The notes under the pieces were generated by a model that was not told the origin of the DNA, ran no database searches, and saw only the letters and a list, made by a program, of their open reading frames with translations. A stretch of 64,000 nucleotides of DNA from Chamaesiphon minutus PCC 6605 (GTDB lineage Bacteria; Cyanobacteriota; Cyanobacteriia; Cyanobacteriales; Chamaesiphonaceae), in assembly GCF_000317145.1 (NCBI RefSeq), contig NC_019697.1, positions 372,001 to 436,000 of the forward strand. The letters are read 5' to 3'. Each line of letters starts with the position of its first letter. Position 1 is the stretch's first letter. This document shows, one piece after another, positions 1 through 64,000 of the stretch. The position numbers were made by a program, and so were the translations under genes.

Positions 1-306
1 TTTGTGACTTTCTTCGGTCCCGATAATTTTCCCCCACTCGAAGCAATGGCTCTCGGCTGTCCGGTAATTGCCTCTAATGTGTCGGGGGCACAAGAGCAAC
101 TAGGATCGGCAGCGATACTAGTCGATCCCAAGCAGCCAGCAGAAATAGCGTTGGCGATCGAGTCTTTAGTTAAAGACGATTTGCTCCGTCAAAAGACGAT
201 CGAAAATGGCTTAAAAAGAGCAAATCGCTGGACTGCCAAAGATTATATCCAAGAAATTTTTGCCACGATCGATGATTTCGAGGCAATTAGACGTTGTTGG
301 AAGTAG
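1..306 (+). CDS. Glycosyltransferase, C-terminal part (gene enters from left edge)
   Basis: The reading frame is open from base 1, so this is the 3' end of a longer gene. About 101 residues are visible. They carry the nucleotide-sugar binding end of a GT-B glycosyltransferase (GT1/GT4 family): an E-A-M-A-x-G-C-P-V-I-A-S core around residues 14-26, where the conserved Glu contacts the donor sugar nucleotide, then the usual A-x-L-V-D-P segment and a helical tail. The GTG at position 4 is simply the first possible start codon inside the window and not the real start. The acceptor and donor sugars cannot be read from this fragment. Its neighbour tyrS converges on it with only 13 bp between the stops. 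Confidence 0.8.
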   Translation, partial: FVTFFGPDNFPPLEAMALGCPVIASNVSGAQEQLGSAAILVDPKQPAEIALAIESLVKDDLLRQKTIENGLKRANRWTAKDYIQEIFATIDDFEAIRRCWK

Positions 307-319
307 TCTGGAGCGGAGT

Positions 320-1558
320 CTATTCAATTAACTTTTTAAAACGTTTTTTGCCTACTTGTAAAACTTTCCCAACTAGCTCCGCTGCGTCATTATAGGTAAG
401 TTCGATGTCAGAGATAGACTCGCCATCCAACCGCACCGCACCACCTTGAATTTGCCGTTTGGCATCGTTACTACCAGTACACAAACCACTCGCCGACAGA
501 ATTTGGAATATTCTAGCGGGGAAAGTCACAGCAGCCAGCGAAAATTCGGGAATGCTATCGCCACCTGCATTTTGACCGGGTTTGGTAATTAGCGCGATCG
601 CATCGGCTTGGGCTTGGATGGCGCGCTCTGTACCGTGGTACTGCGAGGTTACCGTCAGGGCGAGCAGCTTTTGGGCTTCTCTGGGGTTCTCTGGCAATCG
701 AGCGAGTTCTAGGTCGGTCAGGAGGGTAAAGTAATCTTTGATAATGCTGTCGGGCGTTTTCTCTAGCTTAGAGTACATACTCAGAGCGTCTTCGCCCAAT
801 CCGACATAATTGTTGAGAGATTTGGACATTTTCTGGACGCCATCGGTACCGAGCAGAATGGGCATCAATAGGCCAAATTGCGGCGTCAGCCCGAAATGAC
901 GCTGGAGATCGCGCCCGACGACTAAATTAAACTTTTGATCGGTACCGCCGAGTTCGACATCGGCGCGGACGGCAACGGAATCGTAGCCCTGCATCAGCGG
1001 GTACAGAAACTCGTGAATAAAAATCGGCGTCTCTTTTTCGTAGCGCAGCGCGAAACCTTCTTTAGCCAGCATTTGTCCCACCGTCATCGTGGACAGCAGT
1101 TCGAGCGTCTGACCCAAATCCAATTTGGAGAGCCATTCGGAATTGTAGCGGACTTCCAACCGTCCTGGCGTCTCAAAATCGAGAATCGGGCGCACGAGAT
1201 CGAGATAAGCTAGAGCATTATCGGTAACTTGCTCCGGCGTCAATTGCTTGCGGACTTCCGATTTACCAGTCGGATCGCCAATGCGGGCGGTGAAGTCGCC
1301 AATAATTAGCACCGCAGTATGTCCGGCATCTTGGAAAGATCTGAGCTTGCGGAGGGGAATACTATGACCGAGGTGGATATCAGCACCCGTTGGATCGATC
1401 CCCAGTTTGACCCGCAGTGGACGGTCGGTTTGTGCTAGTCGCTGGGCAATATTCTCAGCCGGATCTGAGGAACTTGGCTGGTGGGGAAAAATCTCACTCA
1501 CACCTCTAAATAACCAATCGAATCGATCTGATGCTGGCACGGAAACACTTACAGTCAT
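320..1558 (-). CDS. tyrS: Tyrosyl-tRNA synthetase
   Basis: A 412-residue class I aminoacyl-tRNA synthetase that activates tyrosine and charges tRNA-Tyr in the cytoplasm. The HIGH-type motif is HLGH at residues 62-65 and the KMSKS motif is at 243-247. A G-G-T-D-Q-K-F-N segment near 204-211 helps form the amino-acid pocket. The last 65 or so residues look like an S4 RNA-binding domain with [12 protein letters not shown]. Length is normal for bacterial TyrRS. The start is an ATG at 1558; the N-terminus of about 45 residues before the catalytic fold is ordinary. It stands alone, convergent with the glycosyltransferase and divergent from the penicillin-binding protein gene. Confidence 0.96.
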
Positions 1559-1887
1559 ATGGATGATGAAAATCGAGCAGAATCTCTAAAACAGTTGCAA
1601 GTTAAGCTTATTATGGTTACTACACAATCCAAAATACCTTTACACGCTCTTTAATATCTTAGAGCCATAACTCCTCCACACGATAAAGCGGTAAAGATCG
1701 ACCCCTTTCGCCTACAGCAAGTTCACTTTGTGTCTTTTGTGTAGCTGCTAGCAGCGAAGATGGCGATCTCTAGTTACGATCGAGACAAGGCGCAAATTAA
1801 GGCTCTTTCCCAACCCTTAATGGCTCGTCTCGAAGATTGGATAGAACTTTGAACTAATTGTCCCTAATTTGAGAGAGAAAGATCCTA
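1559..1887. other. Spacer between tyrS and the PBP gene, with a possible 30-codon remnant
   Basis: This divergent spacer should hold the promoters of tyrS and the PBP gene, but I could not assign -10/-35 boxes with confidence. A short open frame at 1760-1852 (plus strand, ATG to TGA) would encode a 30-residue peptide beginning M-A-I-S-S-Y-D-R-D-K. Its composition looks protein-like (amphipathic, D-R-D-K-A-Q-I-K-A-L), so it may be the surviving N-terminus of a truncated gene. No Shine-Dalgarno motif stands out, and I do not recognise it. Confidence 0.25.
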
Positions 1888-3819
1888 GTGTCTTCTAGAG
1901 CTTTAAATAAAAAGAACCCCAAACAGAAACCCGACGAACCGATGGATCGCAAACCAGAAGATGGTAGATTCTTCGGCGGTATCGGTCAAATTGCGGGCGG
2001 TACGATCTTAGGTATCACCATGTTAGCTAGTTCGATCGTCGCTGGTGGCTTAGTAGGGCTGGCAATTAGCTTCCGGAATTTACCAGACGTGCGGGTACTT
2101 CGCAGCTACGCACCGACCGAAACTACCTATATCTATGACGTCAAAGGGATGCAGTTGGCCAGTCTGCACGATGAAGCCAATCGCGAAGTCGTACCGCTCA
2201 ACCGGATTTCGCCCAACTTAAAACGCGCCTTACTAGCGATCGAAGACAGTCACTTCTACTATCATCAAGGGGTCAATCTCACTGGGGTGGGACGAGCCAT
2301 TAGTACCAACTTCAAAAAAGGTGGCGTCACCGAGGGTGGTTCGACGATCACCATGCAGTTGATCAAGAACTTATTCCTCTCTCAAAAACGACAATTTAGC
2401 CGAAAACTAGCCGAAGCCGTACTCTCGATTCGACTCGAACAAATTTTCCGTAAAGACGAAATTCTGGAAATGTACCTCAATCAAGTTTATTGGGGTCACA
2501 ATAACTATGGAGTAGAAACAGCAGCCCAGAGCTATTTTAACAAACATGCCTCCGATCTAAATTTAGCAGAAGGGGCGATGATGGCAGGATCGATCGCCGC
2601 ACCCGAAAAATATAGTCCCTTTACCAATTTTAAAGCAGCTAAAAAGCGGCAAGAAGTAGTTTTAGCAAGGATGGTCGAACTCAAGTGGATTACGCCAGCC
2701 GAAGAAAAAAAAGCGAAAGCCTATAAAATCAAACTCGGTAAGATCAAAACTTGGCAAAGTAGTAGATTACCTTTTGTTACCGATGCCGCGATCGAAGAAC
2801 TCAATCAACGCTTTGGGCGCGAAACCGTGCGGAAAGGCGGGATGCGGATTCAAACTACGATCGATTATAACTTCCAACTCGCTGCCGAAAAAGTCGTTCA
2901 AAATGCTTACAATCGCTTAGGTAGAAGTAAGTATCAAATCAGCCTCGTCGCAGTCGATCCGCGCACGCACTTTATCAAAGCCATGGTAGGCGGCGTAGAC
3001 TACAAAAAAAGTAACTTCAACCGCGCCATGTATGCCAATCGGCAACCCGGTTCCTCATTCAAACCTTTCGTCTACTATACCGCCTTCGCCACTGGCAAAT
3101 TCTCGCCCGAATCGACGGTATACGATAACCCCGTCCGCTATCGCGATGGTAGTGGCTACTATTCGCCGCGCAACTATGGCGGCGGCTATTCTGGTGCAAT
3201 GAGCGTCCGGAGTGCCATTATGCAGTCTACTAACGTACCAGCGGTAAAATTAGGTAAAGAAGTCGGCTTGGATAAAGTCATCCAAACTTGTCGCACCTTG
3301 GGCATCAAAAGCCCGATCGAACCAGTTGTATCTTTACCACTAGGCGCGGTTGGCGTGACGCCAGTCGAAATGGCTGGTGCATTTGCCACCTTTGCCAGCA
3401 ACGGCTGGCAATCCGAAACCACCACGATCCTCCGCGTCACAGATAGCGATGGTAATATCCTCCTCGACAATACCCCCCAACCCCAACTAGTTCTCAATGC
3501 CTGGGCTGCCGCTCAAATCAACAGCGCGCTCCAATCAGTAGTTAGCGGCGGTACTGGTAAAGAGGCCGCAATCGGTCGTCCAGCCGCTGGAAAAACCGGA
3601 ACTACCTCTTCAGAACGGGACGTCTGGTTCGTGGGCTACGTGCCCCAGCTATCGGCCTCTGTGTGGATTGGTAAAGATGACTTTACACCCCTCGGTCGAG
3701 GCGTCACGGGCGGTACCTACGCCGCACCAATTTGGCGGAGCTTTATGAAAGAAGCTCTCAAAAACGAGCCTGTAGAATCGTTCTTACCACCAGCTAAGTT
3801 CAAACGTCCGGGAAGCTGA
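1888..3819 (+). CDS. Class A penicillin-binding protein (bifunctional PBP1A-type)
   Basis: A 643-residue bifunctional peptidoglycan synthase. It polymerises lipid II (GT51 domain) and cross-links the glycan strands (transpeptidase), acting in the periplasm from a membrane anchor. A cytoplasmic tail of about 30 residues precedes one transmembrane helix at roughly 33-62. The GT51 domain has the catalytic E-D-S-H-F at 119-123 and E-G-G-S-T-I-T-M-Q-L at 149-158. The transpeptidase has S-S-F-K near 388-391 (Ser nucleophile), S-T-N near 450, and K-T-G-T-T near 569. The start is GTG at 1888, preceded by a GAGAGAG stretch about 10 bp upstream; no ATG lies further upstream in frame. A monocistronic arrangement is likely. 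Confidence 0.95.
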   Translation: MSSRALNKKNPKQKPDEPMDRKPEDGRFFGGIGQIAGGTILGITMLASSIVAGGLVGLAISFRNLPDVRVLRSYAPTETTYIYDVKGMQLASLHDEANREVVPLNRISPNLKRALLAIEDSHFYYHQGVNLTGVGRAISTNFKKGGVTEGGSTITMQLIKNLFLSQKRQFSRKLAEAVLSIRLEQIFRKDEILEMYLNQVYWGHNNYGVETAAQSYFNKHASDLNLAEGAMMAGSIAAPEKYSPFTNFKAAKKRQEVVLARMVELKWITPAEEKKAKAYKIKLGKIKTWQSSRLPFVTDAAIEELNQRFGRETVRKGGMRIQTTIDYNFQLAAEKVVQNAYNRLGRSKYQISLVAVDPRTHFIKAMVGGVDYKKSNFNRAMYANRQPGSSFKPFVYYTAFATGKFSPESTVYDNPVRYRDGSGYYSPRNYGGGYSGAMSVRSAIMQSTNVPAVKLGKEVGLDKVIQTCRTLGIKSPIEPVVSLPLGAVGVTPVEMAGAFATFASNGWQSETTTILRVTDSDGNILLDNTPQPQLVLNAWAAAQINSALQSVVSGGTGKEAAIGRPAAGKTGTTSSERDVWFVGYVPQLSASVWIGKDDFTPLGRGVTGGTYAAPIWRSFMKEALKNEPVESFLPPAKFKRPGS

Positions 3820-4178
3820 AGCAGCCCCAATCAGAGGTTAACCGAAGATAGAGGCCGATCGGTGTCAACAGAGAACAGTACGACACTATTATGAGTTAAA
3901 GGGATCTCGATCGGAGCGTCCCCAGACTCCTTCAATCCGACAATCATCTGCCTCGGCGAGTTTGCTCGATCGGGATGTTTGTAGCAGGAGAAAATCGCGA
4001 TCGCCAGACACAGACAACTTTTGCAATCGATCGATCGTATTGAAACGTTCCGGTGCAGCGCGATCGGGCTAATTCTGTAGCTCTAACGCCATCGAAGATC
4101 GCTTGTTTCATTGGCTGCTCTCTCGGTTGCCTTGCGCACAAATTAGAGATTAACGGAGGCTTCTAGGGCAAGTTATGA
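3820..4178. other. Convergent spacer, no supported gene
   Basis: A spacer of about 360 bp between the convergent PBP and hydrolase genes, rich in CGATCG words. A 65-codon minus-strand frame at 3944-4141 has no recognisable domain, an arginine-rich composition typical of chance frames, and no convincing ribosome-binding site, so I do not call it. I see no clear GC-rich terminator with a T-run. Confidence 0.4.
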
Positions 4179-5051
4179 CTAGCTGTGTTGTATAAATTGC
4201 CCAATGGCTTTGAGATAAGACTGCTCTCCAGATCTGAGCAGACGGGTATGTCCAGCTTCAGACACAACATGCAAATATTTAGGAGCTGGAGCAGCAGCAA
4301 AAAGTCTTTGTCCCATCTTAAATGGCACAACATCATCCGCCGTACCATGAATGAATAATACTGGAATTTTTAGCGATCGCACCTTGGCAATCGAATCGAA
4401 TTTCTGAGTCAACAGCAGATCGACAGGAAACAGCCAACCGAATCCTCTCCACCTAGCCATGTCTGTCATGGATGTAAATGAACTTTGCACGATCGCGCCT
4501 GCTGCTTGTGGGTGTTTGACTGCTAAGTCAAGGGCGATTGCCCCGCCTAGAGATTCCCCATAAATAAATATTTGTGGAGGTGGCACTTTTTGTCGATCGA
4601 TTAGATAGTCCCAGGCTGCCTGACTATCGTTGTATAACTGGTTTTCACTGGGGAAATCACCCAGACTCTCTCCATAGCCTCGGTAATCGAATAGCAGCAA
4701 GGAAAACCCCAACTGTCGGAGTCCTTCAACTCGATCTAAGTAGTGGCTTTTATTGCCAGCAGCCCCACCCAAGAACAAGAGAACTTTAGGCGGAGTTGAG
4801 TCTTTCACTCGACGAGAATCGGCGGCAATCCACCAGCCTTTCAATTGCCCCGATCCGCTCGGCATGACAATCTCCCGATATGACATATTCCAGGGTGAAG
4901 CACTGGGCACCGCAACAATTTCACGATAGGGATGAAACATCAGATGGCACTGCCCGATCCACAAACATAGACAGATGGATATATAGACGATCGCCAACCT
5001 TTTGACCAAAGTACCCAGATGCTTACGGCGAATGACAACAGATCTTTTCAA
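4179..5051 (-). CDS. Membrane-anchored alpha/beta hydrolase
   Basis: A serine hydrolase of the alpha/beta fold, similar in layout to the serine aminopeptidase S33/BEM46-like group. An N-terminal membrane segment (about residues 16-38) precedes the catalytic domain. That domain has an oxyanion-type L-G-G-A-A-G-N loop, Y-R-G-Y-G-E-S, the nucleophile elbow G-E-S-L-G-G (Ser near 166), an acid in H-G-T-A-D-D (near 239), and His in E-A-G-H (near 267). The substrate is unknown. The start codon is uncertain: a TTG at 5087 gives 302 residues, while the TTG at 5051 has a good GGGAGG five bases upstream and gives 290, so I prefer 5051. Downstream of the divergent AAA pair but not obviously part of it. 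Confidence 0.82.
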   Translation of the reverse strand: MKRSVVIRRKHLGTLVKRLAIVYISICLCLWIGQCHLMFHPYREIVAVPSASPWNMSYREIVMPSGSGQLKGWWIAADSRRVKDSTPPKVLLFLGGAAGNKSHYLDRVEGLRQLGFSLLLFDYRGYGESLGDFPSENQLYNDSQAAWDYLIDRQKVPPPQIFIYGESLGGAIALDLAVKHPQAAGAIVQSSFTSMTDMARWRGFGWLFPVDLLLTQKFDSIAKVRSLKIPVLFIHGTADDVVPFKMGQRLFAAAPAPKYLHVVSEAGHTRLLRSGEQSYLKAIGQFIQHS

Positions 5052-5121
5052 GCTAACCTCCCACTGTTTTAAGCCCCGACAGAGCAAGTCCCTCTCAAAA
5101 GATTATTCTATAGAATTCGAG

Positions 5122-8100
5122 TTAGCGAGCCAACCAGCGATTGGCTTGTTCGATGAGATCGGGAATTTGACGATCGATCTGCCATACGAGCGGGATGCCA
5201 TCGTCGCCGCCAGCAAGTAAATACTTGCCATCTCTACTAAAATTGATACTTCTAATTGTGCCCCAATAGCCCCGAAAATCGGCCAACTGACGACCGCGAA
5301 CGTCCCAGATTCTTAAGGCTGCGCCAGCACCGCCAGTGGCGATCGAGCCATCTTGACTGCTAATATCGATATTTTCTGTGCCCGCCTGATAAGTTTGGAC
5401 ACCTTTCTCATCTTCAATTAATTTAGCTTCAATCTCCGACCTCCAGATTTTACCTTCTTTACTGACGATCGTAAACAATTGCGGATCTTTACTAAAGCCA
5501 ACTATGACTTTACTTCTGAGAGCTTTTTCGCGATCGTATTTTAACTTTTTGACCTGTGGTATTTGGGCGAGACGCTCGATTTTGGTAATCAAAGCAACTC
5601 GACCTTTATCGGCACCGATTCCTAGACTTTCGCCATCTTTGCTAAATCTTAAAGTGAGATGCGAGTAATCCAAGTGGATGGGTGGGATGACGATCGAATC
5701 TACTAGTTTATTTTCGTTGATATCGATCGCCCAAAATTTGATATTATCGCCAGTTTGTCCGGTTGTTGCTAGCAAACAGACATCGGCTCGATCGCCATAA
5801 GGTTTATAATTCCAATCCATACTATCTACATTACCTTGTCCGGTATTAAAACTACTAACTTCAACAATATTCTGCTTGTCGCCATCAGTTTCGATCTCGA
5901 GCAATCTAATATTTCCCTGAGAGTCACCAACGGCGATCGATCTTTTGTTGGGAGTAGAATTAGGATAAATCCGAATGGTATTAAATTTAATCTTCTTGTC
6001 TTTAGCAGAAAAACTACTTAATTGTTGAGGGAGCTGACCGGGACTATGAGACCACCAGGCGATTTTGCCATCTTCCCCTGCTGTAATAAAATACCTAGAA
6101 TCATAAGGATCGAACCGCACACTATTGATTTTTTCTTGATGCTTATGTTTTGAGGGCATCACTTCTGGTATTTTCCAGATCCGAATGATACTATCATCCC
6201 GACCGCTAGTTGCTAATTGTCGATCGAGATTACTATTAGGTTTGAATCGCATACTTTCGATCGATCCTTGATGACCTTTAAATTCGGTAATTAATTTACC
6301 ATTATCTTCAAGATTCCAAATTCTGACCGAATTACCATTACTCGCCGTCGGATCTTTAGCAGATGCTGTGGCTAATAGTTTGCCATCAGGACTAAATCGA
6401 ACTGCTCTAACTTCTCCAGTATGCGCGTTAATTGTCTTGAGATACTTACCATCAGCACTCCACAGCCTTACGGTGCCATCGCTGCTCCCTGTGGCGATTT
6501 CATAATCGGTACAATTGTTAGATACCGACGAGCAAAAGTAAATACTATTGACTGCACCGATATGACCGCTAAGAATCGCGATCGGGTTACCATCTAAATC
6601 CCAAATTTTTGCTGTATTATCTTGACCAGCACTGCCAATTCGATCTTTTTTACCATTTAAATTAAGAGAGACAACCCCCTGTGGATGAGCGACATTACCA
6701 TCAAGAGCGACGAATGTTTTAAGTAAATTTAAGCGATTGTTATTATCAAATTGCCACTTTTTTAATTTACCATCAGTTTCACCAGTACTAAATACATACA
6801 AACGATCGTCACGACGATCGCGTAGCAATCGTACATTTTGAACACTACCTTGATGCGCTGCGGCTTGATCGATCTTTGCTTTGTTTTGAATCCGATCGAT
6901 CCCTAATTTTTCCCACAGTCTGATATAACCATCGCTACTACCAGTTGCAAACATGCGATCGCATTCAGGATTTTCGGAGGTGAAACTAATAATTTTAGCT
7001 TCATCTTGGAGCGCGATCGCGGGTTTTGGTTCGCTAATTGGGATATTTGCAGTCCGATCCCAGAGTTTAATCGTGCCATCGCTTCCTGCCGTAAAGATGC
7101 GATCGTTTCCGCAAAAATAGACTGTATTTACACCTTGCTGATAGGTCTGAATCTCATCGATTTCTTGAATGCTATCGACGAGCTTTTGGAGAGCTAATTT
7201 GGGGCCAATTGTCGGCGATCGATCGCCCATTAAGGTCATTCTAATCGCTTGAGATTTTTTGGCATTCTCGATGGCAGCTTGGAGAGAATCGATCGGGGCA
7301 AATTCATACTGTTGCATAATCTGAGTGCTAGTGCGTTCGAGTCGATCGAGCCTGTCGGAAATTGTCAGGCTACGACCGAGCCAAATTAGACTAACTAATA
7401 AAACTAAGCCGATGCCAATTAATAGTAGGAGAATTTTAACAAATTTTTTAATTCGATCTTGAATTTTTTTGAGCTTCCAATCCGTGCGCCGTGCTTGAGA
7501 GCGATCGATAAAAGCGGTGTCTTCAATCCCAATCAATTGATTTTGTCGCCACTGAAATTCTTTCCAAGAAATTGCGGCATCTAAAGCATCGCCATCTAGC
7601 AGGAAGACATCAGATCGATCGCGATCGAGCCAATCAGTTAGAGCCTTACCATGGGGACAGATATCCGCCAACTGTCGATCGACCCAATCGCGACTAAATA
7701 CCTGCTGGTAGATCGGATTATAAACTTGTAATTTACCCGCTCGTTCGACTACTAATCCCGACAATCTCAGCGATTGTTGTTCGGGACTATTATTCGCAAT
7801 TAGGCCAGATTTGGATGTAATAATATAGCGATATTGTTGGAGTAAATGGCTGGATATTTCGCGCTTTGCCAAGAGGCGTGCTTCGATCGTGCGTAAGTGA
7901 ACGGGACTATCTCGCTCTTTCCAATTATCGATAATTTTTGTGCTGACAATTTGGGCGATCGCATCTTGGGGCGATTCAACTACTAACTGACATAATTTTT
8001 GGGTCAGAAAAGGTTGTCCCCCAGTCCAATCGAGAATTTCGGCGATCGTCTGGCTGGGATTGGCGACGCTCCCCTCTAAACCTCGGATCAAGGGTGAAAG

Positions 8101-8655
8101 ATCGTCCGTTATTTGCAATCCATTTAACTCGATCGCCCGACCGATATTAAAGGGGGTAATTTGTCGATCTTTAATCAAGTCCGTCGGTGCGGCTACGCCT
8201 AATAATACAAAGGATAATCGTTGATATTTAGGTCTAGCAGCGCGTCGTTCCGCACAGCTTCGGATCGTGCCAAAAAAGTTATCGGTAAAGGCACCTAAAC
8301 TCAAAACTTGGTCGATTTCATCGATAAAAATTACAATCTGACTATCGATCTGCTCCAGCACGATCTCATCGATAAAATTTGCCAACCTCTTACTCTCTGG
8401 AAGTCGAGCGTGAGTATCCCAAAAAATTTCTAACTCCGCATCTAAATCGAATTGAGTGGCTAACTCGTCCGCGATCGAGTTATACCACTGTGCTTCGCTT
8501 ACATCCACCGTACCGATCCCCGCCAGATCGATCTCGACACACGCCACCCCTCGATCTGCCAATTTCTGCATCGCGCGCAGTTTGAGGCTAGATTTGCCCA
8601 TCTGGCGGGAGTTCAAAATATAGCAAAACTCACCGCTATCGATGTACCGATCCAA
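5122..8655 (-). CDS. AAA-like domain protein with transmembrane helix and WD40 propeller (STAND-type)
   Basis: A large cyanobacterial signalling-type NTPase, 1177 residues as drawn. The N-terminal AAA-like (AAA_35) domain has Walker A in S-R-Q-M-G-K-S-S near residues 16-23 and an intact Walker B I-F-I-D-E-I-D-Q near 110. Winged-helix-like sequence follows to about 380. One hydrophobic transmembrane helix lies near 402-425. A coiled stretch leads to at least ten WD40 blades from about 495 to the C-terminus, recognisable by repeated I-K-L-W-D / I-R-I-W tails. Proteins of this architecture sense unknown ligands through the propeller and switch through the NTPase; no substrate is known here. The TTG start at 8655 truncates the family's N-terminus: see the next entry. 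It is transcribed divergently from the second AAA-like gene at 8939. Confidence 0.85.
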   Translation of the reverse strand: MDRYIDSGEFCYILNSRQMGKSSLKLRAMQKLADRGVACVEIDLAGIGTVDVSEAQWYNSIADELATQFDLDAELEIFWDTHARLPESKRLANFIDEIVLEQIDSQIVIFIDEIDQVLSLGAFTDNFFGTIRSCAERRAARPKYQRLSFVLLGVAAPTDLIKDRQITPFNIGRAIELNGLQITDDLSPLIRGLEGSVANPSQTIAEILDWTGGQPFLTQKLCQLVVESPQDAIAQIVSTKIIDNWKERDSPVHLRTIEARLLAKREISSHLLQQYRYIITSKSGLIANNSPEQQSLRLSGLVVERAGKLQVYNPIYQQVFSRDWVDRQLADICPHGKALTDWLDRDRSDVFLLDGDALDAAISWKEFQWRQNQLIGIEDTAFIDRSQARRTDWKLKKIQDRIKKFVKILLLLIGIGLVLLVSLIWLGRSLTISDRLDRLERTSTQIMQQYEFAPIDSLQAAIENAKKSQAIRMTLMGDRSPTIGPKLALQKLVDSIQEIDEIQTYQQGVNTVYFCGNDRIFTAGSDGTIKLWDRTANIPISEPKPAIALQDEAKIISFTSENPECDRMFATGSSDGYIRLWEKLGIDRIQNKAKIDQAAAHQGSVQNVRLLRDRRDDRLYVFSTGETDGKLKKWQFDNNNRLNLLKTFVALDGNVAHPQGVVSLNLNGKKDRIGSAGQDNTAKIWDLDGNPIAILSGHIGAVNSIYFCSSVSNNCTDYEIATGSSDGTVRLWSADGKYLKTINAHTGEVRAVRFSPDGKLLATASAKDPTASNGNSVRIWNLEDNGKLITEFKGHQGSIESMRFKPNSNLDRQLATSGRDDSIIRIWKIPEVMPSKHKHQEKINSVRFDPYDSRYFITAGEDGKIAWWSHSPGQLPQQLSSFSAKDKKIKFNTIRIYPNSTPNKRSIAVGDSQGNIRLLEIETDGDKQNIVEVSSFNTGQGNVDSMDWNYKPYGDRADVCLLATTGQTGDNIKFWAIDINENKLVDSIVIPPIHLDYSHLTLRFSKDGESLGIGADKGRVALITKIERLAQIPQVKKLKYDREKALRSKVIVGFSKDPQLFTIVSKEGKIWRSEIEAKLIEDEKGVQTYQAGTENIDISSQDGSIATGGAGAALRIWDVRGRQLADFRGYWGTIRSINFSRDGKYLLAGGDDGIPLVWQIDRQIPDLIEQANRWLAR

Positions 8656-8863
8656 ATCTCGATCGGCGGATCTGACGACATAGGTAGGTGCATTTGCGGG
8701 GAGACTACCACCAATTTTATATGCGATCTTGCCGATAGCCGCTCTCCTCGTCTGAGTGACAATGCTGTGGGACTTTGGATCTAATTTATTTTCCCACCAT
8801 TTCGCTCGACTGGTATCGACTTATCAAAGTCGATATCGACTTTGGTGGCGAACTATCTTTCAT
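8656..8863 (-). other. Missing N-terminus of the AAA-WD40 gene: in-frame homology without start, probable frameshift
   Basis: Upstream of the TTG at 8655 the same frame stays open to 8820 and reads family-typical sequence (I-G-G-S-L-P-A-N-A-P-T-Y-V-V-R-S-A-D, about 8656-8715), so translation must begin further upstream. No ATG, GTG or TTG occurs in that frame. An ATG at 8863, preceded by GGGTGGGGAG, opens a second frame that runs to a TAA at about 8789. Removing one base near the CCC/TTTT run at 8789-8795 (plus strand) would join the two frames. Either the gene is frameshifted, it uses a recoding event, or an unusual start such as ATT is used. Confidence 0.6.
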
Positions 8864-8938
8864 ACTCCCCACCCCCTGCTCTGTGCCAAATGCAGCCAGC
8901 AAAGTTCTAAAATGTAGTCAGCACTTCTCTGGCATACT

Positions 8939-10189
8939 ATGACTCGTCGATCGTTGCAACTGCGCCCAACTCATGTGAAGGATGCAAAAGCAGCATTCAA
9001 GCAGAGTAAATATACCACTCAAATCGGTCTGGCGATCGAAGCTGAGATTCAGGCGCAATCGACGGTGAGTGCTTTTTTTTGCGGTAGACCGCTGGATCGA
9101 GCCAACTTTAACAAACTTTGCGAACTATTAGATCTCGATCCGCTGGTTGTTGGCGAAGAACCGTTACCAGCTCCAGCCGTCAATAATAATTCGATTCCCG
9201 TTGCAGCTCCAGCTCCCGCGCTTTGTCGAGAGCGCGAAAATTTGTGGTACCAGCAGCTTTTGGCACCCCATGCTTTAATTAGAATTCAGGCTCCCGCTCA
9301 ATTTGGCAAAACTTCATTATTGTGGAAACTACTCGATCGCGCCGAACAGCAGGGACATTTATGTTTATACCTAAATCTTAATTCGATCGAGCCTGCTGGT
9401 TTTACAGATTCTAAGGCTTTTTTTCGAGCTTTTGTCTGCGAAATTGCTAGCGAGATCGCCGAAAAATATGTCGATTGTTTGATGTCATTAAGTCGTTATG
9501 ACGAACTAGCGGCATCGCTGACTCATACTAAAGCTTTTCTCAAATATCTCGAACATTTACAACAAAAAATAGCGCACCCTTTGACGATCGCGATTAATAA
9601 GCTCGATCGATTATTAGATTTCCCTGCTATTGCCGACGAATTTTTATTTCAGTTGCGAAATGTGAATGAAAAAAGTAAGAAAGGTGGCATTTGGGGAAAT
9701 TTTCGTCTCTTGTTGGCTTATTCTACGCCCAGAATCGAAGAGTTTGTAAATATTGCCGAAAATCGATCGCCATTTAATGTCGGCTATTCGATCGAGTTAG
9801 AAGAATTCAGTCCTAGTGAAGTAGCCGCACTAGCCGCGAGCAAAGGATTGGTTCTAGATGCAGCGCAAATTGAAGCCTTAATGCAACCGATCGGCGGTAT
9901 TCCCAGCCTAATTCAATTGACACTTAAAAGTCTAAGCGAAAACGAATCGCTCCAATTTGATTTAGCCACTACCGAGCCGCTGTATCAGGAGCATTTAGCA
10001 GTCCTCAAACTGTGGCTGCAACAGCGAGATTTGTATAACTTAATGCGCCAAATTGCGACCAATCCCACGACAACAACAGTCTCCCCAAAACAACGCAGTC
10101 TCCTTCATCGTCAGGGCTTAATTATTTCACTCGATCGTCAAGTCCGCGCTAGATGCGAACTCTATCGTCGCTACTTTGCATGGAACTAA
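8939..10189 (+). CDS. HTH-AAA-like domain protein with degenerate Walker B
   Basis: 416 residues. Residues 1-75 form a helix-turn-helix-like module common at the front of cyanobacterial STAND proteins (A-x-x-A-F-K-Q-S-K-Y-T-T ... T-V-S-A-F-F-C-G-R-P-L-D ... L-C-E-L-L-D-L-D). A linker follows, then an AAA-like (AAA_35) domain with Walker A A-P-A-Q-F-G-K-T-S at about 117-125. The Walker B position reads A-I-N-K-L-D-R-L where relatives have L-D-E-V-D-R, so both acidic residues are replaced and ATP hydrolysis is probably lost while nucleotide binding may remain. No sensor repeats follow, and the protein ends shortly after the AAA fold. Divergent from the AAA-WD40 gene, with starts only about 75 bp apart if 8863 is used. 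Partner or regulator of that protein is an inference. Confidence 0.8.
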   Translation: MTRRSLQLRPTHVKDAKAAFKQSKYTTQIGLAIEAEIQAQSTVSAFFCGRPLDRANFNKLCELLDLDPLVVGEEPLPAPAVNNNSIPVAAPAPALCRERENLWYQQLLAPHALIRIQAPAQFGKTSLLWKLLDRAEQQGHLCLYLNLNSIEPAGFTDSKAFFRAFVCEIASEIAEKYVDCLMSLSRYDELAASLTHTKAFLKYLEHLQQKIAHPLTIAINKLDRLLDFPAIADEFLFQLRNVNEKSKKGGIWGNFRLLLAYSTPRIEEFVNIAENRSPFNVGYSIELEEFSPSEVAALAASKGLVLDAAQIEALMQPIGGIPSLIQLTLKSLSENESLQFDLATTEPLYQEHLAVLKLWLQQRDLYNLMRQIATNPTTTTVSPKQRSLLHRQGLIISLDRQVRARCELYRRYFAWN

Positions 10190-10266
10190 TCTCGATATCG
10201 ACTTTAGCTATCTCATCATCTGCAATTCACTCAATGTACTAAAGTGGAGATCTCGTGAGGAAGGGG

Positions 10267-10287
10267 GGGGAGCGGGGAGCGGGGAGC
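10267..10287. repeat. Heptamer tandem repeat GGGGAGC x3
   Basis: Three exact copies of the 7-base unit GGGGAGC, followed by a degenerate partial copy, in the spacer before the aspartoacylase gene. It belongs with the other 7-bp-period arrays in this window. Confidence 0.8.
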
Positions 10288-10319
10288 AGGGAAAAGACTG
10301 TACTTCACAATTTTCAGCA

Positions 10320-10449
10320 CAGTTCCATATTAACTATTAACTATCCACTATCCACTATCCACTATTCACTATCAACTCTTAACTATCAACTATCAACTAT
10401 CAACTATCCACTATCAACTATCAACTATCCACTATCAACTATCCACTAT
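10320..10449. repeat. Heptamer tandem repeat array, unit CTATCAA / CTATCCA
   Basis: About 18 copies of a 7-base unit (CTATCAA alternating with CTATCCA, with a few CTATTAA and CTCTTAA variants) fill the spacer right up to the start codon of the aspartoacylase gene. The interleaving of two unit variants suggests growth by slippage of blocks. Frames that run through it on either strand are repeat translation and not genes. The array occupies the position of the ribosome-binding site of the next gene. Confidence 0.9.
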
Positions 10450-11341
10450 GAATTTGTTGTCAGGATCTATTCGACGGGTAGCAATTGTCGGCGGAACGCA
10501 TGGCAATGAGTTGACGGGTATTTATACGATCGAGAACTTGAATCGATGCCCACATCCGATCGATGGTTATAGCTTCGAGTGCATGACATTACTAGCCAAT
10601 CCTAAAGCAATTGCCGCCAATCGTCGCTATATCGATCGTGATTTGAATCGTTGTTTTGGCAATGCAGATTTGTCAAATCTAGATTTAACGAACTATGAAG
10701 ATATCCTAGCTAAAGAAATTGCCGCCAAATTAGGCCCTAAAGATCGGCCCCGAGCTGATGTAATTATCGATCTGCATACTTCTACATCCAACATGGGATT
10801 GACGATTTTACTGTCGAGTAAGCATCCATTTAACTTACGATTGGCAGCTTATTTGAGTACGCTTCATCCCGATGTCCGAGTCTGTTGTGGCATCCAATGC
10901 AACCAAGATGCACCGATGTTGCGATCGCTATCGCCATTAGGTTGCACGATCGAAGTTGGCGCGATCGCGCAAGGAATTCTCAATGCCGATCTATTCGATA
11001 AAACCCAGATGTTAGTTCGAGAAACTTTGAATTATATCGATGCTGAAAATCAGAGTAAGCCTTTACCAATTCCAACTGGTTTGACTGTATATCAAACGCT
11101 ATCTTCAGTAGATTACCCGCGCGATTCGTCGGGTAAAATCGAAGCAATGATTCATCCCAAACTTCAATTTCAAGATTATCAACCGCTGCAACCAGGCGAT
11201 CCGATGTTCTGGACATTTACAGGCGAATCGATTCTTTATCAGGGTGAATATACAGTTTTCCCAATCTTTATTAATGAAGCCGCTTATTACGAAAAAGGGA
11301 TTGCGATGTCATTAACAGAAAAACTAGTTTTACAGCCTTAA
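10448..11341 (+). CDS. Aspartoacylase / succinylglutamate desuccinylase family zinc hydrolase
   Basis: 297 residues of the AspA/AstE carboxypeptidase-like family, which removes acyl groups from N-acyl amino acids such as N-acetylaspartate. The zinc ligands are visible: G-G-T-H-G-N-E at 15-21 (His18, Glu21) and D-L-H-T at 109-112 (His110). The substrate-binding D-L-N-R is at 65-68 and a catalytic Glu is likely in T-I-E-V-G near 165. Length fits the cyanobacterial aspartoacylase group. The ATG at 10448 lies at the very end of a heptamer repeat array, so no normal Shine-Dalgarno sequence precedes it; in-frame starts further down would cut the zinc motif. Whether N-acetylaspartate is the true substrate is not shown. 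Confidence 0.88.
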   Translation: MNLLSGSIRRVAIVGGTHGNELTGIYTIENLNRCPHPIDGYSFECMTLLANPKAIAANRRYIDRDLNRCFGNADLSNLDLTNYEDILAKEIAAKLGPKDRPRADVIIDLHTSTSNMGLTILLSSKHPFNLRLAAYLSTLHPDVRVCCGIQCNQDAPMLRSLSPLGCTIEVGAIAQGILNADLFDKTQMLVRETLNYIDAENQSKPLPIPTGLTVYQTLSSVDYPRDSSGKIEAMIHPKLQFQDYQPLQPGDPMFWTFTGESILYQGEYTVFPIFINEAAYYEKGIAMSLTEKLVLQP

Positions 11342-12053
11342 TTTATCTAAAGTTAGTCGATCCCTGTCTGTTAGCGATCGGATCGATTACCTAACTTACC
11401 GGATGAAAAATATCGAGCGTTGTTAATAAATCTTCCGATCGATAGATAAATCTTCATGCATTTATATGCTGTGCGCTCTTTGTCTTGCTGCGCTGTTTAT
11501 GTCGGTAAACCCGACGTTGGCGTATCCTGTGGGTAAGCAAAAACGCGCACCGCTACGCCTCTGGGGTTGAAAATGTCTATGCTCTAAAATATATCTCTCG
11601 ATCGATCGATATTTAATTTAGATTTGGAGTTGTTTTATCACAAAAATTGTAGGATAATTTAAGACTTAGAGCCAAGACAAAAACTTTATAAAGTAACGAG
11701 CGATCGAGATCTTTTACTGACAATATCTCGATCGGTCTAAATCGATTGCGCGATTTATCGATCGAGTCGATAATTGTGTATCCAAATCCATAGCTGAGTG
11801 CAATAGACCGAAATCATCCACTAACGCTGAGGTTGTCGATCTGGCGATGATAGTCGAATTTCAGGCTTCGATCGAAGCATGTAAATAAATGGCGTTGCTG
11901 GTTGTAGGTATGATAATCATTTTGTACATTCTTCTCCCCCGCTCCTCGCTCTCTCCTCTAGTTTTTCATACCTCGTTGGCGAAGCCTCTCTGCAAGAGAA
12001 TCTAGCAAAGCCAAATAAATTTAATCCCAATAAATGATTCAGGATTGCCATCT
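11342..12053. other. Gene-free spacer of about 710 bp with one dispersed palindromic repeat
   Basis: No frame here looks coding. The spacer is rich in CGATCG words. At 11974-12003 it holds one copy of a dispersed small repeat (core CGTTGGCGAAGCCTCTC followed by a short inverted AGAGAATC end). Related copies lie at 28912-28944 and 33951-33977. The alcohol dehydrogenase promoter presumably lies between 11900 and 12050 but I could not place it. Confidence 0.55.
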
Positions 12054-13103
12054 ATGAAGACAAATGCCTACGCAGCTCAAAACGCTACGAGTCCACTCGC
12101 ACCGTTCGACATTCAACGCCGCGCTCTCGGTCAGCATGATGTCGCGATCGAAATCCTCTATTGTGGGGTTTGTCATTCAGACTTGCATACTGCCCGTGGC
12201 GAATGGGGTGGTACCAGTTATCCCTGCGTCCCCGGTCATGAAATCATCGGACGGGTGGTAGAAGTTGGAGCAAGCGTCCAGAAATTTAAAGCAGGTGACA
12301 CCGCTGGAGTCGGTTGTATGGTCGATTCTTGCCGCACTTGTGACAACTGCAAAGACGATCTCGAACAGTTTTGCGACAATACCGTCTTTACTTACAATTC
12401 TCCAGATAAACATACCAACGGTATCACCTACGGCGGCTACTCCGAGCGGATCGTTGCAGATGAAGCATTTGTGTTAAAGGTGCCGTCGAATTTAGATCTG
12501 GCTGCTACCGCACCGTTACTGTGCGCGGGGATAACCACTTACTCGCCAATGCACTACCACAACGTCACCAAAGGTCAAAAAGTAGGCATCGTCGGACTCG
12601 GTGGGTTGGGGCACATGGGCGTAAAAATAGCCAAGGCAATGGGCGCACATGTAGTCGTCTTTACTACCTCATCCAACAAAGTTGAAGATGCAAAGCGGCT
12701 GGGTGCAGATGAAGTCGTCAATTCTAAGAATGCGGACGAGATGAAGCCGCATCTAAATACTTTCCACTTCATTCTCGATACCGTATCCGCCCAACACGAT
12801 ATCAATGCCTACCTTCTGTTATTAAAACGCGATGGTAATCTCACCCAAGTCGGCGTACCACCCGAACCGCTGTCCCTAAATGTCGGTAGTTTGGTTTTCG
12901 GTCGGCGCAGTCTTAGCGGCTCGCTGATTGGCGGCATCAAGGAAACTCAAGAGATGTTAGATTTCTGCGGCGAACACAACATCACCTCTGACATCGAACT
13001 TATCCCCATTCAGAAAATTAATGAAGCTTACGATCGATTGGTGAAAAACGATGTCAAATACCGTTTTGTTATCGATATGGCCTCGTTAAAATCGGCTTCG
13101 TAA
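12054..13103 (+). CDS. Zinc-dependent alcohol dehydrogenase, cinnamyl-alcohol/YahK type
   Basis: A 349-residue medium-chain dehydrogenase that interconverts aldehydes and alcohols with NAD(P)H. The catalytic zinc ligands are Cys40 (G-V-C-H-S-D), His62-Glu63 (P-G-H-E) and a Cys near 159 (L-L-C-A-G). The structural zinc is held by four cysteines at 93, 96, 99 and 107. The Rossmann motif G-L-G-G-L-G-H-M lies near 180. The sequence after the second beta strand (F-T-T-S-S-N-K) lacks an acidic residue, which fits NADPH preference as in YahK. I start it at the ATG at 12054; a TTG three codons upstream is possible but less likely. It stands alone. Confidence 0.92.
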   Translation: MKTNAYAAQNATSPLAPFDIQRRALGQHDVAIEILYCGVCHSDLHTARGEWGGTSYPCVPGHEIIGRVVEVGASVQKFKAGDTAGVGCMVDSCRTCDNCKDDLEQFCDNTVFTYNSPDKHTNGITYGGYSERIVADEAFVLKVPSNLDLAATAPLLCAGITTYSPMHYHNVTKGQKVGIVGLGGLGHMGVKIAKAMGAHVVVFTTSSNKVEDAKRLGADEVVNSKNADEMKPHLNTFHFILDTVSAQHDINAYLLLLKRDGNLTQVGVPPEPLSLNVGSLVFGRRSLSGSLIGGIKETQEMLDFCGEHNITSDIELIPIQKINEAYDRLVKNDVKYRFVIDMASLKSAS

Positions 13104-13136
13104 ACCGATATTCGATCGGTAAATATTGGTGAGGAA

Positions 13137-13194
13137 GGGCGGGTTTGTTCGGATTTGATGGTTTTAGGCGTGAATTGTTAGCATAAACCCGCCC
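13137..13194. repeat. 58-bp inverted-repeat element, family A, copy 1
   Basis: Bounded by GGGCGGGTTT at 13137 and its inverse AAACCCGCCC ending at 13194. A second copy of equal length lies inverted at 40449-40506; the two share the internal GAATT...TAGCATAAACC segment. No coding capacity. It is probably a small mobile or palindromic repeat. Confidence 0.75.
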
Positions 13195-13238
13195 CTACAG
13201 ATCCATGAATTGATTCAATACATTCTCGTTAGTAGTTA

Positions 13239-13400
13239 GTAGGGTGGGCACTGCCCACCAGCACAAATTTTGATTTAACGAGACAAATATTTGGGATAGT
13301 TAATATCGATAAATTGTTGAAGAGATAGTTCGATCGGTAAAAACAGTTTTAATTTGTTTTGCTACGGCTCTAAATGGTATGTGGGCAGTGCCCACCCTAC
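13239..13400. mobile_element. MITE-like element, family B, copy 1 (162 bp)
   Basis: Perfect 20-bp terminal inverted repeats (GTAGGGTGGGCACTGCCCAC) at 13239-13258 and 13381-13400 enclose about 120 bp of AT-rich, non-coding DNA. A diverged copy lies at 41453-41632 and shares internal landmarks (AAATATTTGGG, the TCGATAAATTG region, and a GGCT(C)TAAA stretch before the right end). A single end is seen at 27575. Each terminal repeat is itself nearly palindromic. No transposase gene is present, so mobilisation would have to be in trans. No clear target-site duplication. Confidence 0.75.
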
Positions 13401-13429
13401 ATTTCTGTCCTACTGCGAGCTGGAGTTTT

Positions 13430-14056
13430 TTATGGCGGACAGTAATTTTCAATCTCTGGATCGATTTGTTTGACAATCTCTCTAACTAATTCATAATCAG
13501 TATTCCACTGTAATTCATCCTCATACGATCCATCCTCATATTCGTCTCGATCTAGAAAATATGCTCCTTGTCTGTAAAACTCAATTACTGAGCTTAGAAA
13601 TTTATCAATACTCGTATTAATCTTATATACAGAAGAATACTTTGTTGCAGCCCAGACAGAATTATCATTAGCTAAAGATCTTACAAAAATATTTCCAGCG
13701 GCACGATCCTCAAAGAATGGAATCATATCTGGTTGCCATTCAAGAAATTCATCAATATTATTGACTTGCCCTTCATCAATAACATCAGAAAATATGGGAT
13801 AAGATTTAAGAAATAGATCGATTTCTTCATTTATTCTATTTAATGGTAGGAGCCAATGAGTTGGGATCAGTATTGCGTCATCCCCTCCGTCGATACATGA
13901 ATAAAGATCGATCAAAGAATCAGGAATTGGCTTAATCTTAATTTGAGATTCTATTTCTACCGTAGAATGTCCCGTCCCTAATACATCATCAGGCACTGTA
14001 TAATCTAAATTTTTGATTAATTCTATCAACTCTTCGAGTAAAAGCTTAGTTTTCAT
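13430..14056 (-). CDS. SMI1/KNR4 (SUKH) family protein
   Basis: 208 residues, acidic and AT-rich relative to its neighbours. The layout fits the SUKH/SMI1-KNR4 fold: a segment I-P-D-S-L-I-D-L-Y-S-C-I-D-G-G-D near 38-53, a middle L-P-L-N-R-I-N-E-E, an F-F-E-D-R-A-A-G-N-I-F-V strand near 115, and W-A-A-T-K-Y-S-S near 134. Many SUKH proteins are immunity proteins against polymorphic toxins, but others are housekeeping; no toxin gene is adjacent. The ATG overlaps the stop of the upstream broken HEAT-like frame (TAATG), which suggests coupled translation or insertion into an older operon. Followed by the MITE-like element. Confidence 0.6.
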   Translation of the reverse strand: MKTKLLLEELIELIKNLDYTVPDDVLGTGHSTVEIESQIKIKPIPDSLIDLYSCIDGGDDAILIPTHWLLPLNRINEEIDLFLKSYPIFSDVIDEGQVNNIDEFLEWQPDMIPFFEDRAAGNIFVRSLANDNSVWAATKYSSVYKINTSIDKFLSSVIEFYRQGAYFLDRDEYEDGSYEDELQWNTDYELVREIVKQIDPEIENYCPP

Positions 14057-14456
14057 TATTTTGAGATACTCAATAATTCAACTCTAAATTGAGCTGTTTC
14101 GGCAACCAGTGATGAGAGATCGTTACGAAAAGCGACTAATCTAGCGATTCTTTCCTGATTCCAGCCATCAGTTTGCGATCGAGTAATTAATGCCGCCAGT
14201 GCGATGCGACGCAACCCTTCATCATTGCTAGCTGACAAAGCGCGTTCTAATCTCACTAATTCGCTGGCATCTTCTCTTCAATCGACTCGTGAAATTGCGG
14301 TTACGGCATTGCATAAAACTTCGGGATGTATTCGTCTGGCAGTAGCTAAGTTCTGAAAGAAAATCGCTAATTCCGATCGTGGCAAAGCAGTTACGGCCAG
14401 ATTAACATGCAAGCAGTAAGCGAGTGGATATAGTTGCCTTATTAATACGATCGAGG
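14056..14456 (-). pseudogene. Remnant of a HEAT-repeat protein, frameshifted and 5'-truncated
   Basis: Two overlapping minus-strand frames together read one HEAT-like C-terminal region. The first, at about 14278-14415, ends with F-F-Q-N-L-A-T-A-R-R-I-H-P-E-V-L-C-N-A-V-T-A-I. The second, 14056-14275, continues with L-V/R-L-E-R-A-L-S-A-S-N-D-E-G-L-R-R-I-A-L-A-A-L. They are joined only if one shift is allowed near 14275. Such sequence is common at the end of cyanobacterial HEAT/NACHT proteins. The 5' part is cut off where the cbiG-cobJ gene ends. The last frame ends in TAATG, shared with the SMI1-like start. I regard it as a decayed gene; whether it is translated is unknown. Confidence 0.55.
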
Positions 14457-16187
14457 TGTATATACCCAATTATTCCCATCCGCGCGGGGAATCAGTTTAG
14501 TTTGACTCGAACCGATTAAAATTACCGTTCGCATATCCGCCGACTCTGGAGCTAACTCGCCCAAAGTAATGACCTTCACCTCCTGTCCGGGTCTGCCCAG
14601 ATTGCGGGCGAGGATGACTGGGGTGGTGCCCGATCGAGTCTTCAGGAGGATTTCCTTAGCGGCGGTCAATTGCCAGGTGCGTTGGCTCGAAATGGGGTTG
14701 TAGAACGCGATCGCAAAATCAGATTCTGCCGCAGATGCAATCCGGCTGGCAACGACTTCCCACGGTTTGAGGATGTCAGAGAGCGAAATCGCACAAAAAT
14801 CGTGTCCCAAGGGGGCACCCACAGCAGCAGCGGCGGCTTGCATGGCCGAAATACCTGGCGCGACTTGGAGATCGATCGTTTGCCACTCTGGTTTGGCTTC
14901 TTTGTCGAGGACTTCTAAGACAGCCGCTGCCATCGCAAAGATTCCCGGATCGCCGGAGGAGACGACGACGACATTTTTACCGCTCGCGGCTAAATCTAAC
15001 GCTAACTTAGATCGATCGAGTTCGACCCGATTATCCGAGCCGTGGCACTGTTTCCCGACGGTGAGATCTTTAACTAAAGCTAAATAGGTGTGATAGCCGA
15101 CGATATCTGTTGCGGCGAGAATCGTCTGACGTACTTGTGGCGACATCCACTGTGGCGAGCCGGGGCCAGTACCGATGACAGTTATTTTACCCCGATCCTG
15201 TCCGATCGCGTGCGGCTCGATCGGCTGTGTGGCACTAAATATCGTTAAATTTCGATCGCTACTAACTACTGTTAAATCGGGATGTTCGATCGCGGATTCC
15301 ACCAAGCGAATCGGCAGATTTAAACTAGTCCCAATTCCGGCGATTGCGGCTCCAGCAGGTGTTTTGGGCAGAACGATACAAGCCACAGCAGCGAGGGCGA
15401 GATTGGCCGTGGTGAGTCGATCGAGAATTACTTCGATCCACCCCGCGATGCTAAATTGCGAGGGTTGTACGACTGCCAAGACTAGGCTGGTCGGATGATA
15501 GACCAATTGTGTGGGACTGCCGGAAATCGCCTGCGTAGTTATCGTAATTTGGCGTTCTCCTTGGGCACAAAAGGGGATCTCGCTAGCCGTCAACCACTCC
15601 GCATCCCCATCCAAACTCACACTGACACCCGCAATCAGATCGGCGATAAAAGCTTTGACATGTTGCGGATTTGCCAGTCGATAACCCGCTGGCGGATCTG
15701 GGAGCACGGTATTAAATTGGAGCTTTCCGGTAGTGGTAATCGCTGGTTGTACGTCCAACACCGCCGCAATGCGTTCGGCAAGATCGTTGACTCCCGTCAT
15801 CCCACCCAATAACGGCACTACCGCACTCCCATCCGCAGCCACAGACACGACTGGCGGTTCTGTTTTGCTATCTGTCAGCACTGGTGCGAGCGTCCGAATC
15901 AAAATTCCCGCCGCACACAAGCCGATAATCGGCACCCCCTGACTATAAAATTGCCGCAAAGTATCGCCAAAGTTGGCAAAACTCACATCCACATCTGTCG
16001 TTCTCCCCACCAACCCATACAATTGCGCTCCTGGTAAGGCTGTCATCAACTTCCGCGCGGTGGGGACGCTAATTTGATTGAGGACGACAACAGCGGGTGT
16101 AGTTCGCTGGCGTAGTAAGCGCAAAGCGCAGGCTTCGCCAACGACTACGCTCGCTACAGGTAGCCGCTCAGAATGAGAATCGAGCAT
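14442..16187 (-). CDS. cobJ: CbiG-CobJ fusion: cobalamin precorrin hydrolase and precorrin-3B C17-methyltransferase
   Basis: 581 residues with two enzymes of corrin-ring synthesis. Residues about 30-325 are CbiG-like (acetaldehyde-releasing ring opening; P-I-I-G-L-C-A-A-G-I-L-I-R and P-L-L-G-G-M-T-G-V-N-D-L-A near 85-140, then the C-terminal CbiG domain near 235-325). Residues about 333-575 are the SAM-dependent C17-methyltransferase CobJ/CbiH (V-I-G-T-G-P-G-S at the start, S-S-G-D-P-G-I-F near 413, N-P-I-S near 500). This fusion is common in cyanobacteria, which make pseudocobalamin. The first 30 residues are partly encoded by a dispersed repeat (16105-16158) and match no CbiG feature. No cobalamin riboswitch was seen upstream. 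It overlaps the HEAT remnant at its 3' end. Confidence 0.9.
   Translation of the reverse strand: MLDSHSERLPVASVVVGEACALRLLRQRTTPAVVVLNQISVPTARKLMTALPGAQLYGLVGRTTDVDVSFANFGDTLRQFYSQGVPIIGLCAAGILIRTLAPVLTDSKTEPPVVSVAADGSAVVPLLGGMTGVNDLAERIAAVLDVQPAITTTGKLQFNTVLPDPPAGYRLANPQHVKAFIADLIAGVSVSLDGDAEWLTASEIPFCAQGERQITITTQAISGSPTQLVYHPTSLVLAVVQPSQFSIAGWIEVILDRLTTANLALAAVACIVLPKTPAGAAIAGIGTSLNLPIRLVESAIEHPDLTVVSSDRNLTIFSATQPIEPHAIGQDRGKITVIGTGPGSPQWMSPQVRQTILAATDIVGYHTYLALVKDLTVGKQCHGSDNRVELDRSKLALDLAASGKNVVVVSSGDPGIFAMAAAVLEVLDKEAKPEWQTIDLQVAPGISAMQAAAAAVGAPLGHDFCAISLSDILKPWEVVASRIASAAESDFAIAFYNPISSQRTWQLTAAKEILLKTRSGTTPVILARNLGRPGQEVKVITLGELAPESADMRTVILIGSSQTKLIPRADGNNWVYTPRSY
16105..16158. repeat. 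Dispersed repeat inside the 5' end of cbiG-cobJ
   Basis: On the minus strand it reads CGTTGGCGAAGCCTGCG followed by CTTTGCGCTTACTACGC, with a second GTAGCGAGCGTAG arm. It shares its core with the small repeats at 11974, 17.9 kb and 28.9 kb. It is read in frame as V-V-V-G-E-A-C-A-L-R-L-L-R-Q, so the repeat contributes residues to the N-terminus of the protein. Confidence 0.6.
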
Positions 16188-16866
16188 GATTTAACAGATG
16201 ACGGTCTTCCCTATCTTATCGCTGGTGGGATGTGTTCGAGTTGCGGCTCCTGTCGATCTTCCGCCGCCGAATACGAACAACTTAAAATGTGACGGGAAAT
16301 AATGGCAAGTAGTTGTAAATTGAGATCTCCGATGAACTCTATGTTTAGTCACAGAAAAAATCCATCATTCGACAGCAAATTATTCGCAGACTCACCCTTA
16401 TTTAATAACGTGATAAATAACTTGATGGCTATTGTCTTTAAACCTTGCTGCTTCAAAATCTCGATCGCAGCCAATATCGACTTTTAGTGTGCGAGTCAAT
16501 CTATCGATCGAGATAAAGTCTACAGTTTTTTAGTGTTTAGTAGCTTACAATACAAAAACCTTACTTTTTTGTATTTACTATGGGTCAAACCCCAAAAAAC
16601 CTTTAAAGAATTATAATTGATGGTAACTGAAGGTTTTAGCGATTTTTTCGTTACATCCCTTGAGTAAGTATACTTTCAGACTTTCAGGACGTTGTGAGGT
16701 CGTGAGTTGAAAGCCACGATCGATTAGCTCAGATTTGGGCAGCGATCGAAATTCATGAGTTTAGTGGAGGCTCGAGGGCTGTGTGCCTGCTAACCATTCT
16801 CTCCCCAATTTTCATCCATTCGTTGTTACCTACGCCACATTCTGATTAGGTCATCACAGGATAATT
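16188..16866. other. Spacer of about 680 bp upstream of the PPK2 gene
   Basis: No supported gene: a 61-codon plus-strand frame at 16302-16487 has no recognisable features. At about 16550-16578 an AT-rich hairpin (AATACAAAAA paired with TTTTTGTATT) is visible. Further on, AAAACCTTTAAAG and CTGAAGGTTTTAG (about 16597-16642) could pair as a second hairpin. These may be regulatory or terminators, and phosphate control of the downstream PPK2 is conceivable, but I see no clear Pho box. Confidence 0.4.
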
Positions 16867-17817
16867 ATGGAAACCGAAGTTATGAACGGCAGTTCATTAA
16901 CAACTGCTGTGTTAGAGTCTCCGATCGTCGCACCAGAAAAACTCAAGCACAAAAAGAAAAAGCACAAGGCGAAGAAAGCTACTCTCCAGACATCAGAACG
17001 CAACGTTCTGTACCACGTCTCTGAAGCAGAAGGCAGCTCCAAACTTGCTAGTAAAGTTTATGAAAAAGAGCTAGCTCGGCTGCAAGTGGAACTAGTAAAA
17101 ATGCAATATTGGGCAAAGCATGTTGGCACTCGCATTGTCATCATCTTTGAAGGTCGCGATGCTGCCGGGAAAGGTGGCACGATCAAACGCATTACCGAGC
17201 CGCTTAATCCTCGTGGCTGTCGGGTGGTGGCATTAGGAACGCCTAGCGATCGCGAAAGAACCGAATGGTACTTCCAACGCTATGTAGCGCATCTGCCCGC
17301 AGCAGGTGAGATCGTCTGTTTCGATCGGAGCTGGTATAACCGAGCTGGGGTAGAGCATGTGATGGGATTTTGCACGGATGCCCAATACCAAGAATTCATG
17401 CAAACCTGTCCAGAATTCGAGCGAATGCTAGTGAAATCGGGGATTATTTTGCTCAAATATTGGTTCTCCGTCAGCGATGAAGAACAAGAACGTCGCTTCC
17501 AGTCGCGCACGACCGATCCCGCACGGCGGTGGAAACTCAGCCCGATGGATCTGGAATCTCGCGATCGGTGGGTGGAATATTCCAAAGCTAAAGATGCGAC
17601 GTTTGCCCATACTAATATCCCCGAAGCCCCATGGTTCACGGTAGAAGCCAACGATAAACGCCGCGCTCGGCTCAATTGCATCAGCCATTTCTTGAGCAAA
17701 ATTCCCTATGTGGATATGACTCCCGATCCGCTGGAACTGCCGCCACGCAAGAGCGCGCCTCACGACTATGTGCGTCCGCCACGTAACGAGCAATTTTTTG
17801 TGCCGCAAATATATTGA
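16867..17817 (+). CDS. ppk2: Polyphosphate kinase 2 family protein
   Basis: 316 residues of the PPK2 family, which transfers phosphate between polyphosphate and nucleotides (usually toward NTP or NDP synthesis). Walker A is G-R-D-A-A-G-K-G-G at 96-104. The lid and Walker B region has F-D-R-S-W-Y-N-R-A-G-V-E-H-V-M-G-F near 150-166, with the conserved Arg/Asp set. A lysine-rich N-terminal tail (K-H-K-K-K-K-H-K near 27-34) is unusual and may bind polyphosphate, which is my inference. The one-domain length corresponds to class I/III enzymes. The start may be the ATG at 16867 or the next Met five codons later. It is followed after 320 bp by glnN in the same direction. Confidence 0.93.
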   Translation: METEVMNGSSLTTAVLESPIVAPEKLKHKKKKHKAKKATLQTSERNVLYHVSEAEGSSKLASKVYEKELARLQVELVKMQYWAKHVGTRIVIIFEGRDAAGKGGTIKRITEPLNPRGCRVVALGTPSDRERTEWYFQRYVAHLPAAGEIVCFDRSWYNRAGVEHVMGFCTDAQYQEFMQTCPEFERMLVKSGIILLKYWFSVSDEEQERRFQSRTTDPARRWKLSPMDLESRDRWVEYSKAKDATFAHTNIPEAPWFTVEANDKRRARLNCISHFLSKIPYVDMTPDPLELPPRKSAPHDYVRPPRNEQFFVPQIY

Positions 17818-17866
17818 GCCACTGACACTCTGGGGTTTACTCCTCAGTTTATTGGAGTTGGTGCAT

Positions 17867-18011
17867 AGATCTTACCCACCCCGCCCTAATTCCTTCACTT
17901 CGTGACGCTACGCGAACGGAAAGGCTGTGCCTACGGCAGGCTGCGCCAACGCCAACGGGCACCCCTCCCTTCGATAAGCTCAGGGCAACGCCGAGGAGGG
18001 GATTTTCTAGC
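17867..18011. repeat. Composite nested repeat, family E, long copy
   Basis: The outer parts (AGATCTTACCCACCCCGCCCT at the left, spelled here as overlapping words; CGGGCACCCCTCC and GAGGAGGGGATTTTCTAGC to the right) match a compact 56-bp copy at 63276-63331 in inverse orientation. Relative to that copy, two insertions are visible. One of about 70 bp carries the CGTTCGCGTAGCGTCAC / GTTGGCGCAGCCTGC type repeat. The other, of about 25 bp, is built around CCTTCGATAAGCTCAGGG. A further G-type repeat (AGTC...GGCGGACTTTG) follows at 18042-18064. No gene in this spacer. Confidence 0.65.
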
Positions 18012-18137
18012 TAATTCTTATCATAGATCGGGCATTTTCTTAGTCTACGAAGGCGGACTTTGCAGCACTAGCAGCGATTGAAATCGCTGTCCTCGCGATA
18101 CCTACATCCAACCCACATTTATCAGGAATAGATCCTC

Positions 18138-20309
18138 ATGACACACGAATTGCGCGTCCAAGCCGTCTCTCAAGTCACAGATCGCCAGCCCCTCCCAGTC
18201 AAGGTGCCACAACGCTTAGAAGCACTGTGGGCGACGGATGTATTTACATTGAGCAAGATGCAGGCGAGTTTGCCCAAAGATGTTTATAAATCTGTCAAGA
18301 GTACCATTCAAACAGGCGGTAAGCTGGATGTCTCGATCGCGGGTACCGTCGCAGCAGCAATGAAAGATTGGGCGATCGCTAAAGGGGCATTATATTACGC
18401 CCACGTCTTTTACCCAATGACCAATGCAACTGCTGAAAAGCATGACGGTTTTATCTCCGTCCAAAGCGATGGTAGCGTCCTGACAGAATTTACAGGCAAA
18501 GTGCTAGTGCAAGGCGAACCGGATGGATCGTCATTTCCCAATGGCGGACTACGATCGACATTTGAAGCGCGCGGCTACACGGCGTGGGATGTCACCAGTC
18601 CTGCCTATGTAATGGAAACAGACAATGGTGTCACCCTCTGCATTCCCACAGTGTTCATCTCCTGGACGGGTGAAGCCTTAGATAAGAAAACCCCATTGCT
18701 GCGATCGAATGCTGCGATGAACAAAGCAGCTACGCGAATGCTGGAGATCTTGGGGCACTCGAACGTCGCTCCAGTCAACTCTAGCTGTGGCGCGGAACAA
18801 GAATACTTTTTAGTTGACGCGCATTTTGCCCATAGTCGTCCCGATTTGCTGCTCGCAGGGCGGACTTTATTTGGCAAACCAGCGGCCAAAGGTCAACAAT
18901 TTGACGATCATTACTTTGGCGCAATTCCCGATCGCGTTCAGGTATTTATGCAAGACGTGGAAGAGCGGATGTATCGGCTGGGGATTCCCGCCAAAACGCG
19001 CCATAACGAAGTGGCTCCAGGTCAATTCGAGCTGGCACCATTTTTTGAAGCTGCCAACGTCGCCAGCGACCACCAGCAACTTACCATGACTCTCCTCAAG
19101 TGTACTGCCAAGAAGCACGGCTTTGTTTGTCTCCTGCACGAGAAACCATTTGCGGGAATTAATGGTTCGGGGAAACACGTCAACTGGTCGGTCGGGAATG
19201 CCACCCAAGGTAACTTGCTCGATCCGGGCGATACTCCCCATGCCAACATGCAGTTCTTGCTATTCTGTGGGGCAGTAATTCGCGGCGTTCACAAGTATGG
19301 CCCACTATTGCGTGCAGTTGTCGCTACTGCGAGTAACGATCACCGCTTGGGTGCAAATGAGGCTCCGCCAGCGATTATCTCAGTTTATCTGGGAACGCAG
19401 CTAGAACAGGTCTTCAATCAGATTAGCAAGGGCGAGACGACCAGTTCTGCCCACGCCGGAGTAATGGAACTCGGTGTAGACACTTTACCCGTTTTCCCCA
19501 AAGATCCTGGCGATCGCAACCGGACATCCCCCTTTGCCTTTACGGGTAACCGCTTTGAGTTCCGCGCTGTCGGTTCTGGCCAATCGGTATCGGGGCCGCT
19601 AGTGGCGATGAATACGATCCTGACAGATTCCTTGACCTGGATTGCCGATGAGCTAGAAAGTGAAATGGCGAAGGGACACGACCTGACTACTGCCATCCAC
19701 ACGGTGCTCAAAGAAGTAATGGACAAGCACGGTGCGGTCGTATTTGGCGGCAACGGCTACTCCGAAGAATGGCACAAAATGGCAGTTGAAGAGCGCGGTT
19801 TGGCCAACCTACGGACGACAGCCGATGCCTTACCCGTCCTGAAGGCCGATTACATCGAAGAATTGTTCGAGCGAGTTGGCGTACTCAGTGCCGTCGAACT
19901 CGAAAGTCGGTTTGAGGTGTATGCCGAACAGTATATCTTGGCGATCGAAGTCGAAGCCAAACTGATGGTGTCGATGGCCAAAACCACCATTTACCCAGCG
20001 GCAATGCGTTATCATTCCGAGCTATCGACAACGATTGCTAACGCGCAAGCGATCGGGATCGGACTGAGTAAGGAAAGTGCCGAAAAAGTAGCCATGTTAA
20101 TCGGCACCATGATGGATAAAATTAGCAAACTCGATGGGGCGATGGGCAAACATGATTTTGCATCGATCGAAGAACACATGCAATATTGCGCCAAAACGAT
20201 TCGCCCAATGATGGACGAGTTACGCAAAGATGCCGATGCACTAGAAGGTGAAGTAGCGGACGATTTCTGGCCGCTACCTACCTATCAAGAGATGCTATTT
20301 GTCAAGTAA
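18138..20309 (+). CDS. glnN: Type III glutamine synthetase
   Basis: 723 residues, the usual length for GSIII, which condenses ammonium and glutamate to glutamine using ATP in a large dodecameric cytoplasmic enzyme. Family signatures include S-C-G-A-E-Q-E-Y-F near 215 (metal-binding Glu), R-H-N-E-V-A-P-G-Q-F-E near 288, G-I-N-G-S-G-K-H-V-N-W-S near 340 and F-A-F-T-G-N-R-F-E-F-R-A-V-G-S near 468. In cyanobacteria glnN is typically induced under nitrogen starvation through NtcA, but I could not find a clean GTA-N8-TAC box in the repeat-rich 320 bp upstream. Start ATG at 18138. No glnA or gifA gene is nearby. Confidence 0.95.
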   Translation: MTHELRVQAVSQVTDRQPLPVKVPQRLEALWATDVFTLSKMQASLPKDVYKSVKSTIQTGGKLDVSIAGTVAAAMKDWAIAKGALYYAHVFYPMTNATAEKHDGFISVQSDGSVLTEFTGKVLVQGEPDGSSFPNGGLRSTFEARGYTAWDVTSPAYVMETDNGVTLCIPTVFISWTGEALDKKTPLLRSNAAMNKAATRMLEILGHSNVAPVNSSCGAEQEYFLVDAHFAHSRPDLLLAGRTLFGKPAAKGQQFDDHYFGAIPDRVQVFMQDVEERMYRLGIPAKTRHNEVAPGQFELAPFFEAANVASDHQQLTMTLLKCTAKKHGFVCLLHEKPFAGINGSGKHVNWSVGNATQGNLLDPGDTPHANMQFLLFCGAVIRGVHKYGPLLRAVVATASNDHRLGANEAPPAIISVYLGTQLEQVFNQISKGETTSSAHAGVMELGVDTLPVFPKDPGDRNRTSPFAFTGNRFEFRAVGSGQSVSGPLVAMNTILTDSLTWIADELESEMAKGHDLTTAIHTVLKEVMDKHGAVVFGGNGYSEEWHKMAVEERGLANLRTTADALPVLKADYIEELFERVGVLSAVELESRFEVYAEQYILAIEVEAKLMVSMAKTTIYPAAMRYHSELSTTIANAQAIGIGLSKESAEKVAMLIGTMMDKISKLDGAMGKHDFASIEEHMQYCAKTIRPMMDELRKDADALEGEVADDFWPLPTYQEMLFVK

Positions 20310-20430
20310 TTGACTCCAGTATTTCTTGATATTTTTCGCTCACAAACTTGACACAATTTCCATCATCAGTTGGTACGCTCATACCGACTGATTTTGTTTG
20401 GCTCTTACTGCGGAAGGGAAGATCTGGTGT

Positions 20431-21717
20431 TTATTTAGATAATTGGCGCATTTGAGAGTAGACAAGTTTAGAAATTTCAGGGAAGATTTTTTTGTTCTTA
20501 CTATAGGCATCATCATCACCAAATATTGCTAATACATAGCGAGTTTTGCCATCCTTACTTTTGATGAAGGCAACTTCTTGACGAGATGCTGATGTCCAAC
20601 CTGCTTTGGAAACAATATTTTCAGTTTTTCCGACTGGTAACCCTTCTCCAAAAAAACTTTCAACTGGATTAAAATCAATGGGATTTGGAGGCTGTTTTTT
20701 CCAAAATCCAGGATCGACATTTCTACCCAGTAAACCTCTCATCTTTTTACTAGCTTCAAGACTAATAGATCGAGCATTGACAATTTCAGACATCAGCCTT
20801 GCTGCATCATTCGTAGTCAATTTATTACGAATTGGTCTTTGCAGATTATCGCCTCTCAATTGTCGATCAAAACCTTGAGGTTCCATAATCTTTTCTTGAG
20901 GAATTGGAAAGGTTTTTTGACTAACATTAATATCCTGACTGTAGCCAGCTTGACTAAAGAAAGCGTTCAATTGTTGTCGTTGTTGTTTGGCAATCGATAG
21001 TTCTGTGGCGGATAATTTATCTGAATTAGATTTGGTTTGAGTAATAGCATCTATTACTTGACTGGCACCTTGATTATCTGATTTATAAATCATCTGCTCG
21101 ATCGCGGGACGCAAAACATTTCCATCTATTTCACCTTTATCGATTTTTTGATAAGCCGCAACCAACCAAAACATTTTCACTACACTAGCTGGATATCGAT
21201 GAACATTACCTTGATAATCTGCTCGCTCGCCAGTTTGAGTATCTATTAAAGATATCGATAATGCCTGAAGTGGTAAGTTTTTATCTTTACTATATTTGAC
21301 AATCCTATTTACTACTGATTCGAGCTTGGCACTAGGTTTTTTAAAGTTAGTCTGTCCGATTACTTGATAGGTGTCCGGCTGCTGTTTGCTCGGAACAGTA
21401 GGTTTTGTTGTAGCGGGAGTAGACGGTTGATTTTCTAAAGGAACAGATGATTGATTTGGGAGTGGAACGGATGGTTGATTCTGAGTGGGAGCGGTAGCAG
21501 TAACAGGCGGTGAGGGTACTAATACCGGAGGATTTGGAGATCGATCTGATGTGTACTCAGATCTACCTCGATCGAATAATGATAGCAACCCATAACCGAG
21601 AAAAAACATGCCAGCCATGCCACAAGCGATCGCCGCAATTGTCAGGTAAAATTTAACATTGGGTGGTAGTTTGGAGAAGGTATTAGCGATTCGATTGACT
21701 GTTTTTTTGTTTTTCAT
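20431..21717 (-). CDS. Membrane-anchored class A beta-lactamase-like serine hydrolase
   Basis: 428 residues. A short cytoplasmic tail, one transmembrane helix at about 24-46, a Pro/Ser/Gln-rich linker at 60-115 with P-S-V-P-L-x-N-Q repeats, then a class A serine-hydrolase domain. The catalytic S-V-V-K is at 178-181, the S-D-N motif at 213-215, and K-A-G (in place of K-T-G) near 369. A canonical omega-loop E-x-x-L-N is not clear, so efficient beta-lactam hydrolysis is doubtful; a cell-wall carboxypeptidase or sensor role is equally possible. It lies 70 bp downstream of the Ser/Thr kinase on the same strand and may be co-transcribed. Start ATG. Confidence 0.85.
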   Translation of the reverse strand: MKNKKTVNRIANTFSKLPPNVKFYLTIAAIACGMAGMFFLGYGLLSLFDRGRSEYTSDRSPNPPVLVPSPPVTATAPTQNQPSVPLPNQSSVPLENQPSTPATTKPTVPSKQQPDTYQVIGQTNFKKPSAKLESVVNRIVKYSKDKNLPLQALSISLIDTQTGERADYQGNVHRYPASVVKMFWLVAAYQKIDKGEIDGNVLRPAIEQMIYKSDNQGASQVIDAITQTKSNSDKLSATELSIAKQQRQQLNAFFSQAGYSQDINVSQKTFPIPQEKIMEPQGFDRQLRGDNLQRPIRNKLTTNDAARLMSEIVNARSISLEASKKMRGLLGRNVDPGFWKKQPPNPIDFNPVESFFGEGLPVGKTENIVSKAGWTSASRQEVAFIKSKDGKTRYVLAIFGDDDAYSKNKKIFPEISKLVYSQMRQLSK

Positions 21718-21788
21718 CTAAAATCAAACTTCTTCACTTTACGATTACAAAAAAATATTTATTAGATATTATTTAATTTAGGCCGCTA

Positions 21789-23462
21789 TTAATTAAGTAT
21801 TTTGTAATCAGTAATTTTTACTTTGCCATTCTCAAATTGCAAATCGTATCGGGCTTGCTTGGTACCACCAGACTGAGTTTTTTGTCCGTTTGATTTGTGC
21901 AAAGTTCGATACTCTGTGACCGTAACAAAGATAGTACCGCTATCGCCGCTAGATTCAAATCGATCGACCGAATCTATCCGCTGAACCCCAAAAGAATATT
22001 CAGCATTGTTTTTTTGCAGCCAATCTGCCGAACTCAAGCAATCATCAGGACGTCCATTACATGGCTCGGAAGATTTATCAACATTATCTCGATAGGCTTT
22101 CCCCGTCAATAAATCTGTACCGAGTTGTTTATTATATGGTGGGGCGAGTAAGCTGCGCTTATAGTTTAGCCATTGTTGGACTGTATTTAGAGCAGCTTCG
22201 CGCGAAATGTTGCTAGATATAGGAGTTGAAGTTGGACTGTTAGTAGGCGTTGGAGCTGGAGTATTAATCGGTGTTGGAGCCGGAGTATTAATTGGTGTTG
22301 GAGCTGGACTGTTAGTAGGTGTTGGAGCTGGATTATCGCTCGCCATTAGAGTTGGATTATTGCTTGCAGTTGGAGTTGGACTATTACTAGCAGTTGGAGT
22401 GGGATTATTACCTGCAAAGTATTTTCCTAAAACTAATCCACCAACAATCAATCCACCACCAATAATTACACCAACAATCGTCGCCACCATCGGATTGTTG
22501 CGATCGTTCATTCCTGTTTGAACGTTAGTAGAGCGATCTCGATCCTGTTGAGCTGGCGATAAAAGCTGTGTTGGCGCATCGATTGGTGTGGGAACTACCA
22601 AGGTTTTAGCAGGAGTAGCAGGTTGTCCGATTTGGGCTTGAGTGGGAGTTGAATTAGTTAACGCATGCAACATATCTTGCGCATTTTGATAGCGATAATT
22701 AGAGACAGGCTGAATCGCTTTATCTAAGATTGCGGCTAATTGTGGTGATATATTGGGAGCAAAAGATTGCCAGTTTAAATTACCCGTATGCGGATCGGTT
22801 TCAAACTCTGTTGGCATCATCCTAGTTAATAAATAAATTATCGTCAAACCCAGCGCGTAAATATCGCTAGCAAACATCGGACGACCAGACATCTGTTCTA
22901 CGGGCATAAATCCGGGCGTTCCAATCACGATCGATTTACCAGTGTGTCCCGATGGTGTCATGATGGTACCCATGGTTTCTTTGACCGCACCGAAGTCAAT
23001 TAACATAGGTTTATTATCTCGCTGGCGCACCATGATATTTTCTGGTTTAATATCCCTATGCACGATGCCACGTTGATGAACGTAGGAGAGAATGGGCAAA
23101 AGATCGGTTAGTAGTTGTCTGACTTGGGCTTCGGTAAATAAGCCTTGCGTTTGGAGCCGCTCGCCCAAAGTTTGACCATCGACATATTCTTGAACGAGAT
23201 AATATTCTCCTCGATCGACAAAATAAGCATAGAGACTGGGAATCGTACCATTACTTTCCTTGCCCAAATTCTCTAAAGTAATTGCTTCTTGTTTAAATCG
23301 AGATTGAATCAGTTGTTGGGTTTGCGGATCTGTAGCTGTCGGGATTAATTTTTTGACCACACAATACGGGTGAGAAGGCATCAATGTATTGGTTGCTAAG
23401 TAGGTAGTACCAAACCCACCCTCACCGATTTTTCTAATAATTGGATAGGAATTTAGGGACAT
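21789..23462 (-). CDS. Ser/Thr protein kinase with transmembrane helix and ARC6-like IMS domain
   Basis: 557 residues. Hanks-type kinase domain at 1-270: glycine loop G-E-G-G-F-G at 13-18, Lys at 37/38, H-R-D-I-K-P-E-N at 135-142, D-F-G at 156-158, and the P+1 region G-T-P-G-F-M-P-V-E-Q. A linker and a transmembrane helix near 325-346 lead to an extracytoplasmic low-complexity stretch (about 350-420) with repeated P-A-P-T-P-T-N units, encoded by an 18-24 bp tandem repeat at about 22225-22415. The C-terminal 130 residues resemble the ARC6-like IMS domain (A-L-N-T-V-Q-Q-W-L-N-Y-K ... L-L-T-G-K-A-Y) seen on many cyanobacterial kinases. Divergent from an ABC transporter with FHA domains, which are phosphothreonine readers. 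Confidence 0.9.
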   Translation of the reverse strand: MSLNSYPIIRKIGEGGFGTTYLATNTLMPSHPYCVVKKLIPTATDPQTQQLIQSRFKQEAITLENLGKESNGTIPSLYAYFVDRGEYYLVQEYVDGQTLGERLQTQGLFTEAQVRQLLTDLLPILSYVHQRGIVHRDIKPENIMVRQRDNKPMLIDFGAVKETMGTIMTPSGHTGKSIVIGTPGFMPVEQMSGRPMFASDIYALGLTIIYLLTRMMPTEFETDPHTGNLNWQSFAPNISPQLAAILDKAIQPVSNYRYQNAQDMLHALTNSTPTQAQIGQPATPAKTLVVPTPIDAPTQLLSPAQQDRDRSTNVQTGMNDRNNPMVATIVGVIIGGGLIVGGLVLGKYFAGNNPTPTASNSPTPTASNNPTLMASDNPAPTPTNSPAPTPINTPAPTPINTPAPTPTNSPTSTPISSNISREAALNTVQQWLNYKRSLLAPPYNKQLGTDLLTGKAYRDNVDKSSEPCNGRPDDCLSSADWLQKNNAEYSFGVQRIDSVDRFESSGDSGTIFVTVTEYRTLHKSNGQKTQSGGTKQARYDLQFENGKVKITDYKILN

Positions 23463-23741
23463 ATTATAAATCGGTTGACAATTGACAATTAACGGTTAAC
23501 CAGCCCTTCGGGCAAGGTAGAGGGCGCGATGAGCAGAAGGCAGAAGGTTGGTTTATCGGCAAGATGGAAAGTTTGATGCCATTCGATCTACCTTGCCCAA
23601 CTGGGTACAAGCCTATACCAAATTTAAAATTTGGTGGTCTACAATTGGGTGTGGATCTGAATCTCCCACTAATTGTGCCTTCTGCTCATCACGCCTTCTG
23701 CCTTCTATCTTCTTCAATTTAATAATATACCTATCGATCGA
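23463..23741. other. Divergent kinase/ABC spacer with inverted heptamer-type repeats
   Basis: Carries a short GACAATT double repeat at about 23468-23485. GAGCAGAAGGCAGAAGG lies near 23528-23544, and its inverse CCTTCTGC...TCATCACGCCTTCTGCC near 23679-23705, enclosing about 140 bp. The GCAGAAG unit is again 7 bases. No gene. Promoters of both flanking genes must lie here. Confidence 0.5.
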
Positions 23742-26102
23742 ATGACCGCCACACCCATGGTTTTTAGCAATCCATATTTACAAATTAATAATCGCGGTGA
23801 GATCCTTAACTTTGAACTCAATCGATCGCAGCATATCATCGGACGAGATCCAAGTTTAGCAGATCTGTTAGTACCGGATAGTTGGCAACTTATCTCCCGC
23901 AGCCAAGCAACATTGCGCCAAAATGGCGAGAATTATTATATTTTTGATGGCGATGGTAAAACACCAAGTAGCAATCGATTGTATCTCGATCGAGTATTAA
24001 TTTCGCCGCAAATCGGCTGTCTGTTAGCACATGGGATGTGTGTCACCATCGGCTTAGATCCCGCCGCCATGATTCGAGTCACGTACATCAATCCTCGCGC
24101 CAGCAATATGCCTGTTACCAGCTTGGAGCAGAAATCTGTCTTGCTCGCCCAACCCGAAACAATTACCTTAGGGCGAGATGCTACTTGTACCATCCAACTC
24201 GATGCGCCGACGATTTCGCGCACCCACGCAACTATTCGCCAAGATGGTGCTGGTAGGTATATCTTACGCGACCTGAGTACCAATGGCGTGTTTGTCAATG
24301 AGCAACGAGTGAATAACTCTGCCATCGTCAGCGAGGGTGCGACAATTAGAATCGGCCCTTTTATGCTGATTGCTAGGAATGGCGAAATCCAACTCGTCGA
24401 TACTGGCGATCGCATTCGGCTGGATGTCGATCGATTAGTCTTAGAAACCAGCGGCAAACGTCGCTTAGATAACCTCTCATTCGCCTTAGAACCAGGCCAA
24501 CTCGTCGCGTTGGTGGGGGGGAGTGGTGCGGGTAAATCGACGCTGATGCGGACATTGTTGGGGATTGAAGCAGCGACTAGCGGGACTGTTTATATCAACG
24601 GTAGCGATTTGCGGCAAAACTTTAATATCTATCGAGATCGAATCGGTTATGTGCCTCAAGATGACATCATTCACATGGATTTGAGTGTCGAAGAAGTGTT
24701 AACTTATGCCGCAAAATTGCGGTTACCTTCAGATATCGATCTCAAAACAATCGTCGATCGAGCTTTAAATGATATTAAAATGACTCATCGTCGCAAAGCA
24801 TCGATTAAAGATCTCAGCGGCGGACAAAGAAAACGGGTAAGTATCGGCGTCGAATTACTCGCAAATCCCAAACTATTCTTCTTAGATGAACCGACTTCTG
24901 GACTAGATCCGGGGTTGGATAAACAGATGATGGAACTGCTCAGAGATCTGGCTCACGATGGCCATCGCACTATCGTTCTCGTCACCCATGCTACTGCAAA
25001 TATCACCGACTGCGATCGAATCGTATTTTTAGGTGCTGGTGGTAAATTATGTTATTTTGGCGATCCTAGCGAAGCTCTAAAATTTTTCGGAGTCACCGAT
25101 TTTGCCAAGATTTATATTCAGCTCCAACAAGAAAGTGAAATCGATCGTTACGTCGAACTATATCGAAAATCTCCCTACTTTCAAAAGTATATCGCCAATA
25201 CTTTCAATCCTCATGCGAATGCTCGAAATACCGCGCTCCCACCAACTGCCAAACAAGCTAATCCGCTCGCTCAGTTGCAGATCTTTACCCAACGTTATTT
25301 TAGCCTGATCGCTCGCGATCGAGTTAATTTAGGATTAGCTTTACTTACCGCACCAGTTAGTATTGGTTTACTCAGTCTCTCTTTACAAGACAAAGCCCCC
25401 TTTATTATCGGCGATACAGTCGATCCAGGATTATCCGCTTTAGCATTGCAAGTTTTATTCGTAATTACTTGTGCATCGCTGTGGGTAGGATTATCTAGTT
25501 CGGCGCAGGAAGTAGTCAAAGAATCGGCAATTTATTTAAGAGAACGATTGGTAAATCTCCGCTTGCGATCGTATTTAGGATCCAAATTTGGGGTGCTTGC
25601 CGCTCTAGCGATTGTCCAAACTATATTAATCGTCATCTCGATCTCGCTCGCCTTTAAATCTCCAGCTTCAACGCTAATTAATTGGCAAATAGGGATTTTT
25701 GTTAATACTTTCCTAACCCTAGTTGCTAGTTTTTCTCTAGGCTTATTAGTATCTACCGCTGTCAAGAATGGCAATCAAGCTAATGGCGCATTACCGCTAT
25801 TATTACTACCCCAAATTATTTTTTCAGGGGTCTTATTCAAGCTCAAAGGCTTGAGTATTGGCATATCATATCTCATGTTAAGTCGCTGGGCGATCGGTGG
25901 TTATGGCACGATCTTCGATGTCAACAAATTATTACCAGATAGTCTCAAGACAGCCGCAATCGAAGATATGCCTTTCCCGACAGGTATTGCCTATCAACCT
26001 ACTTGGCAGAACTTGAGTTTTAATTGGCTGATGTTATCAGCGCATATTGTTATGTATTTAGCGATAACTGCTTGGTTGCAGAAGAAAAAAGATATTTTAT
26101 AG
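23742..26102 (+). CDS. ABC exporter with two FHA domains (half-transporter, ABC2 type)
   Basis: 786 residues from the ATG at 23742. Two FHA domains come first (about 12-95 and 125-205; the second has the classical G-R-D-x...S-R-T-H-A...D-L-S-T-N-G-V-F-V-N pattern). A G-subfamily ATPase follows at about 225-445: Walker A G-G-S-G-A-G-K-S-T near 259-267, signature L-S-G-G-Q-R-K-R-V near 358, and Walker B F-F-L-D-E-P-T-S-G. An ABC2-type membrane domain with about six helices occupies 530-786. FHA domains bind phosphothreonine peptides, so control by the divergent Ser/Thr kinase is plausible. The substrate is unknown. A TTG start at 23673 would add a low-quality leader translated from a repeat and is rejected. 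Confidence 0.9.
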   Translation: MTATPMVFSNPYLQINNRGEILNFELNRSQHIIGRDPSLADLLVPDSWQLISRSQATLRQNGENYYIFDGDGKTPSSNRLYLDRVLISPQIGCLLAHGMCVTIGLDPAAMIRVTYINPRASNMPVTSLEQKSVLLAQPETITLGRDATCTIQLDAPTISRTHATIRQDGAGRYILRDLSTNGVFVNEQRVNNSAIVSEGATIRIGPFMLIARNGEIQLVDTGDRIRLDVDRLVLETSGKRRLDNLSFALEPGQLVALVGGSGAGKSTLMRTLLGIEAATSGTVYINGSDLRQNFNIYRDRIGYVPQDDIIHMDLSVEEVLTYAAKLRLPSDIDLKTIVDRALNDIKMTHRRKASIKDLSGGQRKRVSIGVELLANPKLFFLDEPTSGLDPGLDKQMMELLRDLAHDGHRTIVLVTHATANITDCDRIVFLGAGGKLCYFGDPSEALKFFGVTDFAKIYIQLQQESEIDRYVELYRKSPYFQKYIANTFNPHANARNTALPPTAKQANPLAQLQIFTQRYFSLIARDRVNLGLALLTAPVSIGLLSLSLQDKAPFIIGDTVDPGLSALALQVLFVITCASLWVGLSSSAQEVVKESAIYLRERLVNLRLRSYLGSKFGVLAALAIVQTILIVISISLAFKSPASTLINWQIGIFVNTFLTLVASFSLGLLVSTAVKNGNQANGALPLLLLPQIIFSGVLFKLKGLSIGISYLMLSRWAIGGYGTIFDVNKLLPDSLKTAAIEDMPFPTGIAYQPTWQNLSFNWLMLSAHIVMYLAITAWLQKKKDIL

Positions 26103-26137
26103 AAATTATCGCCTCGATTAAATTATAAATTAAATTA

Positions 26138-27043
26138 ATGGCTCAGTATAAGCACGACAGGTTTTTTAAGTTCTACGTTCAAGCTTTATATAAAACTAAG
26201 GTTGAAACGCGCAAAGATATCAAAGTGATGAATGACGAAGATTTGGAAATCGATTGTATGTTTGTCGCCCAGTCTGATAAGTTTGGCTGGCAGCAGGAAG
26301 ACTTAGGACTATTAGATCGACTGATGAAAAAGCATCCGACGATAATAGTAGAACACTACAGCGGGTATCTAAATCGCAAAAATCTCAACGTTTCCATCAC
26401 TAGAAAAAATCTCTACTGGGAACCAATGGAAGCAGAATTAATCGAAGCTGCTCGTGTCGAGTTGAAACTGAAAAAATCCGAGCAGTTACCAGCGGATGCG
26501 AAAGCACAAATTGAAGTTCGGGAGCCGTTTACTTGGGTGTTAGCCGTGAATTGTGGCGATAAGTTATTGAATCTATGCGAGGCAAAGCCTTTAACTGAAT
26601 ATGGAGAAGGGGTGTATGAGCTGTCGAAGTTCCTACGGATGGGGATTGTGGTTATCGATCGATTGCCAGAGAGTGAAGATACGTTGTGGTTGAAGATGTT
26701 GGGAGATAAGGATTCGGCGCGTCGGGCATTTAGGGAAATCGAGCAGTTATCGCCACGGCGTCGGGAGAAAAATGATACAATTAATACTAGTCTCAAGTAT
26801 TGTGTCTACTTACGGGGATTGCCTGTAGAAAGTTTGACGGAAGAGGAGCAAGAGTTTATGAGAACGATGGAACAGATTGATGCTTGGCTTGAGGCTGAAA
26901 TTGCTGAAGCTCAAGAGCGAAAACAACAAGAAATTGCTTTCAATTTGTTGCGAAAAAATATTCCTTTAGAAGTTATTTCTGAGACAACAGGAGTATCGAT
27001 CGAGTATTTACAATCCATGCTCTCTAAATTAGAAAATACCTAA
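26138..27043 (+). CDS. Rpn-like / PD-(D/E)XK nuclease-family protein
   Basis: 301 residues. It resembles the cyanobacterial group annotated as Rpn-family or putative-transposase nucleases: an N-terminal H-D-R-F-F-K start, a central possible nuclease core (E-I-D-C-M-F-V and later L-K-L-K-K), a middle block D-T-L-W-L-K-M-L-G-D-K-D-S-A-R-R-A-F near 186-203, S-L-K-Y-C-V-Y-L near 225-232, and a C-terminal coiled coil with a small helix-turn-helix-like end (I-S-E-T-T-G-V-S-I-E-Y-L). Active-site residues are not certain. It starts 35 bp after the ABC gene on the same strand. A truncated relative is found at 50020-50487. Confidence 0.6.
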   Translation: MAQYKHDRFFKFYVQALYKTKVETRKDIKVMNDEDLEIDCMFVAQSDKFGWQQEDLGLLDRLMKKHPTIIVEHYSGYLNRKNLNVSITRKNLYWEPMEAELIEAARVELKLKKSEQLPADAKAQIEVREPFTWVLAVNCGDKLLNLCEAKPLTEYGEGVYELSKFLRMGIVVIDRLPESEDTLWLKMLGDKDSARRAFREIEQLSPRRREKNDTINTSLKYCVYLRGLPVESLTEEEQEFMRTMEQIDAWLEAEIAEAQERKQQEIAFNLLRKNIPLEVISETTGVSIEYLQSMLSKLENT

Positions 27044-27111
27044 ACGATCGATCGAGTCAATAAATAGCGATCGAATGATTCCGATGTACAGAGTAGTTGA
27101 TGATACATTTG

Positions 27112-27489
27112 CTATTCCTTGAACAACATATCTGAAACACTACCATTTTTTAAACAATATCTAAGTTCATCTATTGCTATATTCAAATTATAAATCAAAA
27201 TTTTATCACTAGAGTATTTTTTAGCTAGTGATTCAAAAATGTGTAATAATTCTTTGCTAGGAAACTTGTCTGCTACGTTCTCAAAAAAAGCAACAACATG
27301 AGAAATCATGTTTTTATTATCACATGTCTGTAATAAACTTATTGTTTCTCTCTCATTATCTAATAGTAAGTCTTTTATTTTACTGTAGTAATGAATTGTG
27401 TCTGGATCGTTAACGTGCAGCTTTTCAATACGAGTAATTAATTCATTTATTTTTGATTTGAGTAAGTTGTCAGATTTATGTGTGTTCAT
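27112..27489 (-). CDS. Hypothetical helical protein
   Basis: 125 residues, strongly AT-rich compared with the rest of the window (many AAT/ATT/TTA codons), which suggests recent acquisition. The sequence is predicted to be all helical, with repeated Leu/Ile/Lys heptads (L-L-K-S-K-I-N-E-L-I-T-R-I-E-K-L) and no signal peptide or membrane segment. I do not recognise a family. Such small helical proteins next to nuclease-like genes are sometimes immunity or antitoxin proteins, but nothing here proves it. Start ATG at 27489; it converges on the Rpn-like gene. Confidence 0.55.
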   Translation of the reverse strand: MNTHKSDNLLKSKINELITRIEKLHVNDPDTIHYYSKIKDLLLDNERETISLLQTCDNKNMISHVVAFFENVADKFPSKELLHIFESLAKKYSSDKILIYNLNIAIDELRYCLKNGSVSDMLFKE

Positions 27490-27711
27490 TTATGAAGATT
27501 GACTTCAAGAAGTAGGGTGAGCAAATATATCTCTACAACTAAGTAGATGGGCGTAATTAAATATAAGATATCCCGTAGGGTGGGCATTGCCCACCAGCTA
27601 GGTTTCAGGCATAATCTATTTTATAAATAATTGCACCTAGCTACTTAAACCATAAAACGATCGAATTTGCCCACCATATCGACAAATTGACAGCCCAAAA
27701 TCCAAAATCTC
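27490..27711. repeat. Spacer with a single MITE-family-B end
   Basis: At 27575-27595 one copy of the family B terminal sequence (GTAGGGTGGGCATTGCCCACC) is present, with a degenerate GTAGGGTGAGC at 27512 in the same orientation. Just right of the end, AGCTAGGT and its inverse ACCTAGCT lie about 45 bp apart. No opposite terminal repeat was found, so this is a solo or broken end. No gene in the spacer. Confidence 0.55.
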
Positions 27712-28908
27712 CTACCCCTGATAAACCAATAACGTAAAATTAAACACGCTACCTTTTCCAGGTGCAGATTCGACCCAGATTTGACCGTAATGAGCGCGGA
27801 CGATTTGTTGACAAACTGATAAACCGATCCCATAACCAGATTGTGACAGATCCCGATCGAGTCTGACGCGATCTTGGAAAATTTGTTTTTGCTGCTCGAC
27901 AGGGATGCCTAACCCACTATCGGCAATACTAACTTGAATAGTTTGCGCGGTACGATGGAGCGCGCTGATATGAATTTGGCCGCCAGTTGGTGTATATTTA
28001 CTGGCATTATCTAACAGATTGGAGATCGTTTGGCGCAGTTTATCTACATCGCCATAAACGAAGGGAATATCTTGAGGAATATCGGTAGTGACAACTTGAG
28101 ATTTGAGTTGAAATTGTGGATCTAATTGCGAAACTACTACCGAAATTAGTTCCATCAGATCGAGTTTTTGGGGATGGAGAGCTAAGACTGTGGGTGTTGC
28201 TAATGGTTGTAAAATATCGGTGACCAATCGATCGATCGATTGTAGCTGCGTGCGCGCGCGTTCGATCAGTTTCGCGATCGTGGCTGGCTCCAAAGAATTG
28301 GCGCGATAATCCTGTGGATTATGGATGATTTCTAGCGTACCCAAGGCTAATGCGGCGGCGGTGAGCGGGTTTCGCAGATCGTGAGCCAATACCGACATCG
28401 CGCGATCTTGCAATTTTAATCGATCGAGTAACTGTTCTTTTTCTTGCTTGAGTGTAAAAATCTCATCAGTTAACTTAATCATTTTGCTCACATAGCCCAG
28501 TGAGTCACTTAATTGCAACTGTTGGGTTTTGGGCGCAGGCGAGGCAGAATTTACAGATTCGCCATAATTAGTTAAAATATCATCCGATCCCGAAACTAGT
28601 TCTTCTTGCCACCGTTCCCACCAGTTATCGATCTGATCGATCAAATTGCTACCAGCTAAAATCTGGCGCGGTGTCGGATACAGCTTTAGCAGTGCTGGCG
28701 TGGCAATTACCCGATAGTGCTCTGCTAAATCTGGCTGCTTACCAACATCGACAACTTGTAGCTCGAAAGCATCTTGGGCGTTGAGAATCGCTAACTTGTC
28801 GCGGATTTCCTGATTTTGGACGTAACTAGTCATCCGTTCGTCGAGGAACAGCAAAAGTTGTAATGATTTTGGCAGATTACTAGATGGCAAATAGCGATCG
28901 GTTGACAT
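27712..28908 (-). CDS. sasA: Circadian clock output histidine kinase SasA
   Basis: 398 residues. The N-terminal 105 residues form the KaiB-like thioredoxin-fold domain that competes with KaiB for KaiC (L-Q-L-L-L-F-L-D-E near 16-24, V-I-A-T-P-A-L-L-K-L-Y-P near 67-78). A coiled stretch follows, then the HisKA phosphoacceptor L-A-H-D-L-R-N-P near 173-180, and a HATPase domain (N-box D-N-A-S-K-Y near 297, G-L-G-I-P near 337, G-Y-G-I-G-L near 364). The partner regulator RpaA and the kaiABC genes are not in the window. Length is typical. Start ATG at 28908, next to a dispersed repeat that occupies the leader. Confidence 0.95.
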   Translation of the reverse strand: MSTDRYLPSSNLPKSLQLLLFLDERMTSYVQNQEIRDKLAILNAQDAFELQVVDVGKQPDLAEHYRVIATPALLKLYPTPRQILAGSNLIDQIDNWWERWQEELVSGSDDILTNYGESVNSASPAPKTQQLQLSDSLGYVSKMIKLTDEIFTLKQEKEQLLDRLKLQDRAMSVLAHDLRNPLTAAALALGTLEIIHNPQDYRANSLEPATIAKLIERARTQLQSIDRLVTDILQPLATPTVLALHPQKLDLMELISVVVSQLDPQFQLKSQVVTTDIPQDIPFVYGDVDKLRQTISNLLDNASKYTPTGGQIHISALHRTAQTIQVSIADSGLGIPVEQQKQIFQDRVRLDRDLSQSGYGIGLSVCQQIVRAHYGQIWVESAPGKGSVFNFTLLVYQG

Positions 28909-28911
28909 TCA

Positions 28912-28944
28912 TTCTCGTTGGCGTAGCCTCTCCTATAGAGAATC
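28912..28944. repeat. Small dispersed palindromic repeat, family F
   Basis: TTCTCGTTGGCGTAGCCTC then TCC, with an inverse GAGAATC end: the ATTCTC/GAGAAT arms can pair. Related copies lie at 11974-12003 and 33951-33977, and related cores occur inside genes at 16.1 and 51.7 kb. It lies immediately upstream of the sasA start codon, in its 5' leader. Confidence 0.65.
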
Positions 28945-29114
28945 GAAAGCTAAGTTCGGACATTGGTGGTAGTTTAGATCGAACCCAACCCAAGTATGAA
29001 CCGAATCTTGATTTTTGTTAACAAATAGTTCATATTTTGTAAAAAAATGTAACCAATCGATCGTCAAGAGCGATTACTCACATTAGGGATTGCAGAGCAG
29101 TAGATAGAGATTGT

Positions 29115-29141
29115 GGATTGCGGATTGCGGGTTGCGGATTG
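29115..29141. repeat. Heptamer tandem repeat GGATTGC x4
   Basis: Four near-exact copies of the 7-base unit GGATTGC (one reads GGGTTGC), in the 400-bp gene-free spacer between sasA and the GH57 gene. The rest of the spacer holds short runs such as AACAAGTAACAAATAA and no visible gene. Confidence 0.8.
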
Positions 29142-29311
29142 AGATATTGTTACCCATTACCCATTCACCTATCTACTCCCTCTCTCCCCGTCCCCTCGTC
29201 CCCAACTCCAAATAAATAACAAGTAACAAATAAAAGACAACGCAAAGCTTAAGATAATATTAACGGTAGTGTCTTACTATCTGCCACTCGCTGTCCCCAC
29301 ACGCTATTCCT

Positions 29312-30901
29312 ATGAGTACTCCGCTCGGTTATGTTGCGTTAGTCTTACACGCTCATCTCCCTTTTGTCCGTCACCCTGAGAGCGATTTTGTCCTCGAAGA
29401 AGAATGGCTGTATGAAGCCATTACAGAAACCTATATTCCCCTACTCCACGTTTTTGAGGGATTGAAACGGGACGGAATCGATTTTAAAATCACCATGAGC
29501 ATGACACCGCCATTGGTGTCGATGTTGCGAGATCCCCTACTCCAAGATCGTTATGACGAACATCTGGCTAAGTTAGAAGAACTAGCCCAAAAAGAGGTTG
29601 ACAGCAACGAACACAACGGTCACCTCAAGTACCTCGCCGAGTACTATGTCAAAGAATTTGCTGCCACCCGGAAAACATGGGAACGACACGATCGCGATTT
29701 GATCGGTGCATTTAAAGGATTTTTAGATAGCAACAACCTCGAAATTATTACCTGTGGTGCGACTCACGGTTATTTACCGTTGATGAAGATGTACCCAGAG
29801 GCGGTATGGTCGCAAATTCGCGTCGCGTGCGAACATTATGAAGAAAACTTCGGGCGTGCGCCCAAAGGGATTTGGTTACCAGAATGTGCCTACTACGAAG
29901 GTTTGGAACGGATGCTGGCGGATGCTGGTTTGCGCTACTTCCTCACCGACGGACATGGCATCCTTTATGCGCGTCCCCGTCCTCGCTACGGTAACTACGC
30001 TCCTATCTTTACCGAAACTGGTGTAGCCGCATTCGGACGCGATCACGAGTCCTCACAGCAAGTATGGTCGTCGATGGTGGGTTATCCCGGCGCGCCAGAG
30101 TATCGCGAATTTTATAAAGATTTGGGTTGGGATGCCGATTACGACTACATTAAGCCGTACATCATGCCCAACGGTCAACGGAAGAATATCGGGATTAAAT
30201 ACCACAAGATTACTTCCAAAACTGGTGGCGAAAAGGCTCTCTACGATCCGTATTGGGCAAAGGAAAAAGCCTCAGATCATGCCGCCAACTTTATGTACAA
30301 TCGCCAGCAACAGGTATCTAACCTGGCGGGGATGATGAAACGTCCCCCACTGGTAGTGTCGCCCTACGATGCCGAGTTATTCGGGCATTGGTGGTATGAA
30401 GGCCCTTGGTTCATCGACTTCCTATTCCGCAAATCTTGGTACGATCAGGGTACCTATGGGATGACGCATTTAGCCGATTATCTGCGCGCTCAACCCACTC
30501 AGCAAGTCTGTCGTCCGTCCCAGTCTAGCTGGGGTTATAAAGGTTTCCACGAGTACTGGTTGAATGAAACCAATGCCTGGGTTTATCCTCACCTCCATAA
30601 AGGTGCCGAACGGATGATCGAATTGGCACGGATGGAACCAGAGGACGAATTGCAGTGGCGCGCGCTCAATCAAGCCGCCCGCGAAATCTTACTCGCTCAA
30701 TCTTCCGACTGGGCATTTATCATGCGAACTGGGACGATGGTACCGTATGCAATCCGACGCACGCGATCGCATTTAGTGCGTTTCCACAAACTCTATGACG
30801 ATCTCCAAGAGCGCAAAGTCGATAGTGGCTGGCTGGAAAAGGTAGAAACAATGGATAACATTTTCCCTAGTATCAACTACCGGACTTATCGCCCATTGTA
30901 G
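29312..30901 (+). CDS. GH57 1,4-alpha-glucan branching enzyme
   Basis: 529 residues of glycoside hydrolase family 57, branching-enzyme type, which introduces alpha-1,6 branches into glycogen in the cytoplasm. The N-terminal (beta/alpha)7 barrel begins V-L-H-A-H-L-P-F-V-R-H-P. The nucleophile Glu is in W-L-P-E-C-A-Y near 190, and the acid/base Asp in S-P-Y-D-A-E-L-F-G-H-W-W near 351. The C-terminal part has the DUF1957-type helical domain with Q-S-S-D-W-A-F near 465. Length matches cyanobacterial members of about 525-530 residues. GH57 branching enzymes act beside the GH13 enzyme GlgB in cyanobacteria. Start ATG; monocistronic. Confidence 0.92.
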   Translation: MSTPLGYVALVLHAHLPFVRHPESDFVLEEEWLYEAITETYIPLLHVFEGLKRDGIDFKITMSMTPPLVSMLRDPLLQDRYDEHLAKLEELAQKEVDSNEHNGHLKYLAEYYVKEFAATRKTWERHDRDLIGAFKGFLDSNNLEIITCGATHGYLPLMKMYPEAVWSQIRVACEHYEENFGRAPKGIWLPECAYYEGLERMLADAGLRYFLTDGHGILYARPRPRYGNYAPIFTETGVAAFGRDHESSQQVWSSMVGYPGAPEYREFYKDLGWDADYDYIKPYIMPNGQRKNIGIKYHKITSKTGGEKALYDPYWAKEKASDHAANFMYNRQQQVSNLAGMMKRPPLVVSPYDAELFGHWWYEGPWFIDFLFRKSWYDQGTYGMTHLADYLRAQPTQQVCRPSQSSWGYKGFHEYWLNETNAWVYPHLHKGAERMIELARMEPEDELQWRALNQAAREILLAQSSDWAFIMRTGTMVPYAIRRTRSHLVRFHKLYDDLQERKVDSGWLEKVETMDNIFPSINYRTYRPL

Positions 30902-30902
30902 G

Positions 30903-30937
30903 AATAGTAGATAGTGGATAGTGGATAGTGGATAGTT
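30903..30937. repeat. Heptamer tandem repeat GATAGTG x4
   Basis: Three exact copies of GATAGTG and a fourth GATAGTT start right after the GH57 stop codon. The unit is the inverse complement of the CACTATC heptamer in the 10.3-kb array. The spacer also contains ACTATCCACC fragments near 31062. Confidence 0.8.
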
Positions 30938-31085
30938 ATTTATATGTGGTAAGCACATTATCATCTCTTCCTAACACTATTTCTACAGAGCGATGCTGCG
31001 ATCGGGAACTCCAATCGGATCGCTCCAGAAATTTGCGGAGACACAAGCTCCACTGGCTATTCACTATCCACCATCCACTTAAAAA

Positions 31086-31226
31086 TTAAGGGTTAATTAC
31101 ACCAGAGAAAAGACCGACTAGAATCAGAGTTAGTGGCAGTAAAATTAAAATGCCATTAATGGTAGTACCGATCGAAGGCGTGATGTTATCTGGAGGATTT
31201 AGCTCGGAAGCGTGACTGCTAGCCAT
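31086..31226 (-). CDS. 46-residue single-span membrane protein
   Basis: An ATG-to-TAA frame of 46 codons on the minus strand. The peptide has a polar N-terminus (M-A-S-S-H-A-S-E-L-N-P-P-D-N-I-T-P-S), one strongly hydrophobic helix (about residues 23-44, G-I-L-I-L-L-P-L-T-L-I-L-V-G-L-F), and ends V-I-N-P. Composition and length resemble the small one-helix subunits of photosynthetic and NDH complexes, but I could not match a named one (PsbX, PsaX, PetM and others were considered). No strong Shine-Dalgarno motif; AGGTAA lies about 11 bases upstream. It is the only good coding candidate in the 530-bp spacer. Confidence 0.55.
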   Translation of the reverse strand: MASSHASELNPPDNITPSIGTTINGILILLPLTLILVGLFSGVINP

Positions 31227-31435
31227 AATTGTATGTTACCTGAGAATCTAATGTTTATGCTTTAATATTGGACGATCGACCCGTAATCCACATCGCTCGA
31301 TCGAAAGACACTAGCGATAAAAAGATCTTCCAAAATGAATATCTAATCTGGAAGTGCTAAGAAATATGTAGATTCGATCGCGCTCGCCCACAGCTACACA
31401 TTACTGATACCTGGACTGGAGGAGGATGAGAGAGC

Positions 31436-32266
31436 TTGGCAAATTATGACGAAATTCTCAACTGGTATCAAACATTCACGCCCAATCCAGAGCAACGAAA
31501 AAATTGGTATGGATCTGTTGCCGAAACTTACGATCGAGTACGGCCAAAATACGATCGAGCATTCTTAGCACGCGCACTTGCCGTAGCTGAAGTCCCCCAA
31601 CACGGTCGAATTTTAGAAATAGGCTGCGGCCCAGGTACGGCAACGCGATCGTTAGCACAAATGGGGTATTATGTCGTCGCTCTAGAACCAAGTTTAGAGG
31701 CTTGTGAGATCGCTCGTCAGCATGTAGCCGCATATGCCAATGTCGAAATTATTAATACCAATTTTGAAGAATGGGAGCCGGAAAATCGATCGTTCGATGC
31801 AATTTTGGCAGCAACTTCTTGGCATTGGGTCGCTCCAGACCATAAACACTTAAAAGTAGCATTTGTACTCAAAGATCGCGGCGCGCTTGTATTATTGTGG
31901 AATAGTGCCATGCAGCCACCCAGCCACATTTTCGCGCATTTAGCTGAAGTTATCGAAGGCGATCTGCCTACTTTCGCCACTTTTAAAGACCGAGATACCG
32001 AACTGAGCGAAATTAGAGTCTTTGCCACAATCGCGATCGAGTCGGGACTATTTGTAAATTTAATTGAAGAATATCGATCGCACCAAGTGGATTACTCGAT
32101 CGATGATTATCTGCAACTTTTAACTACTTACTCACCCTGGATCGCGCTAGCCCCAGAGCGGAGGCGAGAACTATTAGAGAGTTTGAGAATTTTACTGGCA
32201 CAAAAATGTGGCGATCTCATTCCACTGGCTTATGTTTCGATTTTTCATGTTGCCAGTAAGAGGTAG
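31436..32266 (+). CDS. Class I SAM-dependent methyltransferase
   Basis: 276 residues. Motif I is L-E-I-G-C-G-P-G-T-A-T-R near 62-73, motif II an acidic L-E-P-S near 87, and motif post-I/III F-D-A-I-L-A-A-T-S-W-H-W-V near 120-132, typical of the Methyltransf_11/25 group with the S-x-H-W-V signature of the TAM/Tmt1-like subfamily. The substrate is unknown. The frame begins with TTG at 31436; GGAGG 10 bases upstream supports it and no ATG precedes the motif in frame. An overlapping ATG at 31426 is out of frame. It lies 80 bp upstream of the sugar-binding protein gene, possibly in the same transcript. Confidence 0.85.
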   Translation: MANYDEILNWYQTFTPNPEQRKNWYGSVAETYDRVRPKYDRAFLARALAVAEVPQHGRILEIGCGPGTATRSLAQMGYYVVALEPSLEACEIARQHVAAYANVEIINTNFEEWEPENRSFDAILAATSWHWVAPDHKHLKVAFVLKDRGALVLLWNSAMQPPSHIFAHLAEVIEGDLPTFATFKDRDTELSEIRVFATIAIESGLFVNLIEEYRSHQVDYSIDDYLQLLTTYSPWIALAPERRRELLESLRILLAQKCGDLIPLAYVSIFHVASKR

Positions 32267-32345
32267 ATGGGTGGATGAGCGAAATGAATCCACGCTAAGA
32301 TCGATAGACAATCGGTGAAGACTGCTGCCGATATCGGAGGATAAT

Positions 32346-33653
32346 ATGCCTCAATATTTCAAGTTACTTGGATTGGTAGCTCCACTGCTACTATCGATCG
32401 GTAGTTGTAGCGGCAAAGCTCCAGCGCGTCAAGGCGTTCTGCGCGTGTGGGCGCATTCTGGGCAAGCTGCCGAGCGACAGGTGCTAGAGCAACAAGTGCG
32501 GCGATTCAATCAGGCTCAAAAGAGCACCACAGTTGAATTAACTTTCGTGCCCGAAGGCTCTTACAACGCGCAAGTGCAGGCGGCAGCTTTATCGAAAGAT
32601 TTGCCAGATGTGCTCGAATTTGACGGGCCATTTATTTATAACTACGTCTGGCAACAAAATCTCGTCCCGATGGATGGGTTGATTTCGGCGTCAGTCAAGC
32701 AAGATTTATTGCCCTCAATTCTCCAGCAAGGTACCTATGGCGGACGCTTGTATTCGATCGGTACTTTTGACTCTGGATTGGGTCTATATGCCCGCCGCAG
32801 CCAGCTTCAAGCCGCTGGGATTAGAATTCCCACCGGGACGCAAGATGCGTGGACTGTAGCCGAATTCGATCGAGCATTGGCAACTTTGGCCGCTAAAGAT
32901 CCCGATAAACAAGTCCTCGATCTCAAGCTCAATTATCGCGGTGAATGGGCGACATACGGCTTCTCACCGATTATTCAGTCAGCAGGAGGAGATTTAATCG
33001 ATCGATCTGACTATCGCACCGCAGCGGGCATCCTCAATAGTCCTGCCGCCGTCGCCGCCATGCAGTCAGTCCAAAATTGGTTTAATAAGGGCTATGTAGA
33101 CCCCAATATCGATGATGCAGCATTTATCAGCGGTCGAGTCGCCCTCTCTTGGGTGGGACACTGGGCGTATAAAGATTACGCCAAAGCCATCGGCACAGAT
33201 TTGGTCGTATTGCCCTTACCCAACTTTGGCCAAGGCTCCAAAACAGCCCAAGGCTCCTGGAATTGGGGCATAACTACCAATTGCCCGAATCGGGAATGCC
33301 AAAAATCGGCGATGAAGTTCCTCGAATTCTTACTCCAACCAGAGGAGGTATTAGCAATGGCAAATGTCAACGGTGCGGTACCTGGCACCAAACGCGCGAT
33401 CGCAAAATCTCAACTCTACGCGCCCAACGGCCCCCTGCGCTTATTTTCAGCCCAACTACTAGCAGGCGCAACCGTCCCGCGTCCGCAAACCCCAGCCTAC
33501 CCAGTAATTACCTCTGCTTTTCAGGAAGCATTTGCCAACATTCGCAACGGTTTACCCGTGAAAATGGCACTAGATAAGGCGGCAACAACGATCGATGTCG
33601 ATCTGCAAGACAACCAAAATTATCCGACTGCGAACTATGGGATGGTCAAATAA
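32346..33653 (+). CDS. Sugar ABC transporter substrate-binding lipoprotein
   Basis: 435 residues of the family 1 extracellular solute-binding proteins (MalE/UgpB-like). A lipoprotein signal peptide ends at S-I-G-S-C, Cys21 being the lipidated residue. The mature protein starts with a Ser/Gly-rich linker, then V-L-R-V-W-A-H-S-G and the usual fold: D-V-L-E-F-D-G-P near 93, Y-G-G-R-L-Y-S-I-G near 132, N-S-P-A-A-V-A-A-M near 230. It presents the sugar to the permease pair encoded at 34008 and 36733 with the ATPase at 37706. The ligand cannot be read from sequence; glucosylglycerol/sucrose- or maltose-type sugars are usual for this group in cyanobacteria. Start ATG, GGAGGATAAT just upstream. Confidence 0.92.
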   Translation: MPQYFKLLGLVAPLLLSIGSCSGKAPARQGVLRVWAHSGQAAERQVLEQQVRRFNQAQKSTTVELTFVPEGSYNAQVQAAALSKDLPDVLEFDGPFIYNYVWQQNLVPMDGLISASVKQDLLPSILQQGTYGGRLYSIGTFDSGLGLYARRSQLQAAGIRIPTGTQDAWTVAEFDRALATLAAKDPDKQVLDLKLNYRGEWATYGFSPIIQSAGGDLIDRSDYRTAAGILNSPAAVAAMQSVQNWFNKGYVDPNIDDAAFISGRVALSWVGHWAYKDYAKAIGTDLVVLPLPNFGQGSKTAQGSWNWGITTNCPNRECQKSAMKFLEFLLQPEEVLAMANVNGAVPGTKRAIAKSQLYAPNGPLRLFSAQLLAGATVPRPQTPAYPVITSAFQEAFANIRNGLPVKMALDKAATTIDVDLQDNQNYPTANYGMVK

Positions 33654-34007
33654 TGCCAAATCCGGTTGGCACACGTCAGCTATCTTGCCCTCACCCCCAG
33701 CCCCTCTCCCAAACTTGGGAGAGGGGAGCCGGAGCCGCAGGATCTGGCGGGGTGAGGGCAAGGGATTTCGATTTCAAAAGAAGGTGTTACCGAGCGGATT
33801 GGGGTCAATCACATTCATAGAGCTAATCTAGCTAACCTCAGCACCGCCACCGATTGAAATGGGAGCTAAATGATAGGACTGATTAACTAGTCCGCGCAGG
33901 CGGACTTTGCATCACCAGCCGAGACTTCAGTCTCCAGGCATTTATTATCCCGTTGGCGTAGCCTCTCCGTTAGAAGCAACTGACGTTAATCTAGCCAGGT
34001 AAAGCAC
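33654..34007. repeat. Repeat-filled spacer inside the sugar ABC locus
   Basis: Holds three different dispersed repeats. At 33685-33764 is a long inverted structure with outer arms TTGCCCTCACCCCCAGC and GGGGTGAGGGCAA and an inner hairpin CCCCTCTCCC/GGGAGAGGGG around 33699-33726. At 33889-33910 is a G-type repeat AGTCCGCGCAGGCGGACTTT. At 33951-33977 is an F-type CGTTGGCGTAGCCTCTCC. The first hairpin could also attenuate transcription between the binding-protein gene and the permease. No gene. Confidence 0.65.
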
Positions 34008-34955
34008 ATGCACAGTAATTCGAGCCACGCAATCCAAAATCCAAAATCCAAAATCCAAAATCCAAAACCAACAAAGGATGATACCCAAACAGCTTTGCTA
34101 ATGGCTGCGCCTGCTTTACTCGGTTTGCTGCTATTCGTTGCGCTGCCATTTTTATTAGCATTAATCATCTCCTTTACCAACCTCCGCCTCGGTTCGCCGC
34201 TACCGCTTCAGTTTTTGGGGTTAGAACAGTATCGCCGCGTGTGGCTAGATCCGAATTTTCGACAGGCGATGTTGAATAACGGCTTGTTTGCGCTGGTAAT
34301 GGTGCCCGTGCAGACAGCATTAGCTCTAGGACTGGCTCTACTCCTAAATCGATCGCTACCTGGAATTGCGATCTTTCGGACGATTTTCTTTATGCCAGTA
34401 GTTTTCCCGATGGCTCTGGTGGCAGTCATCTGGACGATTATTTATGCGCCAGGTGCCAACGGGATGATGAATGCCCTACTCTCATCGGTAACATTCGGGC
34501 TGTGGCAGCCGAGAGACTTTTTAAACGACCCCGCACTAGCCTTACCTGCAATTATGCTGCTATCTTTGTGGCAGGGCGCGGGGTTTCAGATGGTGATTAT
34601 TCTAGCGGGGTTGCAGTCGATTCCGATCGCATTATATGAAGCCGCCGCGATCGATGGTAGTAATAAATGGAATCAGTTTCGATACATCACCGTCCCACAA
34701 CTACGGAATACATTAATCTTTGTGATGTTGGTCACCTCGATTCTATCATTTCGCCTATTCGATCAAATCCAAATCATGACCCAAGGCGGCCCCAATGGAT
34801 CGACGACGACGGTGATGTACGAAGCAGTCAAGGCATCATTCGAGCAGCAAAAAATGGCTAAAGGTGCCGCAATGACGGTGATATTTTTCGCGATCGTGTT
34901 GGTAATTACCACGTTGCAACGGTTTTTAGTACCAGAAGAAAGCTCGATCGATTGA
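34008..34955 (+). CDS. Sugar ABC transporter permease, MalF/UgpA type
   Basis: 315 residues with six predicted transmembrane helices (first near 25-50). The cytoplasmic EAA loop that docks on the ATPase is visible: E-A-A-A-I-D-G-S-N-K-W-N-Q-F near 210-223. The N-terminal 25 residues are hydrophilic and come largely from a heptamer repeat (34031-34065; I-Q-N-P-K-S-K-I-Q-N-P-K), so the native start may be the Met near residue 32 (M-A-A-P-A-L-L-G). It works with the second permease at 36733, but two unrelated genes lie between them. Start ATG at 34008, chosen because an upstream purine-rich GGTAAAGC is present. Confidence 0.92.
   Translation: MHSNSSHAIQNPKSKIQNPKPTKDDTQTALLMAAPALLGLLLFVALPFLLALIISFTNLRLGSPLPLQFLGLEQYRRVWLDPNFRQAMLNNGLFALVMVPVQTALALGLALLLNRSLPGIAIFRTIFFMPVVFPMALVAVIWTIIYAPGANGMMNALLSSVTFGLWQPRDFLNDPALALPAIMLLSLWQGAGFQMVIILAGLQSIPIALYEAAAIDGSNKWNQFRYITVPQLRNTLIFVMLVTSILSFRLFDQIQIMTQGGPNGSTTTVMYEAVKASFEQQKMAKGAAMTVIFFAIVLVITTLQRFLVPEESSID
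34031..34065. repeat. Heptamer tandem repeat AATCCAA x5 inside the permease 5' end
   Basis: Five exact copies of the 7-base unit AATCCAA. Because 7 is not a multiple of 3, the three reading phases give the alternating peptide Q-N-P-K-S-K-I-Q-N-P-K. A shorter run of the same unit is seen near 27698. Confidence 0.85.
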
Positions 34956-35066
34956 ATAACTTCTTTCTTTATTTCCAGATATCACTTCGCATTGGTATGA
35001 GATCGATAAAGTTTCTGTATAATAAGCAATTAGACCTCAATGTAACAATAATTTTTCTAGAATGCT

Positions 35067-36029
35067 ATGCAAGTTGAGTGGGGAGAGTTATCGGCAGAGA
35101 TTGGGGCAGTTAATTTCTATGAGACTCAGTTAGGGTTAAATGCGATCGAAACACTTCTTGGCGAGGATTTCTTTATCCAAGCTGTTAAGTGCTGCATCAG
35201 TTTAGAAGAAGGTTGGCTTTTAGCAGAAGGAGTGTTAAGAATTCTCAGACCTTTGGGCATGAAACATTGCTATCACATCTACAAAACTAGCCATGACATT
35301 GAAGAGAGACGAAATGGGGTATCTCTTCTAAAATACACTTCCGATCGGAAAGTTTTAGAATATATTCCTGAGTTCCTTGCCGATCCAGATGAGCATATAC
35401 AAAGATCTGTCATCGAAATTCTAGACCAAATGTTGTTCTGGCGTGCAATTGACTACGAAGATATAATTCCTATCTTGGAATCAGCAGCCAATCATCCTAA
35501 TAAAGAAGTACGAAGACTCGCAATTGGCACAGTCAATGAAGAGACAATTCAGGGTATGACAGACTTTACCGCAAATCTTGTGGATGTGCTTCGGAAAGAA
35601 CTATATCAGTGGAAAAGACGCTTAAAATTTGAAACAATTCATGGCTTAGATCTGCGCTGTGTTCCCTGGTATGGGCGATTGGAATTAAGTTTTCTCACAG
35701 CGCAAGAAGATTTTGATCTATCTGAAGCTTATAGTGATGAGTACTATTGCAGATGGAGATTAAATAATTTGCCATGTTGTGAATCCGAAATCGAGGCTGT
35801 GGGCAAGTGGATGGAAAGAGAGTTCGATAAATCTGGCACATCATTACAGTACCTAGAAATATTTCTTTCTGCTTGTGTAACAGCATTAAAATCCTCACAG
35901 ATTCAGAAAATTTTACGCAAGTATAATCTCTCGCAAAATTTTCAAATAACTGTCTTTAGTCCTAACTCTTCTTTTCCAAGGAGAAATTTCTATACAACTC
36001 TTGTTAGTTCAAGCGACGTTGGCGATTAG
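35067..36029 (+). CDS. Hypothetical HEAT-like repeat protein
   Basis: 320 residues. The region 80-170 looks like two or three HEAT-type helical repeats (R-R-N-G-V-S-L-L-K-Y-T-S-D-R-K-V-L-E-Y-I and P-N-K-E-V-R-R-L-A-I-G-T-V-N). The rest, with clustered Trp/Tyr/Cys (W-R-L-N-N-L-P-C-C-E-S-E), is not recognised. It has no signal peptide or membrane helix. It is inserted between the two permease genes of the sugar transporter, on the same strand, but its product has no known transport role. Codon use is more AT-rich than the flanking permeases, which fits insertion. Start ATG at 35067. Confidence 0.6.
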   Translation: MQVEWGELSAEIGAVNFYETQLGLNAIETLLGEDFFIQAVKCCISLEEGWLLAEGVLRILRPLGMKHCYHIYKTSHDIEERRNGVSLLKYTSDRKVLEYIPEFLADPDEHIQRSVIEILDQMLFWRAIDYEDIIPILESAANHPNKEVRRLAIGTVNEETIQGMTDFTANLVDVLRKELYQWKRRLKFETIHGLDLRCVPWYGRLELSFLTAQEDFDLSEAYSDEYYCRWRLNNLPCCESEIEAVGKWMEREFDKSGTSLQYLEIFLSACVTALKSSQIQKILRKYNLSQNFQITVFSPNSSFPRRNFYTTLVSSSDVGD

Positions 36030-36596
36030 TCATGAAGATCGATTAACTTCAAACAAGCGTCTCACCTCGATCGAGATACTTGGAAAGGCTAAAGGTGAAA
36101 TATTTCCATCCTGAAAGTTGTTGACAGTTCGATAACCAGACGGTGAAGGATCTCGAAAAACAGTAAGCTGTAAATCCTGGAGATTTACCACCCAATATTC
36201 GGGAATTTCGGACTGCGCATAGACGATTTGTTTATCACCAAGATCGTATTTGAGGGTGGTGTAAGAATACTCAACTAACCACAAGATATTTTCGGGATAA
36301 GGATGATGCTCTAGGTAAACAGTATCCAGCGGTTGGACGATTGCCAGATCTGGCTGTGGCTCAGAACCGTTAGGCAAGGTGACGGGGCGACTTTCGCGAA
36401 CTTGAGCTTGTCCTAACAGAAGACCGCGCAGGATTTGGGCGGTGCGATCGCTAAAATAAACATGGGGTTCTCCTTCTGGTGGCATCAGGATCAGATCTCC
36501 CCGCAATAATTCTAGATTTTGGCCATCAAAAATACCTGAGTCGATCGCCTGATGGTATCGATCGATCGTCCATTTATAGGTTGCAATCGTCATCAT
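36030..36596 (-). CDS. Uma2 family (DUF820) putative endonuclease
   Basis: 188 residues from the ATG at 36596 (or 187 from 36593); an upstream start at 36692 adds a low-quality leader. Uma2 proteins have a PD-(D/E)XK restriction-like fold and are very numerous in cyanobacteria. Visible here: R-G-D-L-I-L-M-P-P-E-G-E-P-H near the N-terminus, P-Q-P-D-L-A-I-V (catalytic Asp), L-W-L-V-E-Y-S (Glu), D-K-Q-I-V-Y-A (Lys), and E-Y-W-V-V-N-L. The usual V-E-V-S-D-S reads V-E-Y-S-Y-T, so one common Asp is replaced. It is opposite in direction to the transporter genes that surround it. No mobile-element gene is associated. Confidence 0.85.
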   Translation of the reverse strand: MMTIATYKWTIDRYHQAIDSGIFDGQNLELLRGDLILMPPEGEPHVYFSDRTAQILRGLLLGQAQVRESRPVTLPNGSEPQPDLAIVQPLDTVYLEHHPYPENILWLVEYSYTTLKYDLGDKQIVYAQSEIPEYWVVNLQDLQLTVFRDPSPSGYRTVNNFQDGNISPLAFPSISIEVRRLFEVNRSS

Positions 36597-36732
36597 TTGC
36601 CCTCTCAAGTATTGATGTATCATCACTCTAACAGATTTTAGATCGCTGGAAAACAGCCTCAGATCGCCCCCTCCCCCTTGATGTAGCGGCAATGGTTGTT
36701 AGGATGGGTTTAAATACGCTGGAGATCGTATC

Positions 36733-37620
36733 ATGCCCGATTTTCATTCCCAAAGGCTGCACCAACAAAATCAACCAGATCGGGTCGCAACTCGATCGAG
36801 TACTGGCGTCATAGTTAGCTATCTGTTGCTAACTGCCCTCGCATTGCTATTTATCGCCCCGATCGCGTTTATGCTGGTGGCTAGCTTCAAGCCCGATGAC
36901 TTAGTGCTATCCCAAGCGGGAACGATCCAAGGATTTATCCCCGTACCAGCTTCGACCCAAAATTATCAAGATGTATTCGATCGAGTTAATTTCAGTCAAT
37001 TTTTTCTTAATTCAATCCTGATTACTAGCCTAGTCGTCTTGGCAGGATTATTAGTCAATTCGCTGGCAGGTTATGCGTTTGCCCGACTGCGATGGCGGGG
37101 ACGAAGCACTCTGTTATTAATAGTATTAGCATTGATGATTATTCCGTTTGAAGCGATCGCGGTACCGTTATTTTTTCAGATTACGCTTTTGGGTTGGCGC
37201 AATACTTATTTAGCTCAAATATTGCCTTTTATCGCCAATGCTTTCTCGATTTATTTGTTCTACACATTTTTTGTAGCCTTACCCAAAGAACTCGAAGAAG
37301 CAGCCCGAATCGACGGGGCAAGTACGATCCGAACTTTTTTTGAAATTATCGTGCCGATCTCCAAACCAGTTTTTGCAACGGTGGCAATTCTCACTTTTCT
37401 GACTCAATGGGGGTCGTTTCTCTGGCCGTCAATGGTGACGATCGACGAGCGAGTTCGACCTTTACCAGTCGCGATCGCGTCTTTTCAAACCCTACCTCCA
37501 ATTCAGTGGGGAGATATTATGAGCTTTGGAGTGATGATGGTAGCACCGATTTTAATTGTGTTTTTGGCATTCCAAAAGTGGTTTGTAGCTGGGGTGGCAT
37601 CTACAGGAACTAAAGGATAG
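36733..37620 (+). CDS. Sugar ABC transporter permease, MalG/UgpE type
   Basis: 295 residues with six predicted helices (first near 25-50). The EAA loop is E-E-A-A-R-I-D-G-A-S-T-I-R-T-F near 190-204. It pairs with the 34008 permease to form the membrane channel of the carbohydrate importer. The normal MalF-MalG adjacency is broken by a HEAT-like gene and a reverse Uma2 gene, so it probably has its own promoter in 36600-36730. Start ATG at 36733. The stop codon runs into a heptamer repeat. Confidence 0.93.
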   Translation: MPDFHSQRLHQQNQPDRVATRSSTGVIVSYLLLTALALLFIAPIAFMLVASFKPDDLVLSQAGTIQGFIPVPASTQNYQDVFDRVNFSQFFLNSILITSLVVLAGLLVNSLAGYAFARLRWRGRSTLLLIVLALMIIPFEAIAVPLFFQITLLGWRNTYLAQILPFIANAFSIYLFYTFFVALPKELEEAARIDGASTIRTFFEIIVPISKPVFATVAILTFLTQWGSFLWPSMVTIDERVRPLPVAIASFQTLPPIQWGDIMSFGVMMVAPILIVFLAFQKWFVAGVASTGTKG

Positions 37621-37648
37621 TTGATAGTTGATAGTTGATAGTTGATAA
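37615..37648. repeat. Heptamer tandem repeat TTGATAG x4
   Basis: Three exact TTGATAG units and a fourth TTGATAA, starting at the permease stop codon (a GGATAG half-unit overlaps it). It lies 60 bp upstream of the ATPase gene. Confidence 0.8.
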
Positions 37649-37705
37649 CTTTTCGTTTATCTCCGTCCCCTCTTCCGATTAAAACCAGGCAAGGAGTACC
37701 AAGTT

Positions 37706-38875
37706 ATGGCAACAGTACAATTCGATCGAGTATTTAAAATGTATGCTAACGGGCATAGTGCGATTAAAGACTTATCGCTAGAAATTGCCGATGGGGAATT
37801 TCTGGTCTTTGTCGGCCCTTCGGGGTGTGGGAAATCGACGGCATTGCGGATGCTAGCGGGCTTAGAAGATATTTCGGCGGGCAAGATTCTCATTGGAGAT
37901 CGAGTAGTGAATCAATACACGCCCCAACAGCGGAATATTGCGATGGTGTTTCAGAATTACGCGCTGTATCCGCACATGACAGTGCGCCAAAATTTGGAAT
38001 TTCCGCTACGGATGTTGAAACTCGCGCCCAGGCAGATGGCCGCACTGGTGCGGGAAGCTGCCGAAAAACTCAGCTTGGTGGAATTGCTCGATCGCAAGCC
38101 CAAACAGCTCTCTGGGGGGCAACGGCAGCGGGTGGCAATGGGACGGGCGATCGTTCGCGATCCGGCGGTATTTCTGATGGACGAACCGCTCTCCAATCTC
38201 GATGCCAAGATGCGATCGCAAATTCGGACGGAGATTACCACCCTACAACAGCGGATGGGGACGACGACTGTATATGTCACCCACGACCAGGTTGAGGCGA
38301 TGACGATGGGCGATCGAGTGGCGGTGATGCAGGGGGGTAAATTACAGCAAGTCAGCTCGCCACAAGACCTATACGACCGCCCTGCGAACATATTTGTGGC
38401 AGGTTTTATCGGTTCGCCTGCGATGAATATCTTTCGGAGTCGATTGAGTAAGGACGAGCGCGGTAGCTGGTCGATCGATTTTGGGGGCAAACCTCTAGCT
38501 CTCCCCGCCAGTCTCGTCCAACAATACCAACATTTAGATTGGCATCTAGGACAGATTTTAGTAGGTATTCGTCCCGAAGCTTTTACGGTGGCTAGTGCTG
38601 GCGATGCCAACTCCATTAACGTCGAGGTGAAAACGGTAGAAGTACTCGGTCATGAGACGATCGTCTATGCTATGGCTTCGATCGACATTATTGACACGGA
38701 CGCAGCTAGTCAGCCAAATGGCAGCAGCCAAACACCAACCACCGAAACACATAGCTCGCTCCTGGCCGCACGCATTGCATCATCCCAGACGATTCAAACC
38801 GGACAGCCACTGACTTTGAGTGTGGATAGCAGTAAATTATATTTATTCTCGATCGATGGCGATCTCATTGAGTGA
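37706..38875 (+). CDS. ugpC: Sugar ABC transporter ATP-binding protein, UgpC/MsmK type
   Basis: 389 residues. ATPase domain: Walker [10 protein letters not shown] near 39-47, Q-loop V-F-Q-N-Y-A near 82, signature L-S-G-G-Q-R-Q-R near 134-141, Walker B F-L-M-D-E-P near 155-160, and the H-loop Y-V-T-H-D-Q. A C-terminal OB/TOBE regulatory domain (from about 240; V-G-I-R-P-E-A-F) identifies the CUT1 group, whose ATPases often energise several sugar importers. A low-complexity insert ([11 protein letters not shown]) near 340-350 is unusual. Start ATG at 37706 behind AAGGAG. Last gene of the sugar locus. Confidence 0.93.
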
Positions 38876-38993
38876 ATCAACCACCGCCACACGATCTGCA
38901 TAGATTCGCTCGATCGGTTGAAGGTTGTTTCGCATCCATTACACTAGAGTTAGAGCCAAAGCGTCGCTCCTCGATAACTGTTAATTTCTGATT

Positions 38994-40394
38994 ATGTTTG
39001 ACCAATTAGCCGAAAGTTTAGAATCAGCCTGGGTAAAATTGCGCGGTAAGGACAAAATCAAGTCCTCCAACATTCAAGATGCGCTCAAGGAAGTCCGCCG
39101 CGCCCTGCTTTCGGCTGATGTAAACGTCCAAGTGGTCACCAATTTCGTTAAGGAAGTCGAAACTAAAGCCCAAGGTGCGAACGTAGTTTCGGGCGTTCGC
39201 CCCGACCAGCAGTTTATCAAAATTGTTTACGACGAACTGGTCAAGACGATGGGGGAAACCAATAGTCCCCTCGCGAATGCCAGTACCAAACCCACAGTAA
39301 TTCTGATGGCGGGTTTGCAAGGTGCGGGTAAAACTACAGCGACAGCTAAACTTGCCTTACATTTACGCAAAGAAAACCGCACTGCGCTGATGGTGGCTAC
39401 CGACGTTTATCGTCCGGCGGCGATCGATCAGCTCATCACTCTAGGCAAGCAAATTGACGTCCCAGTGTTCGACATGGGCACGGATGCCAATCCGGTCGAA
39501 ATTGCCCGCCAAGGCATCGCCAAGGCGCGGGAACTAGGCGTAGATACGGTGATTGTCGATACTGCCGGACGCTTGCAAATCGACGATCGGATGATGACGG
39601 AGTTAGCCGATGTCAAAGCCGCAATTCAACCGGATGAAATCTTACTGGTAGTAGACTCAGCCATCGGTCAAGAAGCTGCGAATGTCACGATGACTTTCCA
39701 CGATCGGATTGGCATTACTGGCGCGATTTTGACCAAATTAGATGGAGATACGCGCGGTGGTGCGGCTCTATCCGTCCGAGCGATTTCCGGTCAACCGATT
39801 AAATTTGTTGGGGTGGGTGAAAAAGTTGAAGCCCTCCAACCATTCTATCCAGAGCGGATGGCGTCGCGGATTCTGGGGATGGGTGACGTCCTGACGTTGG
39901 TCGAAAAAGCGCAGGAAGATTTCGACATTGCCGATGCCGCGAAATTAACTGAAAAAATCATCGAAGCCAGATTTGATTTCAATGACTTCATCAAACAGAT
40001 GCGGTTATTGAAAAATATGGGTTCCCTCGGCGGTTTGCTCAAAATGATTCCGGGGATGGGTAAGCTCTCTGACGGTCAGTTGAAGCAAGGCGAAGATCAG
40101 CTCAAGAAAGCTGAAGCAATGATTCAGTCGATGACCAAGGAAGAACGGGGTAATCCGGATTTACTCGCGAGTACTCCCAGCCGTCGCCGTCGAATTGCCA
40201 AGGGTTGCGGTTATAACGAAAGCGATGTCAGTAAGCTCATTTCGGAGTTTACGCGGATGCGGAGTATGATGCAGCAGATGAGTATGGGCAATTTTCCAGG
40301 GATGGGTGGCGGTCAACCTGGCGCACGCGGCGGTCAACCTGGTGCGCCTGCTGCCAAGGTTAAGAAGAAGAAAAAGGGATTTGGCACTCTTTAG
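38994..40394 (+). CDS. ffh: Signal recognition particle protein Ffh (SRP54)
   Basis: 466 residues. N domain with V-R-R-A-L-L-S-A-D-V-N near 33-43. GTPase G domain: G1 G-L-Q-G-A-G-K-T-T near 104-112, G3 D-T-A-G-R near 186, G4 T-K-L-D-G-D near 245, and G-V-G-E-K closing. The M domain from about 300 binds 4.5S RNA and signal sequences, with S-M-T-K-E-E-R and S-R-R-R-R-I-A-K-G-C-G near 385-405. The C-terminus is Gly/Met/Pro-rich, ending in a basic K-K-K-K-K-G-F. It directs membrane proteins co-translationally, and in cyanobacteria serves thylakoid proteins. Start ATG. No other SRP gene nearby. Confidence 0.96.
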   Translation: MFDQLAESLESAWVKLRGKDKIKSSNIQDALKEVRRALLSADVNVQVVTNFVKEVETKAQGANVVSGVRPDQQFIKIVYDELVKTMGETNSPLANASTKPTVILMAGLQGAGKTTATAKLALHLRKENRTALMVATDVYRPAAIDQLITLGKQIDVPVFDMGTDANPVEIARQGIAKARELGVDTVIVDTAGRLQIDDRMMTELADVKAAIQPDEILLVVDSAIGQEAANVTMTFHDRIGITGAILTKLDGDTRGGAALSVRAISGQPIKFVGVGEKVEALQPFYPERMASRILGMGDVLTLVEKAQEDFDIADAAKLTEKIIEARFDFNDFIKQMRLLKNMGSLGGLLKMIPGMGKLSDGQLKQGEDQLKKAEAMIQSMTKEERGNPDLLASTPSRRRRIAKGCGYNESDVSKLISEFTRMRSMMQQMSMGNFPGMGGGQPGARGGQPGAPAAKVKKKKKGFGTL

Positions 40395-40448
40395 TGTCTG
40401 TCTATAGCCCTCCCCTTAGAGAATCCATTTAAGATATTTTAGTGGGGA

Positions 40449-40506
40449 GGGCGGGTTTATGCTATAAATTCCTGCCATCGACCGCAAGATTCAAACAAAC
40501 CCGCCC
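40449..40506. repeat. 58-bp inverted-repeat element, family A, copy 2
   Basis: GGGCGGGTTT at the left and AAACCCGCCC at the right; inverted copy of the element at 13137-13194. A nearby GCCCTCCCC...GGGGAGGGC pair (about 40410-40452), lying after the ffh stop, overlaps its left end and could serve as a terminator. No gene between ffh and the TetR gene. Confidence 0.75.
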
Positions 40507-40686
40507 ATCCACCAATATCTCCCCTTTTCATGAAGAAACCTAAAGTTAAGATCGAGAAATCGATCGAGAATGTAAAGTGACGTAACTATCTCCAACGAAC
40601 TATGAAGTAATGAGTAAATAATGAATTCGACTACAATAATGTAGAGATCCATTTAACAAGCATTCGATCGTGCTGGGTATGTATGT

Positions 40687-41301
40687 ATGCAGATATTTCA
40701 TAGCAGACAGAAGACAGAACTAAATACCCATGAAAGAATTATTCAAGCCGCTCAAAAACTGTTTGCCCGTCATGGTTATGATGGCACTAGCACCAAGGAA
40801 TTAGCCGAAAAAGCAGGAATTGCTGAAGGCACTTTGTTTCGACATTTTACTAATAAAAAAGCAATTTTAGTAGAAGTCGCTACCCGAGGCTGGGTTGAAT
40901 TATTGACAGATTTGTTAACAGAATTAAGCGAGATGGCTAGCTATGAAGCTATCTCTCAAGTAATGTACAAACGAATGCTACGATTGGGCGAAAACTATGA
41001 CATGATGCGCGTCTGTTTTATGGAAGTTCAATTTCATCAAGATTTGCGCGAGCGGATTCAATCAGAAGTAATTGTCAAAATGACCGATGTTGCCGAAGCA
41101 TTTTTTCTCACCGCAATGGATCGCGGTGTTTATCGGCGGATGAATCCACGGGTAATCGCTCAAGTATTTTTAGGCATGTTTGTCGTCGCTGGCTTCAGTC
41201 ACGAAACAATTACCCAGCCAGGTGCCAGCCCTCAAGAAATGAAAGAGATGGCAGAAGGATTGGCGGATATCTTTTTGAATGGAGTCTTGGCGAAGAAGTA
41301 G
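40687..41301 (+). CDS. TetR/AcrR family transcriptional regulator
   Basis: 204 residues. The N-terminal 60 residues form the TetR DNA-binding domain (I-I-Q-A-A-Q-K-L-F-A-R-H-G-Y-D-G-T-S-T-K-E-L-A-E-K-A-G-I, then G-T-L-F-R-H-F), read here as separate helices. The C-terminal ligand domain has no diagnostic motif. The effector and target genes are unknown; no efflux gene is next to it, which leaves autoregulation or a distant target. Start ATG at 40687; an ATG at 40683 is out of frame. The stop codon forms the first bases of a long heptamer array. Confidence 0.92.
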   Translation: MQIFHSRQKTELNTHERIIQAAQKLFARHGYDGTSTKELAEKAGIAEGTLFRHFTNKKAILVEVATRGWVELLTDLLTELSEMASYEAISQVMYKRMLRLGENYDMMRVCFMEVQFHQDLRERIQSEVIVKMTDVAEAFFLTAMDRGVYRRMNPRVIAQVFLGMFVVAGFSHETITQPGASPQEMKEMAEGLADIFLNGVLAKK

Positions 41302-41440
41302 GCTTTAGGCTTTAGGCTTTAGGCTTTAGGCTTTAGGCTTTAGGCTTTAGGCTTTAGGCTTTAGGCTTTAGGCTTTAGGCTTTAGGCTTTAGGCTTTAGG
41401 CTTTAGGCTTTAGGCTTTAGGCTTTAGGCTTTAGGCTTTT
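41300..41440. repeat. Heptamer tandem repeat AGGCTTT, about 20 copies
   Basis: About 20 uninterrupted, essentially perfect copies of the 7-base unit AGGCTTT, starting within the TetR stop codon. Perfect identity suggests recent expansion and makes the copy number likely to vary between strains. Plus-strand transcripts would carry a UUUAGGC array directly behind the TetR message. Confidence 0.95.
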
Positions 41441-41452
41441 TAGAGTCAGCTA

Positions 41453-41632
41453 GTAGAGTGGGCAGTGCCCACCAACACATTATCAATTTAGCAATATAAA
41501 TATTTGGGGTGCTTAGGATCGCTAGATTGTGTAGACATAGCGATCTCGAAGCATAACCCGGCTAATAGATATAAGCAGTATAAATACTTTTTGTTAAGGC
41601 TAAAAATGCTCTGTGGGCGGTGCCCACCCTAC
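41453..41632. mobile_element. MITE-like element, family B, copy 2 (180 bp)
   Basis: Left end GTAGAGTGGGCAGTGCCCAC, right end inverse GTGGGCGGTGCCCACCCTAC: imperfect 20-bp terminal inverted repeats. The interior aligns by eye with the 162-bp copy at 13239-13400 but carries small insertions. It sits 12 bp after the AGGCTTT array. A frame crossing it at 41504-41809 has no support as a gene. Confidence 0.7.
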
Positions 41633-41762
41633 ATTTTTAGCTACTATCCCTGTTTGAAGATCGAGCCGATAACCCAAAAAGAGGTAAATAATATCGGTAA
41701 GATGCAGATAATTTGCATTGGTAAATCTTCTGCGGGGAATGGTGATCTTATTTTACTCATCT

Positions 41763-42164
41763 TCAGATTAGTTCTTGAGATTGCTTTATCCAGCTTTGCA
41801 CTTGAGTGAGATCGGGACAGAGATCGCGTCGTTGTAGTGTAGCTACGTGCAGACGGAGTAATTGTTGATGCAGCTTATGGGCGGGCATTTGGGCTAATTG
41901 TCTGACAGAGACGATCCCAGTATGAAGGAGCAAGCCATTATACTGACAACCGACGCCAGCCAATCGGGATAAATCGGCCAAAGCGACAAGTTTATTTACA
42001 TACTGAATTTTGGTACCTAAACTAATCGCTAATTGCTGCTTGGTAGCAGCATCGGGAGCGATTTGGAGGAGTTGTCTGGTGGTATTAATGCCAAGTTGTT
42101 GAAGTTGAGCGCATTCGGACTTGTTTAAGCCGGGTAAATCGCCAATCGACCAATCGTAAATCAT
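41763..42164 (-). CDS. DUF4332 helix-hairpin-helix protein
   Basis: 133 residues. Two DUF4332-type blocks are visible, each with helix-hairpin-helix-like character: I-G-D-L-P-G-L-N-K-S-E-C-A-Q-L-Q-Q-L-G-I near 6-25 and L-A-G-V-G-C-Q-Y-N-G-L-L-L-H-T-G-I near 68-84, followed by S-V-R-Q-L-A. Such domains resemble the DNA-binding HhH of polymerase/topoisomerase families, but the function of DUF4332 proteins is not known. Start ATG at 42164; divergent from the rhomboid gene. Confidence 0.8.
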   Translation of the reverse strand: MIYDWSIGDLPGLNKSECAQLQQLGINTTRQLLQIAPDAATKQQLAISLGTKIQYVNKLVALADLSRLAGVGCQYNGLLLHTGIVSVRQLAQMPAHKLHQQLLRLHVATLQRRDLCPDLTQVQSWIKQSQELI

Positions 42165-42258
42165 CTGGAGTAAGGTGAGAGAATTTTACAGAATGATGGA
42201 AAATACAAAATCTCGCTAACATGGTAGATACCCAGTAAATATCCACGATCGAGTTCTA

Positions 42259-43845
42259 ATGGATTTCACTAGTATTGTTTTCATTCAGATAGCGATTTTT
42301 TCTTGTTTGGCGATCGTATTTCCCACATCGCGGAGTAGTTCCAGCATCAAAATTTCGGCAGCGATCGTGTTGATACTCTTATCGACAAGTTTCTATTTTA
42401 GGCCAGATCTGATGGCCAAGGTGGGACTAGGCGCGTGGGCTATTGCAATCTTGATACCGCTGTTGCTGATGCGCCAACTCGAATCATTAGTGATTAACTC
42501 GCAATACATGGCCGCCAGTCGGTTCGCTAAGTGGCTCAGATGGCTCGTACCGACCGATGGCATGTGGAATTATCACCACCTCCTCAAAGGCATTGCCCTA
42601 GCGCAGACGGGGCAAATGGAGGCCGCTGGGGAGATATTTGCTAGATCGAGAGCGAGCGAGCGCACGGAGATCGGCAGATCGGCAACTGCACTATTATATC
42701 GTTCTACCAATCGCTGGCAGGAATATATCGAGTGGGTACAACAGCGACTGACGCCAGCACAATTGCAACTCGATCGATCGACGAATTTAGCCTATTACCT
42801 GCGAGCATTTGCCGAAACTGGAGACTTGCGGCGGTGTATTGCCGAAGTAGCCAAACTCGATCGAGATCGTCAGCTTAACACGCAATATTTAAATCTACTA
42901 AAAATGTACATTCTCGCCTACTGTGGGCGCGTGGATGCTGCGATCTTGGCTTGTCAAAGCTTACTGTCGATGTATCCCGCCGAAGTACATCAATTTTGGA
43001 TCGGCACGGCGGAATTAGCCGCAGGCAAGAAAGATGCCGCCAGACAAGAATTAAGACAGCTCAAGCAAACGACTACAGATAGCTGCATCCAACAGGATAT
43101 TGCTTGGCGATTGTCCCAACCATTGCCCAATCTAGACAAACTCACACCTTACGACTGGGAAACCGTCGCTGGGATGGAAGCGACAGTCATTCAAGATGCT
43201 GGATATAGTTCGGTAACGCCTAATGATGTCCCCACGCCAGTTACCAACTTTATCATCGCGATTAATGTGCTCATCTTCTGTGCTGAATTATTTTGGCAAT
43301 CTAAAATTGGGGACAAAGATTTTACCTTCATCCCATGGGGCGGTTTATCTGCGCCGCTAGTCGTCGGTGGGCAATGGTGGCGGATTATTACCGCCAACTT
43401 CCTCCATATGGGGATTTTGCACTTGGGGATGAATATGTTGGCATTGCTCTATTTAGGCAAATTTGTCGAATATCGACTCGGTACTTGGAAATACCTGTTT
43501 GCCTATTTGGTGGCGGGATTAGGTTCGATGGCAGTAATCACGTACATCGATCTCAAATGGATGACTACGCCCCATATCACAGTCGGCGCGTCGGGAGCGA
43601 TTATGGGCATGTTAGGCGCAATGGGAGCGATTCACCTGCGCGGTTGGCGACAAGCCAAAGTTGCTGCTGCGGGACGGCAATTTCAGGCGGTACTATTTAG
43701 CGTCGGTTTCCAGCTCGTGTTCGATCTCACCAACGGCCATACCAGCATTGTCGGTCATTTTTCGGGACTAATTATCGGATTTTTGATAGGACTAATGTTA
43801 CTCGGACTGCCAACAAAAGAGCTACCCAGATTGCCTTCGTCATAA
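42259..43845 (+). CDS. Rhomboid family intramembrane serine protease with TPR-like N-terminal half
   Basis: 528 residues. Two or three hydrophobic helices near the N-terminus, then a soluble helical stretch at about 80-290 resembling tetratricopeptide repeats (L-L-K-G-I-A-L-A-Q-T-G-Q-M-E-A-A). The rhomboid core occupies about 335-515: H-M-G-I-L-H-L-G-M-N-M near 383-393, catalytic serine in G-A-S-G-A-I near 442-447, catalytic His in V-G-H-F-S-G near 498. It cleaves transmembrane helices of unknown client proteins; the TPR half probably brings partners. Domain order (TPR before rhomboid) occurs in cyanobacteria. Start ATG at 42259. Confidence 0.93.
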   Translation: MDFTSIVFIQIAIFSCLAIVFPTSRSSSSIKISAAIVLILLSTSFYFRPDLMAKVGLGAWAIAILIPLLLMRQLESLVINSQYMAASRFAKWLRWLVPTDGMWNYHHLLKGIALAQTGQMEAAGEIFARSRASERTEIGRSATALLYRSTNRWQEYIEWVQQRLTPAQLQLDRSTNLAYYLRAFAETGDLRRCIAEVAKLDRDRQLNTQYLNLLKMYILAYCGRVDAAILACQSLLSMYPAEVHQFWIGTAELAAGKKDAARQELRQLKQTTTDSCIQQDIAWRLSQPLPNLDKLTPYDWETVAGMEATVIQDAGYSSVTPNDVPTPVTNFIIAINVLIFCAELFWQSKIGDKDFTFIPWGGLSAPLVVGGQWWRIITANFLHMGILHLGMNMLALLYLGKFVEYRLGTWKYLFAYLVAGLGSMAVITYIDLKWMTTPHITVGASGAIMGMLGAMGAIHLRGWRQAKVAAAGRQFQAVLFSVGFQLVFDLTNGHTSIVGHFSGLIIGFLIGLMLLGLPTKELPRLPSS

Positions 43846-43917
43846 CAAATTACCAAAATTGGGAGATAATCCGATCGCAGATTTCTTTAGCGATCGGAAT
43901 AAAATATAACTATTTCC

Positions 43918-44112
43918 ATGTACCAGGAATATTGGATCGTCGATTATTTAGGATTGGGAGGACGAAATTTTATCGGCTATCCCAAACAACCGACGATTTC
44001 AACTTATTACTTAGTCGATGGTGAATACGATCTACATCAATTTAGAGCTAGCGATCTTATCCAATCGCCAACATTTCACAGTCTAGAATTCTCGATCGAG
44101 AACCTATTCTAA
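43918..44112 (+). pseudogene. C-terminal fragment of a Uma2 (DUF820) gene
   Basis: 64 codons matching only the end of Uma2 proteins: E-Y-W-I-V-D-Y-L-G-L-G-G-R near 4-16, then F-I-G-Y-P-K-Q-P-T-I-S and V-D-G-E-Y-D-L. The nuclease core with its catalytic Asp/Glu/Lys is absent, so it cannot be active. The 5' part is missing and no frame upstream to the rhomboid stop supplies it. It ends one base before the convergent methyltransferase gene. Confidence 0.75.
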
Positions 44113-44113
44113 T

Positions 44114-44761
44114 TTAGCCTCCTTTTCGAGCGGTGACGGCGTAAAAAGGATCGCCGCCGCCAGCACCGATTAATCGAAAAATATCGGGTACTTGACTGAC
44201 ATGAACGATCGCTTCTGGTTCGGTAAATCCAGGGACGGATTTAAAATAACCTTTGACTAATTCGACACGATCGCTTTCGCTGCCATCCCGCCAAGCTGCG
44301 ATCGCTTTGTTATAAAACATCCGATTGGAAAAGCTAAAGATGGCGATCCCATTGGGTTTGAGAATGCGATAAATCTCGGCAAAAATTGCTTCGGGATATT
44401 GAAGATATTGGACGGAGACAGTATTTAAAACCGCATCAAAACTCGCGTCTTCTAAAGGCAGTTTGAGATCTTGGTTGAGATTTTGGATGAAGTAACTGTC
44501 GAAGCGCGGATTTTTGGCGAGTTCAGCTTCATTCAAACCATGCCCCTGGACGTATTCAAATTGCATCTCGTCGGGTAAATGCGATACCCAACTGCTCATC
44601 ATGTCAAAGATGCGCGTATTTGAGGTGAGTCTCTCGCGATAGAGATTCGTCAATCGATCGATAAATCCGGCATCGACATGGGTAACAAATCGAGGTACGT
44701 CATAAAACGCTCGATCGTTACCACCATCTAACTTTTGACGTTGGGTCGGGTTCAGTAACAT
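44114..44761 (-). CDS. SAM-dependent methyltransferase (Methyltransf_11 type)
   Basis: 215 residues. Recognised from N-T-R-I-F-D-M-M-S-S-W-V-S-H-L-P near 47-62 (degenerate motif I region), F-D-A-V-L-N-T-V-S-V-Q-Y-L near 107-119, and E-I-Y-R-I-L-K-P-N-G-I-A-I near 130-142. The glycine-rich G-x-G-x-G loop is not classical, which is typical of this cyanobacterial/plant subgroup. Substrate unknown. Start ATG at 44761. Its stop nearly touches the Uma2 fragment. Confidence 0.82.
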   Translation of the reverse strand: MLLNPTQRQKLDGGNDRAFYDVPRFVTHVDAGFIDRLTNLYRERLTSNTRIFDMMSSWVSHLPDEMQFEYVQGHGLNEAELAKNPRFDSYFIQNLNQDLKLPLEDASFDAVLNTVSVQYLQYPEAIFAEIYRILKPNGIAIFSFSNRMFYNKAIAAWRDGSESDRVELVKGYFKSVPGFTEPEAIVHVSQVPDIFRLIGAGGGDPFYAVTARKGG

Positions 44762-44845
44762 GTTAAAGAAAAGGGCTAATAATTGAGTTACTCTACCTCT
44801 ACTTTAACAATCCTGACGGGAAGATTCCCGCTCGATCGAGATTAG

Positions 44846-45226
44846 CTAAAATTTGATGCCGAGTTGACCGTTGATGCCCCGAATTGAGTGATAACCAACT
44901 CCAAAAAAGGTATTCCCAGGCGGGCTAAACTGCACGCCACCTGAGTAAGCAACATCGCTACCATAAATGCCCAGTCCCACATAGGGAGAGATAGTTGGCA
45001 CGCTAAAAAATTTGAGCAGATCGACACCAGTTTTGCCGTTATTATTACCAATTTCGGCACCGAGATCGAAAATTCTCACCCCAGCTCCATAACTGACGCC
45101 ACCATCTTTACCACCTATGGTTACCCACGGTTCGGGGACGAGTTGAGCGGCTGCGGGGGTGGTGTGGAGCGCGCCGAGTGCGGCTAGCAACGCGATTGTG
45201 GAGCTAGAGATTAATTTTAATTTCAT
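44846..45226 (-). CDS. Small secreted protein, possibly outer-membrane-like
   Basis: 126 residues from the ATG at 45226, chosen because it opens a good signal peptide (M-K-L-K-L-I-S-S-S-T-I-A-L-L-A-A-L-G, cleavage likely after A-A-A-Q near 28). The longer in-frame start upstream would bury it. The mature part is glycine-rich with alternating hydrophobic residues and an aromatic end (Y-G-A-G-V-R-I-F-D-L-G-A-E-I-G, F-F-G-V-G-Y-H-S-I-R-G), ending L-G-I-K-F, which resembles a small beta-barrel. No family recognised. Confidence 0.7.
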   Translation of the reverse strand: MKLKLISSSTIALLAALGALHTTPAAAQLVPEPWVTIGGKDGGVSYGAGVRIFDLGAEIGNNNGKTGVDLLKFFSVPTISPYVGLGIYGSDVAYSGGVQFSPPGNTFFGVGYHSIRGINGQLGIKF

Positions 45227-45338
45227 GAATGTTTGTCCTTTAGTGTTGGGAGCGGGGAGGTGGGCTGGTTTACCCAACCGCCACAATCTTAGAGCTTGCA
45301 CCAGTACAAAAACATTAGTAATTAGTGTAGATCTGAGT

Positions 45339-45399
45339 GGGTACCCCCAAGGGGCACCCCCACACAATTAATCTGTAGGGGTGCCCCTTGTGGGTACCC
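45339..45399. repeat. 61-bp imperfect palindrome
   Basis: Arms GGGTACCCCCAAGGGGCACC and its inverse GGTGCCCCTTGTGGGTACCC are separated by about 16 bp. It could fold into a long hairpin. It lies between the small secreted protein gene and the MerA-like gene, in a 356-bp spacer. A 30-codon plus-strand frame at 45472-45564 (M-S-D-V-I-N-I-K-L-I-E-S...) is protein-like but too short to call. Confidence 0.7.
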
Positions 45400-45582
45400 T
45401 GGCTCTAAACTAAGCACTAGTTTAGTTAAACTGTCTTGTCTTGACACGCTTGGAAGAAACGCGCATCGCTGATGTCAGACGTGATTAATATCAAGCTCAT
45501 TGAGAGTCGTAAAGTTACTGTTCTTGCTGACGATGGCTGCGTAAGATTGTTTCAGAGCTACTAGTGAGTGCCCATGGCATCT

Positions 45583-47118
45583 TCAAGACAATTTAGCCAA
45601 CAATCCCAATAGCTTTTGATTGCGAGGGGTTAGTAAAGTTTTACGATAGGCATCGGCGGCTTTTTTAATGCCGTCGGCTTGGGTAGGATAGGGCTGGATT
45701 GTGTTGCTGAGTTTGCCCAGTCCGATTTTATTTACCATCGCTGTAGTGATGTGCGAGATGCTCTCTCCCGCGTGGCTAGAAACGATCGTCGCGCCCAAGA
45801 TTTCATCGCTACCTCGGCGGTGGGTGATGCTGACAAAGCCATCAGTTTCGCCATCGGTAATGGCTCGATCGACTTTGGACATCGAGACTTTAATCGTGTC
45901 GAATTCGATTCCTGCTTGCTGTGCGTCATCTTCGGACATACCGACATGGGCGATTTCGGGGTCGGTATATGTTACCCATGGCATGACTAGGCTGCTGAGT
46001 TTGGTTTTCCCCAATCCAAAGGGCGAAAAAAGGGTATTTTTAATAACGATTCTAGCGGCGGCATCGGCGGCGTGGGTAAACTGCCATTTCATGCAGATAT
46101 CGCCAGCCGCAAAGATTTTGGGATTGCTAGTTTGCAAGTAATCATTTACCCGAACGCCTTTGGTATCGCTGGCAACCTCGGCGGCGGCGAGATTGAGACT
46201 TTCGAGATTGGGCGTGCGTCCCGCACCGATTAAGATTTCATCGACGGTTATCGTCTCTTCGCGTCCGCTGTTATTGTAAGTCAGTGTTTTACCTGCATCA
46301 GAAGTGGTAACCTGTTGTACCTGACAATTAAAGACAAGTTTTACGCCTTCTTTAGCTAATACCTGCTGTAAAATATCGGCTGCGGCGGGATCTTCTTTAG
46401 TCAACAACCGACTGCCGCGATGTAATAATACGACCTCACAGCCCAGTCGCCCAAAGGTTTGCGCTAGTTCGCAACCGATCGCCCCACCACCGATGATAGC
46501 TAGTCGGCGCGGACGTTCGACGAGGGAAAACACCGTCTCATTAGTCAGAAATCCTGCTTCCCGAAGTCCGGAGATATTGGGAATCGCCGCGCGCGTACCC
46601 GTGGCGATGACAGCTTTTTTGAACTTGAGGATTTTATCTCCTACGGCGATCGCCTCTTTACTGGCAAAACTACCATCTCCCAAAAAGACATCGATCCCCA
46701 GATTGGCAAATCTAGCCGCAGAATCAGCATGACTGATTTGGGATCGAATCCGCCGGAGCCGCTCCATTACTGCCTCAAAATCAACCTCAAAGTTATCTAC
46801 CTTAATACCTAGCTCTCTAGCCTTCCAAATCTCGCCGATCGTTCTGGCCGATCGAATGATAGTTTTCGAGGGCACACAGCCTACATTCAGGCAGTCTCCG
46901 CCCATTAAATTGCGCTCGATCAGGGCGATTTTTAAACCCAATCCTAGTCCCGCTGCTCCAGCCGCAACCACCAAACCCGCCGTTCCCGCACCCAACACCA
47001 CTAAGTCATACATTTCCGCAGGCTGCGGATCGACCCAATCGGGGGGATGCACGTCCGCTAACAGCTTTTGGTTGTAAGCGTCCATGGGGGCGAGGTGCTT
47101 GGGGGAAAATGTAGTCAT
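45583..47118 (-). CDS. MerA-like FAD pyridine nucleotide-disulfide oxidoreductase
   Basis: 511 residues. FAD-binding L-V-V-L-G-A-G-T-A-G near 39-48, the redox-active disulfide G-G-D-C-L-N-V-G-C (Cys76, Cys81), a second Rossmann motif I-G-G-G-A-I-G-C-E near 214-222, G-D-I near 335, and a dimerisation domain. It resembles mercuric reductases but lacks an N-terminal heavy-metal domain and the C-terminal Cys pair needed to pass Hg(II); it ends L-L-A-K-L-S. So a general metal/thiol reductase role is more likely. It is the last gene of a minus-strand set with TVP38, DEP and ArsM genes, 100 bp behind TVP38. Confidence 0.88.
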   Translation of the reverse strand: MTTFSPKHLAPMDAYNQKLLADVHPPDWVDPQPAEMYDLVVLGAGTAGLVVAAGAAGLGLGLKIALIERNLMGGDCLNVGCVPSKTIIRSARTIGEIWKARELGIKVDNFEVDFEAVMERLRRIRSQISHADSAARFANLGIDVFLGDGSFASKEAIAVGDKILKFKKAVIATGTRAAIPNISGLREAGFLTNETVFSLVERPRRLAIIGGGAIGCELAQTFGRLGCEVVLLHRGSRLLTKEDPAAADILQQVLAKEGVKLVFNCQVQQVTTSDAGKTLTYNNSGREETITVDEILIGAGRTPNLESLNLAAAEVASDTKGVRVNDYLQTSNPKIFAAGDICMKWQFTHAADAAARIVIKNTLFSPFGLGKTKLSSLVMPWVTYTDPEIAHVGMSEDDAQQAGIEFDTIKVSMSKVDRAITDGETDGFVSITHRRGSDEILGATIVSSHAGESISHITTAMVNKIGLGKLSNTIQPYPTQADGIKKAADAYRKTLLTPRNQKLLGLLAKLS

Positions 47119-47220
47119 TTGGATTGGGGATAGGGAATAGGGAATAGATAGGGGATATGGGGTTAAACTTGTGCAATTAAGGAGAAAATTTGGTTATGTT
47201 CTGATGGATTTGACGCTCGG

Positions 47221-47970
47221 TCAACTTTCAACTGTCAAGTTGTCTAATGCTTGTTTGGCAATTCTGGTAACATACACTGTTGCGACGATCGTCGCCAGCA
47301 GTCCGACGATCCGAATCGTCCATTGGAGGGGGGGATTAGTCGGCGGAGTTTCTGTGCCAATTAGTGCCAAATTGCCTGCCAGAGAACCAAGATAGACAAA
47401 CATTATGGTGCCCGGAATCATGCCGATCGCCCCAATTATATAATCCCGCATCGTAACTCCCGTCACTCCAAAGGCATAGTTAAGCAGGTTGAACGGAAAA
47501 ATTGGCGATAACCGGGTGAGGAGGACGATTTTCAAGCCTTCTTTACTGACAGCGCGATCGATCGCCTGAAATTTGTTATTACCAGCAATTTTTTTTGCGA
47601 CCCAATTGCGTGCTAAATAACGACCGACTAAAAACGCCACAATCGAACCCAATGTTGCCCCAATAAACACATAAACACTCCCCACCCACACGCCAAATAA
47701 TACACCTGCACCTAACGTTAGAATAAACGCAGGCAAGAATGCTACTGTTGCAATAATATAGATACCGATATACGCTAAGGCACCGATCGATCCCAAACTG
47801 GCAATCCATTCGAGTGCATTTTTGAGCCACACTTGAGGATTGAAGCCAGAATCGATTGCTGAAGTTTGCGACCTAGCAGGTAATGTTGAAAATAAATAGC
47901 CGACAAATACCAAACAAGTTAACAATAAAACCTGACGCAGATTGATGGAAGATTTCATCATCTCTCTCAT
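47221..47970 (-). CDS. TVP38/TMEM64 (VTT domain, DedA-like) membrane protein
   Basis: 249 residues. An N-terminal hydrophobic segment (possible signal anchor), then the VTT/SNARE-associated domain: F-L-P-A-F-I-L-T-L-G-A-G-V-L-F-G near 77-92, G-A-T-L-G-S-I-V-A-F-L-V-G-R-Y near 104-118, and the L-L-T-R-L-S-P-I-F-P-F-N-L-L-N-Y motif near 150-165. Family members are lipid scramblases or transporters, and in bacteria are often next to metal or arsenic genes. Start could be the ATG at 47970 or the Met three or four codons later; GAGAGAG in the first codons would suit the later starts. Between the DEP gene and MerA-like gene. Confidence 0.9.
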   Translation of the reverse strand: MREMMKSSINLRQVLLLTCLVFVGYLFSTLPARSQTSAIDSGFNPQVWLKNALEWIASLGSIGALAYIGIYIIATVAFLPAFILTLGAGVLFGVWVGSVYVFIGATLGSIVAFLVGRYLARNWVAKKIAGNNKFQAIDRAVSKEGLKIVLLTRLSPIFPFNLLNYAFGVTGVTMRDYIIGAIGMIPGTIMFVYLGSLAGNLALIGTETPPTNPPLQWTIRIVGLLATIVATVYVTRIAKQALDNLTVES

Positions 47971-47994
47971 GATAAATGGATTAGATGCGGTAAT

Positions 47995-48555
47995 TTATTC
48001 ATCCCAATAAAAGCGATAGAAAAAGAAACCATCTTCAAAAGGATGAGCGTCAGTAACGTGGTGCATCAGCTTTTCATCGATGAGGCGTTGTCCCAACTTG
48101 ACAGCATCAGCTTCAGAGAGAAAGAATTTTCGTACTAGCCAAGTTGTCATTTCGCTACCGACCATACAGCGGGGATAGAAAGTCAGCCGATAACGACGGT
48201 CTTTTATTTTGACGCCACCAATATCCCGCATTTGACGAACTAATTCTTTGAGATCGATTCTATCGATCGCGTTATCGATTAGTTTGGCTTGGCTGACATC
48301 GTATGACTTGAGTTTAGCATCTTGACACCAGACCGTGTATTTATCCGCTTCTTCCAACATCAAACACAGAACTTTGGGATCGAGCGATAATTGGCGCGTT
48401 AATTGTTGGGCTGATTCTAACCTATCTTTGGGGAAGGATTTGAGTTTTTTGAAGAGTCGATCTTCATAAAGAATCCCGACAATCGGAATCGGTCGATCGC
48501 TATCTGGATCGATCGCATCCTGAAATTGAACCTGGCTTTCCTTGAGCAATAGCAT
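47995..48555 (-). CDS. DEP domain protein
   Basis: 186 residues from the ATG at 48555; a TTG two codons earlier is possible. The C-terminal 85 residues form a DEP domain: L-V-R-Q-M-R-D-I-G-G-V-K-I-K-D-R-R-Y-R near 103-121, V-G-S-E-M-T-T-W-L near 133-141, and D-G-F-F-F-Y-R-F near the end. DEP domains usually dock proteins to membranes or partners. The N-terminal half is unrecognised. In cyanobacteria such a gene sits between arsM and a TVP38-type gene in at least one other genome I recall (Synechocystis slr0303-slr0305 region), but I cannot verify the middle gene's identity here. Confidence 0.75.
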   Translation of the reverse strand: MLLLKESQVQFQDAIDPDSDRPIPIVGILYEDRLFKKLKSFPKDRLESAQQLTRQLSLDPKVLCLMLEEADKYTVWCQDAKLKSYDVSQAKLIDNAIDRIDLKELVRQMRDIGGVKIKDRRYRLTFYPRCMVGSEMTTWLVRKFFLSEADAVKLGQRLIDEKLMHHVTDAHPFEDGFFFYRFYWDE

Positions 48556-48656
48556 ATTCAATTAAATAAGATCGTGATGTATGGCTTGCGCTTGGCGATC
48601 TTATTGTGCCCAAAAGCTAGAGTGTAATTACGACAGAATGTCCTATCGCCGATGCC

Positions 48657-49625
48657 CTAACAACATCCATCCCCTTGATAGTGCCAAGTTGAAGGAGTGA
48701 CGATACATTCATCGGGTAGCAATGCCAACAATTTTGCAGCCGTTTTATCGCAGACTGCCGCAGGTAAGCCGCGTGGTAAAATATGTCCGGCTCGATCGTC
48801 GAAAACAGATTCCTTACCTGCATAGATTGCCGTTTTACCTGTAAAAATACAGGCTCCATCGTCGGGAATTGGCACTTTAAAGGCAACCGAATCGAGGCTT
48901 TCTAACAGTAAATGCGCATCGAGTCGATAACTAGGCGCATCCAACAATCGATAGGGACGCCGCGCGCGGATTTCGATTTGTCCGAAACCATTAGCAATCA
49001 TCCGCTGCGTATATTCCTCATAAGTCATCGCCCCAGATAAACACATCGCCCGCAAGCGTTCGTCCTGCTGCAAGTGTAAGGGGATCTGACGCGTCGCGAT
49101 CGGATCGCTCATTTGCAGTCTACCACCAGGTTTGAGCACTCGATAGGCTTCTGCTAGGGCGCGATCGAGATCTGCTGGTTCAAAGATGTTAAATAAACAA
49201 TTCTGGGCGACGACATCTACAGACGCGTCTGGAACTGGCAAATTAAAAGCATCACCCGATCGAATTTCGACAAAACTCGGCTCGAACCAAGCATTAGACT
49301 CAGCAGCTAATTTGAGATTGTGCGCCGCCGCAGAGCGCATTTCAGGCACTGGATCGATCGCGATGACTCCGGCTACCCGCCGACTAAAATAAGCAAACTG
49401 GAGAGCCTCTAAGCCGCCACCCACGCCCACATACAATACCGTCGGCTCATTTCCCAACTCCGTCGGATGTACCGTACTCCCACAGCCATAGTTCATCTCC
49501 TGCATAATTTCGGGAACGTGCAATCCTGGTAGTTGTAAAGGAGTACTTTGCACGCAGCACAAGCCGACTTCTGGCGTTTTCGCAACTTCAGTATAAAACT
49601 GAGCGGCAGTCTCTAGATAACCCAT
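48657..49625 (-). CDS. arsM: Arsenite S-adenosylmethionine methyltransferase, arsenosugar type
   Basis: 322 residues. The cyanobacterial ArsM signature: L-C-C-V-Q near 22-26, M-N-Y-G-C-G near 44-49, SAM motif I V-L-Y-V-G-V-G-G-G near 64-72, N-C-L-F-N near 142, and a terminal G-D-G-C-C. Clustered cysteines (23, 24, 48, 143) bind As(III). It methylates arsenite with SAM, giving methylated or, with a radical SAM partner (ArsS), arsenosugar products. No arsS gene is in the window. ATG at 49625. It heads a minus-strand run with DEP, TVP38 and MerA-like genes, though a spacer of about 100 bp separates it from the DEP gene. Confidence 0.88.
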   Translation of the reverse strand: MGYLETAAQFYTEVAKTPEVGLCCVQSTPLQLPGLHVPEIMQEMNYGCGSTVHPTELGNEPTVLYVGVGGGLEALQFAYFSRRVAGVIAIDPVPEMRSAAAHNLKLAAESNAWFEPSFVEIRSGDAFNLPVPDASVDVVAQNCLFNIFEPADLDRALAEAYRVLKPGGRLQMSDPIATRQIPLHLQQDERLRAMCLSGAMTYEEYTQRMIANGFGQIEIRARRPYRLLDAPSYRLDAHLLLESLDSVAFKVPIPDDGACIFTGKTAIYAGKESVFDDRAGHILPRGLPAAVCDKTAAKLLALLPDECIVTPSTWHYQGDGCC

Positions 49626-49703
49626 AAAATAATTCCGATCCTTTGGCTAGACGATTTTGTAGCGGCTCATTCAGCTTTTATGATAAACCATCCATTCTTA
49701 TAT

Positions 49704-49988
49704 TCAATCTGAGGGTCTGAACTGCCAACATGCGAGCACATTATGCCATACCGCATCCATGTAGCATCGCGCTCGATCGTCGAAGTAGGCAAGTGTAGTT
49801 AGATCGATATCTGCAAGCCGAATCTCGATATCTTCACCCGATGCCAACGGCCCTCCTTCGCTGAAGATTAGATAGTCACTTTCGATGTCATAAATGTAGC
49901 CTTCATGATGTTCGCCATTATGGAGATCGAAAGCAACTCTGCTGCCAAAATTTTGAAATTCTTCAAAGATGAGATTGAGGTGTTTCAT
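49704..49988 (-). CDS. Small conserved hypothetical protein (possibly Sm-like fold)
   Basis: 94 residues, all beta-rich: V-A-F-D-L-H-N-G-E-H-H-E-G-Y-I-Y-D near 18-34 and L-I-F-S-E-G-G-P-L near 40-48 look like a small barrel of Sm/SH3 type, then I-E-I-R-L-A-D-I-D-L. The C-terminus has an aromatic stretch (Y-M-D-A-V-W). I do not recognise a named family and the fold statement is an inference. ATG at 49988, next to a truncated nuclease-like gene on the opposite strand. Confidence 0.55.
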   Translation of the reverse strand: MKHLNLIFEEFQNFGSRVAFDLHNGEHHEGYIYDIESDYLIFSEGGPLASGEDIEIRLADIDLTTLAYFDDRARCYMDAVWHNVLACWQFRPSD

Positions 49989-50019
49989 GCGATCGAATTA
50001 GCTCCAGTTCGCTATTATT

Positions 50020-50487
50020 TTGCCATCTGGCAATGCGATCGTGCTCTTACATTTGAAGTTGTTAGGTAAATCTGAAAGTGCCAAACTGGCTTTTGCCGAC
50101 ATCCTCAAGCTAGACCCCAATCTAGAATTGAGAAATGATATCATAGAAGTATCGATTAAGTACTGCGTCTATCTGGAACAATTTCAATCGGAATTAACTG
50201 CGGAGGATCTAAGTTTTATGACTTATGTAAAAGAAGTTGAAGAAGCCTATCAAGAATGGGTAAAAAAAAGACAGGCTGAGGGCAAGATTGAAGGCAAGAT
50301 TGAAGGCAAGATTGAATTAGTAAATAAAATGGTTCGTGCTAAGTTTGGCATCGACACCCTGACAGCAGAACTAAGCGATCGATTATCCAGATTAAGCGAT
50401 CGACAACTCGACGAATTTACCTCAAAAATATTTGAATGGCAAGATCTAAGTGAAATGGTGGCTTGGTTGAATACTCCGCAAGCTTAA
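50020..50487 (+). pseudogene. 5'-truncated Rpn-like nuclease gene with DUF4351-like end
   Basis: 155 codons from a weak TTG; no ATG and a stop codon just upstream (about 49999). It aligns by eye with the middle of the 26138 protein (L-x-L-K-x-L-G-K-S-E-S-A-K-L-A-F and S-I-K-Y-C-V-Y-L versus D-K-D-S-A-R-R-A-F and S-L-K-Y-C-V-Y-L), so about 180 N-terminal residues including any nuclease site are gone. A coiled coil contains three 12-bp in-frame repeats (G-K-I-E). The end, F-G-I-D-T-L-T-A-E-L-S-D-R and L-S-E-M-V-A-W-L, resembles DUF4351. Probably a remnant. Confidence 0.6.
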
Positions 50488-50562
50488 CACAAATGACAAT
50501 CTGAGAGTATTCAAATATTATTTCGGTGTGGAATAGCAGCACTTGTGAATCCGATCGAGAAG

Positions 50563-51411
50563 TTAAACAGAGGGGTTCAACTCCAGATCGATGATATTTC
50601 GCCATAAGGTAAAGGGAGAAACTGCACCGTAACCACTTTCTTGTGCGTCGTTACACTCGATCGCGATCCATTCTCCAGCAATTGTTTGGGCGATGTCTAT
50701 AACCACGAATGGTAAATTCAACCGCACTGCTGCGGCTTGAGCTACCGCTAATGCGGCTGTTTCTTCCTCACGATTCCAATTATAATCTGTAGACCAATAT
50801 TGCCCAGCACCAACACAATTGCTATACCACCAAAACGAGCGAAACTCAAATGATGCAGGAATTTTTTCGGTAGCTGTCGATGGTACCGGACGCAATCGAA
50901 TAAATTCTCGACAAACTAAATCTTGCCACTGCAAAATCGGATCGTCTGCATACATCTCGATCGCGCGATCGTATTCTGCGGCAGAGTGGATAATTGAAAG
51001 TGCGGCGCGATGGCGACTGGTTTGGCGACTACCTTTGAGAAATAGTGGTAGCCCTAATGTTTGTGCGACAGATTCAAAACTAGGTGGCTCTGAGAACCAG
51101 AGACTTTTGGGTGTCAATCCTGCCAGTAATGGATACCAATGGGTTAATTCGCTAGCTAATAAATACTGTTCTGGCGAGTGAATTAAAAAGATACCTTCGG
51201 CTGCTAATTGGGCGTAGAGTTCATTGTAATTGGTTGCTGCACCGAATCTACCGATCGCGGTAATTTGCTCTGGACGCTGCCACGGATGACGACAACTAAA
51301 AAATTGGGAAAGATTGAAATCATAGCTAGATAAACCTACTTCTCCCATTAATACCCACACTGCATCTTCGAGCAGGATGAGATCTAAATTCGCTCGATCG
51401 ATACGTGGCAT
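50563..51411 (-). CDS. ATP-grasp domain protein, R2K-like
   Basis: 282 residues. Looks like the R2K/DUF4343 ATP-grasp group: L-P-L-F-L-K-G-S-R near 132-140 (ATP-binding Lys), Q-D-L-V-C-R-E-F near 172-179, and the metal-binding end V-I-D-I-A-Q...W-I-A-I-E-C-N-D-A-Q near 247-262. ATP-grasp enzymes ligate a carboxylate to an amine or thiol; the R2K clade is linked with peptide tagging and phage contexts in the literature, with substrate not known here. Start ATG at 51411. No clear partner gene. Confidence 0.72.
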   Translation of the reverse strand: MPRIDRANLDLILLEDAVWVLMGEVGLSSYDFNLSQFFSCRHPWQRPEQITAIGRFGAATNYNELYAQLAAEGIFLIHSPEQYLLASELTHWYPLLAGLTPKSLWFSEPPSFESVAQTLGLPLFLKGSRQTSRHRAALSIIHSAAEYDRAIEMYADDPILQWQDLVCREFIRLRPVPSTATEKIPASFEFRSFWWYSNCVGAGQYWSTDYNWNREEETAALAVAQAAAVRLNLPFVVIDIAQTIAGEWIAIECNDAQESGYGAVSPFTLWRNIIDLELNPSV

Positions 51412-51504
51412 AATTATTTATTCGACCTCAGATATATAGCCATCCTAGCCGATCTAGGAGAAGACGACATCGTTATGTATCTGCTGAAGGTTATCGGCTA
51501 GCTA

Positions 51505-52295
51505 TTAATGCTGGTGCAGAAAATTATTAATCTTATCTGTAATCTCCTGATACTGAGTTTGATTTTGACTGGGAACGGAGAGTGAAACTTTTTTACCAGT
51601 ATTCAAAATAAAATGAATACTGTAGACTGATTTATTGTTAATGTAAAATGGTAGTTTGCCAACTTGAGATCGATTCTCTGTTCGAGACGCTACGCGAACG
51701 ATTGTAGCTAGTGGTAATTTCGTCTGTCGATCGCCATACAGCAAGTATTTATTATCGACGATCGCTTCTCCAATATTACGATCGAATCGGCAACTCATCC
51801 GCAGGGGAATCGCCAAAGCACCAAAAACAACCGCCATACCAGCAGCTAAAAAGTTGATAATAAACAGTGAATTGGCCCACCGCTCGTCTTGTTCGATCGA
51901 GATTTTAGGTTGTTGAATATCTTTAATAAAAGCATTCAATCTATCGACTGTTTTATCGACTCGCTCTGTCACAAAAGCACGATAAGGATCTAATTTAATC
52001 TCACCTTTAGTAGTGATAATTACTACCCTTTTTCGCTAGTTTTGACAGTTTTTGCCGATGTCACAAATCCAGGGATTTGTTCTTTTTCTGTACCTAAAAT
52101 ACCTGCTACACTGCGTTGGCACTCAACTTGGCTAGATGCACTGCGTTGGCATTCTAACGTAATTAACTTGGCAGTTAGCCCGAGCAATTGTGAGCCAATC
52201 AAGAAAAAAGGTGTGACAAATAATAAACACCAGAGACATTGACGATTTTTGTCTGTTATGTGTAAGATTCGATCGGTCTGTTCGATAATTTACAT
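51505..52295 (-). pseudogene. Frameshifted gene for a small membrane protein
   Basis: The intact frame 51505-51972 (155 residues) is only the second half. Upstream, the same strand reads a second open stretch (about 52033-52290) with a hydrophobic helix L-L-F-V-T-P-F-F-L-I-G-S-Q-L-L-G. The two fuse into one smooth sequence (E-K-R-V-V-I-I-T-T-K-G-E-I-K-L-D-P-Y) if one T is added to the T5 run at 52029-52033. The likely ATG at 52295 is followed directly by TAA. The second half has another helix (F-I-I-N-F-L-A-A-G-M) and then a PH-like region. Two dispersed repeats are inside: a tandem GCACTGCGTTGGCA near 52108-52155, and GAGACGCTACGCGAACG near 51685, read in frame. Function unknown. Confidence 0.6.
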
Positions 52296-52319
52296 AATAA
52301 TACTTAAGCAAATATAAGA

Positions 52320-52751
52320 TTATTCAGGCTTGACAATTTCGTAATTGTAGATCGCCTCACTAGCTTTAAGATCTTCTAATAGATCTAGAGATATCTCATT
52401 ACCAAAAACTGCGTATAGCATTCCATCATAAGCAGAAAATTGAACGCTACCATTTGCTTCAATTTCCATGTGTAAAATACTAGAACCTAATCCAGGCTCA
52501 AGGGTATCTGTTAATGCCTCAACTTGAGTAGGGTCTAAGTTAATTAATATGCCATCGCCAGCCAATTTACTATTACTATCCTTAAATGGTGAATTAGATC
52601 CAATAATTTGATACTTAAATTGCGATAGGTCGAAATCTTCGATCGCCCAAATTGCCAGTCGAGTTTGCTGTTTAGATAATTGAGTTACGATCGCATGAAA
52701 TAGTTCTCGAAATCGATCGGGATTAGATTCGAGCGAACCTATAGCATTCAT
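52320..52751 (-). CDS. Hypothetical protein
   Basis: 143 residues, acidic, no membrane segment or signal. Mixed alpha/beta with L-D-P-T-Q-V-E-A-L-T-D-T-L near 72-84 and Y-D-G-M-L-Y-A-V-F-G near 110-119. I recognise no family. Its ATG follows the stop of the upstream gene by one base, so it is almost certainly co-transcribed with 52753-53268. Confidence 0.6.
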   Translation of the reverse strand: MNAIGSLESNPDRFRELFHAIVTQLSKQQTRLAIWAIEDFDLSQFKYQIIGSNSPFKDSNSKLAGDGILINLDPTQVEALTDTLEPGLGSSILHMEIEANGSVQFSAYDGMLYAVFGNEISLDLLEDLKASEAIYNYEIVKPE

Positions 52752-52752
52752 C

Positions 52753-53268
52753 TTATATATCTCCTGTTAATTCTTGGCTGTATTCTTCCCATTGCCAGAC
52801 GATTTGTAACTCGGCTTGACTTTCGGCATTTTCGCCATATTCGCCAACGACAAATCGTAGAAAAGCAGCAATTGCCGATACTTGATGGCGATCGAAGCCA
52901 TATCTTCTAATCACCTCACTAGGAACACTTTTTCTTAAACTTCCCAGCATCCGCGAGATCTTGAAAAACGGGATATTAAAACTAATATATCCTTCGAGAG
53001 CGGCAATGATAAATGCGGGCAGATAGTAACGAGTTCCCCGTTCGTCCACGAACGATAGAGCCGATTCAAAATAGAAGAGGTTTGCACGGGGGATTTCTTG
53101 CCAGCGATCTTCTGGATCTTGCGATCTGGCGGCGATAACTTCGGCATCGGTACGGTACTTGTCGAGAGCGACCGCTTGATGTAAAGTGATGCCATCGCCG
53201 AGTTCTACATCTGCGAATGCCGTTTGAACCAGATCGATAATTGCTGTTGATGTTAAGGGTACTGACAT
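52753..53268 (-). CDS. Hypothetical protein, DUF6714-like
   Basis: 171 residues. W-Q-E-I-P-R-A-N-L-F-Y-F-E-S-A-L-S-F-V-D near 57-75 and G-T-R-Y-Y-L-P-A-F-I-I near 78-88, then an A-A-F-L-R-F-V end. These features match my memory of the DUF6714 group; that assignment is uncertain and no function is known. Start ATG overlaps the stop of the preceding dihydrofolate-reductase-like gene (TAATG), which indicates translational coupling. Confidence 0.6.
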   Translation of the reverse strand: MSVPLTSTAIIDLVQTAFADVELGDGITLHQAVALDKYRTDAEVIAARSQDPEDRWQEIPRANLFYFESALSFVDERGTRYYLPAFIIAALEGYISFNIPFFKISRMLGSLRKSVPSEVIRRYGFDRHQVSAIAAFLRFVVGEYGENAESQAELQIVWQWEEYSQELTGDI

Positions 53269-53855
53269 TATTTATTCGATTCTCTCACTTTATAGTCAAG
53301 CAATAAGACTCCATTGTTATAGATCTTGCGATCGATAAGTTCTAAAGCAGTTGACTCAATCGATCCGGCAAACAGAGGGATACCTGCGCCCATTAAAAAG
53401 GGATTTACTTTTATAATTAGTCGATCGATTAACCGATTGGTAAATAGTGTTGTCGCTAAATTAGCACCACCACACAGCCAAATACCCTTGCCAGATTCAG
53501 CTTTTAAAGCGGTAACTAATTCGATCGCATTTTCGGTAACGAGTTCGACATTTGGATCTGGGCTTACTTTAATACTGCGAGAAAAAAGATACTGTTTTAG
53601 GTGCGAATACGGGCTGGTGATGCCATCTTTAAAGCCAATTTCGTAGGTTTTGCGCCCCATCAACACGATATCGAACCATTTATTTTCGGAGTCGATACCC
53701 ATGACATCGCGGAGATGAGATGGCACCGTTTCGGGAAAGGAAGCAAATAAATCGGCAAAATATTCACCATCTTGGGAAAACCCATCGTGGGAGCCATCGA
53801 GATGGGCGATAAAGCCATCGACGCTACAAGCTACATAATAGATTAACTCTCGCAT
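53268..53855 (-). CDS. Dihydrofolate reductase / RibD C-terminal family protein
   Basis: 195 residues of the DHFR-like RibD_C fold. Y-V-A-C-S-V-D-G-F-I near 7-16 (substrate strand), V-L-M-G-R-K-T-Y-E near 64-72 (NADPH-binding G-R-K-T), I-W-L-C-G-G-A-N-L near 125-133, and a C-terminal D-R-L-I-I-K-V-N-P. Proteins like this reduce pterin- or pyrimidine-like substrates with NADPH but the true substrate of stand-alone members is unknown. Next genes overlap in a run on this strand. Confidence 0.88.
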   Translation of the reverse strand: MRELIYYVACSVDGFIAHLDGSHDGFSQDGEYFADLFASFPETVPSHLRDVMGIDSENKWFDIVLMGRKTYEIGFKDGITSPYSHLKQYLFSRSIKVSPDPNVELVTENAIELVTALKAESGKGIWLCGGANLATTLFTNRLIDRLIIKVNPFLMGAGIPLFAGSIESTALELIDRKIYNNGVLLLDYKVRESNK

Positions 53856-53903
53856 ATATCCTCCCGATCCGAAATTCCAAGAGATGGTATTCTAAGTGGC
53901 TGG

Positions 53904-54365
53904 TTATGCCTGCTTTGGGTTTGCGATCTGGCGTGTATGTACCGCTACCGCCTGTTTGATCAACCAGGAAATTAACCATAGCGGCAGTGATGCAAATGCG
54001 TTCTTTGGGTGTAATTCAAAAGTTCTGTGAACTCGATACCCTGAATTTGTATTTTCAAAGTCCCAGCGTTCGATGAAATGTGTTGCTATATTCTTAATGG
54101 GTGAGGTGAAATCACTCATTTTTATAATTAAGCATTTCCCCACATTGAAGGATTGCACTGTTTCTTTGTGTTTCGATCCATCAGTATTTTCGACGTAGAA
54201 TTCGGTGCCGACGATTGAATTCGCAGGCGATTTCATTGTTACCTTAGCAATCCCAGGGAGAACGCCATAGCCTTTGAAGCTACTCCATCGATCTACATCG
54301 AATATTTCTTTGCAGATCTGCTCTGGCGAAATCGAGCTGTCTGCTGCAACGGTAAAGGTAATCAT
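53904..54365 (-). CDS. SRPBCC (START-like) family protein
   Basis: 153 residues with the polyketide-cyclase/START-like pattern: S-P-E-Q-I-C-K-E-I-F-D-V-D-R-W near 13-27, then alternating strands (V-G-T-E-F-Y-V-E-N) and H-F-I-E-R-W-D-F near 92-99, ending in a helix with L-I-K-Q-A. These proteins bind hydrophobic ligands; ligand unknown. ATG at 54365. Located 12 bp after the GNAT gene stop, same strand. Confidence 0.78.
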   Translation of the reverse strand: MITFTVAADSSISPEQICKEIFDVDRWSSFKGYGVLPGIAKVTMKSPANSIVGTEFYVENTDGSKHKETVQSFNVGKCLIIKMSDFTSPIKNIATHFIERWDFENTNSGYRVHRTFELHPKNAFASLPLWLISWLIKQAVAVHTRQIANPKQA

Positions 54366-54376
54366 ATTCTTTTTGG

Positions 54377-54811
54377 CTAATTACTGATTAGATCGAATGA
54401 GAACATTACATGGTCGGTTGGTGCGGAATTGCTCACACTCGTATATAGACTCATCGCTGCGGTATTATCTCGATCGGTCAATACCCACGCTCCCGCACAG
54501 CCCAATTCCCACCCGATTTCAAACACCGCATTCATCAACCGTTTGCCGATGCCTTGGCGGTGGTGGGTTGCCGCAACACCAATTTCGTTAATCCACAGTT
54601 CTGGTACGGGTTTGTCAGGATGAACGTAATGAACGGCGGAGACAAACCCAATGACTAAATTATTATCGATCGCGACTACTAAATGATGGCGCGGATCGGC
54701 AAGAAATTCGATCGCACGGAGTAGATCGATCGCATCATCAAATACATCTGGATCGATATTTTTGAGGATATCTAGATCGTCACGATTGAGGATTTCGATC
54801 GTAATTGTCAT
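54377..54811 (-). CDS. GNAT family N-acetyltransferase
   Basis: 144 residues. Acetyl-CoA motif A is visible as I-G-V-A-A-T-H-H-R-Q-G-I-G-K-R-L-M near 73-89 (R-Q-G-I-G-K-R is the pyrophosphate loop), motif B as G-A-W-V-L-T-D-R-D-N-T-A-A-M-S-L-Y near 105-122. The acyl acceptor is unknown. ATG at 54811. Confidence 0.88.
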   Translation of the reverse strand: MTITIEILNRDDLDILKNIDPDVFDDAIDLLRAIEFLADPRHHLVVAIDNNLVIGFVSAVHYVHPDKPVPELWINEIGVAATHHRQGIGKRLMNAVFEIGWELGCAGAWVLTDRDNTAAMSLYTSVSNSAPTDHVMFSFDLISN

Positions 54812-54827
54812 GGCGCGTATTCCTTCC

Positions 54828-55505
54828 CTACTTCAATTCTACTCGAACGGTTTTGATCTCCTTGTCGTTGTACGCAGCGATCTTTGCAGATACAGTCTCT
54901 CTCGACATCGACCTCGATCGATTCAATGCTGTGACATGATATTTGTATCCCGCTCCGTATTTTGCACGGGCTAGCTCCACCGCTTTCCTTCCCAGGGCAC
55001 CATCGCCCAGAATGTACTGGAAAACAGGAAGTAATACTGTAACTGCTGCCCCAAGGAAGAATCCTTGTTTCGGGATAGAGACATTACGACCGGAGTTAAG
55101 ACTGGCAGAGATTACAGGCTCGGCACTCAGTTGTCTATACATCCAATAGGTAACGGCTGTCTCGACAATTCTAGAGAGATACCACATCGAAAACCCCTGC
55201 GGATCGAGGCGAAATTCCAGCGTCAAAAGGGCGAATGGGGTCGAACAAGATCGCATCAAGATCGAGCCAATACTATTAGCAATCCAGAAGGCGGCGATCC
55301 ATCTGACGATATTCGCAGTACGCAGGCTACCCCGCATGAGATAAATGCCAACCACCACAATTAAGATGCTAGGGGATGAATAACTTCGATCTGGTGAATG
55401 GCTCGAATCCGTGGATACACGATAAACCATATACATCAAGTCGAGAATTCCTAGCGCGATCGACACAATCCCAACCTGTTTTAAAATAGCGCGATAATGT
55501 TGCAT
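54828..55505 (-). CDS. Hypothetical multi-span membrane protein
   Basis: 225 residues with about four hydrophobic segments (about 10-28, 47-60, 68-84 and 150-168). The C-terminal 55 residues are soluble and basic (A-R-A-K-Y-G-A-G-Y-K-Y-H-V-T-A-L-N-R-S-R) and look like a separate small domain. No family recognised. It is the first gene of the minus-strand run that continues through GNAT, SRPBCC, DHFR-like and hypothetical genes. Start ATG at 55505. Confidence 0.6.
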   Translation of the reverse strand: MQHYRAILKQVGIVSIALGILDLMYMVYRVSTDSSHSPDRSYSSPSILIVVVGIYLMRGSLRTANIVRWIAAFWIANSIGSILMRSCSTPFALLTLEFRLDPQGFSMWYLSRIVETAVTYWMYRQLSAEPVISASLNSGRNVSIPKQGFFLGAAVTVLLPVFQYILGDGALGRKAVELARAKYGAGYKYHVTALNRSRSMSRETVSAKIAAYNDKEIKTVRVELK

Positions 55506-55571
55506 CTGTTTTAAGGTCTAAGAGGCTGTTTAGGATGGGGTGTTTAGAGACCATCCTAAAAGCTGTATTGA

Positions 55572-55599
55572 CAATTATCAATTATCAATTATCAATTAT
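55572..55599. repeat. Heptamer tandem repeat CAATTAT x4
   Basis: Four exact copies of CAATTAT between the membrane-protein gene and the convergent end of a secreted-protein gene. Confidence 0.85.
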
Positions 55600-55989
55600 T
55601 TAATTAGACCCTGGGATGCGTGCTGGTTCGACACCTTTAGGTTCCATTTTTCTCAACGTTGTGTTTGGCTTTGGTTTGCAGCGTTCGTGTGGTTTAGTTT
55701 CCAAACTAGCTGGATCGATGTTTTCCGAACCGACAATTAGTACTTTATAACGATCGGCTTTATCAACCACAATTTCACCACAACTATTGACTGATTTATC
55801 TTGGCGCGATCCAGATTTGTCCTGAGCATTAATGTATCTGATTTGGTATCGTTTAGTGGGTGTTAATCCTGTGACCACTACTTCACCTTTACTGGTTTTA
55901 TAAGCTTCGGCAGCAGTAGCGATCGCGCTATTAGTTAGTACGAGCATTGCGGCAATAGACATTGTAGCAATTGAAAATTTAGTTGACAT
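55600..55989 (-). CDS. Small secreted protein
   Basis: 129 residues from the ATG at 55989, which opens a signal peptide (M-S-T-K-F-S-I-A-T-M-S-I-A-A-M-L-V-L, cleavage probably after A-I-A-T-A-A near 27). The mature part has two Cys (N-S-C-G and E-R-C-K), K-G-E-V-V-V-T-G-L and K-V-L-I-V-G-S-E-N-I-D-P strands. An upstream in-frame start is rejected because it would translate a dispersed repeat. No family recognised. It is next to another small secreted protein gene in the same direction, with 127 bp of repeat between. Confidence 0.65.
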   Translation of the reverse strand: MSTKFSIATMSIAAMLVLTNSAIATAAEAYKTSKGEVVVTGLTPTKRYQIRYINAQDKSGSRQDKSVNSCGEIVVDKADRYKVLIVGSENIDPASLETKPHERCKPKPNTTLRKMEPKGVEPARIPGSN

Positions 55990-56027
55990 ATATTTGCTCC
56001 AAAATTGAGATAAGTTTTGTGAGATTT

Positions 56028-56092
56028 CAGCGGTTTCCAACCGCTGTCTTGATGCGCTAAACCGTCGGGAGACCCGACGAGCGCGCATCACG
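56028..56092. repeat. Two hairpin repeats between the secreted-protein genes
   Basis: A hairpin CAGCGGTTTCCAACCGCTG (56028-56046), and a second with arms GATGCGC...GCGCATC enclosing CGTCGGGAGACCCGACG (56051-56089). Similar hairpin words (AGCGGTTTCTAACCGCT) occur at about 57184-57200 before the STAND gene and near 18071. Confidence 0.7.
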
Positions 56093-56116
56093 AGCCACGA
56101 CTGGCAATCCATTTAT

Positions 56117-56500
56117 CTAACCTTTCAGTCTTCCAGGCTTGCCAGAGTCGCTACCAGAGCCGCTACCAGAGCCACCGCCAGAGCCACCACCAGAAACACC
56201 CGAACATTCGACAATCTCCTTGTCTGAAACTTGATAGGCTGAATCCCATCCGACAGTCACGGAATTTGGACAATTTGGATAGCTTTTGTTGACGATATAG
56301 ACGGGGCCGCTTGAACCCTGAGTCTGAATTTTGACAGATTTAATTCCTTTAGAACTGGAGATATTACAACTAACACTAGCTGGAATAGTGCAGTTAGACA
56401 CGACATCTGCTTGGGCAACAGATCCGATCGCGAAAGTGCCGAATAAAGTTGCGCTGGAAATCAAACTTGCAAATAGTAATTTAGATGGTAAAGTCGACAT
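56117..56500 (-). CDS. Small secreted Gly/Ser-rich protein
   Basis: 127 residues. Signal peptide (L-L-F-A-S-L-I-S-S-A-T-L-F-G-T-F-A-I-G, cleavage near V-A-Q-A at 31). The mature part has four Cys (positions near 37, 45, 76, 99), probably paired, and a low-complexity tail (G-G-G-S-G-G-G-S-G-S-G-S-G-S), ending G-R-L-K-G. The tail varies easily because it is built of GSG codon repeats. No family. Start ATG; a purine-rich GGAGAAAA motif is upstream. Confidence 0.65.
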   Translation of the reverse strand: MSTLPSKLLFASLISSATLFGTFAIGSVAQADVVSNCTIPASVSCNISSSKGIKSVKIQTQGSSGPVYIVNKSYPNCPNSVTVGWDSAYQVSDKEIVECSGVSGGGSGGGSGSGSGSDSGKPGRLKG

Positions 56501-57231
56501 TATTTTTCTCCTTTAGTTGTTGTTGGTAGAGCAATCTATCGTTAATTGATGTATTACCTTCTAGTGCATTCTACGAAACTTTCAGAACTAATTTCGCAAA
56601 AGTTCTAAATTAAATTTTGATTTTGGATATTTATTTTACGTCTACAAAATACGCAAAAATTCCAATAAAAACGCATTATCAAATTGCAAAATAATGGCTT
56701 TATTTTTTGTAACTAAAGTCATCTTGAAAATTCGACTTGTATTTTTCGATCCGATCGTTATTGAGTAAAACAATCATCAATTGTCCCTACTCAACGAAAA
56801 CTAGAGATCGAACAGGGAAACTCGATAAGTTGGGTTTCGCCTTTTGTCTGGGTATTACTAGTATCAGTTCGGGCAACTCTAGAAACCAGATAAGATAGAT
56901 AAAGATAATAGCTAACTTAAGCAATAGCTTGAGATAATTGAATAAAACTCTGTGAGGGTGGCTGGTTTGGGGTTTTCTTTGCCCCTCGATCGGTAGGTTA
57001 AGTTGAGCCTTAAGTTAGTTGAATGTAACCCCGCCTGGAATGCCAACGATTGTGTCTTGAAAAGGTGCTCTACTTGGGGAAACCCCAAGACCGCACTTTC
57101 CGCAAATCGTGGCTCGTGTTGCGAAGTCCGCCTACGCGGACTAAGATATTCAGTCCGCATAGGCGGACTTCGCACTCTGAGGAGCGGTTTCTAACCGCTT
57201 AGATTTATAAATAGAACTTTCATAATGGGAC
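56501..57231. other. Gene-free spacer of about 730 bp upstream of the STAND gene, with repeats
   Basis: The first part (to about 56750) is AT-rich and may hold promoters for both divergent genes. At about 57060-57115 a hairpin word CTTGGGGAAACCCCAAG lies within a longer dispersed sequence. At 57123-57173 two G-type repeats (AAGTCCGCCTACGCGGACT and AGTCCGCATAGGCGGACTT) face each other, and at 57181-57200 there is an AGCGGTTTCTAACCGCTTA hairpin. No reading frame is convincing. Confidence 0.55.
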
Positions 57232-60200
57232 ATGAATATGACCCCTAAAAAGAATCGCCGACGGGGAGTCGTGCTGTCATCAATCGGTCAAAGTAAAATC
57301 GAACAGGCGCGGCGACAACTAGAAAAAACAGAGAATGCGGGCGATCGACTGACGATCGAAGAACTCAGCGAGCGATCGCGGTTATCTATAGCCACCATGA
57401 CAAAGGTTTTAGCCGCTCGAATCGGCGTGGATAAGCAGACTCTAGATCTAGTATTTGTGGCCTTTGGGTTGCAGATGGAACGCGCCGATTATCAGCAACC
57501 GGAACATCACGAGGAGCCAGCGGAGATTCAAATCGATTCCCCCACAACGCAGATCATCGATTGGGGTGAAGCGATCGATGTTTCGATGTTTTACGGGCGA
57601 GATTCAGAAATTACCACGCTGACAACTTGGATTCAACAAGATAACTGTCGCCTAATTGCTTTATTGGGTATGGGCGGGATTGGCAAAACCGCTCTATCGG
57701 TCAAAATCGCCCAGCAACTCTTGCAAACTGAGCGATCCTTTGAATTTATCATTTGGCGTAGTCTTCGCAATGCTCCACCCTTAGAGTCCCTGCTGATTGA
57801 CATCATCCAAGTGCTGTCCTGTCAGCAAGAAAACTTGGTTTCTTTGCCGATTTCAGCTCTATTAAATCGGTTACTGCATTACTTGCGATCGCATCGCTGT
57901 TTGCTGGTGTTAGACAATGGCGAAACCATCTTACAGAGTGGGGAATTTGCGGGAATCTATCGTCAAGATTATGAAGCCTATGGCGAACTATTCCGTCAGG
58001 CGGGTGAAATTTCCCATCAGAGTTGTCTGGTGCTAACCAGTCGCGAGAAACCAGAAACGATCGCCAATTTGGAGGGAATAACCTTACCAGTTCGAGCGAT
58101 TGCCCTGACTGGATTATCGCCGAATGATAGCGATCGATTGTTTGCAGCGATCGGATTATCCTCATCATCAGCGATCGACAGACACAAGCTAATCGAAGTT
58201 TATGGTGGTAATCCCCTCGCTCTGAAAATTGTCGCCACCTCGATTCGAGAAATTTTTGATGGCAATGTCGATGGGTTTTTACATGCCGAAACTACTGTTT
58301 TTAATGGCATTCGGCGGTTACTAGACCAACAATACCAGCGGCTGATGCCGATCGAACGACAAGTAATGACGTGGTTGGCGATCGATCGCGATTGGGCAAC
58401 TCTGGCTCAATTACAGGCGGATATCGTCCCGGCTGTCAGCACCCAGGGATTAATGGAAGCCTTAGAGTCTCTATCGCGGCGCAGTCTAATCGAGCAAAAA
58501 AACGCCCGCTTTACCCAACAACCAGTCGTCATGGAATACATGACCGAGCATTTAATCAACCAAATCTGTGCCGAAATCACTAACTGTCAACTGTCAACTG
58601 TCAACTGTCAACTGTTCAACACTTACGCTCTATCTAAAACCACCGTCAAAGAATATATTCGCGAGAGTCAAATTAGGTTGATTTTACAGCCGATCGCCCG
58701 ATATCTGCGGGAGAGATTTAGATCGATCGAGCAGCTAGAGCGGCAGATGGGGCAAATTTTAGATCTGGTAAGGCGATCGGAAATCGCCGGATCGAGTTAT
58801 GGAGCCGGAAATGCGATCGGTTTAATGCAAGATCTCCACATCGATCTGACTGGCTATACTTTTGCGAACCTCACCATTCGTCAAGCCTGTTTGCAAAAAA
58901 CCCCCTTGCACCAGGTTAATCTTGCTCGCGCTCATCTGATGGATTGCCGATTTGCCGAGCCGATGAATGAGCCACATTCATCAGCAATCGATACCACTGG
59001 CGAACTGCTAGCTATGGGGGGGCAGGATGGCACGGTACAGATGCGGCAAGCATCGACAGGGCAACTATTATTCTCCGTTCGAGCGCATACAACCTTTGTA
59101 TTAGCTCTGACTTTTAGCCCCGATAGCAAAACCCTCGTAAGTGGCTGTATCGGTGGGGGGATAAAATTCTGGGATGTCCACACGGGCAACTGCCAGCAGA
59201 CTTGGGACAAAGGCAGGATTTGGACTTTGGATTTTAGTCCTGACGGGCGATTATTAGTAGCAGGTTTGAGCGATCGCGATAACTCGATTTGTATTTGGGA
59301 TGTACAGACAGCAGAATGCCTCAAAATTTTAATCGGGCATTCTGCCCCAGTCTGTGGCATTGCTTTTGCACCATACCCCATTGACAATCGACAACTGATG
59401 GTGACGACAGGGCAAGATTCCGTAGTGAAGATTTGGGATGTCGAAAGTGGCGGTTGCGTTCGGACTTTGACCGAACATACCGGACAGATCTGGTCGGTGT
59501 GTTTTCATCCCGACGGAGATCGGTTTGCTACCTGTAGCTTCGATCGTTCCATTAAGATTTGGGATGTAACAACGGGTGCTTGTCTCCAGACGCTACTAGG
59601 TCATACCAAAGAAGTATCTAGAGTTAGATTTAGTCCCGACGGTCACTTATTAGTCAGTGCCTGCACAGATCGCACTGCTCGGCTGTGGGACACCGTAACT
59701 GGCAAATGTCTCAAAGTGTTGCAAGGACACCAGGAGCCAGTTTGGGCGGTAGAATTTACCGCAGGTTATCTTGGCTCCACTGCGCGGAACGAGCATCAAT
59801 CGGGTAGTTCGATCGCCGAACGATTCCTCGTAAGTATCGGACTCGATCGCACCGTTCGATTTTGGGAGATCGTTTATCAGTACCGATCCAATCCGCTCTC
59901 GATCGATCCTGCTTCCATTTCCAGTCATTGCCTGAAAACCATTCAGGGTGGTGGCGAGGGGATTCGTGTCATGGCGATCCATCCCGATCGACAGTTATTT
60001 GCCAGCGGTGGTATGAGTGAATCGATCCATGTATGGGAACTATGCGATCGATCCGAGCCATGCCAGCCACACGAACCGATCGGCACGAGTGCGCCAACCG
60101 GAAAATGTCTCCAAAAACTTACCGTTCATAACTCAAGTAGCTGGACGATTGCCTTTCACCCTCAAGGTAAATTGTTAGCCAGCGGACACTTGAATGGCGA

Positions 60201-61020
60201 ACTGAGGATTTGGGAGGTCGAATCTGGAAAATGTCTACATAACTTGCCCACAAATCATTCATACATGATTCAATTCTGTCGATTTAGCCCCCAAGGGGAT
60301 CTGGTCGGTTGTATCGGTAGTACAGAGTCTAGCATTCGCTTCTGGAATATCCAGACTGGAGAATGCTGGCGCACGATCTGGCTAGAAGCCGAATCTTACA
60401 TCTTCGGACTGGATTTTCATCCCCAAGGACACTATTTTGTGACCGCTGGACACGACGATCGAGTCCGCTGGTGGGATATGCAGTCAGGGGAGTGTTTCAG
60501 AAGTCAAGCGGCAAACGAAGGGCATGTTTGGGCGATTAATTTCCATCCCCACGGACATCTATTTGCCAGTGTCGGCGGTAGTCCCGATGTCAAAATTTGG
60601 GATGCAGAATCGGGGGAATGCGTAAGGTTATTATCAGGACATACCGGAAATCTGGGCGGGGTGGCTTTCAGTCCCGATGGTTTAATCTTAGCTAGCGGTC
60701 GAAGCGATCGCACCATTCGGCTGTGGGATGTAGCTACTGGTGAGTGTTTGCACGTTTTAGCAGGTCATACCAGCGGTGTTACGTCGGTAGGCTTCATCTC
60801 AATAGACAGTTCGCCGCAAATTCTTGCAAGTGCTAGTTTTGATGGCACGATTCGATTGTGGGATGTGCAAACTGGCGAATGCTTGAATATGTTTCGTCCC
60901 GATCGACTTTATGAAGGAATGGATATTACTGGTATAACTGGATTGACACAGGGATCGATCGCGACGCTCAAAAGTCTGGGCGCGATCGATCTTTTGTCAA
61001 ATGAGATCGTTAGATCGTAA
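57232..61020 (+). CDS. STAND NTPase with HTH, NB-ARC and about 14 WD40 repeats
   Basis: 1262 residues. Residues 20-85 form a helix-turn-helix-type module (I-E-E-L-S-E-R-S-R-L-S-I-A-T-M-T-K-V-L near 43-61). The NB-ARC NTPase follows: Walker A L-G-M-G-G-I-G-K-T near 142-150, Walker B L-L-V-L-D near 223-227, and an L-T-S-R-E-K sensor near 268. A winged-helix stretch includes a heptamer-derived insert near 451-463. A short pentapeptide-like segment (about 545-575) leads to the WD40 repeats from 590 to 1230, with I-K-I-W-D-V/I-R-L-W-D-V blade ends. STAND proteins switch on binding a ligand via the propeller and then oligomerise; effector output here may be DNA binding. Start ATG at 57232 (second ATG two codons later). 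Confidence 0.92.
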   Translation: MNMTPKKNRRRGVVLSSIGQSKIEQARRQLEKTENAGDRLTIEELSERSRLSIATMTKVLAARIGVDKQTLDLVFVAFGLQMERADYQQPEHHEEPAEIQIDSPTTQIIDWGEAIDVSMFYGRDSEITTLTTWIQQDNCRLIALLGMGGIGKTALSVKIAQQLLQTERSFEFIIWRSLRNAPPLESLLIDIIQVLSCQQENLVSLPISALLNRLLHYLRSHRCLLVLDNGETILQSGEFAGIYRQDYEAYGELFRQAGEISHQSCLVLTSREKPETIANLEGITLPVRAIALTGLSPNDSDRLFAAIGLSSSSAIDRHKLIEVYGGNPLALKIVATSIREIFDGNVDGFLHAETTVFNGIRRLLDQQYQRLMPIERQVMTWLAIDRDWATLAQLQADIVPAVSTQGLMEALESLSRRSLIEQKNARFTQQPVVMEYMTEHLINQICAEITNCQLSTVNCQLFNTYALSKTTVKEYIRESQIRLILQPIARYLRERFRSIEQLERQMGQILDLVRRSEIAGSSYGAGNAIGLMQDLHIDLTGYTFANLTIRQACLQKTPLHQVNLARAHLMDCRFAEPMNEPHSSAIDTTGELLAMGGQDGTVQMRQASTGQLLFSVRAHTTFVLALTFSPDSKTLVSGCIGGGIKFWDVHTGNCQQTWDKGRIWTLDFSPDGRLLVAGLSDRDNSICIWDVQTAECLKILIGHSAPVCGIAFAPYPIDNRQLMVTTGQDSVVKIWDVESGGCVRTLTEHTGQIWSVCFHPDGDRFATCSFDRSIKIWDVTTGACLQTLLGHTKEVSRVRFSPDGHLLVSACTDRTARLWDTVTGKCLKVLQGHQEPVWAVEFTAGYLGSTARNEHQSGSSIAERFLVSIGLDRTVRFWEIVYQYRSNPLSIDPASISSHCLKTIQGGGEGIRVMAIHPDRQLFASGGMSESIHVWELCDRSEPCQPHEPIGTSAPTGKCLQKLTVHNSSSWTIAFHPQGKLLASGHLNGELRIWEVESGKCLHNLPTNHSYMIQFCRFSPQGDLVGCIGSTESSIRFWNIQTGECWRTIWLEAESYIFGLDFHPQGHYFVTAGHDDRVRWWDMQSGECFRSQAANEGHVWAINFHPHGHLFASVGGSPDVKIWDAESGECVRLLSGHTGNLGGVAFSPDGLILASGRSDRTIRLWDVATGECLHVLAGHTSGVTSVGFISIDSSPQILASASFDGTIRLWDVQTGECLNMFRPDRLYEGMDITGITGLTQGSIATLKSLGAIDLLSNEIVRS
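58582..58616. repeat. Heptamer tandem repeat AACTGTC x5 inside the STAND gene
   Basis: Four exact copies of AACTGTC and a fifth AACTGTT. Read in the frame of the STAND gene the array gives N-C-Q-L-S-T-V-N-C-Q-L-F, a hydrophilic insert between the NTPase-winged-helix part and the WD40 part. The frame is kept although the unit is not a multiple of three, because 35 bp plus flanks fit. Confidence 0.85.
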
Positions 61021-61247
61021 AAGCTGGCCAAAAATTCCGACATTTTCGGTCTGCCGATCGCGAAACTTTATTCTAAGAATTCAATATTTATTGACAAATC
61101 CGCACTATCTGCATTTTGTGGAGATCGACAACCACGATAACACCCTCGATCGATCGAGTCTCACCATTATCTGTCGGACTCGATCGCACCCAGGGCAATG
61201 CCCGCGATCGGCGCAATCCTCACTCGTCATCCGCGCCATAGTTGCCA
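61021..61247. other. Convergent spacer, nothing recognised
   Basis: Between the STAND gene and the DUF1636 gene, 227 bp rich in CGATCG words; no hairpin with T-run and no coding frame that convinces. Confidence 0.4.
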
Positions 61248-61631
61248 TCATAAGGGCGGAATCTTGGCTACAACCCGCTTCTTGAGGAGTTCGGGGCACT
61301 TGAGATAAGATATAGTGCCATCGGATTTGGCATGATACTGGCTGGCAAACTTCATTACCTCCGCAGCCGTTGATGCGAGTTGTTCGTCATCTACAGGCAG
61401 ATCGCCAAACAGGTAAATATATTTGCCAGGAGCATTGAAGGCGATCGCACAGGGTCGATCGCAAGCTCCCAAACATTGATTCGGCTCGATCGACAATCCC
61501 TCGACAGGTGCGGCTCGATCGATTGTTTGCAGTTGCGCTAGCAGACGTTCGCCACCGCTGCGATGAATTGCTTGCTTCATCCGGTGGGCACTGGCGCAAC
61601 TCGTACACACAGACAAAACATGTCGGTTCAT
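61248..61631 (-). CDS. DUF1636 metal-binding protein
   Basis: 127 residues. Cysteine pattern of the DUF1636 (thioredoxin-like ferredoxin-type) family: C-T-S-C at 9-12 and C-L-G-A-C-D-R-P-C at 53-61, with an N-terminal C-T-S-C-A-S-A-H. The family is usually encoded near cobalamin or CobW genes, and here the CobW gene is two genes upstream. Probably binds a metal or [2Fe-2S] cluster; the reaction is unknown. Stop to next gene spacing 4 bp, so co-transcribed with the TPR gene. Confidence 0.82.
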   Translation of the reverse strand: MNRHVLSVCTSCASAHRMKQAIHRSGGERLLAQLQTIDRAAPVEGLSIEPNQCLGACDRPCAIAFNAPGKYIYLFGDLPVDDEQLASTAAEVMKFASQYHAKSDGTISYLKCPELLKKRVVAKIPPL

Positions 61632-61635
61632 AACT

Positions 61636-61941
61636 TTAGGCTGCTAGCGTACTTAGATCCTGAAGCTTGTCTAAAATCTCGATCGCGTATTGGTACTCTC
61701 GATCGTTTCCTTGCTCTAGATATAAGCTTGAGGCATGTTGGCAATCGGCGATCGCGCCTGCTAAGTCACCTACCCGATGGCGTGCTACACAGCGATAGCC
61801 ATAGATATTGGCATTGTCAGGAGCGAACTGCAATGCTCGATTGAAACTGAAAATCGCCCCCGCTGGGTCTCCAGTCCGAAACTGTTCTACACCTTTGTCG
61901 AAAAATGCTACGGCATTACCTAATTCGAGTTTGGTTTGCAT
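61636..61941 (-). CDS. Tetratricopeptide repeat protein
   Basis: 101 residues from the ATG at 61941 (GGGAGAG just upstream); an ATG nine codons earlier at 61968 also exists. Two TPR motifs are visible: A-V-A-F-F-D-K-G-V-E-Q-F-R-T-G-D-P-A-G-A and I-Y-G-Y-R-C-V-A-R-H-R-V-G-D-L-A-G-A. TPRs bind partner proteins. It lies between the CobW and DUF1636 genes on the same strand with short gaps (30 and 4 bp), so it probably belongs to the metal-handling set. Confidence 0.78.
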   Translation of the reverse strand: MQTKLELGNAVAFFDKGVEQFRTGDPAGAIFSFNRALQFAPDNANIYGYRCVARHRVGDLAGAIADCQHASSLYLEQGNDREYQYAIEILDKLQDLSTLAA

Positions 61942-61971
61942 GGATTTCTCTCCCGTGAAAATTGTCATTAT

Positions 61972-62976
61972 TCAAACTACACACTTTTCAAATCCTTTGA
62001 CAAACTCCTCGCGATCGAGATTGCGACCAATCGCGACCAGTTGAGTTAATTTGGGTTCGTCTGTTTTCCACAGTCGATCTCGACGCATCGATGTTAACAT
62101 CCGCACACTCTGAAATAACACTCTTTCCTGAAAACCTTGGGCATAAAATAAGCCCTTAGTACGGTATAGATCCTCGCCTTTTTCCTGTGCCAAATCGTTC
62201 ATCCAGAGCATGAATTTATTCATATCTATGGGTCGATCGGAGGTTAAAGCAAAGGAGCCGATTGCCGCATCGTGTTCGTGCGCCAAGTCTTCTAAAAATG
62301 ATGGATCGACTTCTAATTTTGCTTCTAAATCGAAGGCTTTAGTACCTAAAATCAGCGATAGATCGATCTCACTATGCTCGGTCTGGTAAATTTTGGCAAT
62401 CGGATTTAATTCCCAAATTTGCTGCTTGACACGAGCGATGTCTTTATCCGAAACGAGATCGATTTTATTGATTAAAATAATATCTGCAAAAGCAACTTGC
62501 TCCTGAGCCTCGTGACTATCCTTGAGATTTTGCTGCAAATTCCGCGCATCGACGACGGTAACGAAAGCATCTAAGCTAAATTTAGACTTAATCTCATCGG
62601 CGACGATAAATGTCGAAGCCACTGGAGCCGGATCTGCCAGTCCCGTCGTTTCAATCAATACTGCATCCAAATCTGCTCGTTTGGTTAGATCTTCGAGAGT
62701 CCGAACTAAATCGCCGCGAACCGTACAACATAAACAACCATTATTAAACTCGACAATCTGTTCTTCGTCGTCCGCGATCGTCAATTGGCCATCGATACCA
62801 ATCTCACCAAACTCATTAACAATTACAGCGATTTTACGACCGTGTTGTTCTTTGAGAATATGGTTGACTAGGGTTGTTTTACCCGAGCCGAGAAAACCAG
62901 TCACGATCGTCACTGGAATCTTTTGTTGTTGAGTATTGAGAATTGTCTTTGTCGGTCGAATTACTTCCATGACCAT
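61972..62976 (-). CDS. CobW/ZNG family GTP-dependent metallochaperone
   Basis: 334 residues from the ATG at 62976, chosen for AGGAGT eight bases upstream; an in-frame TTG at 63024 is weaker. GTPase motifs: G-F-L-G-S-G-K-T at 27-34 (P-loop), E-F-G-E near 55-58, metal-binding G-C-L-C-C at 80-84 (the CxCC site), N-K-I-D near 187-190. The C-terminal CobW_C domain follows from about 230. CobW/YjiA/ZNG1 proteins insert Zn or Co into client enzymes. Clients are unknown; the TPR and DUF1636 genes are co-oriented, and a CO2 hydration protein gene (zinc-containing family) lies 400 bp upstream. Confidence 0.92.
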
Positions 62977-63024
62977 GATTGTGACTCCTGTAATGACTGA
63001 ATTACTTCTGACAAGTAGAGGCAA

Positions 63025-63364
63025 TTCCTAAATTACCTCTACTTCGTAAATTGCTCTGTCTGAAATTTTTACCATCAACCTTTCTTATAAATGTGGTGTG
63101 GTTTCATCCAAAAAAATAAAAATGTGAAAACCCTGGTGCTTAGTCTTTAACCGCCCTCAAATGAATTTGGGGCTAATAGCTAAAGTTCACTGAAGTGAAC
63201 TGAAATATTTTATTCTGGTGTATGAAACCACCCCGCAACCTTTCTTATATGTTTGGGGGATTTTCTACACCAGTTCTAGCGAGAAAATCCCCTCCGAGGA
63301 GGGGTGCCCGTAGGGCGGGGTGGGTAGATCTCCGCTTTAACCAATCAACCCACGATCGATCCGC
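63025..63364. repeat. Spacer with compact family E repeat (63276-63331)
   Basis: At 63276-63331 lies a 56-bp compact copy of the composite element at 17867-18011: CTAGCGAGAAAATCCCCTCC, GAGGAGGGGTGCCCG, then TAGGGCGGGGTGGGTAGATC. An inverted GTTCACT/AGTGAAC pair is near 63184-63200. The words GGTTTCATCC and GTATGAAACCACC are shared by the flanks of this region. No gene; presumably the CobW promoter lies close to 63000. Confidence 0.6.
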
Positions 63365-64000
63365 TCAAATGGCACTAACAGCCTGAGCAGAAGCTGGAAT
63401 TTTGACCACCGTTCCCGTCATCGGTGCAATCCCGTTGGCGAGAATATCCCGACGGTTGACAGGTACTGGGGCATCCCCCCGCAGTTGGTCGTAAGGCACC
63501 ACGATCCAACAAGCACAACCCCACAGACATTCACCTGCCATCCCTTCAAACCGGATTGCTGGCTCGGACATCATTACGCCCAGATCCATCAGCCAAGAGT
63601 GGTGGAGTAATTTTTGCTCCCAAGTGAGCGTGTCGTAAAGATCGCGACTTTTGAAGAATTGCACGAAGTCTACCTTGGCAACTCCTGGCAGCATGATGTC
63701 TGCAAAGGCAGTCAGATGGTCGAAAAATTCGCGGTGGGTGACATTCAGTGCCGAATCTTCCGATTCAACGAGGAAGGTAGAGACGACTTCTTTGAATTTT
63801 TCATCGAGCTTGTCATTCCACATTTCGCGCGGTGCGTGGATGATGCACTCGGCATAGTCGGTTTGGAAGCCTGGTTTCAATCCGGCATAGTCGGGGATAT
63901 GCTCGATCCATTCACCAATCACACTGCGCCATTTGCTCAATGGTTCGCCTGGTAAGACTTGCACCGCTGGGTGAGTGAATTTGGCGATGTCGTAGAGCGT
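63365..64000 (-). CDS. CO2 hydration protein (ChpX/ChpY family), C-terminal part
   Basis: The frame is open to the window end on the minus strand; 211 residues are visible and the gene continues beyond the window. The sequence (P-G-E-P-L-S-K-W-R-S-V, D-Y-A-E-C-I-I-H-A-P-R-E-M-W-N-D-K-L, H-L-T-A-F-A-D-I-M-L-P-G, W-G-C-A-C-W-I-V-V-P-Y-D-Q-L-R-G-D-A) is that of the CO2 hydration protein family. These proteins (CupA/CupB) sit on NDH-1 complexes and convert CO2 to bicarbonate at the thylakoid membrane. ChpX versus ChpY is not settled by this fragment. A GTG at 63964 is not the start. Confidence 0.9.
   Translation of the reverse strand, partial: TLYDIAKFTHPAVQVLPGEPLSKWRSVIGEWIEHIPDYAGLKPGFQTDYAECIIHAPREMWNDKLDEKFKEVVSTFLVESEDSALNVTHREFFDHLTAFADIMLPGVAKVDFVQFFKSRDLYDTLTWEQKLLHHSWLMDLGVMMSEPAIRFEGMAGECLWGCACWIVVPYDQLRGDAPVPVNRRDILANGIAPMTGTVVKIPASAQAVSAI

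Follow-up and report, generated by a model that had tools for sequence, protein, structure and literature searches.

The window analysed here is a 64,000-nucleotide stretch of the genome of Chamaesiphon minutus PCC 6605 (contig NC_019697.1, positions 372,001 to 436,000). It contains two genes on opposite strands, pointing apart, each of which encodes an AAA_35 NTPase domain (Pfam PF14516). Both points had been made in the preliminary description and were confirmed: the domain scored 110.2 bits in the minus-strand protein and 221.2 bits in the plus-strand protein, above the curated cut-off of 27 bits. The proteins are referred to below as class II (sensor-side) and class I (output-side). The features of the locus are listed by position in the window; residues of the class II protein are numbered along its open frame.

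5122–8736, minus strand: class II gene, AAA_35 with membrane helix and WD40 (candidate start ATC at 8736)
5176–7200, minus strand: WD40 / beta-propeller region, residues about 541–1215
7378–7434, minus strand: predicted membrane helix, residues 463–481 (Kyte-Doolittle)
7693–8709, minus strand: AAA_35 NTPase domain, residues 38–376 (PF14516, E 1.2e-31, and predicted model)
8311–8325, minus strand: Walker B, I-D-E-I-D (sequence)
8734–8748, minus strand: AGGAG (8744–8748), seven bases ahead of the candidate start ATC (8734–8736)
8826–8843: intergenic 18-bp palindrome without mismatches, a candidate operator
8939–10189, plus strand: class I gene, HTH with AAA_35, 416 residues (start ATG at 8939)
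8945–9139, plus strand: Cro/C1-like HTH region (relatives' profile; helices in predicted model)
9233–10180, plus strand: AAA_35 NTPase domain, residues 99–414 (PF14516, E 2e-65, and predicted model)
9305–9316, plus strand: Walker A, G-K-T-S, intact (sequence)
9593–9607, plus strand: Walker B site, which reads I-N-K-L-D with substitutions at the two usual acids (sequence)
10188–10205: two-mismatch copy of the palindrome at the class I stop codon

As described, the class II protein carries WD40 repeats (Pfam, E 7e-50) and one strong membrane segment (19-residue Kyte-Doolittle mean of 3.06 from residue 463), and its NTPase domain combines a GKSS Walker A with an acidic Walker B pair (IDEID). The 416-residue class I protein has an intact P-loop (GKTS) and INKLD where hhDE is expected, also in agreement with the earlier reading. 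Its N-terminal HTH was recovered only in part: no Pfam HTH family matched, but an HTH profile made from relatives gave the region a score of 49.5 bits. PADLOC gave a single HEAT/ARM match, to the WD40 protein, and no match to the class I protein.

In databases the family is mostly named 'AAA-like domain-containing protein'. NCBIfam gave only a sub-threshold match to DS8_antiphage (E 0.02), the phage collection yielded no match to a class I query, and a first scan of genome contigs with a single protein as query gave no match. The best 80 of at least 546 confirmed loci were all from cyanobacteria, but these had been ranked by likeness to the query, so the set is silent on distant phyla. Two classes of AAA_35 protein could be distinguished. 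Class I proteins are soluble and carry HTH, sigma-r4, TIR, CHAT or GGDEF outputs; class II proteins mostly have a membrane segment and carry WD40, kinase-GAF-PAS or GUN4 modules. A membrane-like segment was present in 101 of 129 class II proteins versus 2 of 199 class I proteins. Pfam scans covered 80 of the 125 distinct class I domains and 34 of the 121 distinct class II domains, with fused and short frames excluded; per 80 class I domains there were 16 matches to TIR_2, nine to HTH_26, five to CHAT, and four each to HTH_3 and GGDEF, and WD40 was found with 20 of the 34 class II domains.

Both NTPase domains are predicted to have a STAND-like fold, with its helical and winged-helix parts. The models of both align best to 2qen and 2fna (Z 19–20), which are archaeal STAND-like ATPases, and next best to NLRs and CED-4 (Z about 15–17.5) and also ORC2. 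Orc/Cdc6 proteins and TnsC were likewise among the structural matches of both models, and since Orc/Cdc6 proteins score too, the fold alone has no power to separate these groups. A GxP motif after the NTPase core is a feature of STAND NTPases; in the AAA_35 alignments it reads GGxP, with G and P invariant in both class I (24 rows) and class II (26 rows).

The Walker B of the class I protein had been read as dead, making it a nucleotide-bound, non-hydrolysing partner. The only orthologue found among the matches listed (53% identity, Chamaesiphon sp. GL140_3) also has INKLD, as had been expected. In a pooled, non-random sample of 199 class I genes, however, 122 domains keep DE and 77 do not, and a dead Walker B as a general rule for the partner was rejected. 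Of the 199, 36 lack the second acid (35 of the tree's rows, implying at least 15 changes) and 33 have a residue other than D at the first position (29 of its rows, at least six changes); these changes were counted on a FastTree tree that included the Walker B columns and in which some long branches were flagged. Loss of the acid at both positions is confined to the window protein and its GL140_3 orthologue. Of the class II domains that could be read, 113 of 117 retain DE; erosion of Walker B is a tendency of class I. STAND switches are able to signal through nucleotide exchange. The proposition that the class I protein is locked in the nucleotide-bound state, and that this locked state defines the system, draws on INKLD in both orthologues and on the intact P-loop. 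We consider it doubtful: with DE kept in most class I domains and both acids lost only in these two, a locked state would be a local derivation and not the principle of the system, and the non-hydrolysing partner of the preliminary description is not established.

The divergent arrangement and the palindrome raise another explanation, that the class I protein does no more than bind the shared intergenic region as a local regulator of the WD40 gene and of itself, and that the two NTPases never touch. The 14-bp core of the perfect palindrome occurs at one place in the genome and is also found upstream of the C. polymorphus gene. In addition, HTH-type class I genes were divergent in 27 cases and tandem in six, against five and 79 for other class I genes (Fisher p 6e-16). 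However, the association between HTH and divergence was not significant on independent contrasts (two supported, eight on all branches) and may therefore be peculiar to a few clades; of 17 close divergent intergenic regions, only three contained a palindrome better than those of 95 of 100 shuffles; and class I proteins without HTH (TIR, CHAT, GGDEF and others) are paired equally strongly. Class II–class I fusions also speak against it, and we regard a purely local regulator as improbable.

In the sampled cyanobacteria the two NTPase classes are paired far more often than expected by chance. Of 146 genomes of the phylum, 49 have class I; class II was found in 47, every one of them among these 49; at the cut-off used, class I occurred without class II in two genomes (G016 and G076). 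Copy numbers of the two classes were equal in 30 of the 49 genomes and within one in 44, these per-genome counts being lower bounds because in many genomes scoring stopped after the first 14 or 17 candidates. Their correlation (rho 0.90) was higher than that of class I with the control family NB-ARC (rho 0.67). NB-ARC, although unrelated, is thus itself correlated with class I, and larger genomes are richer in both families. Co-occurrence and near-equal copy numbers suggest a one-to-one dependence of class I and class II.

A class II gene lies within 5 kb of 90 of 148 class I genes, where simple arithmetic predicts about one by chance; the other 58 have none within 5 kb, some of them at contig ends. 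For named loci, 57 of 81 class I genes were linked to class II. The commonest arrangement is tandem, class I followed by class II (66 of 90, versus 10 divergent). In five of the ORFs fetched, domains of both classes are fused into a single polypeptide. Linked pairs also co-diverge (Mantel r 0.73, permutation maximum 0.19), as joint inheritance alone would make them do. No prior description of the pairing was found in the literature searched, which did not cover preprints and most subscription papers. The preliminary description had allowed that the genes might be two unrelated paralogues; they would then be AAA_35 genes lying side by side by chance in a lineage that has many of them. Large genomes do hold many STAND-type genes, and the GL140_3 orthologues are unlinked. 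Against this stand the linkage, the presence of class I in every genome with class II, the fusions and, with the reservation just given, the co-divergence, which together make unrelated paralogues very improbable.

The exact pair was also sought in relatives. Just two AAA_35 genes turned up in Chamaesiphon sp. GL140_3; they are orthologous to the window pair and lie on different contigs. The search of C. polymorphus gave no orthologue of the HTH gene, and the site itself is not assembled there, as a dispersed repeat terminates the contig immediately before it. Adjacency of these exact genes is thus established for the present genome only, and of the expectation that the pair would be neighbours elsewhere only the divergent geometry, which recurs with other family members, was borne out. 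The genome of the window holds three class I/class II pairs.

The spacing of about 75 bp between starts given earlier proved wrong. Two stop codons just upstream of 8820 close the minus frame, and no ATG, GTG or TTG occurs in it ahead of the TTG at 8655, which sits within the NTPase domain. The WD40 gene of C. polymorphus, 93% identical in protein sequence, likewise has no such codon before the NTPase domain. From TAT 8721 on, all six changes between the species in 50 codons are synonymous. The 33 codons upstream of it show eight changes, six of them replacements and one of these six to a stop. The probable start of translation is therefore a non-standard codon, ATC (8736) or ATT (8763), roughly 175–200 bp from the ATG at 8939. 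That the gene is instead decaying, as the lack of a standard start in both species might suggest, is very unlikely given a frame open over 1224 codons in both at this identity, the purely synonymous changes from 8721 on, and the AGGAG seven bases 5' of the ATC, both of which are the same in C. polymorphus.

We propose that the locus specifies a split STAND NTPase switch, one half per gene, with sensor and output in trans, and put the probability of this at about 0.65. The class II protein (AAA_35, membrane helix, WD40) would be the sensor subunit and the class I protein (HTH, AAA_35) the output subunit, and the two AAA_35 domains would make contact in a hetero-oligomer. The WD40 propeller would read a signal and the class II NTPase would change state, both the ligand and the direction of signalling being putative. 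Through the AAA_35–AAA_35 contact, class II may then bring class I subunits together or let them go, thereby switching the output module. Because that module is here a Cro/C1-like HTH, the output would be transcriptional, its targets perhaps including the shared intergenic region, with the palindrome as a candidate operator. Elsewhere in cyanobacteria the same NTPase class bears TIR, CHAT, sigma-r4 or GGDEF modules, which would serve as outputs in the same way. In the presumed nucleotide cycle hydrolysis would fall mainly to class II, and a class I protein with INKLD may bind nucleotide but hardly hydrolyse it. The computed basis of the proposal consists of the two classes, their co-occurrence, linkage and fusions, the split of output and input modules, and the predicted fold. 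At family level the co-occurrence, linkage, fusions and module split support the earlier idea of a membrane/WD40 sensor NTPase with a DNA-binding NTPase partner. The neighbouring pair looks like one example of a cyanobacterial two-part switch with sensor and output on separate proteins.

Several observations were counted against the split switch: the unlinked GL140_3 orthologues, the unassembled site in C. polymorphus and the failure to find an HTH-gene orthologue in that species, the non-significance of the HTH–divergence association on independent contrasts, genomes G016 and G076, the 58 of 148 unlinked class I genes, the rho of 0.67 with NB-ARC, the structural closeness of the Orc/Cdc6 group, and the three pairs in the genome, which leave the choice of partner ambiguous.

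Plant paired sensor/helper NLRs (RGA4/RGA5, RRS1/RPS4, Pik-1/Pik-2), described in PMC9528088, likewise comprise two STAND-type NTPases with the sensing part on one and the output on the other. They are genetically clustered and often head-to-head, depend on each other one-to-one, and in some pairs need the nucleotide motif unequally. The window pair is also head-to-head and uneven in its motifs, although the AAA_35 family is mostly tandem; clustering holds at family level (90/148 within 5 kb) and for the exact pair in this genome only, and one-to-one dependence is suggested. For a heteromeric complex of sensor and helper, as in paired NLRs, the five natural fusions of AAA_35 domains lend indirect support. 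Differences are that the AAA_35 pairs are bacterial, have AAA_35 in place of NB-ARC, and occur as natural fusions. For sensing they have a WD40 or kinase-GAF-PAS module together with a membrane segment, in place of an LRR with an integrated decoy, and in the window pair the eroded motifs are on the output side and not on the sensor side. A role in immunity would be putative for the AAA_35 pairs. Single-chain STANDs (Apaf-1/CED-4/Dark, bacterial Avs) share with AAA_35 the predicted fold, the effector–NTPase–sensor logic and TIR, CHAT and WD40 modules, but hold on one chain what the AAA_35 pairs divide between two NTPase chains. The vWA-MoxR ternary conflict systems with iSTAND, described in PMC7159879, are also multi-gene NTPase systems with swappable effectors including TIR, occur in cyanobacteria among others, and may have one inactive NTPase; their core, unlike that of the AAA_35 pairs, is MoxR with a vWA protein, and that text makes no mention of AAA_35. 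Sigma70 factors with AAA_35, which PMC11119718 lists only as an accessory domain, resemble the class I protein of the window in joining AAA_35 to a transcription module; the passage on them mentions no partner NTPase.

We rate as evenly balanced the wider reading that these pairs form a cyanobacterial 'paired NLR' family, in which a mostly membrane-linked sensor STAND and a STAND with exchangeable effector work only together, and in which the local executor is a transcription factor without catalytic acids, leaving the pair a single hydrolysing subunit. The TIR and CHAT forms, and one plasmid copy of the system that is flanked by restriction genes, are hints of a defence role, as the HTH form is of a transcriptional response. 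If the reading is true, a plant-style division between sensing and executing NTPases exists in bacteria, and a function would be at hand for the 'AAA-like domain-containing protein' family and for many unexplained cyanobacterial membrane WD40 proteins. With sensor and effector on partner STANDs, the split between sensing and signalling of paired NLRs could be studied in a bacterium, with the fusions and swappable outputs as tools.

Both genes of the divergently transcribed pair encode a protein matched by Pfam AAA_35. The features of the region are:

5125-8820, minus strand: WD40 gene (class II), open frame of 1232 codons
8939-10189, plus strand: HTH gene (class I), 416 codons
between these two genes: perfect 18-bp palindrome

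The minus-strand protein has the Walker B motif IDEID, a strong predicted membrane helix and WD40 repeats. In the 416-residue protein the P-loop is intact, the acidic pair is replaced (INKLD) and the N-terminus is HTH-like. On these points the preliminary description of the pair was mostly right.

The genome holding the window (6.76 Mb; named near relatives are Chamaesiphon) contains six AAA_35 genes, three of each class. Class I genes have high Pfam scores, are short and bear outputs; class II genes have low scores, are long and bear sensors. The same two-way split was seen in relatives, and a second divergent I/II pair in this genome is retained in the draft genome of C. polymorphus. Profiles of both classes were searched in 146 genomes of the phylum (cut-off E 1e-50). 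Class I was present in 49 genomes and class II in 47, all within the 49; G016 and G076 had class I without class II at this cut-off. Copy numbers, which are lower bounds per genome, were equal in 30 of the 49 genomes and differed by at most one in 44. Their correlation was rho 0.90, versus 0.67 for class I and NB-ARC in the same genomes. In G017, G045 and G135 there was a single gene per class, and these were not linked.

For 90 of the 148 class I genes a class II gene lay within 5 kb, against an arithmetical chance expectation of about one of the 148 (approximately three class II genes per 5-Mb genome). In 66 of these 90 pairs the genes are in tandem with class I leading, and in another 10 with class II leading (five of them fusions); 10 pairs are divergent and 4 convergent. 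Among the named loci, the best 80 of 546 confirmed when ranked by likeness to the query and all from cyanobacteria, 57 of 81 class I genes were linked to class II, in some pairs with overlapping or abutting frames. Five fetched open frames carry a class I domain and a class II domain on a single chain. Distances of 117 linked pairs correlated (Mantel r 0.73 versus a permutation maximum of 0.19), as would also be expected from joint inheritance. At locus L100 (989-17947) one class I gene is followed by four consecutive class II genes on the same strand.

The attached modules also differ by class. Among 80 scanned class I proteins, matches were to TIR_2 (16), HTH_26 (9), CHAT (5), HTH_3 (4) and GGDEF (4), with GerE, sigma-70 region 4, kinase, cyclase and trypsin in one or two each. 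WD40 was matched in 20 of 34 scanned class II proteins; others had kinase-AAA_16-GAF-PAS or GUN4. Of 129 class II proteins, 101 have a membrane-like segment after the NTPase; such a segment was found in 2 of 199 class I proteins, a pooled, non-random sample of fetched loci. With a class I query, 38 records matched among plasmids and none among the phage records searched. A plasmid of Nostoc sp. HK-01 (L313) has a class II gene together with a class I gene of the TIR type, flanked on one side by the gene for a type II restriction enzyme and on the other by that for a type III restriction subunit. A Calothrix plasmid carries a divergent pair, class I and WD40 class II, whose members are separated by one small gene.

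The acidic pair DE was kept in 113 of 117 readable class II domains (121 in total) versus 122 of the 199 sampled class I domains. The second acid was missing in 36 of the 199, with at least 15 changes on a 192-row tree. The first D is absent (NE in 12, HD in 2, ND in 1) from every one of the 15 class I proteins that have a long C-terminal extension (e.g. L078, L079, L089); GGDEF was found in the extension of three scanned singly. Both acids are absent only in the 416-residue protein and its single orthologue. There is a general asymmetry, with the sensor-side NTPase kept and the output-side NTPase relaxed. The replaced Walker B noted earlier is thus an extreme case, not the typical state of class I. 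In the fused II-I protein of L083 (5200-7929) the class II half lacks the glutamate (IDPVD) and the class I half still has DE, a reversal of the usual asymmetry.

AlphaFold2 models of the 416-residue protein (pLDDT 89.9, pTM 0.75) and of the NTPase part of the class II protein (pLDDT 86.0, pTM 0.75) had their best alignments with two archaeal ATPases, 2qen and 2fna (Z 19-20), then with plant NLRs, CED-4 and ORC2 (about 15-17.5) and Avs5 (about 13). These matches group AAA_35 with NTPases of the STAND type, and proteins of the Orc/Cdc6 group lie close as well. Elsewhere in the window, an NB-ARC domain (57613-58242) within a 1264-codon open frame is a candidate single-chain STAND protein.

The WD40 frame contains no ATG, GTG or TTG from the upstream stops to a TTG already within the NTPase domain. 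The orthologue in C. polymorphus (93% identity across 1224 residues; see also locus L048) likewise lacks a standard start before the first domain. Over the 50 codons that begin with TAT 8721 the two species differ by 6 codon changes, all 6 of them synonymous; over the 33 codons upstream 6 of 8 alter the residue, and a stop codon closes the C. polymorphus frame 26 codons upstream. A conserved AGGAG lies seven bases before ATC 8736. Translation likely starts at ATC 8736 or ATT 8763 (8734-8763, minus strand). The orthologue in Chamaesiphon sp. GL140_3 (60%) has a normal ATG at about the equivalent position. At C. polymorphus locus L114, an in-frame TAG occurs in the homologue of the alpha/beta-hydrolase-like gene that adjoins the WD40 gene.

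HTH-type class I genes were divergent from their partner in 27 cases and tandem in 6; for non-HTH genes the figures were 5 and 79. On the tree this association gave few independent contrasts and was not significant. The 14-bp core of the palindrome occurs once in the genome and also upstream of the C. polymorphus WD40 gene; it is absent from both GL140_3 loci. A near copy of the palindrome lies at the HTH stop codon. An array of 7-bp repeats of the TATCAAC/TATCCAC type (10328-10466) lies between the HTH gene and the gene after it, and the C. polymorphus contig bearing the homologue of this latter gene also ends near the position of the array.

In GL140_3 the only AAA_35 genes found are the orthologues of this pair, one per class, on separate contigs. 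In C. polymorphus the match of the WD40 contig ends 69 bp short of the HTH-gene position and the contig terminates in a dispersed repeat; an HTH-gene orthologue was not found in this draft. Their adjacency may be recent, or elsewhere lost or unassembled. Partnership of the two genes is probable.

No published description of the class I/class II pairing was found in the literature searched. The idea of a membrane sensor controlling a partner protein is supported at the level of the family by co-occurrence, linkage, fusions and the split of modules. The arrangement is better described as a split STAND system in which sensor and output act in trans; its subunit contact, nucleotide cycle and signal are what we infer. 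The closest parallels to it are the paired NLRs of plants (PMC9528088) and ternary conflict systems (PMC7159879).
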